The notes under the pieces are model-generated. The model was not told the origin of the DNA. It did no database searches and saw only the letters and a list, made by a program, of their open reading frames with translations. The position numbers and the translations under genes are program-made. From a virus: a stretch of DNA of 36,712 nt. The stretch is from positions 1 through 36,712 of IMG/VR virus record IMGVR_UViG_3300028678_000165; one strand, 5' to 3'. Positions 1 to 36,712 of the stretch are shown here, one piece after another. The number at the start of each line of letters is the position of its first letter. Position 1 is the first letter of the stretch.

Positions 1-11
1 AATGTAAAAAA

Positions 12-24
12 AATTATTTGAAAT
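12..24 (+). repeat. 13-bp direct repeat, left copy (candidate att core)
   Basis: AATTATTTGAAAT at 12-24 overlaps the integrase stop codon and last residues. An identical 13-mer is at 36027-36039 beyond the cargo gene. Position at both ends of the prophage fits attL and attR cores, but low complexity allows chance. Confidence 0.3.
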
Positions 25-1390
25 GAATGTCTAAATTGTGCTCTTTATCTATAGAAATCTTATCTATAAAAGAGCGCCAAAACTGGTTTTTTTCTTGAAT
101 ATCAAGAGCAGGATATAACTCATTTATATCGCAATCTAGCAGTTCACGAACTCTTCCTAAATCTTTAGTAGGATTAATTGAAGGTTTAGGAAGACTGGAA
201 ATAAGTTTTTCATAATTGTTTTTATCAATTTTGTATTCCTCAAGAGTAATTAGATCATTTAAATATAAGTCTTTCAGCTTGGATATTTTTTCTTCAAGCT
301 TTTTTTGTTTACACATATTGTCAACTGCAGGAGCAGAAGTTATTTCATATTCAGAAATATACTTTTTTATTTCATCTTTAATAATCTCTAAAAGCCTTCG
401 TTCAAGAGTTTTTTCATTGTACACTTTTACGTTATCGCAAACATTTAATTTATTTAGTTTGCATTGACATCTATAGCTAGGATATGTATATGGCGATTGT
501 GTTCCATCAGCTCGTCTTCTGTGACGAACAGAACAAGATGACAACCTGTATCCGCAATGAGCGCAATAAAGCAGACCAGAAAAAACATAATCATGAGTTT
601 TGTTTGCGCGTTGATTTCTTTTTAATAATTGATTACATTCTTCCCACAATTCTTTGCTCACGATAGATGGGCAATAGTGTAAATTATTTCTGTATTCACC
701 TTTGTACTTGGTATTCTGCATTAACTTACGAAATTGAGCATGACCACGTAAGATGCCTAGCTCATCCGCTGCATATCTCATGCAAGCTCTTAAATTTGGG
801 TTCTTTTGATAATATTCATAGATTTTCACAACTTTTTCGGCATCATCATTTACGACGAGATGCTTATTTTTAATCGAATAACCAAGTGGAGTGGTACCAG
901 ATATAACTTCCCCAACTTTCACTTTATATTCGAAAGTTGAAAGTATTCTTTCAGAATCAGTTTGTGCTTCTAACTCAGCAAAGGTCATAGATTGTGCAAC
1001 AAATGCGCGACCTTGTGCAGTAGTTGTATCATAAAAAGGCTGGGATACAGCAAGCCAACCTATATTGTATTTTTCTAAAGTTGCTTGTGTGTTCAGATAA
1101 TGACGTAACGAACGAAACCACCTGTCAAGTTTTGTAAATATGATTAAATCAACCTGATTAGATTTCACATCCTCCATAAGTCGGGAAAATTCGTCACGAT
1201 CTAATTTTTGCCCTGATATACCATCATCAATATATACAGAGTGAAGTATCATGTTATGTTCATTGACATATTTCTGCAAAGTGTCCTGCTGTTCAGCCAG
1301 AGAATCACCTTTTTTTGCTTGCCTATCCGTACTTACACGGACGTAAACGGCAACTCTTTTTAATGGATTTTCATTGTTCATCTTAGTCAT
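14..1390 (-). CDS. int: Large serine recombinase (phage integrase)
   Basis: Serine integrase catalysing site-specific insertion and excision of the prophage. The N-terminal resolvase domain (about residues 12-155) has the YVRVSTDRQ motif with the nucleophilic serine and the usual downstream arginines (SGQKLDRDEF, TKLDRWFRS). A recombinase domain follows, then a zinc ribbon (CAHCGYRL with later paired cysteines) and a C-terminal coiled coil. At 458 residues it is within the normal size range. I chose the ATG at 1390 because AGAAGG lies 6 nt upstream; an in-frame ATG at 1447 would add 19 residues with no ribosome site. It reads out of the prophage at the left edge, so the left attachment site should lie at or just beyond position 1. 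Family identity is certain; the att position is inferred. Confidence 0.95.
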   Translation of the reverse strand: MTKMNNENPLKRVAVYVRVSTDRQAKKGDSLAEQQDTLQKYVNEHNMILHSVYIDDGISGQKLDRDEFSRLMEDVKSNQVDLIIFTKLDRWFRSLRHYLNTQATLEKYNIGWLAVSQPFYDTTTAQGRAFVAQSMTFAELEAQTDSERILSTFEYKVKVGEVISGTTPLGYSIKNKHLVVNDDAEKVVKIYEYYQKNPNLRACMRYAADELGILRGHAQFRKLMQNTKYKGEYRNNLHYCPSIVSKELWEECNQLLKRNQRANKTHDYVFSGLLYCAHCGYRLSSCSVRHRRRADGTQSPYTYPSYRCQCKLNKLNVCDNVKVYNEKTLERRLLEIIKDEIKKYISEYEITSAPAVDNMCKQKKLEEKISKLKDLYLNDLITLEEYKIDKNNYEKLISSLPKPSINPTKDLGRVRELLDCDINELYPALDIQEKNQFWRSFIDKISIDKEHNLDIHFK

Positions 1391-1432
1391 AAAATGCCTT
1401 CTTTCTATTTTTTTGTATAAAAAATACACCTG

Positions 1433-1461
1433 TTGCCAGATGTACATTGAAATGATATAAT
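1433..1461 (+). promoter_or_regulatory. Sigma-70 promoter facing right, upstream of a small RNA
   Basis: TTGCCA at 1433-1438 and TATAAT at 1456-1461 are separated by 17 bp, which is near consensus. No plus-strand gene of normal size follows before a terminator at 1511-1544, so the promoter appears to serve a short RNA. The -10 box is half of a perfect inverted repeat (1453-1461 with 1477-1485) that also places a TATAAT on the minus strand pointing to the integrase. Confidence 0.6.
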
Positions 1462-1467
1462 TTTCTT

Positions 1468-1544
1468 GTCGAGATGATTATATCAGATGTTTGTCTGGTA
1501 TCAGTCTATGAAAGCCGTTCTGTTAGTAGCAGGGCGGTTTTTTT
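1468..1544 (+). ncRNA. Candidate small RNA of about 75 nt between int and the lipoprotein gene
   Basis: The predicted transcript starts about 7 nt after the -10 box and ends in a strong intrinsic terminator. Its 5' half folds as an 8-bp hairpin (1480-1487 with 1494-1501, one G-U). Its 3' half is a 12-bp terminator stem (1511-1522 with 1530-1541, three G-U pairs, 7-nt loop) running into a T tract at 1538-1544. The neighbours on both sides are on the minus strand, so the terminator belongs to neither. I see no ORF with a ribosome site inside. The target is unknown. It could act in trans, or its transcription could oppose leftward read-through into int. Confidence 0.5.
1511..1544 (+). terminator. 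Rho-independent terminator of the small RNA
   Basis: A 12-bp stem with a 7-nt loop (TTAGTAG) is followed by seven T residues on the plus strand. Read on the minus strand the stem has two C-A mismatches and no T tract, so it works in one direction only. Confidence 0.7.
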
Positions 1545-1546
1545 AT

Positions 1547-1996
1547 TTAATTGGATTTTGAAAGATATATTGTCGTTGTTGTACCTAATGCAGATGCAGA
1601 GTAAGATATTTTATTATCTGAATATGAAAAATCTTTTGTGCCATCGGTAGATGCCAACATGGCATTGTCAGTTTTTGCTTTATCTCTTGTGGAAACCCAT
1701 TTATATTCGTCTTTAGAGTCTTTTGGAGCATCATAAGTTCCTATCCAATAAATAGATTTTGTGTTTCCGTTGTCAGAAATCCAATTAATGGAAATCACAC
1801 TATTAGAAATTTCAGCTTCCATCCAATTTCCATCGTTATTTTTAGATTTCCATGTTCCACTAAGATCCAATGGCGATTTCTTTGTTTCGGATTGAGCTGC
1901 TTTTGAAGTTTTGCTTTCTTTCGAAGTTGCACTTGCTCCACATCCCGATATAATTAAGGCTGTTATAGTTAATAAAATAATAAGTTTCTTTTTCAT
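1547..1996 (-). CDS. Secreted lipoprotein in the lysogeny operon
   Basis: A 149-residue lipoprotein. Residues 1-18 form a lysine-rich N-terminus and hydrophobic signal, and the lipobox ISGC puts the lipidated cysteine at residue 19. A Ser/Thr/Lys-rich linker (about 20-42) leads to a compact domain starting LSGTWKSK, rich in W, S and T, which looks beta-rich and resembles small extracellular domains. GGGAG lies 7 nt before the ATG. It is the last gene of the repressor operon, 18 bp after the PH-domain gene, so it should be expressed in the lysogen. Lipoproteins at this position in other temperate phages (for example Ltp of Streptococcus thermophilus phage TP-J34) block superinfection. That role here is inferred from position and signal only. 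Confidence 0.8.
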   Translation of the reverse strand: MKKKLIILLTITALIISGCGASATSKESKTSKAAQSETKKSPLDLSGTWKSKNNDGNWMEAEISNSVISINWISDNGNTKSIYWIGTYDAPKDSKDEYKWVSTRDKAKTDNAMLASTDGTKDFSYSDNKISYSASALGTTTTIYLSKSN

Positions 1997-2014
1997 AATT
2001 ATTCTCCCTTTTGT

Positions 2015-2389
2015 TTATAAAATATAGCCACTTATAATTTGACCAATTCGCACAATATCACTTCCACCAGCAAATTCAAATTTTACTTTCCCAAGTCCAC
2101 TATAATATAATTCTAGTTCACTGTCTAAATCAAATACACCAGCTGTTTCTATAGAAAAAGCTTGTATTTTGGAATAAGGCAATGTAGAAAAGTCCTTTTT
2201 CTTTCCAGTCACCCCTTGAACATTTACAGCAATAATACGTTTTTCTGTGAAGACTACAAAATCACGCATAGATTTGTAAGAACCTATTATCCCCTCGTCT
2301 GGTACTAGTATTGGCGCAATTAGACCTGCAGTATCTTCGTTTTTAGTTTTCCCTAATTTAATAATTGCTTTGTTTTGAAAATCAATCAT
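2015..2389 (-). CDS. Bacterial PH-domain protein (bPH_1-like)
   Basis: A 124-residue protein that is nearly all one domain resembling the bacterial pleckstrin-homology family. Support is the pattern GIIGSYKSMRDFVVFTEKRII (around residues 35-55), typical of PF08000-like domains, followed by alternating strands and a C-terminal helix. Start is the ATG at 2389 with GGAG 7 nt upstream; an earlier in-frame ATG at 2428 lacks a ribosome site. It overlaps the end of the upstream ImmA-like gene by 8 bp, so translation is coupled. No membrane segment or signal peptide. Family members of this size are common in phages and genomes without a known role; function unknown. Confidence 0.7.
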   Translation of the reverse strand: MIDFQNKAIIKLGKTKNEDTAGLIAPILVPDEGIIGSYKSMRDFVVFTEKRIIAVNVQGVTGKKKDFSTLPYSKIQAFSIETAGVFDLDSELELYYSGLGKVKFEFAGGSDIVRIGQIISGYIL

Positions 2390-2870
2390 TTTTCTTCTCC
2401 TTATTATCGTATATTTCGAGCACTCCAAGTGGCTCGAAATAAATTATATAATTATCTGCTTTTACATACAAGCCGTATTTTTTCCTATAATACTCGATAG
2501 CTTCCACAAAAAACTCCTCTGTTACATTCAGAAACTCTGAAATTTCAGCTATAGTTCGGCACCCTTTTTTATAAGCGGAAATTATATCTTGCAATGCTAT
2601 AGCTCTTGTATATGCCCATGCTCTGGCTTTTAGTTCCTGTTTTACGTTAGAAACAGAAGATTGATCTAAAATATTCCCCACAGTTGCATGATGATGTCCT
2701 AATTCTTCTGCTAGGGTACAATTCTTTTCTTTAAATGTAATATTTTTCTTTATTGCAATTCTATTTCCATTAATTCTCCCAGAACCAGACGTTAACTTTG
2801 CTTCTTTAGTTACCAAGCCTTGTTTATCTGCTTCTTCTAATAAAACTTCATAATTTGTTATAAGTCTCAC
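2382..2870 (-). CDS. ImmA/IrrE-like protein with altered metal motif
   Basis: A 162-residue protein matching the ImmA/IrrE metallopeptidase type that cleaves or inactivates phage repressors. The HExxH helix is recognisable in LAEELGHHHATVG but reads EELGH (residues 55-59): the first metal-binding His is Glu, while two further His (60, 61) follow directly. A later helix (ARAWAYTRAIALQDI) fits the region that normally supplies the third ligand. The start is GTG at 2870, the only usable start after an in-frame TAG, with AGGGA abutting it; this start is uncertain. It lies 11 bp after the repressor gene, the classic ImmR-ImmA arrangement, so the repressor is the likely partner. Whether it is catalytic is unclear. 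Confidence 0.75.
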   Translation of the reverse strand: MRLITNYEVLLEEADKQGLVTKEAKLTSGSGRINGNRIAIKKNITFKEKNCTLAEELGHHHATVGNILDQSSVSNVKQELKARAWAYTRAIALQDIISAYKKGCRTIAEISEFLNVTEEFFVEAIEYYRKKYGLYVKADNYIIYFEPLGVLEIYDNKEKKND

Positions 2871-2881
2871 TCCCTAGTAAT

Positions 2882-3331
2882 TTAGTTAGTCCAAAAATTG
2901 TCATCGTTCATGATGTCATTGTCATGTTCTATTTCTTCTTGTGTTGCATCTTTATTCATATGAGCTGCGATTGGCTTTTCAGCTTCTTGTAAATCATATA
3001 ATGCTTTCATATTATCTAAAATTCTTTTCTGGTTAGGTTTTGATAGATTTTTGTATTGCTCAATAATTTTTCTATAATTTCTATCGACACTAGGCATTTC
3101 AATAATAACATTTGAATCATTTCCAATATTTAATAAAAAATCAACATTTTCTTCAATTAGAGATTCTAGATTTACGTGAAAGTACGTGGCAATAGAATTT
3201 AATTTTTCTGCACTTGGCTTATTTTTATCTATTTTGCAAAGCGAACCTCTAGCAAAATTCAAATCTTTTTCAATTTTATTAATAGAAACTCCATTTGCCT
3301 TAGCCAATTCTTTTATTTTATCGTATAGCAT
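2882..3331 (-). CDS. XRE-family phage repressor (CI-like)
   Basis: A 149-residue DNA-binding repressor. Residues 1-62 form an XRE-type helix-turn-helix (KIKELAKANGVSINKIEKDL, then the recognition segment ARGSLCKIDKNKPS). The remaining acidic C-terminal part probably mediates oligomerisation. GGAGG lies 5 nt before the ATG at 3331; an ATG 12 nt earlier has no better site. It is divergent from the Cro-like gene at 3557 and separated from it by three operator-like repeats. Its HTH is clearly related to that of the 3557 protein (shared GS[LV]CK core), as expected for a CI/Cro pair binding the same sites. No autocleavage Ser/Lys domain is evident, fitting inactivation through the ImmA-like neighbour. 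Confidence 0.85.
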   Translation of the reverse strand: MLYDKIKELAKANGVSINKIEKDLNFARGSLCKIDKNKPSAEKLNSIATYFHVNLESLIEENVDFLLNIGNDSNVIIEMPSVDRNYRKIIEQYKNLSKPNQKRILDNMKALYDLQEAEKPIAAHMNKDATQEEIEHDNDIMNDDNFWTN

Positions 3332-3348
3332 AATTTCCTCCAATGTAT

Positions 3349-3430
3349 CTGAAAAAATTGCGTAAAAAAAGTATTGACATTCTGAATTAATTACGTATAA
3401 TAAAAATATAACATCTGAATTATTTACGTA
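3349..3430. promoter_or_regulatory. Three direct-repeat operators at 33-bp intervals in the genetic switch
   Basis: A 16-bp element reading CTGAATTAnTTACGTA occurs at 3382-3397 and 3415-3430 (15 of 16 identical), with a diverged copy at 3349-3364 (13 of 16). Starts are exactly 33 bp apart, about three helical turns, so bound proteins would sit on roughly the same face. The central copy fills the spacer of the rightward promoter and overlaps its -10, the right copy is just after its start point, and the left copy is 18 bp from the repressor start codon. The repressor and/or the Cro-like protein are the expected ligands. Confidence 0.7.
3374..3401 (+). promoter_or_regulatory. Early rightward promoter
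   Basis: Perfect TTGACA (3374-3379) and perfect TATAAT (3396-3401) with a 16-bp spacer occupied by an operator repeat. It drives the Cro-like gene at 3557 and probably the whole early region, with a leader of about 150 nt. The leader holds no ORF that I can support. Confidence 0.8.
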
Positions 3431-3556
3431 ATAAAAAACAAAATCCCTTTATAAAACTTTCTTTGTAGCGGTACTTAGATTGTATTTTATTTTCAGAGAT
3501 ATGTCAAGAAAAAATAGTGAAATATTCAGAGGGTAAAAAGAAAGGTAGGTGTACAA

Positions 3557-3781
3557 ATGGCTTTGTATAGCAATATTAAAGAGATTGCAAAAAAGAAAAA
3601 AGTTACAATTTCTCAAATGGAACTTGACTGTAAGCTTGCACAAGGAAGCGTTTGCAAGTGGGATAAACATTACCCATCAGTGGAAAAAGTAAAAAAAGTT
3701 GCTGACTATTTAAAAGTCAACATCAACAAATTATTAAAGGAGGAGGAACAAAATGAAAGGAATAAATCTGATTCATACTAA
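3557..3781 (+). CDS. Cro-like XRE helix-turn-helix regulator
   Basis: A 74-residue protein that is essentially one XRE HTH domain (IKEIAKKKKVTISQMELDCK, then AQGSVCKWDKHYPSVEKVKK). It is paralogous in pattern to the divergent repressor but lacks a C-terminal domain, as Cro proteins do. An AGGTAGG-type site precedes the ATG. First gene of the early operon; its 3' end overlaps the next ORF by 29 bp. It is expected to bind the 33-bp-spaced operators and favour lytic growth. Function by position and fold; specific binding inferred. Confidence 0.8.
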   Translation: MALYSNIKEIAKKKKVTISQMELDCKLAQGSVCKWDKHYPSVEKVKKVADYLKVNINKLLKEEEQNERNKSDSY

Positions 3782-3932
3782 CGAAGAGTTTCTTCTGGAG
3801 TTGGACGGTAAAAAGATTGAATATATTGAATCCTATAACATATCAGCAACCCCAGATAGAAATATTCATTTAACAGTAACAGTTGATAGACCATTTAAAG
3901 AATCTAACATCAAAATCTTAACTGATGATTGA
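3753..3932 (+). CDS. Small early phage protein, 59 residues, unknown function
   Basis: A short ORF with a very strong ribosome site (AAGGAGGAGG at 3737-3746, 6 nt before the ATG). It overlaps the end of the Cro-like gene by 29 bp in another frame. The protein (begins MKGINLIHTNEEF, ends NIKILTDD) has an alternating pattern suggesting a small beta-rich fold, with no Cys, membrane segment or HTH. Its last 23 bp overlap the convergent DUF2513 gene. The strong ribosome site and tight coupling make it a real gene; I do not recognise the family. Confidence 0.75.
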   Translation: MKGINLIHTNEEFLLELDGKKIEYIESYNISATPDRNIHLTVTVDRPFKESNIKILTDD

Positions 3933-4290
3933 TTATTGATGTGATAACTTGTGTGGCAACATTGCTTACCAACCCTAGCGAAACAGATGAAAATGATGAT
4001 AATACGTTCTTGGTGTTTTTCCATACATTATCATCACGGATGTTATCTAAAAATTGATGCCCAGTGAATGTGATTGATGAAATTGTTATATAAGGAATAA
4101 CGCTATCTGTGTATATTTTTGCTTCGCCATTAATATAACCAGCTTCAATTAATTTTTCAGAGGAATATAAAATTTCTTCATTTGTAAAACCATCTATTTC
4201 AATACTACTTACTGCCGCGTTCTTGCCATAAGACAAATCATCTTCAAGTCTCAATAATAGGGAACGCACACAATTATGATCTAATTTCAT
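3910..4290 (-). CDS. DUF2513 family protein
   Basis: A 126-residue protein with the N-terminal signature of DUF2513 (MKLDHNCVRSLLLRLEDDL), followed by the family pattern of a winged-helix-like core and the terminal segment TFTGHQFLDNIRDDNVWKNTK. Start is the ATG at 4290 with GGAG 8 nt upstream; a longer in-frame start at 4389 would add an unrelated 33-residue stretch with no ribosome site. It is the only minus-strand gene inside the early block and converges on the 3753 ORF. Family members are common in prophages near regulators. A role in regulation or host takeover is possible but unknown. Confidence 0.8.
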   Translation of the reverse strand: MKLDHNCVRSLLLRLEDDLSYGKNAAVSSIEIDGFTNEEILYSSEKLIEAGYINGEAKIYTDSVIPYITISSITFTGHQFLDNIRDDNVWKNTKNVLSSFSSVSLGLVSNVATQVITSIINHQLRF

Positions 4291-4390
4291 TAATAAATCT
4301 CCTTTCATTAAAAGTAAGCATTGCAGTGCTTCTGAGGAGATTATAACACAAAAACAGAAACAATTATATTTTTCAAGCAGGAGGAACAAA

Positions 4391-5062
4391 ATGAATCAAA
4401 TTGAACAAACACTAACTTCTATGGAAGTTGCAGAAATGGTAGGAAAAGACCATAACAAATTGCTAAGAGATATTAGAGTTTACGTAGCACAACTTAGCGA
4501 GTCCAAAATTGGACTGGTTGAATTTTTCAATGAATCAACTTACAAAGACGCAAAAGGAGAAGAAAGACCATGCTTCAGTATTACTAAGAAAGGTTGTGAA
4601 TTTGTATCTCACAAACTTACCGGAGTAAAAGGAACAGAATTTACAGCAAAGTACATTAATCGCTTCCACGAAATGGAGGAAGTCATTGCTACACCACTTT
4701 CTGAGATTCAAATCTTGCAGCATTCGTTAGAAATTTTAAATAAGCAAGATGGACGAATTTCAAAATTGGAGAACAACATGACGATTGACCATGGGCAGGC
4801 GCAGGACTTAAGAAAAGCAGGAGCCAAAAGAGTAATTCAGTTGTGCGGTAGCAAAGCTTCAAACGCCTATAAGGATTTAAGCAAAAAGATTTTTTCCGAG
4901 TTGTGGAATGATTTTAAGGATTATTTTCATATCAATGCATATAGCAACACACTTGTACAGAAATTTGAGGAAGCAGTTAAATATGTGGAGCAGTGGACAC
5001 CATCAAACAACACGGTGCTTGAAATCAGAAATAGTAACAGTCAAATCAACCTTGATTATTAG
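4391..5062 (+). CDS. rha: Rha-family regulator with ORF6C-like C-terminal domain
   Basis: A 223-residue phage regulator. Residues about 8-95 match the Rha domain (MEVAEMVGKDHNKLLRDIR, then FFNESTYKDAKGEERPCFSITKKGCEFV, then KGTEFTAKYINRFHEME), a winged-helix fold found in antirepressors. Residues about 100-215 resemble the ORF6C domain (the stretch around RISKLENNMTIDHGQAQDL and the Trp/Phe-rich helices after it). AGGAGG precedes the ATG. A weak promoter (TTGCAG 4321, TATAAC 4342, spacer only 15 bp) may add to transcription from the early promoter. Rha proteins of Gram-negative phages interfere with growth of IHF-minus hosts; here an antirepressor role is the likelier reading. Confidence 0.85.
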   Translation: MNQIEQTLTSMEVAEMVGKDHNKLLRDIRVYVAQLSESKIGLVEFFNESTYKDAKGEERPCFSITKKGCEFVSHKLTGVKGTEFTAKYINRFHEMEEVIATPLSEIQILQHSLEILNKQDGRISKLENNMTIDHGQAQDLRKAGAKRVIQLCGSKASNAYKDLSKKIFSELWNDFKDYFHINAYSNTLVQKFEEAVKYVEQWTPSNNTVLEIRNSNSQINLDY

Positions 5063-5106
5063 CGAATTTTGAAGGATTCTGAACAAACCAAGGAAAGGAG
5101 ATTTTT

Positions 5107-5229
5107 ATGAGCGAAGAAAATGTAAGAAAAATGTATGAGACACTTGCCCGAATTATTTCGGAAAAAGAAGGTGTGAAAGTAACTGTTACAGTAACAAAGA
5201 AACCAGACAATAAAGAAAGTGTGGCATAG
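5107..5229 (+). CDS. Small early protein, 40 residues, unknown
   Basis: A 40-codon ORF with an excellent ribosome site (AAAGGAG, 6 nt before the ATG) filling the gap between the Rha-like gene and the next HTH gene. It encodes MSEENVRKMYETLARIISEK, a predicted helix, then a strand rich in V/T/K (VKVTVTVTKKPDNKE). Eight bases separate it from the next start. It resembles many short phage ORFs placed between regulators; no family recognised. Confidence 0.65.
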   Translation: MSEENVRKMYETLARIISEKEGVKVTVTVTKKPDNKESVA

Positions 5230-5237
5230 GAGGAAAT

Positions 5238-5594
5238 ATGCAAAAAGATACATTAGATAACATTGACTCAACAATAAACGAACTTTGCAATTGGGTAAAA
5301 AAATATGCATCTGAAATTACACCAGATGGCGATGATATCGTTTTTTCAGAAGTAGTCAAAGGATTGGGAACCTTAGTTCAAGCAAGGGCGGAAATGGGGG
5401 AATGTATGAGAGTAACAGTTGCAGAAGCAGCAGAAATAATCGGCTGCAGAAAAGAAATTATCCACAGCAAGATGAAACGTGGGGAATGGGATTTAGGACA
5501 GGCTATAAAGCCAAAGCGAGCCGGCGGAAATTATCATTATATTATTTTCAGACCAAAGCTAGAAAAATTCTTGGGAATCGAAAAATCATTATGA
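5238..5594 (+). CDS. Excisionase/helix-turn-helix-like DNA-binding protein
   Basis: A 118-residue protein in two parts. The N-terminal 55 residues are helical and acidic. The C-terminal part (TVAEAAEIIGCRKEIIHSKMKRGEWDLG) is a MerR/excisionase-type helix-turn-helix that recognises an element by its first helices, followed by a wing (GGNYHYIIFRPKLEKFLG). GGAGG precedes the ATG by 5 nt. It may be the recombination directionality factor for the serine integrase, since such factors are often small HTH proteins placed away from int, or simply an early regulator. Choosing between them needs experiment or homology. Confidence 0.65.
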   Translation: MQKDTLDNIDSTINELCNWVKKYASEITPDGDDIVFSEVVKGLGTLVQARAEMGECMRVTVAEAAEIIGCRKEIIHSKMKRGEWDLGQAIKPKRAGGNYHYIIFRPKLEKFLGIEKSL

Positions 5595-5752
5595 AAAAAG
5601 TGGGTAACTTACTCATGGGTGTGGGAATCACAGGTTTTATACTAGCCTCCTGTGGATATGACAGCAACATGATTGTATGTGGAATAATAGCAGCTATCGG
5701 AATTGTAGTTTGTTATGCAGGCTACAGAATAGGGAATGCATATGAAAAATAG
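5591..5752 (+). CDS. Small membrane protein with two hydrophobic segments
   Basis: A 53-residue protein starting MKKVGNLLMGVGITGF. Two hydrophobic helices (about 5-22 and 30-46) are joined by a short loop containing Cys-Gly-Tyr-Asp, and it ends with a polar tail. ASC-G at residues 20-23 vaguely resembles a lipobox, but the second membrane segment makes a two-pass membrane protein likelier. It overlaps the HTH gene by ATGA, so the two are translationally coupled. Early-region membrane peptides often alter the host envelope or exclude other phages; unproven here. Confidence 0.6.
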   Translation: MKKVGNLLMGVGITGFILASCGYDSNMIVCGIIAAIGIVVCYAGYRIGNAYEK

Positions 5753-5786
5753 CACTGTAATCCGACCAAAGATTAATACAGTGCTA
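5750..5786 (+). other. Perfect 10-bp hairpin between early genes
   Basis: TAGCACTGTA (5750-5759) is exactly complementary to TACAGTGCTA (5777-5786) with a 17-nt loop. It begins on the stop codon of the membrane-protein gene and is not followed by a T tract, so it is probably an mRNA-stabilising or processing hairpin rather than an intrinsic terminator. The 100-bp gap after it (to 5854) holds no other gene that I can support. Confidence 0.5.
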
Positions 5787-5854
5787 TGCAAAAAATAATA
5801 CCAATATTTTTTTGTATCATATCATTTCTTCTAACAAAAAGCAAAGGTGAACTT

Positions 5855-6037
5855 ATGTTTTACAAATGTAAAAGGTGCGGTTGCAGTTTAGATCCAGGAG
5901 AGCGCTGCGACTGCCAAGACAGTAAAAATAAGTATATAGCTCTAATTGAACATGTCCTTTCGGAAGATAAGGACGGGCAAATAACCTTAGGAGGAATTGT
6001 TTTAAATGAAAGTAAAACTTACAACCGAACAGATTGA
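5855..6037 (+). CDS. Small zinc-ribbon phage protein
   Basis: A 60-residue protein whose first 22 residues carry five cysteines as CKRCGC and CDCQ (MFYKCKRCGCSLDPGERCDC), a single zinc ribbon seen in many short Clostridia phage proteins. The rest is an acidic helix ending in a short strand. An AAAGGTGA site precedes the ATG at 5855; an upstream in-frame ATG at 5786 has no ribosome site and would add a hydrophobic stretch from non-coding-looking DNA. It overlaps the next gene by 32 bp. Probably a nucleic-acid or protein adaptor; role unknown. Confidence 0.65.
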   Translation: MFYKCKRCGCSLDPGERCDCQDSKNKYIALIEHVLSEDKDGQITLGGIVLNESKTYNRTD

Positions 6038-6224
6038 AAGGATCCTTACGGTACACGACGAAATAGAGGTTCTGGCATATGATTTAGGGCTTCAAAAAAT
6101 AAATATTATTGCTACAGCTTCAGACTCTAAATCTTCGCTTTACATGGAAGACGGAGATAAGCTGCATATCGAAGTTTCAGAAGATGGCGACAACGTTAAA
6201 ATTGCATACGAAAGGAATAAATAA
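6006..6224 (+). CDS. Hypothetical early protein, 72 residues
   Basis: Preceded by TTAGGAGGAATT, a strong site located inside the end of the zinc-ribbon gene, and ending 1 bp before the DUF1351 gene. The sequence (MKVKLTTEQIERILTVHDEI, then a beta-rich acidic part) has no Cys, signal or membrane segment. Spacing and ribosome site argue that it is real. No family recognised. Confidence 0.65.
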   Translation: MKVKLTTEQIERILTVHDEIEVLAYDLGLQKINIIATASDSKSSLYMEDGDKLHIEVSEDGDNVKIAYERNK

Positions 6225-6225
6225 A

Positions 6226-7116
6226 ATGGAAGAATTAAAATTATCAGTAAAATCTCAACTCGGAGTAATTGAGTGGAGCAACTTTGAGGAATTGAAATCA
6301 CAATTAAAGGAAGAGACAGGAAAATATCACGGAATTGTACTAAAAGAGGAAGATATCACAGAAGCAAAAGCGACTGTTGCAAATTTCAGAAAGCTGAGTA
6401 CAGCCATCAATGATGAACGTAAATCAATTAAAAAAACGTACAATGATCCACTTAAGCAATTCGAAGACAAAGTAAAAGAGCTGGACGGAATAATACTAGA
6501 ACTTACGAACGAAATCAATTTGCAACTTGATGATTTTGAAAAAAATAGAATTAAAGAAAAGCAGAACGAAATTGAAGAACTGTTTAATGGAATGAATTTT
6601 CCTTGCAGTCTTGACATGGTTTATGAAAACTCATGGGAAAATAAAACCGTTAAAATTTCTTCGGTTAAAAAAGATTTGGAAGAAAGATTGTTTAGCATTA
6701 ATCAGGAATTAGGAATTATTCGCTCAAATGTATCAGAGTCAAGAGAAAGAGCAGAAGAAATTTATTTGTGTGAATTGGATCTATCGAAAGCGCTTACACA
6801 TATTAATCAATATGAGCAAAACAAGCGAGATATTGAAGAACGTGCGCGAATCAAAGCAGAGCAGGAATCACAACGAAAGATTGAAGAAGAAAAAGAACGT
6901 ATTCGCAAAGAAGAAAGAGCAAAAGCACAGGCAGAGTTCGCAGTAGAAGAAAAGCTACATCAAAGTAAAACAATGCAAGAGATTGTTGCAGAAGTTATAA
7001 CAGAGCCAAGTTATTGCTCATATCCAACATACCGAATTAATGCTAATGAAATGCAACTGACATTATTTGAAGATTACCTGGAAGAAAACGGCATTGAATT
7101 TGAAAGATTAAATTAG
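6226..7116 (+). CDS. DUF1351 family protein, recombination accessory
   Basis: A 296-residue, highly charged coiled-coil protein of the DUF1351 type. N-terminal segment (VKSQLGVIEWSNFEELKSQL), the KATVANFRKLSTAINDERKS core, a long helical region with an Arg/Glu-rich stretch at about 200-250, and a short C-terminal domain. Start is the ATG at 6226, 1 bp after the preceding stop. DUF1351 genes characteristically sit directly before single-strand annealing proteins, as here (ERF starts 9 bp later), so a partner role in annealing or nuclease recombination is likely. Residues 277-281 read QLTLF, matching the sliding-clamp-binding consensus QL(S/D)LF, close to the C-terminus where such motifs usually sit. 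Confidence 0.85.
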   Translation: MEELKLSVKSQLGVIEWSNFEELKSQLKEETGKYHGIVLKEEDITEAKATVANFRKLSTAINDERKSIKKTYNDPLKQFEDKVKELDGIILELTNEINLQLDDFEKNRIKEKQNEIEELFNGMNFPCSLDMVYENSWENKTVKISSVKKDLEERLFSINQELGIIRSNVSESRERAEEIYLCELDLSKALTHINQYEQNKRDIEERARIKAEQESQRKIEEEKERIRKEERAKAQAEFAVEEKLHQSKTMQEIVAEVITEPSYCSYPTYRINANEMQLTLFEDYLEENGIEFERLN

Positions 7117-7125
7117 GAGGAAATC

Positions 7126-7803
7126 ATGAGAGATTCTATTTTATTCAAACTTAATATTATACAAACAACATTGAAAGCGCCAAAAGGACAATTCAATAAC
7201 TTTGGCAAATACAAATATCGTAATTGTGAAGATATTTTAGAAGCATTAAAGCCGTTGTTACAAGAAACAAAAACGTCACTCATTATTTCCGACAGTATCG
7301 AGCAAATTGGAGATAGATATTATGTAAAAGCAACAGCAACATTGTTTGATTGTGAAGCAACCGATACATATGTTTTAAATTCAGCATATGCAAGAGAAGA
7401 GGAAAATAAAAAGGGAATGGATTCAAGCCAGGTAACAGGTGCAACGTCATCATATGCCAGAAAATATGCTCTGAATGGACTGTTTGGTATTGATGATACA
7501 AAAGATGCTGACGACCCAAACTATAATCAACAAAATAATCAAAAGAGTGAACCGAAAAAGGAAGAACCAAAGCAAAAAGAATATGATCCGAAAATTGCTG
7601 CAGAACAGCTAAAGCAAATTAACGCACTTGCTTCTGAATATGCAGAACTTGCAACTACGGAAGTAGCGAAGATTTATGATGCATTGCAGTCAAAATTTAA
7701 ATATGAAGGTTCAATATCTTCCCTTTCAGAAGAAAATAAGAATGTTGTAATTAAACAGCTTGAAACATGGATCAAGAAGACAAAAGAAAAGAGTGGTAAT
7801 TAG
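7126..7803 (+). CDS. erf: ERF-type single-strand annealing protein
   Basis: A 225-residue recombinase of the ERF family, which anneals complementary strands during phage recombination. The diagnostic N-terminal block (NNFGKYKYRNCEDILEALKP) and the core SSQVTGATSSYARKYALNG with FGIDDTKDADD are both clear. A Lys/Pro/Glu-rich linker (about 140-155) leads to a small C-terminal helical domain. AGGAGG lies 4-5 nt before the ATG. Coupled to the next gene by a 1-bp overlap. With DUF1351 and the NinB-like protein it forms the recombination module. Length and motifs are complete. Confidence 0.93.
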   Translation: MRDSILFKLNIIQTTLKAPKGQFNNFGKYKYRNCEDILEALKPLLQETKTSLIISDSIEQIGDRYYVKATATLFDCEATDTYVLNSAYAREEENKKGMDSSQVTGATSSYARKYALNGLFGIDDTKDADDPNYNQQNNQKSEPKKEEPKQKEYDPKIAAEQLKQINALASEYAELATTEVAKIYDALQSKFKYEGSISSLSEENKNVVIKQLETWIKKTKEKSGN

Positions 7804-8342
7804 TGCAGGTAACAGGAAAAGTGCTTAGCGGTGGAATAGATTTTTCCACCAATAAGCCAACATTGACACTCGAAATAAATGAATCACAAGAATTTAAAAA
7901 TGAATTTGAAAAAATAAAAGAAATTGAAAAGCTTGCAATTGAAGTCAAAAAATATCGTAAGAAACGGAGCCTTGACGCTAATGCTTATTCATGGGCATTA
8001 ATGACAGAAATAGGCATGAAAATGGACCCACCTATTAGCAAAGAAGAAGTGTATGACATCATGTTGAAACGATATGGAACTTTTTTGACGGACGAAAACG
8101 GTAACCATGTAGTCATCACAATTAAAAAAACGGTTGATTTAAGCATTTTAGACTTTCACTTGCAACATATTAAGGATAACGGTGAATTTTCCTCTTATAT
8201 CGTGATTAAAGGCTCTAGCGAGTACGATACATTGGAAATGTCAAAATTCATTGATGGGGTTGTAACAGAATGTAAAGATTTTGGAATTTCAACGCTTACA
8301 GACACTGAATTAAACCAGATGAAAGAGCGGTGGAGCATTTGA
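7803..8342 (+). CDS. NinB-like recombination protein
   Basis: A 179-residue protein with the NinB-type signature KKRSLDANAYSWALMTEI (compare RSLDQN in lambda NinB), followed by a C-terminal segment (SSEYDTLEMSKFIDGVVTECKDFGI) seen in Firmicutes phage homologues. NinB (Orf) of lambda binds ssDNA and SSB and helps load annealing proteins, consistent with the position after ERF. Start is GTG at 7803 overlapping the ERF stop; no separate ribosome site is obvious, so translation is probably coupled. Assignment rests on one motif plus context. Confidence 0.65.
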   Translation: MQVTGKVLSGGIDFSTNKPTLTLEINESQEFKNEFEKIKEIEKLAIEVKKYRKKRSLDANAYSWALMTEIGMKMDPPISKEEVYDIMLKRYGTFLTDENGNHVVITIKKTVDLSILDFHLQHIKDNGEFSSYIVIKGSSEYDTLEMSKFIDGVVTECKDFGISTLTDTELNQMKERWSI

Positions 8343-8629
8343 AAAAGTTGTGGAGTTGTTTTACAGACGATATGGACCATTGCTATTTTACTGGTACTTT
8401 TCAAATCGAACGACATCATGTTTTTGGCGGATCTAGGAAAAAGGCAAGTGAAAAATATGGATATGTATTTCCACTTGCACCTAACCTGCATCCGAATGGA
8501 GTTTTTGCAGATAAATCAATCGCACATGAAATGGATTTGAAATTAAAAATCATGTGTGAAGAACAGTTCTTAAAAAACCATGGTACGAAAGAAGATTTTA
8601 TTCGTATCTTTGGAAAATCGTATATTTAG
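8330..8629 (+). CDS. HNH-like phage endonuclease
   Basis: A 99-residue protein with an HNH-type signature: CYFTGTFQIERHHVFGGSR followed by VFPLAPNLHPNGVFADKS, which gives the paired His, the Gly-rich turn and the downstream Asn/His expected of a His-Me finger nuclease. It lacks the two CxxC knuckles of many HNH proteins. GTG start at 8330, overlapping the NinB-like gene by 13 bp. Small HNH proteins next to NinB-like genes are usual in Firmicutes phages, where they may act as recombination or junction nucleases. Catalytic activity inferred. Confidence 0.65.
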   Translation: MEHLKKLWSCFTDDMDHCYFTGTFQIERHHVFGGSRKKASEKYGYVFPLAPNLHPNGVFADKSIAHEMDLKLKIMCEEQFLKNHGTKEDFIRIFGKSYI

Positions 8630-8638
8630 GAGGTCAGT

Positions 8639-9376
8639 ATGACAATAGAGCAAAATTTAGCAGAAATGCTTGAAAAGAAATTAAAAGATGGAACAGTTGA
8701 AAAAGCAATCGAAGAAAGACTTACAAAATGCGTTTCTGAATGTGTAGAGGATATGTTTCGGTGGAGTGGAGATGCTAAGAAATTAATAGAGGAAAAGTTA
8801 AAGGAAACTATGATTCCAGCTATAGAGAAACATAGCTTTTCAGAATATACTGTAAAACTTGATTCTGTACTTACGGAGTTAGTTAAAACGACAGCATTGC
8901 AGGACAATAAAAATATTTTAAGTAATTTCCAAGAATTAATGTCAGATGTTTCAGCTGAAATTACTTTGTCGGATATTTTTAAAAAGTGGATGGACTATGT
9001 ATCTGAAAATGTCAAAACAGATGGTTTAGATATCGATTATGATGATGGCGTTTCTTATGATTGTGTAGAAGTAACCATGGAAGTTGAAGATATTGAGGAT
9101 AGAAGTAAATATGCACCATCAAAAGTGGTTGTCCGTTTTGAATGTGAGCATGATCCAGATATGAATTTCCAATTTGAAATGTACAAATATGATTTCATGA
9201 ATGGCTATGAAATTCAAAATTATGCGATTGCAAATATTAACTCAATCAAGAACCTAACTTCTATTCAGATTTTGCTTCTACAGCTTTCTAGAAATAGCAC
9301 AAAGATAAAAATTGATACTTACCAAGACGAAAATGAGGTTCGCCCTACCGCTGAGCCAGAAGCAAGCTTTAGTTAA
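8639..9376 (+). CDS. Hypothetical phage protein, 245 residues
   Basis: Preceded by AGGAGGTCAGT. The N-terminal 95 residues are strongly helical and charged (LAEMLEKKLKDGTVEKAIEE, then DMFRWSGDAKKLIEEKLKE). The middle and C-terminal parts are acidic and beta-rich (DGLDIDYDDGVSYD, then VRFECEHDPDMNF). No Cys cluster, membrane segment or catalytic motif is visible. It is in the recombination module and ends 118 bp before the nuclease gene. I do not recognise a function. Confidence 0.7.
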   Translation: MTIEQNLAEMLEKKLKDGTVEKAIEERLTKCVSECVEDMFRWSGDAKKLIEEKLKETMIPAIEKHSFSEYTVKLDSVLTELVKTTALQDNKNILSNFQELMSDVSAEITLSDIFKKWMDYVSENVKTDGLDIDYDDGVSYDCVEVTMEVEDIEDRSKYAPSKVVVRFECEHDPDMNFQFEMYKYDFMNGYEIQNYAIANINSIKNLTSIQILLLQLSRNSTKIKIDTYQDENEVRPTAEPEASFS

Positions 9377-9434
9377 ATAATGGTTGAAACACCTTAAGAA
9401 ACCCATTAAACGCTTAGTCTTGGCGAATAAATAA

Positions 9435-9484
9435 TATAATACAAAAACAAAAGCCATGTTTTCCCTGCCTATTTTGGCAGGGGG
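9435..9484 (+). promoter_or_regulatory. Possible internal promoter and 5' hairpin before the nuclease gene
   Basis: The 118-bp gap 9377-9494 has a perfect TATAAT at 9435-9440 with no good -35 (best TTAGTC at 9414, spacer 15). A 7-bp hairpin (CCCTGCC 9463-9469 with GGCAGGG 9476-9482, 6-nt loop) ends next to the ribosome site AAAGGAG. It may be a weak promoter with a protective or regulatory stem-loop. Confidence 0.35.
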
Positions 9485-9494
9485 AAAGGAGCAT

Positions 9495-9815
9495 ATGAAC
9501 TCAAATAAGAAAGGTTCTAAGGGAGAGTTAGAACTATCACATATATTAAATGATTACGGATTTACTACTAGGAGAGGACAGCAATATTGTGGAGCAAATG
9601 GCGATGCAGATGTAATCGGTCTTCCTGGTATACATATCGAATGTAAGAGGGTTGAACGTTTAAATTTAGAAGTAGCAATGGAACAGGCAAAATCTGATGC
9701 AAATGAAAATGAAATACCGGCAGTATTCCATAGAAAAAATAGGAAAAGTTGGAACGTTACATTATCTTTGGATGACTTTATGAAACTTTATCAAAAAGGA
9801 GAATCAAATGGCTGA
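9495..9815 (+). CDS. PD-(D/E)XK nuclease, Holliday-junction-resolvase-like
   Basis: A 106-residue single-domain nuclease. The catalytic residues follow the PD-(D/E)XK order: Glu11 in KGSKGELELSHIL, Asp37 in NGDADVIGLPG, then Glu49-Cys-Lys51 in IHIECKR. The size and motif arrangement resemble archaeal-type resolvases (Hjc) and VRR-like phage nucleases. Start is the ATG at 9495 after GGGGAAAGGAGC; an earlier in-frame ATG at 9456 lies in the hairpin leader. It overlaps the replication gene by 8 bp. It probably resolves branched replication or recombination intermediates before packaging; no separate RusA gene is present. Confidence 0.8.
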   Translation: MNSNKKGSKGELELSHILNDYGFTTRRGQQYCGANGDADVIGLPGIHIECKRVERLNLEVAMEQAKSDANENEIPAVFHRKNRKSWNVTLSLDDFMKLYQKGESNG

Positions 9816-10530
9816 AAGAAGAATGTTTGCAAAAACAATTATTGATTCAGATGCATTTCTGGATATGTCATTGACTACTCAGGCCTTATATTTTCATCTG
9901 TCAATGAGGGCAGACGATGATGGATTTTTAAATAATCCTCAAAAAATAATGAGAATGGTAGGCTGCAATAAAAATGATTTTGACGTTCTGATTGCTAAAA
10001 ATTTCATAATTACTTTTGATACCGGCGTGATAGTGATTAAGCATTGGAAAATACACAATTACATTCGAAAAGACAGATATAATGGGACGGTTTATCAAGA
10101 AGAAAAAAGCATGTTATCAGAAAAAGAAAACGGTGCATATTCGTTAGAAACCCATAATGGTATACCGCTTGTCAACCACTCTGACACACAAATGGATACA
10201 CAGGTTAGGTTAGGTAAGGATAGGTTAGGTAAGGTTAATAATAAAGAGGGGGAAAAATCTACACGATTTGTTCCGCCCACTATTGAAGATGTAAAAGCTT
10301 ATTGCACTGAACGTAAAAATAGCATTGACGCAGAAACCTTTATTGATTTTTATTCTGCTAAAGGTTGGCTCATAGGCAAAACGAAAATGAAAGACTGGAA
10401 AGCTTGCGTAAGAACCTGGGAGAAAAAGGAAAAACCAAAGGCTCAGGCAAAGCCTAATAAATTCAATAATTTTCCGCAAAGGTCTTATGACTACGAGAAT
10501 TTAGAAAAGCAACTGTTAGGGGGAAAGTAA
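9808..10530 (+). CDS. Phage replication initiator / replisome organizer
   Basis: A 240-residue initiator. Residues about 1-110 are the winged-helix domain of phage replisome organizers (MAERRMFAKTIIDSDAFLDM, LTTQALYFHLSMRADDDGF, VIVIKHWKIHNYIRKDRY). A Gly/Arg/Lys linker encoded by iteron-like DNA (QVRLGKDRLGKV) follows, then a C-terminal domain (PTIEDVKAYCTERKNSIDAETFIDFYSAKGW, then MKDWKACVRTWEK), seen in DnaD-like or helicase-loading partners. It overlaps the next gene by 1 bp. It likely binds the origin within its own gene and recruits the host helicase, since no phage helicase is present. Confidence 0.85.
   Translation: MAERRMFAKTIIDSDAFLDMSLTTQALYFHLSMRADDDGFLNNPQKIMRMVGCNKNDFDVLIAKNFIITFDTGVIVIKHWKIHNYIRKDRYNGTVYQEEKSMLSEKENGAYSLETHNGIPLVNHSDTQMDTQVRLGKDRLGKVNNKEGEKSTRFVPPTIEDVKAYCTERKNSIDAETFIDFYSAKGWLIGKTKMKDWKACVRTWEKKEKPKAQAKPNKFNNFPQRSYDYENLEKQLLGGK
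10207..10236 (+). repeat. Iteron-like tandem repeats, candidate phage origin
   Basis: Two head-to-tail 15-bp units AGGTTAGGTAAGG(A/T)T at 10207-10221 and 10222-10236 differ at one base. A partial copy precedes them at 10202-10206, and an AT-rich stretch with AATAATAAAG follows. They lie mid-gene in the initiator, the usual place of lambdoid-type origins, and coincide with the linker of the protein, where coding constraint is low. Confidence 0.55.
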
Positions 10531-11330
10531 TGAAAACAGAATTATACAATGACAATTTCCAAAATTATAAACGATATGGGATTCCAAAGGCTCAGTTAGT
10601 CATTGCAGATATCCCTTACAACGTAGGAAATAATTTTTACGGCAGTAACCCGATGTGGTACAAAGACGGAGATAACAAGAATGGAGAAAGTAAGCTTGCA
10701 GGTAAAGCAGCATTTAATACGGATTTTAATTTCAACATAGCAGAATATTTCCACTTTTGTAACCGCTTATTAAAGCCAGAACCAAAGAAAAGCAATGGAA
10801 GGGGTAAAAGTTCAGACGCCCCATGTATGATTGTATTTTGTGCCTTTGAACAGATTGAGACAGTAAAGAAATTTGCTGATAAGTATGGATTTAAGCACAG
10901 CATACCATTAATATTTTGCAAGAACTACAGTCCGCAGGTTTTAAAAGCAAACATGAGAATATGTGGTGCCACAGAATATGCGCTGGTCTTGTACAGAGAT
11001 AAGCTTCCAAAGTTTAATAACTCTGGTCACATGGTATTTAACTGGTTTGAATGGAGAAGAGACAGCGTTAAGGAATATCCTAAAATTCATCCGGCTCAAA
11101 AGCCAGTCAATGTTTTAAAAAGATTAATTGAGATTTTCACTGATGAAGGTGATGTTGTAATAGATCCTTGCGCAGGAAGTGGAACTACTCTAAGAGCGTG
11201 TATAGAAATGCGAAGAAACGCCTATGGATTTGAGATTTCAAAAGAGTTTTACCGAAAATCAAAAGAGCAGATGTTGAACTATAGGGATGACCAGATAAAT
11301 ATTATGGACATTATTGGGGGAATGAAATGA
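10530..11330 (+). CDS. Orphan DNA adenine/cytosine-N4 methyltransferase (beta class)
   Basis: A 266-residue amino-methyltransferase of the N4/N6 family. The catalytic motif IV is DIPY (residues 27-30 in LVIADIPYNVG), and the SAM-binding motif I is DPCAGSGTT (212-220) at the C-terminal side, giving the beta-class order. IHPAQKPVNVLKRLIEIF before motif I is the usual motif X region. No restriction endonuclease neighbour is recognisable, so it is probably an orphan that protects phage DNA or affects replication timing. GGGGG-A precedes the ATG, which overlaps the initiator stop by 1 bp. The next gene overlaps by 4 bp. Target sequence unknown. Confidence 0.9.
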   Translation: MKTELYNDNFQNYKRYGIPKAQLVIADIPYNVGNNFYGSNPMWYKDGDNKNGESKLAGKAAFNTDFNFNIAEYFHFCNRLLKPEPKKSNGRGKSSDAPCMIVFCAFEQIETVKKFADKYGFKHSIPLIFCKNYSPQVLKANMRICGATEYALVLYRDKLPKFNNSGHMVFNWFEWRRDSVKEYPKIHPAQKPVNVLKRLIEIFTDEGDVVIDPCAGSGTTLRACIEMRRNAYGFEISKEFYRKSKEQMLNYRDDQINIMDIIGGMK

Positions 11331-11824
11331 GCAAAAGCAGAGCAAGTAAGCAGAACGGATATAGAGAGCAGATAAAAAAGCAGAAAAACGATGTGTATAA
11401 GTTTAAACCAAGTTCACTTGGAACAATAAACAGAACATCAATTTCGCAAATTATGAAGGCGCTTTTTGAATATGAAGAACTTGAAATAACGCCCGACCAG
11501 GTGCGAAAAATGTCTCGTTTGTATCAAGAAAAGTGCGAGGAAGTCGCAAGGCTGGAAAAAGCCATAGAAAATATGAAAGTTGCTATGTATGACTTGCAGG
11601 AAGAAAATAGTTGGATTTCGTGCAGTGAGAGGTTTCCAGATGAAGCTGAAAATACAGAACATCATATGGTTTCTGATTTAGTGCTGATTACTGCAAAAGA
11701 TATAAATACAGATGAAATATTTGTGTGTGATGATTGCACGTGTGATGGAAAATGGTGTAATTTTGGTGATTATGGATTTTTAGTTATCGCATGGCAACCA
11801 TTACCACAACCTTTGAAGCAATAA
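11327..11824 (+). CDS. DUF551-containing phage protein
   Basis: A 165-residue protein. The N-terminal half is basic then coiled-coil (ASKQNGYREQIKKQKNDVYK; YQEKCEEVARLEKAIENMKV). The C-terminal 70 residues match DUF551: WISCSERFPDE start (Trp96), LVLITAKD strand, and the terminal VIAWQPLPQPLK. A CDDCTCDGKWC segment inside the domain adds four cysteines. ATGA overlap with the methyltransferase. DUF551 proteins are frequent in phage early regions with no known activity. Last gene before a 207-bp gap. Confidence 0.8.
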   Translation: MSKSRASKQNGYREQIKKQKNDVYKFKPSSLGTINRTSISQIMKALFEYEELEITPDQVRKMSRLYQEKCEEVARLEKAIENMKVAMYDLQEENSWISCSERFPDEAENTEHHMVSDLVLITAKDINTDEIFVCDDCTCDGKWCNFGDYGFLVIAWQPLPQPLKQ

Positions 11825-11841
11825 AAAAAGCGCCTAAGCAC

Positions 11842-11875
11842 TTGGGGAGAGCCTGCTAGGTTTCCCCAACAGGCT
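11842..11875 (+). ncRNA. Structured RNA element with interleaved stems (alternative hairpins or pseudoknot)
   Basis: In the 207-bp gap 11825-12031, TTGGGGA (11842-11848) pairs with TCCCCAA (11863-11869), while AGCCTG (11850-11855) pairs with CAGGCT (11870-11875). The order 5'-A-B-A'-B'-3' means the stems are either mutually exclusive or form a pseudoknot; no bases separate A' from B', so a classical H-type fold is strained. No T tract follows, so it is not a plain terminator. It may be a cis-acting switch ahead of the PP-loop gene. The rest of the gap (11876-11970) holds nothing else that I can support. Confidence 0.45.
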
Positions 11876-11986
11876 AGAGTTATGAAAAATTATATTAGCT
11901 TATTAGCCAATGGAAAGATTATAACTTAAGCCGAAGTAGAAAATAAATAGTTTTATGGTACTAACTAAAAAGAAAGGAGTTGCGAG

Positions 11987-12031
11987 TTGCTGGCCAGCAT
12001 AAAACGCGCGTTTACTCCTAAAATGAATTAA
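11987..12031 (+). CDS. Possible 14-codon leader peptide, or severed N-terminus of the PP-loop gene
   Basis: The only good ribosome site in the gap (AAAGGAG at 11973-11979) is 7 nt before a TTG that opens 14 codons (ML-ASIKRAFTPKMN in translation) ending in TAA. The TAA directly abuts the ATG of the PP-loop gene in the same frame. The next gene has no ribosome site of its own, so ribosomes probably reach it by termination and reinitiation. Alternatively this was once the true N-terminus and the TAA is a nonsense change. A stem pairing AGGAGT (11975-11980) with ACTCCT (12013-12018) could hide the ribosome site. Confidence 0.45.
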   Translation: MLASIKRAFTPKMN

Positions 12032-13216
12032 ATGGATGATTCTTTAGAAGAATGGAAAAAAGAAAAAAGAGAAGCTAGGGCAAGAATGACTGCTATGCAA
12101 AAATTGCCTTATGAAGTAAAAATAAAACGTTCAGAGCTTAGAGTATATGAGTTCCTCGAACAAATGGACGAAAGGGGATTAAACACTCATGTGTCAGTTG
12201 GAGGGCTTGATAGTATAACACTTTACATCTTCTTGAAAATGATAGGGGTTAATGTACCGGGAATATCAGTATCAAGCTTAGAAGATAAAAGCAATCAGAA
12301 AGTGCATAAAGCACTAGGCATTGAAATACTAAAATCTTATAAGACAAAAGTAGAAGTGCTAAATGATGTAGGATTTCCTGTTATATCTAAAAGGATAGCT
12401 GGGAAGATACAACTTTTACAGCACCCAACAGATAAAAATGGAACTGTAAGGCATGCAATAATTACAGGCGAATGTGGAGAACTTGGTCATTTTCAAAAAA
12501 ACAGCAGGATGAAGCTTCCGCAGAAATGGCTTAAGCTATTTGGTGGGTACGAGAATGAAAATGAGAATGTTCAATATCAGAAACCAGATTTTAAAGTATC
12601 TAACGATTGTTGCTACTGGTTAAAAGAAAAACCTTGTGATGATTGGGCAAAGCAACATGAAAGTTATCCTTTCTTGGGAATGATGGCATCCGAAGGCGGA
12701 CAAAGGGAAGAAGCATTAATAGATCATGGCTGTAATTATTATGGAAAAACTGTTATGCGCTCGGCACCATTTGCTCCATACCTAAGAAATGATATTTTGA
12801 GATTGGCACAAGAAGCAGATAAATGGTATCACGAGCATATTGATGTATTTGAACATTTATATTATGAGCAACCATACAGTAGGAATGAAAAAGGAAAGGT
12901 AATTCCTTATGAACCAATAGACTCGATTATCCCTAAAATATATGGAGAAATTGTAGAAGATGAAAAAGGGAATCTGAATACAACAGGAGCTCAAAGAACA
13001 GGATGCAGTATGTGTGGATTCGGTATACATCTTGAAGGAAGACCACATCGGTTTGACAGACTAAGAGAAAGAAATCAAAAAGAATGGGAATTTTACATGT
13101 ATAAGTGCTGCACTGATCCAGACACAGGAGAGTTATATGGGTGGGGGAAGGTTTTAGATTATATAGGTGTTCCCTGGGAGGATTTTCCTGCAGTGCAAAT
13201 TAGTATGTTTGATTGA
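12032..13216 (+). CDS. PP-loop / phosphoadenosine phosphosulfate reductase-family protein
   Basis: A 394-residue protein of the PAPS reductase-like PP-loop ATPase superfamily. The pyrophosphate-binding loop is present but altered: SVGGLDS (55-61) instead of SGGKDS, losing the usual Lys. MMASEGGQRE (217-226) fits the second conserved block. Cysteines at 193, 194, 202, 234, 325 and 328 (CSMCGFG) could hold a metal or Fe-S cluster. The last residues VQISMFD include QISMF (389-393), a sliding-clamp-binding-like motif. Phage members of the family are unlikely to reduce sulfate; nucleic acid modification as in DndC is an attractive but unproven alternative. It has no ribosome site and depends on the leader ORF. 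Confidence 0.75.
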   Translation: MDDSLEEWKKEKREARARMTAMQKLPYEVKIKRSELRVYEFLEQMDERGLNTHVSVGGLDSITLYIFLKMIGVNVPGISVSSLEDKSNQKVHKALGIEILKSYKTKVEVLNDVGFPVISKRIAGKIQLLQHPTDKNGTVRHAIITGECGELGHFQKNSRMKLPQKWLKLFGGYENENENVQYQKPDFKVSNDCCYWLKEKPCDDWAKQHESYPFLGMMASEGGQREEALIDHGCNYYGKTVMRSAPFAPYLRNDILRLAQEADKWYHEHIDVFEHLYYEQPYSRNEKGKVIPYEPIDSIIPKIYGEIVEDEKGNLNTTGAQRTGCSMCGFGIHLEGRPHRFDRLRERNQKEWEFYMYKCCTDPDTGELYGWGKVLDYIGVPWEDFPAVQISMFD

Positions 13217-13229
13217 GAAAGGCGAAATA

Positions 13230-13439
13230 ATGAGCTGCGCAAACTGCCCACATTTCAAGAAAAATGAACTGCACAAAGCCTGTGGAGCATTTGCGTATGG
13301 CTGCAGTGCTTCCCTAAACGGGCTGACATTCTGGACTACGAGAGAAGATTACTTCGCGAAATATGGGTGTGATTTAGAGAAAAACGGAAGTAAACAAATG
13401 AGTATTTTCGATTTTATTCCTAAAAATGGGAATAAATGA
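13230..13439 (+). CDS. Small Cys-rich phage protein with clamp-binding-like motif
   Basis: A 69-residue protein with five cysteines (CANCPHFKKNELHKACGAFAYGC, then YGCDLEK), suggesting a zinc site. The segment QMSIF (residues 56-60) just before the C-terminus resembles the beta-clamp pentapeptide and parallels the end of the PP-loop protein immediately upstream. The start at 13230 follows GAAAGGCGAAATA, a weak site 13 bp after the previous stop, so the two are probably co-translated. ATGA overlap links it to the next gene. The adjacency suggests a shared complex at the replisome; function unknown. Confidence 0.65.
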   Translation: MSCANCPHFKKNELHKACGAFAYGCSASLNGLTFWTTREDYFAKYGCDLEKNGSKQMSIFDFIPKNGNK

Positions 13440-13624
13440 ATAATATTCCTAGTAAAAAAGGAGTGAATAATATTAAAATCAAAGAATTACCGCCAGGTGC
13501 CAGGTTTGAATTAAATGATGTACCACACGAAATTATAGAGAGTTCCAAACGACCAGTCGTAAGGAATTTGGCTACTGGGGAAATGAGCTTGGAAGACGGA
13601 GAAAAGGTTGTAAAGCACTGCTGA
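13436..13624 (+). CDS. Small early protein, 62 residues, unknown
   Basis: Begins at an ATG overlapping the preceding stop as ATGA. It encodes a beta-type domain after about residue 12 (IKIKELPPGARFELNDVPHEII, then VVRNLATGEMSLEDGEKVVKHC). An AAAGGAG at codons 8-10 raises the possibility of a start further in, but only a non-standard ATT follows at suitable distance. Last gene of the early operon: its stop lies inside the terminator stem. Short proteins with the LPPGARF pattern are frequent in phage early regions; no function known. Confidence 0.6.
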   Translation: MNNIPSKKGVNNIKIKELPPGARFELNDVPHEIIESSKRPVVRNLATGEMSLEDGEKVVKHC

Positions 13625-13640
13625 AAAGTGGTGCTTTTTT
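13613..13640 (+). terminator. Terminator of the early operon
   Basis: AAGCAC (13613-13618) pairs with GTGCTT (13631-13636), with inner CACT/AGTG pairing, and runs into six T residues. The stop codon of the last early gene lies in the loop. Confidence 0.65.
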
Positions 13641-13641
13641 C

Positions 13642-13680
13642 TTGATTTTTTTAATATATGAAGTTTATACTAGGTATAAA
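13642..13680 (+). promoter_or_regulatory. Promoter with palindromic operator over its -10
   Basis: TTGATT (13642-13647), 18-bp spacer, TATACT (13666-13671). A perfect 7-bp inverted repeat, TTTATAC-TAG-GTATAAA (13664-13680), covers the -10 and the following bases, which is the expected layout for direct repression by a dimeric regulator. It directly follows the early terminator, so the downstream gene is an independent unit. Confidence 0.6.
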
Positions 13681-13704
13681 AAATAAATTGGGAGCATGAG
13701 AACA

Positions 13705-14166
13705 ATGAAAAAGATTTTTTTAAAAAAACAAGGGAAAGAAACTGTAAGAGAAATTCAAAAAAAAGTCTCAACCTTAAACGGAGAATTGAACAAAAAGCAA
13801 AATGAAAACTGGGTAAAAATTTCTTATTACGAAATAAAGAAAGAGATGAAAGACATTGAATCAAAAGAAGATAAGAGATTTGCATTACTGGAATGGAAGG
13901 CTTGTGTAACAGATTTTGATCCAGGAACCATGGTTAATTTTTCAGTAGCGTTTTTAAGCGTACTTTTTTCAGAATCAGCATTGCTTTTATCGATTATCAA
14001 TATTGATTTTGGAAAAATATTAGCTAGTATTATCTTGGCTTTATATATTTTATATTTTGTTAAAACAAGGTTTCGTAAATACTCAAAAGAATTTGGAAAT
14101 AACTATTATATAAAGCAAGCTATTGAATTGTTAGAGAAAGAAATAGAGGCAGATAAGCTACTGTAG
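13705..14166 (+). CDS. Two-pass membrane protein, independently transcribed cargo gene
   Basis: A 153-residue protein: basic, helical N-terminus (about 1-70, many Lys/Glu), two hydrophobic segments (about 78-95 and 100-118, containing NFSVAFLSVLFS and ILASIILALYILYF), then a charged C-terminal helix (about 120-153). The ATG at 13705 is preferred because GGGAG is 10 nt upstream; an ATG at 13696 is only 1 nt from that site. With its own promoter, operator and downstream terminator it fits the definition of a moron. Topology places both charged ends in the cytoplasm. No family recognised; a superinfection-exclusion or sensor role is possible. Confidence 0.65.
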   Translation: MKKIFLKKQGKETVREIQKKVSTLNGELNKKQNENWVKISYYEIKKEMKDIESKEDKRFALLEWKACVTDFDPGTMVNFSVAFLSVLFSESALLLSIINIDFGKILASIILALYILYFVKTRFRKYSKEFGNNYYIKQAIELLEKEIEADKLL

Positions 14167-14358
14167 TATATCAGATAAAGCCATAGCGGAGTAGCGTAGC
14201 ATATAATGCACCCTACTCCGTTTTATATTGTATTTAGAGCAGAGTTCTTCCAAGGTCATTCCAGATACGTAGTCTCGGCATAATTCTTTGTAACGTGGGT
14301 GCAATATCGTCTGATCTAGTTTATCTATGCTTTCGGTTAGAATTTGTTTTGTGCTCAT
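14158..14358 (-). CDS. Small sigma-70 region 4-like helix-turn-helix protein
   Basis: A 66-residue DNA-binding protein. Residues about 22-58 (YKELCRDYVSGMTLEELCSKYNIKRSRVHYML) form a helix-turn-helix of the sigma region 4/RinA-like type, with helix 2 TLEELCSKY and recognition helix KRSRVHYML. GGAG lies 5 nt before the ATG. The gene is on the minus strand and overlaps the convergent membrane-protein gene by 9 bp. Its promoter is probably TTTACC-N17-TATAAT within 14397-14425. Placed just before the late region, it could regulate late or accessory promoters; the operator at 13664 is one candidate target. Confidence 0.65.
   Translation of the reverse strand: MSTKQILTESIDKLDQTILHPRYKELCRDYVSGMTLEELCSKYNIKRSRVHYMLRYSAMALSDILQ
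14187..14224 (+). terminator. Terminator of the membrane-protein gene, inside the convergent HTH gene
   Basis: CGGAGTAG (14187-14194) pairs perfectly with CTACTCCG (14213-14220), 18-nt loop, followed by TTTT. It lies 20 bp after the plus-strand stop codon and inside minus-strand coding sequence, so these bases serve two purposes. Confidence 0.55.
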
Positions 14359-14373
14359 TTTTCTCCTTTACAT

Positions 14374-14425
14374 TTGCAAACTGTTTGAGTAAAATTATAT
14401 AATAAAACAATAATGAGGTAAATAC
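14374..14425 (+). promoter_or_regulatory. Back-to-back promoters between the HTH and AP2 genes
   Basis: Rightward: TTGCAA (14374-14379), 18 bp, TATAAT (14398-14403), leading to the gene at 14426 with a leader of under 20 nt. Leftward: TTTACC and TATAAT with a 17-bp spacer inside 14397-14425, for the HTH gene at 14358. The two -10 boxes overlap, so the promoters probably compete. Confidence 0.5.
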
Positions 14426-14908
14426 ATGTCCTACAAATTAAACTTAAAAGGAAAAATTTATGGATATTTGCAAGCATTAGAGGAAACAAATAAAAAAGAA
14501 CGTGGATATATAGTTTGGAAATGCAAATGCTTAAGATGTGGGAATATAGTATACAAATCGACAGCAAACCTTTTACATGACGGAGGAAGTAGTTGCGGAT
14601 GCATAAAACATGACATGATGAAGGAAAGGGGCAAGGAAAATATTGAAATATTTAACAAGAATAAAGTTATTAATGGCATAAATGTAATATCGCTAAATAG
14701 CGACAAACCGAATAAAAACAATAAATCTGGAGTGAAGGGTGTAAGCTGGAGCAAAGAAAAGAAAAAATGGAAAGCACAAATATACTATAATGGGAAAAAT
14801 AAATTCTTAGGAAGATTCGATACGATAGAAGAAGCTAAAGCTGCAAGAAAAAAATCCGAAGAATACATAAGAGAAAATATATTAAATAAAAAAGAGAACG
14901 ACCAATAA
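14426..14908 (+). CDS. AP2-domain protein with N-terminal zinc ribbon
   Basis: A 160-residue DNA-binding protein. The N-terminal part has a zinc ribbon with CKCLRCGN and SCGC cysteine pairs (about residues 33-60). The C-terminal part (about 98-150) is an AP2-type domain: SGVKGVSWSKEKKKWKAQI, then GKNKFLGRFDTIEEAKAARK. This combination occurs in free-standing relatives of phage homing HNH endonucleases; no HNH catalytic His triad is visible, so it would be a DNA-binding remnant or regulator. TGAGGT precedes the ATG by 8 nt. It has its own promoter and terminator, consistent with horizontally acquired cargo. Confidence 0.75.
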   Translation: MSYKLNLKGKIYGYLQALEETNKKERGYIVWKCKCLRCGNIVYKSTANLLHDGGSSCGCIKHDMMKERGKENIEIFNKNKVINGINVISLNSDKPNKNNKSGVKGVSWSKEKKKWKAQIYYNGKNKFLGRFDTIEEAKAARKKSEEYIRENILNKKENDQ

Positions 14909-14934
14909 GTACTAAGGTTTGCTCTCTTTTTTTT
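14890..14934. terminator. Bidirectional terminator between convergent genes
   Basis: AAAAGAGA (14890-14897) pairs with TCTCTTTT (14923-14930), with inner GACC/GGTT pairs. A run of A on the left and eight T on the right allow termination on both strands. It serves the AP2 gene (plus) and overlaps the 3' end of the minus-strand HTH gene at 14912. Confidence 0.65.
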
Positions 14935-15121
14935 GCATTAATTCTTCTAATTTCCCGCTTAGAAGTTTGTCTACGTAATCAGGACACTTTCTGGCAGAAA
15001 CAGAAGCACTTTCCCAACTTTCTATACTACGAATTGGAACATTGTAACCATTTTGTTGAAATAATCTGGCAAGCTCTGGGCGTGAAAGTCCGTACTTTAA
15101 TCGTGTCTCTTTTAAATCCAT
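14912..15121 (-). CDS. Small XRE-type helix-turn-helix protein
   Basis: A 69-residue DNA-binding protein (KETRLKYGLSRPELARLFQQ, then PIRSIESWESASVSARKCPD), an XRE-like HTH in which the recognition helix carries IRSIESWE, as in small phage and antitoxin regulators. AGGAG lies 6 nt before the ATG. Second gene of a two-gene minus-strand operon, 9 bp after the upstream gene. It is the natural candidate to bind the palindrome in the operon promoter and repress itself. It does not resemble the CI/Cro pair at 2882-3781. Confidence 0.7.
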   Translation of the reverse strand: MDLKETRLKYGLSRPELARLFQQNGYNVPIRSIESWESASVSARKCPDYVDKLLSGKLEELMQKKESKP

Positions 15122-15130
15122 AATAAACTC

Positions 15131-15328
15131 CTAAATTGTCTGAAACGCTGGAACATCTTTATCTGAATTCCAAATTTCTGTGGTTGTGTGCAGCCCATCT
15201 AAACCATAAATAGTGCTTTTTAATATTTTGTTTACAGTCCTATCACTTATTTCTAATCTACCGGATACTTCTTTTGCATTTACTACAGCAACCTCTTTTT
15301 CATTTTCATCATATACTTTTACTTTCAT
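15131..15328 (-). CDS. Small protein with HTH-like core, first gene of a repressed operon
   Basis: A 65-residue protein: a beta-rich start (MKVKVYDENEKEVAVVNAKE), a helical segment that could be an HTH (VSGRLEISDRTVNKILKST), and a short tail with IYGLDGLHTTTEIW. AAGGAG precedes the ATG. Together with the XRE-type gene at 14912 it forms an operon under a near-consensus promoter. The two-gene size and autoregulatory layout resemble toxin-antitoxin or regulator-partner pairs, but no toxin motif is visible. Function unknown. Confidence 0.6.
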   Translation of the reverse strand: MKVKVYDENEKEVAVVNAKEVSGRLEISDRTVNKILKSTIYGLDGLHTTTEIWNSDKDVPAFQTI

Positions 15329-15373
15329 GGTTTTTCTCCTTTTGAAATTTGATTCGTATTATTTGATATACTC

Positions 15374-15402
15374 ATAATAACGCACAATGTGCGCAATGTC
15401 AA
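15374..15402 (-). promoter_or_regulatory. Near-consensus leftward promoter with palindromic operator in the spacer
   Basis: On the minus strand, TTGACA (15402-15397) and TATTAT (15379-15374) are 17 bp apart. The spacer contains a perfect 13-bp palindrome, CGCACA-A-TGTGCG in plus-strand reading (15381-15393). A dimer there would occlude RNA polymerase. The palindrome is GC-rich against an AT-rich background, which makes it stand out. It drives 15131 and 14912. Confidence 0.75.
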
Positions 15403-15434
15403 CAACTATATCGAAAAAAGTTTAAAAATATTAT

Positions 15435-15467
15435 TGGTTTACATAACTTGATAAATGGTTTACATAA
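15435..15467 (+). promoter_or_regulatory. Direct repeats TGGTTTACATAA before the late operon
   Basis: The 12-mer TGGTTTACATAA occurs at 15456-15467 and, with its first base also matching, at 15435-15446, 21 bp apart (two helical turns). The same sequence recurs before the scaffold-side transcription unit at 21365. No sigma-70 promoter of good quality is visible (TTTACA 15438 to CATAAT 15463 has a 19-bp spacer), suggesting activator-dependent late transcription. The remainder of 15403-15510 shows nothing else. Confidence 0.5.
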
Positions 15468-15510
15468 TGATAAAATACAAAGAGATAAACAATTGTAAAG
15501 GGGAATGAAA

Positions 15511-15765
15511 ATGGGAAGCGTAACAAGAAAAGCACAGAGCTGTAGAGAATGTAGATATTCAAAAACATGTCAGAATAAAGAAATGCAATTAGAAGCGTAC
15601 GCAGAAGAAAACATTGCTAGCACAGCTTCAATGCCATTACTGCAACCTCTGATTCAAGATAACAGTTTAAGAAGTATATGTCCTGATGGTACAAAAATAC
15701 AAATCAATTTAAAAGAAGTAGAAAAGCAGATAAATAAATCATTCGGACTTATGTTCGGAGCATAA
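15511..15765 (+). CDS. Small Cys-rich protein preceding the terminase genes
   Basis: An 84-residue protein with an N-terminal zinc-binding motif CRECRYSKTC (about residues 10-19) and a predicted helical C-terminal part (LKEVEKQINKSFGLMFGA). The ATG at 15511 lies 7 nt after AAAGGGG; an ATG at 15505 would be only 1 nt from the site. It is the first gene of the late operon, directly before TerS. Similar short zinc proteins occupy this slot in other Clostridia prophages. It could be the late regulator or a packaging accessory; undetermined. Confidence 0.65.
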   Translation: MGSVTRKAQSCRECRYSKTCQNKEMQLEAYAEENIASTASMPLLQPLIQDNSLRSICPDGTKIQINLKEVEKQINKSFGLMFGA

Positions 15766-15783
15766 GAAAGGATAATTTGATAA

Positions 15784-16644
15784 ATGGCAAGAAGTCCAAA
15801 CATAGATAAAGCATATGAACTGTATAAGAGCGGAATGAAACTAGTTGAGATTGCAAGTCAACTAGGGTTATCAGCTGCAACAATTCGTACATGGAAAAAT
15901 AGATATGACTGGGATTCAAATAAAAGTGAAACGTTTCAAAAGAAAAGTGAAACGAAACGCAACGTTTCAGAAAGTAAAACTCAAATTCCAGAAGAAATAA
16001 ACCAAGTCATTAACAATACTGAACTAACAGATAAACAGCAACTTTTTTGTTTGTACTACAGCAATTCATTCAATGCTACTAAAAGCTATCAGAAGGCATA
16101 TGGAGTGGCTTACTTATCAGCTATGACACTGGGTAGCAACATGTTAAGAAACGTTAATGTGAGAGCAGAAATAACAAGGTTGAAAGAACAACGATACTCG
16201 AAAGCACTATTAACACAAGAGGATATATTTCAAAAGTATGTTGACATTGCATATGCTGATATGTCTGACTACACAACATTCGGTCAAAAGGAAATAGAAT
16301 ATGCTGACAAAGCAGGTAATGAACACACAGCAAATGTTTCATATGTTGATATTAATGAAAGTTCAGAAGTAGATGGAACTTTAATATCAGAGGTTTCACA
16401 GGGTAAAGATGGGGTTAGGGTAAAACTTGCAGATCGGATGAAAGCTTTGCAATGGGTTGCGGATCACATGGATTTAGCAACAGAAAAACAAAAAGCAGAA
16501 ATTGATTTACTTAAATTAAAGTCAAAAGGAAGTAGTAATTCAAGCGAAGAAATCTTTAAAAACATGGAAACTCTTGCAGAACTTATTCGAAAGCCTGTTG
16601 AAGATAGAAACATAGATGATTTGGAAGGTGAACCTGATGAATAA
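15784..16644 (+). CDS. terS: Terminase small subunit
   Basis: A 286-residue packaging initiator. Residues about 5-45 form an HTH (NIDKAYELYKSGMKLVEIAS, then LSAATIRTWKNRY). A Ser/Lys/Glu linker follows. The Terminase_2-type core has the hallmark TDKQQLFCLYYSNSFNATKSYQKAYG and later KADR-like KLADRMKALQWVADHM. The C-terminal part is acidic. An AAAGGA site is 11 nt upstream of the ATG. It overlaps TerL by 8 bp. It recognises the packaging site, usually in or near its own gene, and feeds DNA to TerL. Assignment is firm. Confidence 0.9.
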   Translation: MARSPNIDKAYELYKSGMKLVEIASQLGLSAATIRTWKNRYDWDSNKSETFQKKSETKRNVSESKTQIPEEINQVINNTELTDKQQLFCLYYSNSFNATKSYQKAYGVAYLSAMTLGSNMLRNVNVRAEITRLKEQRYSKALLTQEDIFQKYVDIAYADMSDYTTFGQKEIEYADKAGNEHTANVSYVDINESSEVDGTLISEVSQGKDGVRVKLADRMKALQWVADHMDLATEKQKAEIDLLKLKSKGSSNSSEEIFKNMETLAELIRKPVEDRNIDDLEGEPDE

Positions 16645-17971
16645 CTTAGCGCCTTTGTGCAACCGTCAAGTTGAGTATTTAAATCGCTGCTTTAAATCTT
16701 GGTTCAATGTGGCAGAAGGTGGTAAAAGAGGAGCAAAGAACGTTTTAAATACATTGGCTTTTTGTATTTGCATTGAAGAACACAAAGATAAGATGTTTCT
16801 CGTTGCCGGCTATTCTTCTGCAACTGCAAAATTGAATGTTCTGGAATGTGACGGATACGGAATGCTCAATTATTTCGAAGGAAGATGCAGAGAGGGAAAG
16901 TTCAAAGATAGAGACTGCCTCTATGTTAAAACCAAGAATGGCGAAAAGATAATTCTAATTTCTGGCGGTGGAAAAGATGGAGACGAAAAAGCAATAAAAG
17001 GTAACACTTATGGCATGGCTTACGTAACAGAAGCGAACGAATGCCATTCTAAATTCATAAAAGAAGTTTTTGATAGAACGCTTTCATCCTCAGATAGAAA
17101 AGTATTTCATGATTTAAACCCAAAGGAACCAGGAGACAAATATTATACTGATGTAATTGATTTTCACGAAAAACAGCAAATGAAAGATTTATCTTATGGT
17201 TATAACTATGGACACTTCACACTGGCTGATAATATGAGCCTTTCGGATGACAAAATACGAGGATTGTTAAAAACGTACCAGAAAGGCACTGTTTGGTACG
17301 AAAGAGATATAAAAGGACTTCGAACTGTAGCAGAAGGCATTATATTTCGATATTTTGCTGAAAGTCCAGGTAAGTATTCTTTTGATGATTCTAAACTTAT
17401 TAAAGGTTCCAAGGGAAAGTTTAACATTGGGAGAGAATTCTCTCTTAAAACGATTGGTGTTGATTTTGGCGGAAATGGATCTGCTACAACATTTGTCTGT
17501 ACTGGTTTTTGGGAATATAGAAATCTTTGGACGTTAGAGGAATCAGGGCTTCCAATAACGAAAGATATTGATTCCGATAACATCTGTAAAGCATTTATCA
17601 AGTTTTACAAATACTGCATTGAAAAATACGGATATATTGACTGGGTATTTTGCGACAGTGCAAGTACGACAATGATAAATTCGTTAAGGTCTGCAGCAAG
17701 GAAAGCAGGACTGCCAGAGGACGTAATTGTCGGAGTAAATAAAAATGAGGTCAATTTAAGACCTAGAACTATAGATTTGCTACTTACAACAGGAAGATTA
17801 AAGATAAATAAAAAGTGCGTGAATGTAACAAATGCACTTAGAAAATTGAAGTGGGATGAAAAGAAGCCGGATATTCCAGAGGATAAGAATCTGGAAAATA
17901 TAAACGACTGGTATGATGCCTTTTGTTATTCATGGCTTACTTACACAAAATACATTGAATTGGATTATTAG
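16637..17971 (+). CDS. terL: Terminase large subunit
   Basis: A 444-residue packaging motor. The ATPase domain has a degenerate Walker A-like EGGKRGAKN (27-35, lacking the classical GKS/T ending), Walker B region MAYVTEANE (Glu132), and the C-motif stretch HDLNPKEPG (158-166). The RuvC-like nuclease has Asp276 (TIGVDFGG), Asp340 (VFCDSAS) and Asp427 (NDWYDAFCYSW). Start is the ATG at 16637 with AAGGTG upstream; an earlier in-frame ATG at 16616 lies in TerS with no site. Length and domain order fit the PBSX-like TerL family. Confidence 0.92.
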   Translation: MNNLAPLCNRQVEYLNRCFKSWFNVAEGGKRGAKNVLNTLAFCICIEEHKDKMFLVAGYSSATAKLNVLECDGYGMLNYFEGRCREGKFKDRDCLYVKTKNGEKIILISGGGKDGDEKAIKGNTYGMAYVTEANECHSKFIKEVFDRTLSSSDRKVFHDLNPKEPGDKYYTDVIDFHEKQQMKDLSYGYNYGHFTLADNMSLSDDKIRGLLKTYQKGTVWYERDIKGLRTVAEGIIFRYFAESPGKYSFDDSKLIKGSKGKFNIGREFSLKTIGVDFGGNGSATTFVCTGFWEYRNLWTLEESGLPITKDIDSDNICKAFIKFYKYCIEKYGYIDWVFCDSASTTMINSLRSAARKAGLPEDVIVGVNKNEVNLRPRTIDLLLTTGRLKINKKCVNVTNALRKLKWDEKKPDIPEDKNLENINDWYDAFCYSWLTYTKYIELDY

Positions 17972-17984
17972 AAGGGAGAAAAGT

Positions 17985-19373
17985 ATGGAGCAGTGCGCAA
18001 ATGATATTTTGTTAACAAAAGGATATAACATAAATAACGTACCATACAGCTACATAGAAAGTAGTGTTGAATGGTATAGAAATGAAGAGATTGCAGACTT
18101 TCACAAAAGAACAGGGATAAACGGACAGGCATATGAAATTGACAGAATGAATTTTGCAAAAAAAGGGTGTGAGGACGATGCAAACTTATGCGAAGTGATA
18201 AATATTACGGTCGGAGATGAAACGACCACAGAGCAAACAAATAAGATACTAGCAGATAATCAATTTAACATAATGTATCGAAAGCAATTAGAAAGAATGT
18301 CGGCAACTGGAACAGCAGGTTGCTACATCCGAATTGACAATGCAGATTATATTCAAGATGAAACAGGGAATGTAAAAGTAAAAGGTGGAGAAATTAAACT
18401 TACTTACGTGAATGCGGAAAACTATATTCCACTGAAAATCGTGAACGAAGAAATATTAGAAGCAGCCTTTTACGGAATAGATTATATAAATGGAGATAAA
18501 CAGACCACGCTTGTTGTTTTTACGTTGGATGATGCAGGTTTTTATAAAGCAGAGACATTTGTATTTGATAAAAATAGTAATCAAATAAATTACAACTGGA
18601 TCCAGCTCGCCGATGTAAAGCCATTTGAAGTAATGAGAACTGCAAAAGTAAATAACATTAAAGACATGCAGGGTTTTGGATATCCTAAAGTTTATGGCGC
18701 TATTCCAACGCTTAAAAAGTTAGATCTATGCAATGCTGTATTGATGGGAGATTTAGATAAAGCTGAGAAAATCGTATTCGCAAATGACATCTTGTGCGAT
18801 CATGACGATTCTGGAAAACCAAAGATAAATAAGCAAGCTAAAAAGCTATTTGTATTTCTTGGCAAGGCATTACCAGGAGTTGACGCAATGATTAAAGAAT
18901 ACAATCCAGAGATTCGAATTGACGCTATTACGGCAACATTTGAACTATGCTTATCTTTATTTTCAATGATGTTTGGATTTGGTAGTAAAAAGTATACCTT
19001 CGACAATGGCCAGATCCAGACAGCAACACAGTATGTAGGAGAACGTCAGGACGCAATGCAAGAACTTAACAAACAGAGAAAAGAAAGCATTGATTATATC
19101 AGTCATATTGTAAAGGCGGCTATGTGGTTTTCGAATACATTTAATGGCACCAGTCTCAACCTAGATGCAGAAATTTGCATTGATTTTGATGATAGTTACA
19201 TCGAAGATAAGAACACTATGATTGAATCAATGCGAGCAGACGCAGTCTCGTTTGCTGATATACCAGAATTTACAATTAGATATATCATGGAACGAATGAA
19301 TCTAAGCAAAGAAGAAGCCATAAAGATATACAACACAAAGGCAACTGAACCCGAAGCAGAAACAACAGATTAG
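17985..19373 (+). CDS. Portal protein (SPP1 gp6-like)
   Basis: A 462-residue portal that forms the dodecameric ring through which DNA enters the head. N-terminal segment VEWYRNEEIADFHKRTGINGQ, the conserved NFAKKGCEDDANLCEVINITV region, and the DLDKAEKIVFANDIL / TATFELCLSLFSMMFG stem and crown region match the SPP1 gp6/A118-type family. AAGGGAG is 6 nt before the ATG at 17985. The C-terminus is acidic, as usual. Position directly after TerL supports the call. Confidence 0.9.
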   Translation: MEQCANDILLTKGYNINNVPYSYIESSVEWYRNEEIADFHKRTGINGQAYEIDRMNFAKKGCEDDANLCEVINITVGDETTTEQTNKILADNQFNIMYRKQLERMSATGTAGCYIRIDNADYIQDETGNVKVKGGEIKLTYVNAENYIPLKIVNEEILEAAFYGIDYINGDKQTTLVVFTLDDAGFYKAETFVFDKNSNQINYNWIQLADVKPFEVMRTAKVNNIKDMQGFGYPKVYGAIPTLKKLDLCNAVLMGDLDKAEKIVFANDILCDHDDSGKPKINKQAKKLFVFLGKALPGVDAMIKEYNPEIRIDAITATFELCLSLFSMMFGFGSKKYTFDNGQIQTATQYVGERQDAMQELNKQRKESIDYISHIVKAAMWFSNTFNGTSLNLDAEICIDFDDSYIEDKNTMIESMRADAVSFADIPEFTIRYIMERMNLSKEEAIKIYNTKATEPEAETTD

Positions 19374-19385
19374 TGAGGTTTATAA

Positions 19386-21086
19386 ATGCTTTCAGAAGAA
19401 CAAATTGAAGCTCTTGGTGACAAGATTGTTCCTCTTTATCAGGAGTTAGAGCAAAATATAATCGGCGATATCGCCAGACGAGTGAAAAAGACTGGAAGAT
19501 ATACCGAAACAGCAGAGCTGATGGTGCAATCCATGGTTCGCAAAGGATACTCTGCTGATAAAATACGAGTAGAGGTAATGAAAACACTTAGGGCAGATAA
19601 GAAATATCAAGATTTTGTCGCAAATAACACTCTTGAGTACAAAAAAATGGTTTCAGAAGAGATTAAACGTGTAGAAAAAGAAGCAAAAGACAACGGCGAT
19701 GAAATAATGGCCAATGCAGGAGACATGTCATATAACACGGATTTGTCAATGTGGGGGCAAGCAGGAAAGAAGCTTACAAAAGATAGTGCTTTTACACACT
19801 TAGTTAAGGGTATGCAAGACCATACATCTGGAACCTTAAAAAATCTGACTAAGACAACAGGATTTCAATTTTCAACAGGCTTTGCGAGTGCAAATAATGC
19901 CTATACAAACATCTTAGATAAGTCGTTGATAAAACTTACCAGTGGTGCTTTTTCGTTCGACCAGTGCGTGAATGACGCTGTCAGAGAAATGGCACAAAGT
20001 GGATTTCGAACAGTCGATTATTCGTCTGGAAGAAGTTATCAAATTGATTCGGCTGCAAGAATGTGTGTAAGAACTGCAACATCACAACTATCCGCCAAAA
20101 TGGTTGAAAAGCACTGTGATGATATGTCCGAAGATTTAGTTGAGGTATCAGAACATTGGGGAGCAAGACCAGAACATGCCTTGTGGCAAGGAAAGATCTA
20201 TTCAAGAAGTGGAAAAAGTAAAAGATACCCTGATTTTTCTATTTGTGGATATGGAACTGTAGAAGGTTTGTGCGGTGCAAACTGTAGGCATACATTTTTC
20301 CCATTTTTCGAAGGAACAAGTGAACCTACAACATGGGAAAAAGAACCAGCACCATCTATATACAATGGAAAAGAGTATGATTATTATCATGCAACGCAAA
20401 AGCAACGGATAATGGAGCGAAATATCCGCGCAACCAGAAGAGAAATTGAAGCGATGAATGCATTACAAGGCAATACAAAAGCATTGTCGAGCAAACTAAA
20501 ACAGCAAATAGCAGAATACCATCAATTTAGTAGAATGGTTGGAATTAAAGCTAAAGATAATCGAATACAAGTGATTTCAAACACGAGTAATATTAGCAAA
20601 ACAAAAACTAAAAGATATTATGATTCACTTGTAAAATCAAATAGCTCTGATATAATTAAATTAGAAAATCATGAAAAAGTAATAGGAAATGATTCGTTTA
20701 GGATTCCTGAATCTAAGTTCTATAAAGCAGAATTTAAAGATATTTCAGCATTGAAGTATTCACTTCCAGATTTAGAAGTCAGAAAATGGTATAAAAACAA
20801 AGATAGTAATATAATAAATATCATAGATAAATTAAAACCTTTAGAAAATCAAGCAAGGGAAGCTTTTGAACTTAGAAATATGTACAGAACACAGGCAAGA
20901 GATTTAATGTTAAATCAAGAAGAACGAAAAAAACTTGATAATGAACATCCAAATAAATCTTTTGAAGAATTTATCCAAGACAAAATGAAAAGAAAATCTC
21001 TAGCAAGAGAAGAAGCATTGAGAGATACAATACAAACATCTGGTAAAACAAATAAAAAAGTAGATACGTCTTTAGGATTGGAGTGA
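19386..21086 (+). CDS. Minor capsid protein with large C-terminal extension
   Basis: A 566-residue head protein. Residues about 1-390 match the Phage_min_cap2 type (SPP1 gp7-related), with the hallmark HWGARPEHALWQGKIYS and the CGYG...CGANCRH cysteine/His segment (287-302). Residues about 400-566 form an extra domain: basic/Ser-rich linker, YYDSLVKSNSSDIIKLENHE, RKWYKNKDSNIINIIDKL, and a helical end with YRTQARDLM and SFEEFIQDKMKRKS. Such extensions on minor head proteins are known sites for effector or nuclease-like modules delivered with DNA; none of the standard catalytic motifs is certain here. A small gene follows 4 bp later and may be its partner. Confidence 0.88.
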   Translation: MLSEEQIEALGDKIVPLYQELEQNIIGDIARRVKKTGRYTETAELMVQSMVRKGYSADKIRVEVMKTLRADKKYQDFVANNTLEYKKMVSEEIKRVEKEAKDNGDEIMANAGDMSYNTDLSMWGQAGKKLTKDSAFTHLVKGMQDHTSGTLKNLTKTTGFQFSTGFASANNAYTNILDKSLIKLTSGAFSFDQCVNDAVREMAQSGFRTVDYSSGRSYQIDSAARMCVRTATSQLSAKMVEKHCDDMSEDLVEVSEHWGARPEHALWQGKIYSRSGKSKRYPDFSICGYGTVEGLCGANCRHTFFPFFEGTSEPTTWEKEPAPSIYNGKEYDYYHATQKQRIMERNIRATRREIEAMNALQGNTKALSSKLKQQIAEYHQFSRMVGIKAKDNRIQVISNTSNISKTKTKRYYDSLVKSNSSDIIKLENHEKVIGNDSFRIPESKFYKAEFKDISALKYSLPDLEVRKWYKNKDSNIINIIDKLKPLENQAREAFELRNMYRTQARDLMLNQEERKKLDNEHPNKSFEEFIQDKMKRKSLAREEALRDTIQTSGKTNKKVDTSLGLE

Positions 21087-21090
21087 TAAT

Positions 21091-21318
21091 ATGCTGTATA
21101 CGATTTGTAACGAACCTGATGAAGAAATTTTTGTAAAGCAGTGTAGTGCAATTGAAAAGAATATACCTGGTTTAAAAAAGGACAATGTTTTAGAAGACGT
21201 TGACGGAACGAAAATACAGATATATCATTACGGCGAAAATCTAATAAAGGTAATAAATAGTTTTTATGTAAATGCACTTTATGTTGAAAGTACGGAAGAT
21301 ATAAAAAAATATTTTTGA
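21091..21318 (+). CDS. Small partner gene of the minor capsid protein, possible immunity protein
   Basis: A 75-residue acidic protein (CNEPDEEIFVKQCSAIEKNI, then LEDVDGTKIQIYHYGENLIKV, ending ESTEDIKKYF), predicted alpha-beta. GGAG is 7 nt before the ATG and it begins 4 bp after the minor capsid stop. A terminator follows immediately, so it closes this transcription unit. Pairing of a small acidic gene with a C-terminally extended head protein resembles toxin-immunity organisation, but it could also be a structural cofactor. No family recognised with certainty. Confidence 0.6.
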   Translation: MLYTICNEPDEEIFVKQCSAIEKNIPGLKKDNVLEDVDGTKIQIYHYGENLIKVINSFYVNALYVESTEDIKKYF

Positions 21319-21325
21319 AATTATT

Positions 21326-21354
21326 GACCTCTACGAAAGCGGAGGTCTTTTTTT
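21326..21354 (+). terminator. Strong terminator splitting the late operon
   Basis: GACCTC (21326-21331) pairs with GAGGTC (21342-21347), with an extra CG/CG pair inside, and is followed by seven T. It would end transcripts from the packaging-portal genes, so the capsid and tail genes need read-through or the promoter at 21382. Confidence 0.8.
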
Positions 21355-21364
21355 GTCTTAAAAA

Positions 21365-21410
21365 TGGTTTACATAATGTGGTTGACATAACTCAAATCAA
21401 AGCGTAAAAT
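21365..21410 (+). promoter_or_regulatory. Promoter with TGGTTKACATAA repeats before the KTR and capsid genes
   Basis: TTGACA (21382-21387) and TAAAAT (21405-21410) with a 17-bp spacer form a near-consensus promoter. Its -35 lies in TGGTTGACATAA (21379-21390), one base different from TGGTTTACATAA at 21365-21376 and from the copies at 15435 and 15456. The rest of 21319-21431 is the preceding terminator and an A-rich leader. Confidence 0.65.
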
Positions 21411-21431
21411 ATTAAGAAAAAGGGGGTTTAC

Positions 21432-21593
21432 ATGACTTACCAATGGTTTGGATGTCCTATATGTGGGAATCCTAAAATGATAAAAATAAGGAATGATACA
21501 GTACTTAAGAACTTCCCGGGATTCTGTAAGTACTGCAGGAGAGAAAGCGTTTTAACAATAGAGCCTAAGAGCCAAATGATTGAATCGAAATGA
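21432..21593 (+). CDS. Cysteine-rich KTR-type small protein
   Basis: A 53-residue zinc protein of the Cys_rich_KTR type: WFGCPICGNPKMIKIRNDT, then VLKNFPGFCKYCRRESVL, with two CxxC pairs (residues 8/11 and 32/35). AAGGGGG lies 5 nt before the ATG. Relatives are best known from conjugative elements and prophages, function unknown. Here it sits inside the late operon with its own promoter and terminator (the stem overlaps its 3' end), so it looks like an inserted cassette rather than a structural gene. Confidence 0.75.
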   Translation: MTYQWFGCPICGNPKMIKIRNDTVLKNFPGFCKYCRRESVLTIEPKSQMIESK

Positions 21594-21618
21594 TTTAGTT
21601 GTTTGGCTCTTTTATTTT
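21567..21618 (+). terminator. Terminator of the KTR gene
   Basis: AAGAGCCAAA (21567-21576) is exactly complementary to TTTGGCTCTT (21602-21611), followed by TTTTATTTT. It begins inside the last codons of the KTR gene. The intervening 25 nt can form a smaller inner stem. Confidence 0.7.
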
Positions 21619-21686
21619 GGAAAATGTGAAAGTGGTTCACACAGGTACACCTCCGCCGTGTTAGGGTTCGAATCCCTCGTTTTCCT
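21619..21686 (+). ncRNA. tRNA-like element (degenerate, tRNA-Arg CCG-like)
   Basis: A 7-bp acceptor-like stem (GGAAAAT 21619-21625 with GTTTTCC 21679-21685, one G-T) closes a perfect T-arm (AGGG TTCGAAT CCCT, 21663-21677). A hairpin ACAC-CTCCGCC-GTGT (21647-21661) has a 7-nt loop with T33 and CCG at the anticodon place, and a D-like hairpin GTGAA-AGTGG-TTCAC (21626-21640) has GG in its loop. It is not a canonical tRNA: G8, short D-loop, no variable loop, about 67 nt, no encoded CCA. It directly follows the KTR terminator and precedes the scaffold gene. It may be a decayed tRNA or a functional tRNA mimic. The remaining gap to 21736 has a weak ACTGG/CCAGT hairpin and the scaffold ribosome site. 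Confidence 0.4.
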
Positions 21687-21736
21687 TCCTACTGGGGAAA
21701 AACCAGTTAAAAAACATTTTAAGGAGAAAAGAAGAA

Positions 21737-22333
21737 ATGAAGAATATCTTAGAATTGCTCAAGGAATTTGGATTAGAAATCCCAGAAGATAAGAAAAAAG
21801 ATTTTGAAAAATCTGTACTGGAAAATTATAAAACCATTGCAGATTATGAAAATCAAAAAGAGAAGCTTGATAAAGCTAGCAACACTATAAAAGTCAACGA
21901 TACAGCATTGGAAGATTTAAAAAAACAACTTGAAGGATTCAAGGACGTTGATGTTACAGCATTAAACAAGCGTATTCAAGATTTGGAGACAGAAAAGGGA
22001 GAATTGGAAAAAGATTACAGTTCAAAAATTTCTGAACGCGATTTTACAGATATTCTTAACGGCAGCATTACTGCTTCGAATGGTAAAAATGCGAAAGCAA
22101 TTACAGCATTGTTAGATTTAGATGCACTTAAATCTTCAAAAAATCAGAAAGAAGATATCACCAGTGCACTTAAGGCATTATCCGAAGCAGACGACAGTAA
22201 AATGCTGTTTGGAGTAGCAGAGAACAAAGTAGGAAGTGGAAGTCCAATAGGAAATATTGGAAATTCTACAGGCAATAGTTCGGAATCCATGAGAAAAATT
22301 ATGGGATTGCCGACAACGGAAGGAGATAAATAA
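21737..22333 (+). CDS. Capsid scaffolding protein (GP20-like)
   Basis: A 198-residue scaffold that guides procapsid assembly and is then removed. N-terminal LLKEFGLEIPEDKKKDFEKSV, long coiled coil (about 35-110) with KKQLEGFKDVDVTALNKRIQ, then DFTDILNGSITASNGKNAKA and a Gly/Ser-rich tail, all typical of the Phage minor structural GP20 family. AAGGAG precedes the ATG. The stop overlaps the capsid start by 1 bp. Confidence 0.88.
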   Translation: MKNILELLKEFGLEIPEDKKKDFEKSVLENYKTIADYENQKEKLDKASNTIKVNDTALEDLKKQLEGFKDVDVTALNKRIQDLETEKGELEKDYSSKISERDFTDILNGSITASNGKNAKAITALLDLDALKSSKNQKEDITSALKALSEADDSKMLFGVAENKVGSGSPIGNIGNSTGNSSESMRKIMGLPTTEGDK

Positions 22334-23214
22334 TGGGAGCAAATGCTATAGAGCTTTTTAAACAGTACATTGCACTGCTTGATGAAATTTACAAATTGGA
22401 AGCAAAAACAAATGTGCTTGATGGTGCAAGCGAACTGGTGTCACAGGGAGCGAATGCAAATGAATTAATTATTCCGAAGATTTCAATGGATGGGCTGGCA
22501 GATTACAGTAGATCTTCAGGATATGTAAATGGAAGTGTAGATTTTAACTTTGAAACAGTTAAGTGCAATTTTGACCGTGGCCGGATGTTTACAATTGATT
22601 CCATGGATAATATTGAAACAATGGGCATGGTATTTGGAAAACTTGCAAGTGAGTTTGTAAGAACTAAGGTTGTTCCAGAATTAGATGCGTTTAGAATGGC
22701 AAAATATGCTTCACTTGAGGGAATCAGCACGACAGATGCAGCAGATTTAAGCACAGGAGCGGCGGCTATTTCAGCGTTAAGAGCAGCAATAAGCAAAATG
22801 TCTACAGATGAAGTCGCAGAGAATACAAGGATTTTGTTTATTGAAACAGGCTTAAAAGGACTTATAGACGATTTGGATACTACAAAATCGAAGGCAGTAC
22901 TAAATAGATTTTCACAAATCATTGAAATGCCTCAGAGCAGATTTTACACAGCAATTTCACAGCTTACAGGTGCGACAGAGCAAGAAGCTGGTGGATACAC
23001 AAGAGCTACAGGAGCTCATAACATTAACTTTATGGTTGTTGAACCAACTGCTGTTATCCAGTTTGCAAAGCGTGTAAACACAAAAATTATTGATCCGGAT
23101 ACAAACCAGGACGCAGATGCATACAAATATGGATATAGACAGGTAGCGATTGCAGATGCATATGAAAATAAAGTTGCAGGTATTTATCTTCATAAATCTA
23201 CAATTACTCAATAG
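22333..23214 (+). CDS. Major capsid protein
   Basis: A 293-residue capsid protein in the standard place after the scaffold. It starts MGANAIELFKQYIALLDEIYK and contains the E-loop-like GYVNGSVDFNFETVKCNFDRG and a beta-rich C-terminus (YGYRQVAIADAYENKVAGIY). No prohead-protease gene or long delta domain is visible, fitting the separate scaffold. The fold is presumably HK97-type. Position and pattern make the assignment firm. Confidence 0.88.
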   Translation: MGANAIELFKQYIALLDEIYKLEAKTNVLDGASELVSQGANANELIIPKISMDGLADYSRSSGYVNGSVDFNFETVKCNFDRGRMFTIDSMDNIETMGMVFGKLASEFVRTKVVPELDAFRMAKYASLEGISTTDAADLSTGAAAISALRAAISKMSTDEVAENTRILFIETGLKGLIDDLDTTKSKAVLNRFSQIIEMPQSRFYTAISQLTGATEQEAGGYTRATGAHNINFMVVEPTAVIQFAKRVNTKIIDPDTNQDADAYKYGYRQVAIADAYENKVAGIYLHKSTITQ

Positions 23215-23228
23215 TAAGGGGGAGTTGT

Positions 23229-23570
23229 ATGTCAATCATTGATTGGGAGTATTACAGCTCCCATTTTCCTAGCACTATACCGCAAAAAGCATTTAACGCA
23301 GTCGAAGCACAGGCTGAAATAGAAATCGGCAATGTTGTTCCAAAGTATATGTGGGATGGAGTAAGCGAGGATAAGCAGAAAGATTGCGTGTTTAAAGTAT
23401 GCAATAAACTTTATTTTAATTCTATTCACGCCGTAGGGCAGGGAATATCTTCCATAAACAATGGAGGATATGTAGAACAATATGACACAAAAACACATGC
23501 AGATTTGCAAGCAGAGCTAGAAGAAACAATATTTGACTCCATCGGTACTAGATTGGCAGGTGGATGGTAA
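23229..23570 (+). CDS. Head-tail connector (adaptor)
   Basis: A 113-residue protein placed directly after the capsid, the slot of gp6/gp15-like adaptors. It is helical at the start (DWEYYSSHFPSTIPQKAFNAVEAQAEIEI) with a central block CNKLYFNSIHAVGQGISSIN. GGGGGAG precedes the ATG. It should form the ring joining portal and head-closure protein. Call rests on size, order and general pattern. Confidence 0.7.
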   Translation: MSIIDWEYYSSHFPSTIPQKAFNAVEAQAEIEIGNVVPKYMWDGVSEDKQKDCVFKVCNKLYFNSIHAVGQGISSINNGGYVEQYDTKTHADLQAELEETIFDSIGTRLAGGW

Positions 23571-23987
23571 ATGAGAGATTCAACAATAACTATTTATAAT
23601 TTTCATAAAGCAACAGGAAAATACAAAAGAACCGTGATTCATAATGTATTTTTTGAATCTGGTTCGATTAGAACAGTGGATACAACAGGAAAAGTTGTTT
23701 TCACGAAGACATTCACAATACAGATACCAGCTGAAGCGGACACAGGATCTAATGAGTTCATCAGTCGTGTAGATTTTCAAAAGTTATCAAATGTGGATAA
23801 CTATTGGACACTAGATGAATTAAACGCAAAAGATTTCATTGTTTACGGCGAATGTGAAATGGAAGTGGATAGTACGCATACATACACAAATATAAAAAAT
23901 GATTTTGAAAAGTGTGGGTACATATCTGCAATAACTGATAACACAGATGCCCCATTATTAAAGCATTGGAAGGTGACGGCAAAATGA
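23571..23987 (+). CDS. Head-closure / stopper protein (DUF6751-like)
   Basis: A 138-residue beta-rich protein starting directly after the connector stop. ITIYNFHKATGKYKRTVIHNVFFE at the N-terminus and the central IQIPAEADTGSNEFISRVDF match the DUF6751-type proteins of Clostridia siphophages, placed at the head-completion position. TGA overlaps the next ATG. Role inferred from gene order: it plugs the portal after packaging. Confidence 0.7.
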   Translation: MRDSTITIYNFHKATGKYKRTVIHNVFFESGSIRTVDTTGKVVFTKTFTIQIPAEADTGSNEFISRVDFQKLSNVDNYWTLDELNAKDFIVYGECEMEVDSTHTYTNIKNDFEKCGYISAITDNTDAPLLKHWKVTAK

Positions 23988-24337
23988 GCAATTTCTTTAA
24001 TCTATCCGCCAAGCTTGATATGGATAAGGACAAAATCATTCTTGCACATGGTGTCAATGACAAAGGAAGAGTTCAAAAAGTCATTGACAGTGAGGTAATA
24101 AGAATGTCTGACAAACTTGTTCCGTTTGATACAGGTATTCTGAAAAACAGTGCAAGTTTACACACGGATATAGGCAGCGGAGAGGTTATATACCAGACTC
24201 CGTATGCAAGAAAGCAGTATTACATTCCAATGCAACATACAGGCGGCAGAACTGAATTATGGTTTGAGCATATGAAGCAAAATGGTGGAAAAGAGCAGAT
24301 ATTGAATATAGCAAAAAGGGAGGCAAACAAAGATTGA
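23984..24337 (+). CDS. Minor capsid / head-tail joining protein (gp10-like)
   Basis: A 117-residue protein with IRMSDKLVPFDTGILKNSASLH, then YQTPYARKQYYIPM and the C-terminal GGRTELWFEHMKQNGGKEQI, a pattern shared by Minor_capsid_2 and HK97-gp10-like joining proteins. The ATG at 23984 follows AAGGTGA; an in-frame ATG at 23966 lacks a site. It overlaps the previous stop (ATGA) and the next start (TTGA). Confidence 0.75.
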   Translation: MSNFFNLSAKLDMDKDKIILAHGVNDKGRVQKVIDSEVIRMSDKLVPFDTGILKNSASLHTDIGSGEVIYQTPYARKQYYIPMQHTGGRTELWFEHMKQNGGKEQILNIAKREANKD

Positions 24338-24756
24338 TAATCGAAGCAATAAAAGCATTTCTTATGGAATATGAGAAATTAAAAGATTCACAAATATCGG
24401 TTGATTATTTAAGTGATTCGCCTATCGAGTATGCTGTATATCCAATACCTGTGGCCCCAATAATCAAAGAATACACAGATGGTGGAAAGCTCATGCAATA
24501 TTCGTTTGCGTTCTTATCCGTCAATGATATTGATCAGGGTGATTCGCAAAGTATTCTAAACGAAACGTGGTTGGAAGAGTTCTCAGATTGGATAGAAGAA
24601 CAGAATCAAAGTAGAAACCTTCCTATATTGGGATGTAAAAAAACAAGTCAGAAAATTGAAATTATAGATAGCGGATATCTGGTTTTTTATGGAGCTAGCA
24701 ATCAAACCGCAAAGTATCAAATACAGTGTAAATTAACTTATCTGAAAGAGAGGTAA
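24334..24756 (+). CDS. Tail terminator / tail completion protein
   Basis: A 140-residue protein in the tail-terminator slot before the tube gene. It starts with TTG at 24334 (GGAGG 10 nt upstream, TTGA overlap with the preceding stop). EAIKAFLMEYEKLKDSQISVDYL and SPIEYAVYPIPVAPIIKEYTDGG are typical of the Firmicutes tail-completion proteins once mislabelled chloramphenicol resistance proteins. No link to resistance is implied. Confidence 0.7.
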   Translation: MIIEAIKAFLMEYEKLKDSQISVDYLSDSPIEYAVYPIPVAPIIKEYTDGGKLMQYSFAFLSVNDIDQGDSQSILNETWLEEFSDWIEEQNQSRNLPILGCKKTSQKIEIIDSGYLVFYGASNQTAKYQIQCKLTYLKER

Positions 24757-24759
24757 AGC

Positions 24760-25281
24760 ATGTCAGAAACACAAACATTAGTCCTTAGAAGTGGGAAAGT
24801 CGCTTTCTATGGAGTTACTGCAAATTTAACCACTACATTTAATCGAATGACTAATTTTAGCGATTTGTCACGTTCGAGTAACCCGAGCGAGTACAAACCT
24901 AAATATGTAGATGAATCTATGGAGCGTGATTATATCACAGGATATAGTCCGGCGCTGGCGTATACATTTGACCAGTTCACGAACAATCCAGTTCACAGTG
25001 ACATCATTAATATCACGGATAACGAATTGAAAGGAACTGACGCAGTTCGGGATATTGTAGTTGTAGACTTTTCCACACCTGGAACGGCTACAGGCTCATA
25101 TAAAGCTTCAAAAAGAGCCTATTCCGTTATTCCGGACAGTGACGGAAAAGGAACAGACGCATATCAATACGTAGGAAATTTTAAGACAGCAGGAAGCAAA
25201 GTAGATGGAGAAGCAACCACAACAGACGAGTGGAAAACAATTACTTTCACGGTCAAATCAGCTTCTACACCTGCAACATAA
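24760..25281 (+). CDS. Major tail tube protein
   Basis: A 173-residue beta-rich protein located between tail terminator and chaperone genes, the position of the tube subunit. It has YVDESMERDYITGYSPALAYTFDQF and DIVVVDFSTP, and a Thr/Ser-rich C-terminus (TITFTVKSASTPAT). It polymerises along the tape measure to form the flexible tail. AGAGAGG precedes the ATG. A gap of 24 bp separates it from the chaperone. Confidence 0.78.
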   Translation: MSETQTLVLRSGKVAFYGVTANLTTTFNRMTNFSDLSRSSNPSEYKPKYVDESMERDYITGYSPALAYTFDQFTNNPVHSDIINITDNELKGTDAVRDIVVVDFSTPGTATGSYKASKRAYSVIPDSDGKGTDAYQYVGNFKTAGSKVDGEATTTDEWKTITFTVKSASTPAT

Positions 25282-25305
25282 ATTTATTAATGGAGGAATG
25301 AGCCT

Positions 25306-25698
25306 ATGAGCCAATGGAAATTTAACAACAGCGAGTTTGAAATAGACGTTACGGACGCAGACTTTTTAGACAAAGTCGAAGAAGCTGGAAACTTTGCGGA
25401 TACAGAGCAAAAGAAAGTTCGAAAAGTTGGAAAAACATCAGATATTATTCGTGAGCAGTGCGCTGTGTTCTACAGGTATTTCGATATGGTGCTTGGGTCT
25501 GGATCAGGAGAAAAGATTTTTGCTGGAAAGTCGAGCATTGCTCTTTGCAATCAAGCAGTTGACAGCTTTATTGGATTTATAGCAGCAGATATAAACCATG
25601 CAAAAGAAAGCTCAAACGCTCTTATGAATAAATACAAACCAAATAAGCCACAGCAGAACAGTAAGCCATATTATTACCATGGCAATAAGAAACATTGA
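25306..25698 (+). CDS. Tail assembly chaperone, first (DUF6673-like)
   Basis: A 130-residue protein: WKFNNSEFEIDVTDADFLDKVEEA at the start, then a helical core (DIIREQCAVFYRYFDMVLG, FAGKSSIALCNQAVDSFIGF), as in phage tail assembly chaperones. It ends TTGA-overlapped with the next gene, which is in the -1 frame, the standard geometry for G/GT-type chaperones. I see no X_XXY_YYZ slippery heptamer at the overlap, so separate translation is assumed. GGAGG precedes the ATG. Confidence 0.7.
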   Translation: MSQWKFNNSEFEIDVTDADFLDKVEEAGNFADTEQKKVRKVGKTSDIIREQCAVFYRYFDMVLGSGSGEKIFAGKSSIALCNQAVDSFIGFIAADINHAKESSNALMNKYKPNKPQQNSKPYYYHGNKKH

Positions 25699-26243
25699 AT
25701 CTGCTAACAGAGAAGCTTCCAGAATCGGTAAGGGTTGATGGTATTGATTACCCGATTCTTACCGATTTTAAAAATTGGATTAAATTTTTCGAAATGATTC
25801 AGTCTAAGGAATTAACTGATACAGAAAAATCCATAGTGGCAATGGAATGGTTTATAGATAAAGTTCCGCCGAATAGACTGGAAGCATTAAAAGCATTAAG
25901 CGAGTTCTTTTGTATGTCAGTGAAATCTGAGAAAACAGAGGAAAAAAGTAAAAAGACAGTGCTTGATTTTGAACATGATGCAGCACTCATTATTGCAGGA
26001 TTCAAACAATCATACGGAATTATGCTCTATGAATCAACCATGCACTGGTGGCAGTTTAAAAGCCTTTTTGATGGAATGCCAGACGATACAAAAATCAAAG
26101 AGTGCTTAGGATATCGGTGCCTGGAGTTGAACGAAATAAAAGATTCCGAAGAAAAAAAGCGAATCAGAAAAATTAAAAAAATATATGATCTGCCTCAGGA
26201 AACAATGAGCGATAGGGACATAGGGGAGGCTTTTGATATATAA
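25695..26243 (+). CDS. Tail assembly chaperone, second (Gp15-like)
   Basis: A 182-residue protein of the bacteriophage Gp15 type: LLTEKLPESVRVDGIDYPI, then TDFKNWIKFFEMIQ, and IIAGFKQSYGIMLYESTMHWWQFKSLFDGM, the family hallmark. It begins with TTG at 25695 inside the previous stop and has only a weak ribosome site, indicating coupled translation. Normally chaperones the tape measure. Ends 15 bp before the tape-measure gene. Confidence 0.85.
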   Translation: MNLLTEKLPESVRVDGIDYPILTDFKNWIKFFEMIQSKELTDTEKSIVAMEWFIDKVPPNRLEALKALSEFFCMSVKSEKTEEKSKKTVLDFEHDAALIIAGFKQSYGIMLYESTMHWWQFKSLFDGMPDDTKIKECLGYRCLELNEIKDSEEKKRIRKIKKIYDLPQETMSDRDIGEAFDI

Positions 26244-26258
26244 AAAAGGAGTGATATT

Positions 26259-28493
26259 ATGTCGGACGGTTCGCTAAATTTTGACACAAAACTTGATAAT
26301 AGTGGTTTTGAAAGTGGATTAGGAAAATTATCTGGATTAGCAAAAACAGGATTCAGCGGAATCGGTTCTGTTGCAAGTGCCGGCATGGCAGTAGCTTCAA
26401 GTGCAATTGCTGGGGTTGCTACTGCTATGGGCGCAGGATTAACCGTTGGAATAAAGTATAATTCGCAAATGCAAGACTACTTTGCAAACTTTGAGACTAT
26501 GCTTGGAAGTGCTTCGGCTGCTACAGATCTGGTTAATAAACTAAAAGTAATGGGCGCACAAACGCCTTTTGAAATGAGCGATTTATCAGATGCTTCAAAA
26601 ACGCTTCTAGCATTTGGCACAAATGTAAACGACCTAATGCCAGATTTAAAAATGCTTGGAGACATTTCGCTTGGCAATAAAGAAAAGTTTTCAAGTTTAT
26701 CATTAGTATTCGGTCAAGTTCAGTCTCAGGGAAAAATGATGGGACAAGATTTGTTACAGATGATTAATGCAGGCTTTAATCCACTGCAAGTAATTTCAAA
26801 GCAGACAGGAAAAAGCATGGCAGATTTGAAAGATGAAATGGCAAAAGGCCAGATAAGCTTTCAAATGGTTCAACAAGCTATGCAATCGGCAACTGCAGAA
26901 GGTGGTCAGTTTTACAATGCAATGCAAAAATCTTCTACTACGATAAATGGTCTTTTCTCTACCCTCGCAGATAATGCAAAAACATTAGTTGGAAGTGTTG
27001 TTCAGCCTATTACAGATTCAATGCAATCTACTTTATTACCTGGTGCAATAACAGCAATATCTCAGTTGCAAGATGCATTTACTAACGGAGGAACGAGCGG
27101 ATTAATAACGGCAGGCGCAGGTATAGCATCGAATCTGCTTACAGGTATTGCACAGGAAGCACCAAGCATAATTAATACAGCAGTTCAGATTATAGCAGAA
27201 TTTTTAAATGCAGTTAATTCTAGTGTTCCACAATTAAGCACAGCAGGAGTGCAAGTAATAACTTCACTGATGGGTGGAATAGCAACAATTCTTCCACAGT
27301 TGCTAATGGTAGGATTAAACATCATTGAATATATCATGCAAGGATTAGCTGCAAACCCAGACCAAATAACTTCTGGCGTTACTTCATTTATAACTGGAAT
27401 AGTAGCGGAAATAGCGCTTAATTTACCATCCCTACTGTCAAGCGGAGCCACAATATTAGGAGCAATTGTACAGGGGATTATAAATGCGATACCGGCTATA
27501 TCTGGAGCACTTAATTCATTAGGCGGAGATATTAATGGAAATGTTGTTTCTGGAATAGCTGCAACAGTTGGTAATTTTGCAAGTTCAGCAATGCAGATAA
27601 TCACAAGTATAGTCTCGTATTTATCCGCAAATGCAGGAAATATAATAACTGCAGGAGTGCAAATAATTGCTTCTTTGGTTCAGGGAATTGCAAATAATTT
27701 ACCAGCATTAATAACACAGGCTGTTTCTTTAATTATTAGTTTAGTAGAAGCTCTAATTGATAATTTGCCTCAAATAATTCAAGCAGGTATTCAATTAATT
27801 ATTTCTCTTATCCAAGGAATTGTTCAAGCGATACCCCAGCTTGTAACAAAGATGCCAGAAATAGTAGCAAAACTAATTGTTGCATTAGTTGCCTCACTTC
27901 CATTGATTGTTTCAGGCGGAATACAAATTATACTTGCGCTTATCCAAGGAATTGCAGCTACATTACCATCGCTATTGTTAAATTTTGTACAATTTATTCC
28001 TCAAATTATTAATGCATTTAAGAAAACAGACTGGATATCGATTGGTAAAAATATAATTGATGGAATATCTAATGGAATCATAAATTTTGCAAGTGGGATA
28101 GCAACGGCAGCCGTAAACGCTGCAAATGCTGCAGTTAAAGCAGTAAAAGGAGCGTTAGGCATACATTCCCCTTCAAAAGTTTTCAAAGATGAAGTTGGTA
28201 AGTACATGGCCTTAGGAATTAGTACAGGATTTTCAGACACCATGGACAAATCTGCAAATAAGTCAATCGCACAAGACACAGCAGATACTGTCAATTCGGT
28301 TAAAAGTTCAATGAATAATTCCTTGTATACTGCAACACCAAACACAGCTAAAGTTTTAAACAATACAGAAAAAACCGAAGGAAATAAAACGGCACAAATC
28401 CATGCAGAAATACATATTCCATTAAATGTGGAAGGAAAAGAATTGGCACATATCATAGCGCCATATGTTTCAGAAGAGATAGCGTTTGCCTAG
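26259..28493 (+). CDS. Tail tape measure protein
   Basis: A 744-residue tail length ruler. The N-terminus (FDTKLDNSGFESGLGKLSG) is typical. Residues about 35-65 are hydrophobic, FETMLGSASAATDLVNKLK and the QTPFEMSDLSDASKTLLAFG block follow, and the middle and C-terminal half (about 270-610) is a long series of hydrophobic repeats of the form I-QGI-N-LP-L. Near the C-terminus IHSPSKVFKDEVGKYMALGI is the conserved end motif. At about 0.15 nm per residue the tail would be around 110 nm. AAAGGAG precedes the ATG. Confidence 0.93.
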   Translation: MSDGSLNFDTKLDNSGFESGLGKLSGLAKTGFSGIGSVASAGMAVASSAIAGVATAMGAGLTVGIKYNSQMQDYFANFETMLGSASAATDLVNKLKVMGAQTPFEMSDLSDASKTLLAFGTNVNDLMPDLKMLGDISLGNKEKFSSLSLVFGQVQSQGKMMGQDLLQMINAGFNPLQVISKQTGKSMADLKDEMAKGQISFQMVQQAMQSATAEGGQFYNAMQKSSTTINGLFSTLADNAKTLVGSVVQPITDSMQSTLLPGAITAISQLQDAFTNGGTSGLITAGAGIASNLLTGIAQEAPSIINTAVQIIAEFLNAVNSSVPQLSTAGVQVITSLMGGIATILPQLLMVGLNIIEYIMQGLAANPDQITSGVTSFITGIVAEIALNLPSLLSSGATILGAIVQGIINAIPAISGALNSLGGDINGNVVSGIAATVGNFASSAMQIITSIVSYLSANAGNIITAGVQIIASLVQGIANNLPALITQAVSLIISLVEALIDNLPQIIQAGIQLIISLIQGIVQAIPQLVTKMPEIVAKLIVALVASLPLIVSGGIQIILALIQGIAATLPSLLLNFVQFIPQIINAFKKTDWISIGKNIIDGISNGIINFASGIATAAVNAANAAVKAVKGALGIHSPSKVFKDEVGKYMALGISTGFSDTMDKSANKSIAQDTADTVNSVKSSMNNSLYTATPNTAKVLNNTEKTEGNKTAQIHAEIHIPLNVEGKELAHIIAPYVSEEIAFA

Positions 28494-28502
28494 GAGAGAA
28501 GA

Positions 28503-29192
28503 ATGTACATAAACGGTAAAAATATAGAGGATTTTAATGCCAGGCTCATGGCAGATCCAAAAAAATCAGAATCAAACATTTCCTTAAGCTATCTAAAATC
28601 TATAGGCGGAACCGCTCTGACGTTATTCAATCAGGAATTTGGAGTTAAGGAATTGTCCTTCACATTAGAGTTTTGGGCAGATAGCAGAAATTCCGCATTT
28701 ATACAGAAGTCTAACGTACTAAAAGAACTTAGAGGAATTTGCGACATTGTCTTGACGGATGGATTCATTTACAAGTCCATCCTAAGCGAAATTAGCGGTG
28801 AGAATCAAATCAGCAGTGAAATTGTTCAAGTGAATTTTAAAATGGTATGTATGCAGTGTGGGCAGTTTCAGAGCGTCTCTTTTACAGGGAACACAACTTT
28901 GTTCAACAGTGGAACCATGAAGTCAGATTGTTCAATTTCATTTCTTTCAACATCAGACATTAATAATTTTTATTTCTTACTCAATGGAGATATTTACAAC
29001 ATTAATAAAATTACAGCAAATACAGTATTTCAAGTTGATGGATTAAAAAAGAAAGTGCTTTCAGGAAGTAATAATGCGATTGGATTAACCAATTTTGTAG
29101 ATTTTCCAAAGCTTATCAGCGGAGAAAATACATTCCTTTTGTCACAACAGAATGTTCAAGTAACATTGGGATATTACCCAATATATATGTAA
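28503..29192 (+). CDS. Distal tail protein (Dit)
   Basis: A 229-residue Sipho_tail-type protein forming the hexameric ring at the tail tip. N-terminal domain with MYINGKNIEDFNARL and YLKSIGGTALTLFNQEFGVKE, then a C-terminal galectin-like beta domain (VSFTGNTTLFNSGTMKSDC). The position between tape measure and Tal is characteristic. It starts 9 bp after the tape-measure stop. Confidence 0.85.
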   Translation: MYINGKNIEDFNARLMADPKKSESNISLSYLKSIGGTALTLFNQEFGVKELSFTLEFWADSRNSAFIQKSNVLKELRGICDIVLTDGFIYKSILSEISGENQISSEIVQVNFKMVCMQCGQFQSVSFTGNTTLFNSGTMKSDCSISFLSTSDINNFYFLLNGDIYNINKITANTVFQVDGLKKKVLSGSNNAIGLTNFVDFPKLISGENTFLLSQQNVQVTLGYYPIYM

Positions 29193-29203
29193 GGAGTGAT
29201 TGA

Positions 29204-31621
29204 GTGTTAAGGCTATATGATGCAGACGGTGTAACGCAGAGAACATTAGATAATATAGAAGAATTTTATGTCGAGCATGTAAGTGGTGGCTTTGACACTT
29301 TATCTTTCGATATAGCACAAGAACATCCGCTATTCAAATTCATATATGAAGAGATTCTGATTGAATATGATGAACTTTTTTATACCGTTAGAAATATAAA
29401 CAAGCGAAGTAAAAAAGCCACGATTTCTTGCGATATTTGGGATGATGAATGGAAAACAGGATTTTTTGAAGCTTATAGTCCGGGAAGTCAAACGTGTGTT
29501 GAATGCTTGGAAGATATTTTGCCAGGCGGATGGTCAATAACAGACAATGCATACATAACAACAAAGTATGCGTATGACCTAACCTATATAACCTCTTATT
29601 CATTGTTTTTGAAGATTCAGGATACGTTTGGAGTTGCATACGAAATTGATAACAAAAACAAAATTCTTAGGCTTATAAATCCAAACAATAATGTAGATAG
29701 AGGTGCTTATTTTACCGATGAATTAAATCTTACAGAGCTTACTTATAAAAATAGCAGCACTGATTTAGTAACAAGGTTGTATGCATTTGGAAAAGAGAAT
29801 TTATCTTTTGATTCGATTAACGGCGGAAACAAGTATGTAGATAATCATACATACACGGATAAGGTTGTTACCGGATATTGGAAAGATGAAAGATACACAG
29901 TTGTAGAGGATTTGTTGGCAGCTGCAAAGAAGAAACTGAATGATATTGCTTATCCAACTAGATCATACTCATGCAGTGTAACTGATATAGCAAGCGTTGA
30001 TAACAAATATACCTTTTTACATGTAGCACTTTACGACATGGTAACTTTGCTAGATAGAAATTCAGCAACTAGAAGAACGCATGTAGTAGCAACATACAGG
30101 GTTTATCCTTTAGAACCAAACAAAAATATTGTTACCCTGTCGAGCGATGCCAAAGAAGTAAAAAAAAGTATTAAAACAATATCCTCTGCAATTGAAGGTG
30201 CAAACGAAAGCGGTGGATTTGTGTATGAAGCGGTAAAGAATGCAACAGCTCTTATTACTGGCCAGAAAGGTGGCTATGTTGTTTTAGATCCACCAGAAAA
30301 GCCTTCACGAATTTTAATTATGAATACACCAGACAAAAACACAGCTACGAAATGCTGGCAATTTAATTTAGCTGGATTAGGCTATTCAGCAAACGGAATA
30401 GATGGAAATTATGGAATCGCTATGACAATGGATGGTGCGATTGTAGCAAATTATATAACTGCAGGGGAAATGGCAGCTTACAGGATTAAAACAGGAAAAC
30501 TTATATCTACAAACTATGCAGCAAATCAAAGCGGCACATGTATAGATATGGATAATGGCTCCCTTGATTCCAAAAATTTTAAGTTCGATTCAGCTGGAAA
30601 TGCAACGATTGCAAACGCAACCTTCACAGGCGGAATAATACAAAGTTCAAATTACATTACGAATACAAGTGGAACTAAAATAAATCTTTCTGACGGTTCT
30701 GTTGATTCAAAAAACTTAAAAGTGGACTCTTCTGGAAATGTTTCAGCTGCAAATGCCACGCTAACAGGCGTAAATGCCTCTGGAACCATTTCCGGAAGCA
30801 CTATAAATGGTAGTACTGTAAACGGAACAACAATAAATGGCGGTAACTTGCATATTACTGATGTAGCAAATCCAGACGACCAGACAAGAATTTATATTAA
30901 AAGCACAAATTTCTCAACAAATATATCTCCTGGAGGTTCTCGTTCAGAGGGTCCGGTTTATTACGGATATGTCGCTAGTACGGAAGTAGGTGTCAGAAGT
31001 CGTGACGATACATATCATACTTATTTCAACACAGCTGGAATGCTTACAAGTGGAAACGTTTTAGTAGGAGGAAATTTACAGGTATATGGAACAAAAAACA
31101 GAATTGTAAAGACACAAGACTATGGAGAAGTTCTTCATTATGCGTATGAAACATCTAGTCCTTATTTTGGGGATATTGGAGAAGCTGAAATCGGAGAAGA
31201 TGGAAAAACTTATATTTCATTTTCGCCAATATTTCTTCAAACGATTGATGAAAATCATAAGTATCAAGTATTTGTGCAAAAATATTCAGAAGGCAACATT
31301 GAAAAAATTGAAAGAAATAAAGGATATTTTATTGTTTATGGAACCGCAGGTTTGGAATTTTCATGGGAAATAAAGGCAAAACAAAAAGAATATTCTATGG
31401 AAAGACTTGAAAATCATAATAAGGATGTTCGAATTGAGAAAAAAGATATCACGGATAAAATTGAAAATCAAAAGTTTGATGAAGAAATAGTTTGTACAAA
31501 CTACAGCGAAAAGATACCAAAGCAAAAAATAACTGTCGAAAGTGAATTGAATTATGGAGATATAGCAAGAGCATATTTTAATTCTTTAAAAAACATATAC
31601 GAAGAAAAGGAGATAGTATGA
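29204..31621 (+). CDS. Tail-associated protein (Tal, prophage endopeptidase-type tail spike)
   Basis: An 805-residue tail-tip protein. Residues about 1-330 are the gp27-like Tal hub (LRLYDADGVTQRTLDNIEEF, SGGFDTLSFDIAQEHP, VDRGAYFTDELNLTEL). About 433-520 are two tandem copies of a 42-residue unit with TCIDMDNGSLDSKNFKFDSAG / TKINLSDGSVDSKNLKVDSSG, then a low-complexity run of NGSTVNGTTINGG type (about 524-546), suggesting a beta-helical stalk. The C-terminal domain (LHYAYETSSPYFGDIGEAEIGEDG onward) is shared with other Firmicutes tail proteins. GTG start with AAGGAG 7 nt upstream. It overlaps the next gene by 4 bp. Confidence 0.85.
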   Translation: MLRLYDADGVTQRTLDNIEEFYVEHVSGGFDTLSFDIAQEHPLFKFIYEEILIEYDELFYTVRNINKRSKKATISCDIWDDEWKTGFFEAYSPGSQTCVECLEDILPGGWSITDNAYITTKYAYDLTYITSYSLFLKIQDTFGVAYEIDNKNKILRLINPNNNVDRGAYFTDELNLTELTYKNSSTDLVTRLYAFGKENLSFDSINGGNKYVDNHTYTDKVVTGYWKDERYTVVEDLLAAAKKKLNDIAYPTRSYSCSVTDIASVDNKYTFLHVALYDMVTLLDRNSATRRTHVVATYRVYPLEPNKNIVTLSSDAKEVKKSIKTISSAIEGANESGGFVYEAVKNATALITGQKGGYVVLDPPEKPSRILIMNTPDKNTATKCWQFNLAGLGYSANGIDGNYGIAMTMDGAIVANYITAGEMAAYRIKTGKLISTNYAANQSGTCIDMDNGSLDSKNFKFDSAGNATIANATFTGGIIQSSNYITNTSGTKINLSDGSVDSKNLKVDSSGNVSAANATLTGVNASGTISGSTINGSTVNGTTINGGNLHITDVANPDDQTRIYIKSTNFSTNISPGGSRSEGPVYYGYVASTEVGVRSRDDTYHTYFNTAGMLTSGNVLVGGNLQVYGTKNRIVKTQDYGEVLHYAYETSSPYFGDIGEAEIGEDGKTYISFSPIFLQTIDENHKYQVFVQKYSEGNIEKIERNKGYFIVYGTAGLEFSWEIKAKQKEYSMERLENHNKDVRIEKKDITDKIENQKFDEEIVCTNYSEKIPKQKITVESELNYGDIARAYFNSLKNIYEEKEIV

Positions 31622-31830
31622 ATAAATTAACAGCATTTACAATTTGGAACCAAGCAGAGGGAGTGCGAGCAAGTTTAACGTATTCAACGATTAATGATAG
31701 TGGAGAGATTACAGCGGACAATCAAAAAAAAGACATTATTGTGCTTGATTCAAAGCAACAGGAAGCTATTGAATTGCTAAGAACGGCATTTCAAACGGTA
31801 ATTGATTCAGGAACTATAACAACTGCATAA
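31618..31830 (+). CDS. Small baseplate-region protein, unknown
   Basis: A 70-residue protein (AFTIWNQAEGVRASLTYSTI, IIVLDSKQQEAIELLRTAF) overlapping Tal by ATGA and preceded by AAGGAGA. Short proteins of this kind often lie between Tal and the receptor-binding genes in Firmicutes siphophages. No domain recognised; probably a structural or assembly factor. Confidence 0.65.
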   Translation: MNKLTAFTIWNQAEGVRASLTYSTINDSGEITADNQKKDIIVLDSKQQEAIELLRTAFQTVIDSGTITTA

Positions 31831-31841
31831 GGGGGAAAACC

Positions 31842-33428
31842 ATGAACTCTGTAATTAAAGCAGTAAGTCTTAACGTTGACAAAGAAAACGACATTCTTCC
31901 TATTGTAAAGGTGGGGAAGGGTACAAATAACATAAAGCTAGCAATAACGCTATTTGCAAATGGAATTGTATACAACATAGCGAGCACTGTAACGGCTAGA
32001 ATCCATGTTAAAAAGTCGGATGGAGCAGAGGTTTATAGTGACTGTTCGATTAGTGGCAATGTTATTACTGCACCTTTAACTTCGCAAAGCACAGCGTCAG
32101 AAGGCGAATCTATATTAAAGCTTCAGATTTTGGATGCAACAGACAGCACAGTACTTTATACTCCTGCCTGCTATTTAATAATCAAAGCAGGTATGGAAGA
32201 TGCAAACATAGTAAGTTCAAACGAATTTACATCTTTAGAAACAGCTTTAAAAGCTGTGGGAGATATAACAAATAAACTTGATAAAACAGGAAACACAAAA
32301 GATTGCACAACAACATTCGAGGAATCGCAAAGCGAGGATAATATTTTAGATGGAGAATCGCAAAGTGCGTTATTCGGAAAAATAATGCACAAATTTTCTC
32401 TGATAGGTAAAATTAGCGAGCTGAATACGAAAGTAAAAAGCTCAGTTGTAAATGCTATAAACTCAATTGTTTCGTTTTTAGGAAGTGCAGACATAACACA
32501 TGGTGGAAAGTCGACATTGTCGGAAGCCGTAGCGAATCTATATTCGTGGAATCCAACGGAAACTACAAATATGAAGACGGATGCATTGTATGTAGATACA
32601 ACAAAGGCTACTGGCGATGCAAATAAGCCGGGCTATGTTTCTCTTGGAACTGGTGGTACTCAAAATAATATGCCTACCAATTGTGCAGCGGGCTCATGGC
32701 ATACCCTATGGGTAAATTCGGGATTTATTACTGTAGTGATAGAAGGTGTTCGACTAGACGGGAATCTAGCAAGATGGTCAAACCGATATAATGGATCGTC
32801 TTGGGTTGGATGGCAAGAGGATCTAAATACAGTTACATCTACAGTTCAAGGATTTTCTAAAATACAAAATGTTGCAAAAGATAGCGCAACATATATTTTG
32901 GGATTTAATGGAGGTTCTGACGTAGTAGGATGTGTTCCATATTATAGTGTAATTGCTGGTAAAGTGCATAATCCTACTGGAAGTGCGTATATGTTAACAG
33001 ACAGTGGCTCTAATTTATTAGAAGCTTCCCAGACGAATGTAGTGAATACATCAAACAGTGCTTTTTCACCTATCTTTGCATCCGCTTTTAATATTGGTTC
33101 ATCGAAGTTAGTGAAAGAAAATATTAATCAAATAGATTTGGAAGAAGCAAAGAAATTATTGCAACTAAATCCGATCACATACGATTACAAAAAATGTTGG
33201 GGTGGACAAAAAGGATATAGAGGATTAGTGGCAGAAGAATTGGAAACTATATATCCATTTGCTGTAACAACACCAGAAGGATATGACGAAAGCAAATTCG
33301 ATGAAGAAAAAGGTCTGGATAACAAAATAAAAGCAATTGACTATTCATCACTAATTCCAGAATTAATAAAGCTCGTGCAATGGTATGGGCAGCGACTGGA
33401 TGAATTAGAAAGGGAAAAGCATGGGTGA
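31842..33428 (+). CDS. Baseplate upper protein/tail fibre with self-cleaving S74 chaperone domain
   Basis: A 528-residue receptor-binding-apparatus protein. Residues about 1-125 match the BppU N-terminal domain (AVSLNVDKENDILPIVKVGKG, then TARIHVKKSDGAEVYSD). A helical linker and a beta-rich fibre region with NKPGYVSLGTGGTQNN and WHTLWVNSGFITVVIEGVR follow. The C-terminal 110 residues are a Peptidase S74 intramolecular chaperone: Ser420 and Lys425 in GSSKLVKENI have the Ser-Lys spacing of the autocleaving dyad, followed by LNPITYDYK and GYRGLVAEELETIYP. Trimerisation and release of the chaperone are expected. Overlaps the next gene by 8 bp. Confidence 0.85.
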   Translation: MNSVIKAVSLNVDKENDILPIVKVGKGTNNIKLAITLFANGIVYNIASTVTARIHVKKSDGAEVYSDCSISGNVITAPLTSQSTASEGESILKLQILDATDSTVLYTPACYLIIKAGMEDANIVSSNEFTSLETALKAVGDITNKLDKTGNTKDCTTTFEESQSEDNILDGESQSALFGKIMHKFSLIGKISELNTKVKSSVVNAINSIVSFLGSADITHGGKSTLSEAVANLYSWNPTETTNMKTDALYVDTTKATGDANKPGYVSLGTGGTQNNMPTNCAAGSWHTLWVNSGFITVVIEGVRLDGNLARWSNRYNGSSWVGWQEDLNTVTSTVQGFSKIQNVAKDSATYILGFNGGSDVVGCVPYYSVIAGKVHNPTGSAYMLTDSGSNLLEASQTNVVNTSNSAFSPIFASAFNIGSSKLVKENINQIDLEEAKKLLQLNPITYDYKKCWGGQKGYRGLVAEELETIYPFAVTTPEGYDESKFDEEKGLDNKIKAIDYSSLIPELIKLVQWYGQRLDELEREKHG

Positions 33429-33699
33429 CGTAGAATTTTTAGGAATGCTCGTACTCGCACTTTCTACTTTGGCAGGATTATTTTTTATGTTATCAAAGCC
33501 TTTAAACAATCATACAAAGGCTATGACAGAAAATACTTGTGCAATAAAAAACCTATCAGAGAAATTCGAAGGTTTTGAAAAGCACAATAAAGAATCCCAT
33601 AAAAGAATATGGGACAGAGTAGAAAAACACGAATGTGACTTGACGGAGCATGACAGGAGAATTTTGTTTTTAGAACAGAAAGAGAAAGAAGGAGAATAA
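33421..33699 (+). CDS. Membrane-anchored coiled-coil protein, XhlA-like
   Basis: A 92-residue protein with one N-terminal membrane segment (LGMLVLALSTLAGLFFML, about 6-23) and a charged coiled coil (IKNLSEKFEGFEKHNKESHK, ending FLEQKEKEGE). Order before the holin and this topology, with a single anchor and a coil, recall XhlA/BhlA-type lysis accessories, though in XhlA the anchor is C-terminal. It may also be a late assembly factor. Confidence 0.65.
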   Translation: MGDVEFLGMLVLALSTLAGLFFMLSKPLNNHTKAMTENTCAIKNLSEKFEGFEKHNKESHKRIWDRVEKHECDLTEHDRRILFLEQKEKEGE

Positions 33700-33700
33700 T

Positions 33701-34138
33701 ATGATGAAAGAAATTTTAACAAACAAGGCTTTAGTTGCATTTTTAGTTGTTATTGGATATGACTTAGCAAAAAAACTACTTGTATATGGTAGCAAAAAAG
33801 TGGATAAGTTTCAGCAGTCAAAGAAAATGCAGAAAAAAGAAAAATTGAATAAAGTAATTGACCAAGTGCAAACTTTCGTGACATATGCAGTAACTACTGT
33901 AGGTGACACATATGTAAATGCATTGAAAACGAATGGTTTATTTACAGATGAAGCAAAAAAGGAAGCAGAGAAACAGGCAATTGAAATTATTAAACCATTT
34001 ATTGGGAAGCAAGAAATGGCAATACTGGTCACAGCATGTAAGGATTTAGATGAATTCCTGTCAAAGAAAATTATGGAAACAGTCGACAACAAAAAGGTTT
34101 CTACAACAGTACAAACAGAAACACAGCAAAGCGCATAG
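33701..34138 (+). CDS. Holin (LLH-type)
   Basis: A 145-residue protein with one N-terminal membrane segment (NKALVAFLVVIGYDLAKKLLVYG, about 7-29), a basic helical middle (KKMQKKEKLNKVIDQVQTFV) and the AKKEAEKQAIEIIKPFIG segment, as in the LLH holin family. GAAGGAGA precedes a double ATG (33701 or 33704). It forms the membrane lesion that lets the endolysin out. It is directly followed by the endolysin gene (10 bp). Confidence 0.8.
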   Translation: MMKEILTNKALVAFLVVIGYDLAKKLLVYGSKKVDKFQQSKKMQKKEKLNKVIDQVQTFVTYAVTTVGDTYVNALKTNGLFTDEAKKEAEKQAIEIIKPFIGKQEMAILVTACKDLDEFLSKKIMETVDNKKVSTTVQTETQQSA

Positions 34139-34148
34139 GAGGATTAAG

Positions 34149-34928
34149 ATGAATCAACAGGGTTTTGATTATTTAAATAGCAACATTAAAAATGCAATTG
34201 GTGTAGCAGCCTTATTAGGTAATGTTATGACGGAGTCAGGATGCAATAGCAATAACCTGCAGAACAACGGAAATAGCAGATTAGGAATGTCAGACACGGA
34301 TTTTACGGCAGCAGTTGACAGCGGACTGTATTCGAAGGCAAGATTTATTTCAGATAGCTTCGGATATGGACTTTGCCAATGGACAACGTCAGGAAGAAAG
34401 CAGCAGCTTTACGAATATGTAAAGGAGCAGAGAAATGGAAGTATCGGGAATGAATCACTGCAGTTAGAATTTTTGGTTTTAGAGTTACAAAATAACTATA
34501 AATCTGTATGGAATGTACTTTGCGGAGCAACTTCTATTCAGCAGGCTTCGGATGCAGTGCTAACAGGATTTGAACGTCCGAAAGACCAATCATCTGGTGT
34601 ACAGGCTTATCGTGCTTCTCTAGGCCAGCAGATGTATAACGCTTTTGCAAATAAGTCGGTTACTCATCAATCACAGGATGGTCACGTACAGATTAATTAT
34701 CAAGCTGGGCAGGGATATAAGATTTTAACGAATCTAAACGTTCGGAGCGGACCAGGAGAAAAATTCCCTGTCATTGATACATTAAACAAAGATAAAGTTG
34801 CTGATCAGTGGATTTTAAACCAAGCAACGAAAGCGGTTGGTAATCAGATTTGGATGTACTTTGGCATGTTAAACGGAAAAGAGCAGTGGGTTTGTGCTGA
34901 CACAGGGGAAAGCTGTTATGTAGCATAA
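34149..34928 (+). CDS. Endolysin: lysozyme (Phage_lysozyme2) with SH3 domain
   Basis: A 259-residue lytic enzyme. Residues about 5-160 are a Phage_lysozyme2 muramidase: GVAALLGNVMTESGCNSNNL with catalytic Glu29, and DSFGYGLCQWTTSGRKQQLY. Residues about 189-259 form a bacterial SH3 cell-wall-binding domain (YKILTNLNVRSGPGEKFPVI, WMYFGMLNGKEQWVCAD). Start is the ATG at 34149 with AGGAGG 6 nt upstream; an in-frame ATG at 34050 lies in the holin gene without a site. No signal peptide, so it is holin-dependent. A strong terminator follows. Confidence 0.92.
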   Translation: MNQQGFDYLNSNIKNAIGVAALLGNVMTESGCNSNNLQNNGNSRLGMSDTDFTAAVDSGLYSKARFISDSFGYGLCQWTTSGRKQQLYEYVKEQRNGSIGNESLQLEFLVLELQNNYKSVWNVLCGATSIQQASDAVLTGFERPKDQSSGVQAYRASLGQQMYNAFANKSVTHQSQDGHVQINYQAGQGYKILTNLNVRSGPGEKFPVIDTLNKDKVADQWILNQATKAVGNQIWMYFGMLNGKEQWVCADTGESCYVA

Positions 34929-34932
34929 ATAT

Positions 34933-34970
34933 AAAAGACTGATATGTATTTTACATATTAGTCTTTTTTT
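34933..34970. terminator. Strong terminator at the end of the late operon
   Basis: A 13-bp stem, AGACTGATATGTA (34936-34948) with TACATATTAGTCT (34952-34964), one G-T pair and a TTT loop, is flanked by AAA on the left and TTTTTT on the right, so it can work both ways. It separates the lysis genes from the cargo gene. Confidence 0.85.
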
Positions 34971-35020
34971 ATTATCTAAAAGTAATATAATATTAATAAA
35001 AAATAGAATGGAAAAAAGTT

Positions 35021-35818
35021 ATGGAAAAAACAATAAGTATATATCATTATACATCACCAGAAGGCCTTTTAGGGATTTTGAATAAAGGAAAACCTCAAAT
35101 ATGGTTTTCAAGATATGATCTTCTCAATGATAAGGAAGAAGGAACAGCCTTTCCGGCTAAAACCAATAATATAAATGATCTTTTTGTATCTAGTTTTTCA
35201 AAGAATGGGGATTCTTTACCGATGTGGAATTATTATTCAAAAAATGGAAAATACTTAGGATATAATATTGAATTAAAAGTTAGTGAAATTAAAGATGATA
35301 TTCAACTTAAATTTGGCGAAGAAAACTCTCCTTTCAAGGAAGAATTAGTAGCTAGTATAATTGCAAAGCTTTTTGTAGACTATAAAACCTCTAAATCAGA
35401 TACCCAAGAACTTTCAAGATTTATAGAAGATAATCAGTCATTCAATTACGATAAAGATTTGTTTCTGCAAGGTAAATACATTAAAAATAACTGGATTGAA
35501 TTTGTTAAAAAACTATGTTCTTTAGCATTTAAAAATGAGAGTTTTTTCCATGAAGAAGAAGTTAGGTATGCGTTCAAGGAAGAAGATTTGAAAAAGGTAT
35601 ATTTTATTAATAAGAATAAAAATGGTAAAAAATATCGAATTGTAAATGGAATAATTATTCCATACTATGAAATAGAAATAAAACCAGAATACGTAAAATC
35701 AATTACAATGGCACCACTTATACAAGAACGAGACAGTTCAGGATTAAGAGATTACTTGGATAGCTATGGATATAATGATGTTGAAATTAAAATGTCTGAT
35801 ATAAAAATTAGATATTAA
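35021..35818 (+). CDS. DUF2971 family protein, cargo gene beyond the lysis module
   Basis: A 265-residue protein of the DUF2971 type: ISIYHYTSPEGLLGILNKGK at the N-terminus, IWFSRYDLLNDKEEG (28-42), the core VSSFSKNGDSLPMWNYYSKN (56-75), and FFHEEEVRYAFKEEDL near 175-190. The order of a YHYTS strand, a Gly-Ile-Leu helix and a later Glu-rich EEEVRY resembles ADP-ribosyltransferase-like folds, which is an inference. A TATAAT at 34986 may be its -10; the ribosome site is weak. It lies after the late terminator next to the presumed right end, the usual place for lysogenic-conversion or defence genes. Confidence 0.8.
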   Translation: MEKTISIYHYTSPEGLLGILNKGKPQIWFSRYDLLNDKEEGTAFPAKTNNINDLFVSSFSKNGDSLPMWNYYSKNGKYLGYNIELKVSEIKDDIQLKFGEENSPFKEELVASIIAKLFVDYKTSKSDTQELSRFIEDNQSFNYDKDLFLQGKYIKNNWIEFVKKLCSLAFKNESFFHEEEVRYAFKEEDLKKVYFINKNKNGKKYRIVNGIIIPYYEIEIKPEYVKSITMAPLIQERDSSGLRDYLDSYGYNDVEIKMSDIKIRY

Positions 35819-36340
35819 AAAATAATTGCTCATGTCGTGAATTGCGGAGAAGTACTAAAGTAGGGAGCAAAGCAGTTGATAATTTTCATTGAGTATAGTC
35901 TTTTAATTAAAAATCCGCTATATGAGAGACTAATCATTATGGAAAAAAAATAAAAATTGATAAAATCATGTGAAATATACTTGCTTATTATCTTTGACTG
36001 TGTATATTAAAAATATAATTCATGGTAATTATTTGAAATTCAACAATAATAATAAAAAAAGAAATGTTAGACTATAAAAGATGATTATATATCATAATAT
36101 ATTGATGATGGCAGATTAGAAGCTAAGCTATTCAAAGTTTGATAAATAAAAAATATTTAAAATGAAAATGTGAATTTAAGTAGAATTATGTTATACTGTA
36201 TAATATATTAAAAAAAGTTTCCGATATATAAATATAAGTAAACATAAGTATGAGGATTTAAAAAATTGTTTTATACAGTTCCTTATTATTATATTTATAT
36301 ATAATGGTGCCATAATAAATATGTTTAGTAGGAGGGTAAT
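35819..36340. other. AT-rich non-coding region probably holding the right attachment site
   Basis: 522 bp with no ORF that I can support. The first 70 bp are less AT-rich (ATGTCGTGAATTGCGGAG, then AGTAGGGAGCAAAGCAG). A 13-bp match to the left edge lies at 36027-36039. Further right are promoter-like boxes (TTATACTGTATAATATA near 36191-36207) and a TATAAT at 36300-36305 before the last gene. The prophage-host junction is expected somewhere here but cannot be fixed from one sequence. Confidence 0.5.
36027..36039 (+). repeat. 13-bp direct repeat, right copy (candidate att core)
   Basis: Identical to 12-24 at the left edge; it lies in the non-coding stretch between the DUF2971 gene and the last gene, where attR is expected. 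Confidence 0.3.
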
Positions 36341-36712
36341 ATGTATATTTATATTGGGATTGAGGATGTGGCAGCTAATGCGCTAATCGAATTACTCAGT
36401 ATTTCTAACAACAAAAGAGAAGTTTCCTTTAGAAGATTGAATGCATATGGTAATAGTGTAATTAAAATGTTGAACAAAAAAGATGAACAGGCACTTCTGA
36501 TAATGTCTAATGAGAAGACGAGAGAGTTTTTTCATGATTATTCAGACTATTTTGTAGTAGCTAAAGTCGAAGAGTTGGAAGGAATAAAACTTAAAGATGA
36601 TGTGACACTAGAGAATTTGTGGATGAGATTTAGAACATATTTGTCAGCTGATGTACTGAAGGCTTTTATGAATGAAGAATCAATTAAAACATTGGAGGTA
36701 CAAGTTGGCTAA
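36341..36712 (+). CDS. Unknown protein, 123 residues, possibly host-encoded
   Basis: A complete ORF ending at the window edge, with a strong AGGAGG 8 nt before the ATG. The protein starts MYIYIGIEDVAANALIELLS, contains REVSFRRLNAYGNSVIKMLN and LENLWMRFRTYLSADVLKAF, and has no Cys, signal or membrane segment. A perfect TATAAT (36300-36305) lies upstream with no clear -35. I do not recognise the family. Being outside the phage modules and beyond the presumed right junction, it may be chromosomal. Confidence 0.65.
   Translation: MYIYIGIEDVAANALIELLSISNNKREVSFRRLNAYGNSVIKMLNKKDEQALLIMSNEKTREFFHDYSDYFVVAKVEELEGIKLKDDVTLENLWMRFRTYLSADVLKAFMNEESIKTLEVQVG

Follow-up and report, generated by a model that had tools for sequence, protein, structure and literature searches.

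A conserved small RNA gene on the strand opposite a prophage integrase leader, a candidate antisense attenuator of integrase transcription

In plasmid pIP501, sense and antisense transcripts start from convergent promoters, and the antisense RNA binds the nascent leader and blocks its antiterminating fold, upon which transcription stops (PMC4981023). RNAIII of pIP501/pAMbeta1 and RNAI of pT181 each have their own promoter and terminator and lie opposite the leader of an early-terminated gene, the plasmid rep gene, which encodes the replication initiator. Phages, too, carry small regulatory RNAs. The P4 CI RNA, processed from a same-strand leader, confers immunity by RNA-induced transcription termination and controls replication genes, and the antisense RNAs OOP of lambda and sar of P22 pair with the cII and ant mRNAs, respectively. 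Antisense attenuation is thus known from plasmids and has apparently not been described for integrases; in the literature, of which our coverage was partial, we found no integrase under this type of control.

The window analysed here, the whole of a 36,712-nucleotide stretch of IMG/VR record IMGVR_UViG_3300028678_000165, is a tailed-phage provirus with tape measure, endolysin/lysis genes, and a serine integrase. Between the integrase gene (int) and an accessory gene it holds a small RNA unit (Table 1), which we interpret as an antisense-RNA transcription attenuator of int. We put the probability of this reading, based on sequence comparison and predicted folding, at slightly above one half. 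The unit shares its arrangement with RNAIII and RNAI: by sequence and conservation, an antisense RNA equipped with a promoter and a terminator of its own faces the leader of the gene to be controlled. It differs in its target, the adjacent gene being a phage integrase and not rep, in the embedding of the antisense promoter within the putative antiterminator palindrome, and in RNA length (~77–90 nt here, 136 nt for RNAIII). With P4 CI RNA it would share phage origin and premature termination as the presumed mode of action, although the RNA here is antisense, has its own promoter, and lies before int. OOP and sar are likewise phage antisense RNAs that are short, similar in length, and end in a terminator, but they have not been proposed as int attenuators.

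Table 1. Features of the small RNA unit and its surroundings (window coordinates)
Feature	Position	Strand	Remarks
Serine integrase gene (int), proposed regulated gene	14..1390	-	Integrase homology, Pfam
T(-), intrinsic terminator directly before int	1415..1445	-	Stem 1445-1424, then TTTTTATAC
A-tract box GTATAAAAAATAC, conserved	1415..1427	+	UP-like on +; U-tract of T(-) on -
Palindrome, ~75 bp; arms ~1430-1466 and 1470-1505	1430..1505	.	Putative antiterminator hairpin on integrase-strand RNA
-35 element TTGCCA	1433..1438	+	TTG and final A invariant in alignment
-10 element TATAAT, extended, TGATATAAT	1456..1461	+	ATGATATAAT invariant in alignment
Small antisense RNA, +1 = G1468	1468..1544	+	Predicted transcript
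Mirrored promoter-like site CTGATA-16-TATAAT	1477..1504	-	-10 match at least 5/6 in 24/40 relatives
T(+), intrinsic terminator of small RNA	1510..1544	+	Stem covaries in relatives
Lipoprotein-like accessory (moron) gene, co-directional with int	1547..1996	-	No Pfam match
Lysogeny operon: bacterial PH-domain protein, ImmA/IrrE-type peptidase, HTH repressor	2015..3343	-	

An earlier note on this sequence had proposed an unannotated small RNA gene at the locus, with a TTGCCA, 17 bp, TATAAT promoter and a unit of about 75 nt opposite to both neighbours. Both features were confirmed: the sigma-A promoter scores 11/12 at 1433-1461, with TG ahead of the -10 hexamer, and some 77 nt follow on the + strand between neighbours on the - strand. 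The terminator described there as 12 bp is present and longer, T(+) having a terminator-like stem of 15 pairs (1510-1542) followed by T's. Protein-coding content had been denied, and a peptide-coding reading indeed fails, as the terminator comes after it and the frame is not conserved. The region of the unit has three terminator-like sites versus 0.4 ± 0.6 in shuffles, and the 77 nt fold at -28.9 kcal/mol (z = -5.2 versus shuffles), giving the terminator hairpin and, ahead of it, a 5' hairpin at 1476-1506. The 5' hairpin, previously given as an additional 8-bp element, exists but is only the local fold of one arm of the palindrome. This promoter-spanning palindrome and the opposite-strand terminator T(-) were both missed earlier. 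Rfam 15 yielded no family match in the window at the gathering score, and for 12 relatives no match located in the unit, even at E ≤ 1.

The most likely int start is the ATG at 1390, preceded by a Shine-Dalgarno-like AGAAGG; the listed ORF start (1447) is an in-frame upstream ATG inside the promoter region. The stop codon of the lipoprotein-like gene lies 2 bp from the small RNA end. There is no room for an int promoter between this stop and the unit, and little or none after T(-). From 3560 down to int, the - strand of the window showed no terminator other than T(-). A candidate promoter of the repressor operon, TTGACA-17-TACAAT (11/12), lies at 3507-3479 on the - strand; together with a rightward 12/12 promoter (3374-3401, +) it flanks the repressor start, and the two are likely the repressor and early promoters, respectively. 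An attP site at the unit was considered and rejected, because the int 3' end is where both the record and its phiFL relatives start, and the attachment site therefore belongs there.

Relatives were sought among IMG/VR prophage contigs by terminator/promoter pattern or by integrase homology, the integrase relatives being fetched with an alignment that included the phiFL2A integrase, as single-sequence integrase queries were unsuccessful. This disclosed about 40 relatives in prophages of gut bacteria, from which 40 distinct units were extracted and 35 aligned. Promoter, +1 G, RNA, and terminator recur in these contigs, which strongly supports the small RNA gene as real and conserved. Invariant in the 35-member alignment are TTG and A of the -35 element, ATGATATAAT, and the +1 G. 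Among 10 contigs picked by terminator alone, 9 have TG followed by a -10-like hexamer and a -35-like element upstream; promoter conservation is therefore independent of the search. Whole-unit DNA and exact-terminator searches with the window sequence found no relatives, and BLAST of the relatives' units against phages and plasmids gave no match. None of 299 genomes from the phylum to which an Enterococcus genome belongs contained the unit, as judged by the exact promoter pattern. A divergent version was recognised by eye in the isolated R. gnavus phage RG-TP1 (TTGCGT-17-TACAAT, palindrome, and terminator).

The constant neighbour of the unit is the integrase. Where the left-hand gene is covered, it is in nearly all relatives an opposite-strand integrase starting close to the unit, and Pfam assigned the adjoining integrases to the serine recombinases in some relatives and to the tyrosine recombinases in others. 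Six relatives carry the unit opposite and upstream of integrases just 44–48% identical, and two others have more divergent versions upstream of int. On the right-hand side, the gene is variable and co-directional with int, its stop mostly 0–25 bp from the unit end. This accessory slot holds lipoproteins, zinc-ribbon proteins, secreted proteins with GEWKQDTNGWWYQNDDGSY-like repeats, and ImmA-type peptidases, each gene ending a few bp from the unit; a search with the window's lipoprotein found no relatives. The Enterococcus relatives (phiFL phages, L016, L031, L084, and L085) have a similar layout that is shorter: int is abutted directly by the hairpin, with no sign of a T(-) as a distinct element. 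In these four contigs, L002, and L037, a promoter with its -10 in a hairpin (for example TTGTTT-17-TAAAAT or TTGAAT-17-TATAAT) precedes a strong terminator opposite int, an arrangement that appears from its sequence to be a minimal version of the unit's layout.

Every member listed has a long imperfect palindrome with the promoter in one arm and the RNA start in the loop. Since the + strand RNA starts in the loop and contains arm B only, the small RNA cannot itself fold into this palindrome. Matches between the two arms of one member score 41.7, compared with 20.8 for shuffled arms and 35.3 for the arms of other members, and five members keep their arm pairing despite quite different sequences. 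An invertible promoter was rejected, the entire region being palindromic and not just its flanks. The mirrored promoter-like site was likewise rejected as an int promoter, its -10 being kept in just 24 of 40 relatives; a transcript from it would be devoid of arm B' and would be expected to end at T(-) in every case.

T(-) overlaps the left end of the palindrome, directly before int. In the conserved left box, GTATAAAAAATACGCCCC-TTGCCA-GGACGC, the integrase strand reads GCGTCC-TGGCAA-GGGGCGT-ATTTTTTATAC, that is, a stem, a loop, and a T-run before int; in the window the terminator is GTACATCTG-GCAA-CAGGTGTAT-TTTTTATAC, with the -35 hexamer in its loop. Reading the A-tract box solely as an UP element was rejected, as the box is also the U-tract of T(-). 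A perfect stem of -4 kcal/mol or lower abutting the T-run is present in 27 of 40 members, as opposed to 12% of shuffles; the sense leader thus holds an intrinsic terminator with a strict stem in most members, not all, the stem being missing in about a quarter and weak in a few more. Its stem cells are paired in 87.5% of cases versus 33–68% when the register is slid, and its G-U pairs are valid on the integrase strand only. As the pair counts are hardly higher than after shuffling within columns (covariation score 88/500), the support for T(-) comes from in-register pairing and strand-specific G-U pairs more than from covariation.

The 5' half of T(-) lies within arm A, which pairs with arm B' in the leader RNA, and the complementarity of the small RNA extends to precisely one palindrome arm of the int leader. 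In predicted folds of 30 members, the median P(T-) was 9e-5 for the intact leader and 0.93 once the stretch covered by the small RNA was removed; in 25 of the 30 this removal raised P(T-) more than 5-fold. In silico, then, an alternative hairpin that excludes the terminator is predicted to be undone in these 25 once one arm is covered by the antisense RNA. Positions of about +30 to +45 of the small RNA set the effect, which shuffling of arm B weakens, the median P(T-) rising to 0.16. For the window's own leader the switch at equilibrium is a weak one, P(T-) going from 0.73 to 0.996; here the order of synthesis (B', then A', then the terminator 3' half) would have to matter.

According to the attenuation model, the co-directional lysogeny/moron operon would supply int mRNA by read-through. 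B' would pair with A' in the nascent leader and tie up the 5' half of T(-), allowing the polymerase to continue into int. The strong promoter inside the palindrome supplies, as sequence and comparison indicate, an RNA of ~77–90 nt opposite the integrase leader that ends at T(+). Starting in the palindrome loop and fully complementary to B', this RNA would bind B' and free A', so that T(-) forms and transcription stops before int. The lysogen would thereby keep its integrase silent despite an active repressor operon, whereas upon infection int would be readable until the small RNA accumulates. The common order, in temperate phages, of repressor operon, accessory gene, and integrase on one strand leaves integrase-off with repressor-on largely unexplained in these hosts; a compact attenuator, if true, would explain it, as well as the occurrence of one module before unrelated integrases.

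Identity across the family is 41% for +1 to +20 and 82–85% for the promoter. Specificity of the RNA of each prophage for the prophage's own leader would follow from the hypervariable first ~20 nt. Two isolate genomes carry two units each, with promoters identical at 45/47 and 45/49 positions and recognition halves at just 39/53 and 43/54. Such pairs, differing mainly in the recognition sequence, are as expected for RNAs that have to avoid cross-talk, to judge from sequence. U-turn (YUNR) loops as in plasmid antisense RNAs were found in 2 of 16 distinct T(+) loops and are unsupported. More tentatively, the units could form a widespread, undescribed class of phage RNA switches, namely attenuators with hypervariable loops in front of serine and tyrosine integrases in gut-bacterial prophages. 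Their behaviour would be incompatibility-like: coexisting prophages would be regulated independently, and a superinfecting relative that shares the loop of a resident prophage could have its integrase silenced by the resident. A compact antisense attenuator before int would in itself carry the logic of plasmid-style RNA copy control over to phage integration, along with a specificity code of its own, and would provide a new RNA family for annotation.

The main rival, which we consider rather unlikely, is transcriptional interference or insulation: by polymerase collision and termination, the strong antisense promoter and the two terminators would protect int against read-through and the lysogeny genes against antisense transcription, and the RNA itself would have no role. 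The promoter and both terminators are in fact the best conserved parts, the unit sits exactly between the neighbour's stop and int, and some integrase relatives have a simple bidirectional terminator only (L026). Interference leaves unexplained, however, why the promoter lies wholly in a covarying palindrome, why the RNA starts in its loop, and why the first 20 nt diversify.

An RNA acting in trans on host or other phage mRNAs is less probable still. Host mRNAs and a competing phage had been suggested earlier as targets alongside int; of these, int is the best supported, by antisense control of its leader, and the other two are unsupported. The seed would be the linker GGYAAGAGAAAATCTATGTG, which is unpaired between the hairpins and 82% identical across the family, yet the window has a degenerate copy and divergent members have none, and elsewhere in the phage just scattered 11-nt complementary matches occur. 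The strict location beside int favours action in cis.

In Frpo elements, a long hairpin holds both the -35 and the -10 in its stem (PMC11541004), and the unit likewise has both inside a foldable stem. We weighed, as a very unlikely alternative, an element acting as DNA, either a cruciform or single-stranded DNA presenting a double-stranded promoter (Frpo/ssi) or a protein-binding dyad. The palindrome shows no integrase-strand bias: stem mismatches number ~113 G-T versus ~59 A-C on the + strand (boundary columns left out), which leans against selection on the integrase-strand RNA, although promoter constraint on one arm may explain the excess. Frpo/ssi, however, belong to conjugative elements entering as single strands and lack an opposite terminator before an integrase. 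The window, by its tape measure, endolysin, and serine integrase, is no such transferred strand. T(-) would also be left unexplained, and the arms vary freely, unlike a fixed protein operator. An RNA anti-CRISPR, a solitary CRISPR-repeat mimic with its own promoter, is hardly credible: Racrs are also prophage-borne, non-coding, and promoter-driven (PMC10651486), but palindromy with the RNA's own promoter dictates half of the RNA here, this half differs strongly from member to member, and no likeness to a CRISPR repeat was noticed.

Additional observations concern the wider family and the window. Two terminator types, AAGCCGTTC..GGGCGGTTTTT and AAAAGCTCTGG..GGGGCTTTTT, are swapped family-wide between units with the same promoter and arms (L112 versus L114, for example), which points to modular recombination. 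Four integrase relatives without the unit have a LexA-type box, GAACNNNNGTTC, ~90–130 bp before int; based on this box, other members of the integrase clade may be SOS-controlled instead. The early region of the window also contains a GAACNNNNGTTC box and one near-match, at 5368 and 5849. After the lysis genes, the protein encoded at 35021-35818 (+) matches the PADLOC candidate defence family PDC-S31 (E 2.9e-7).
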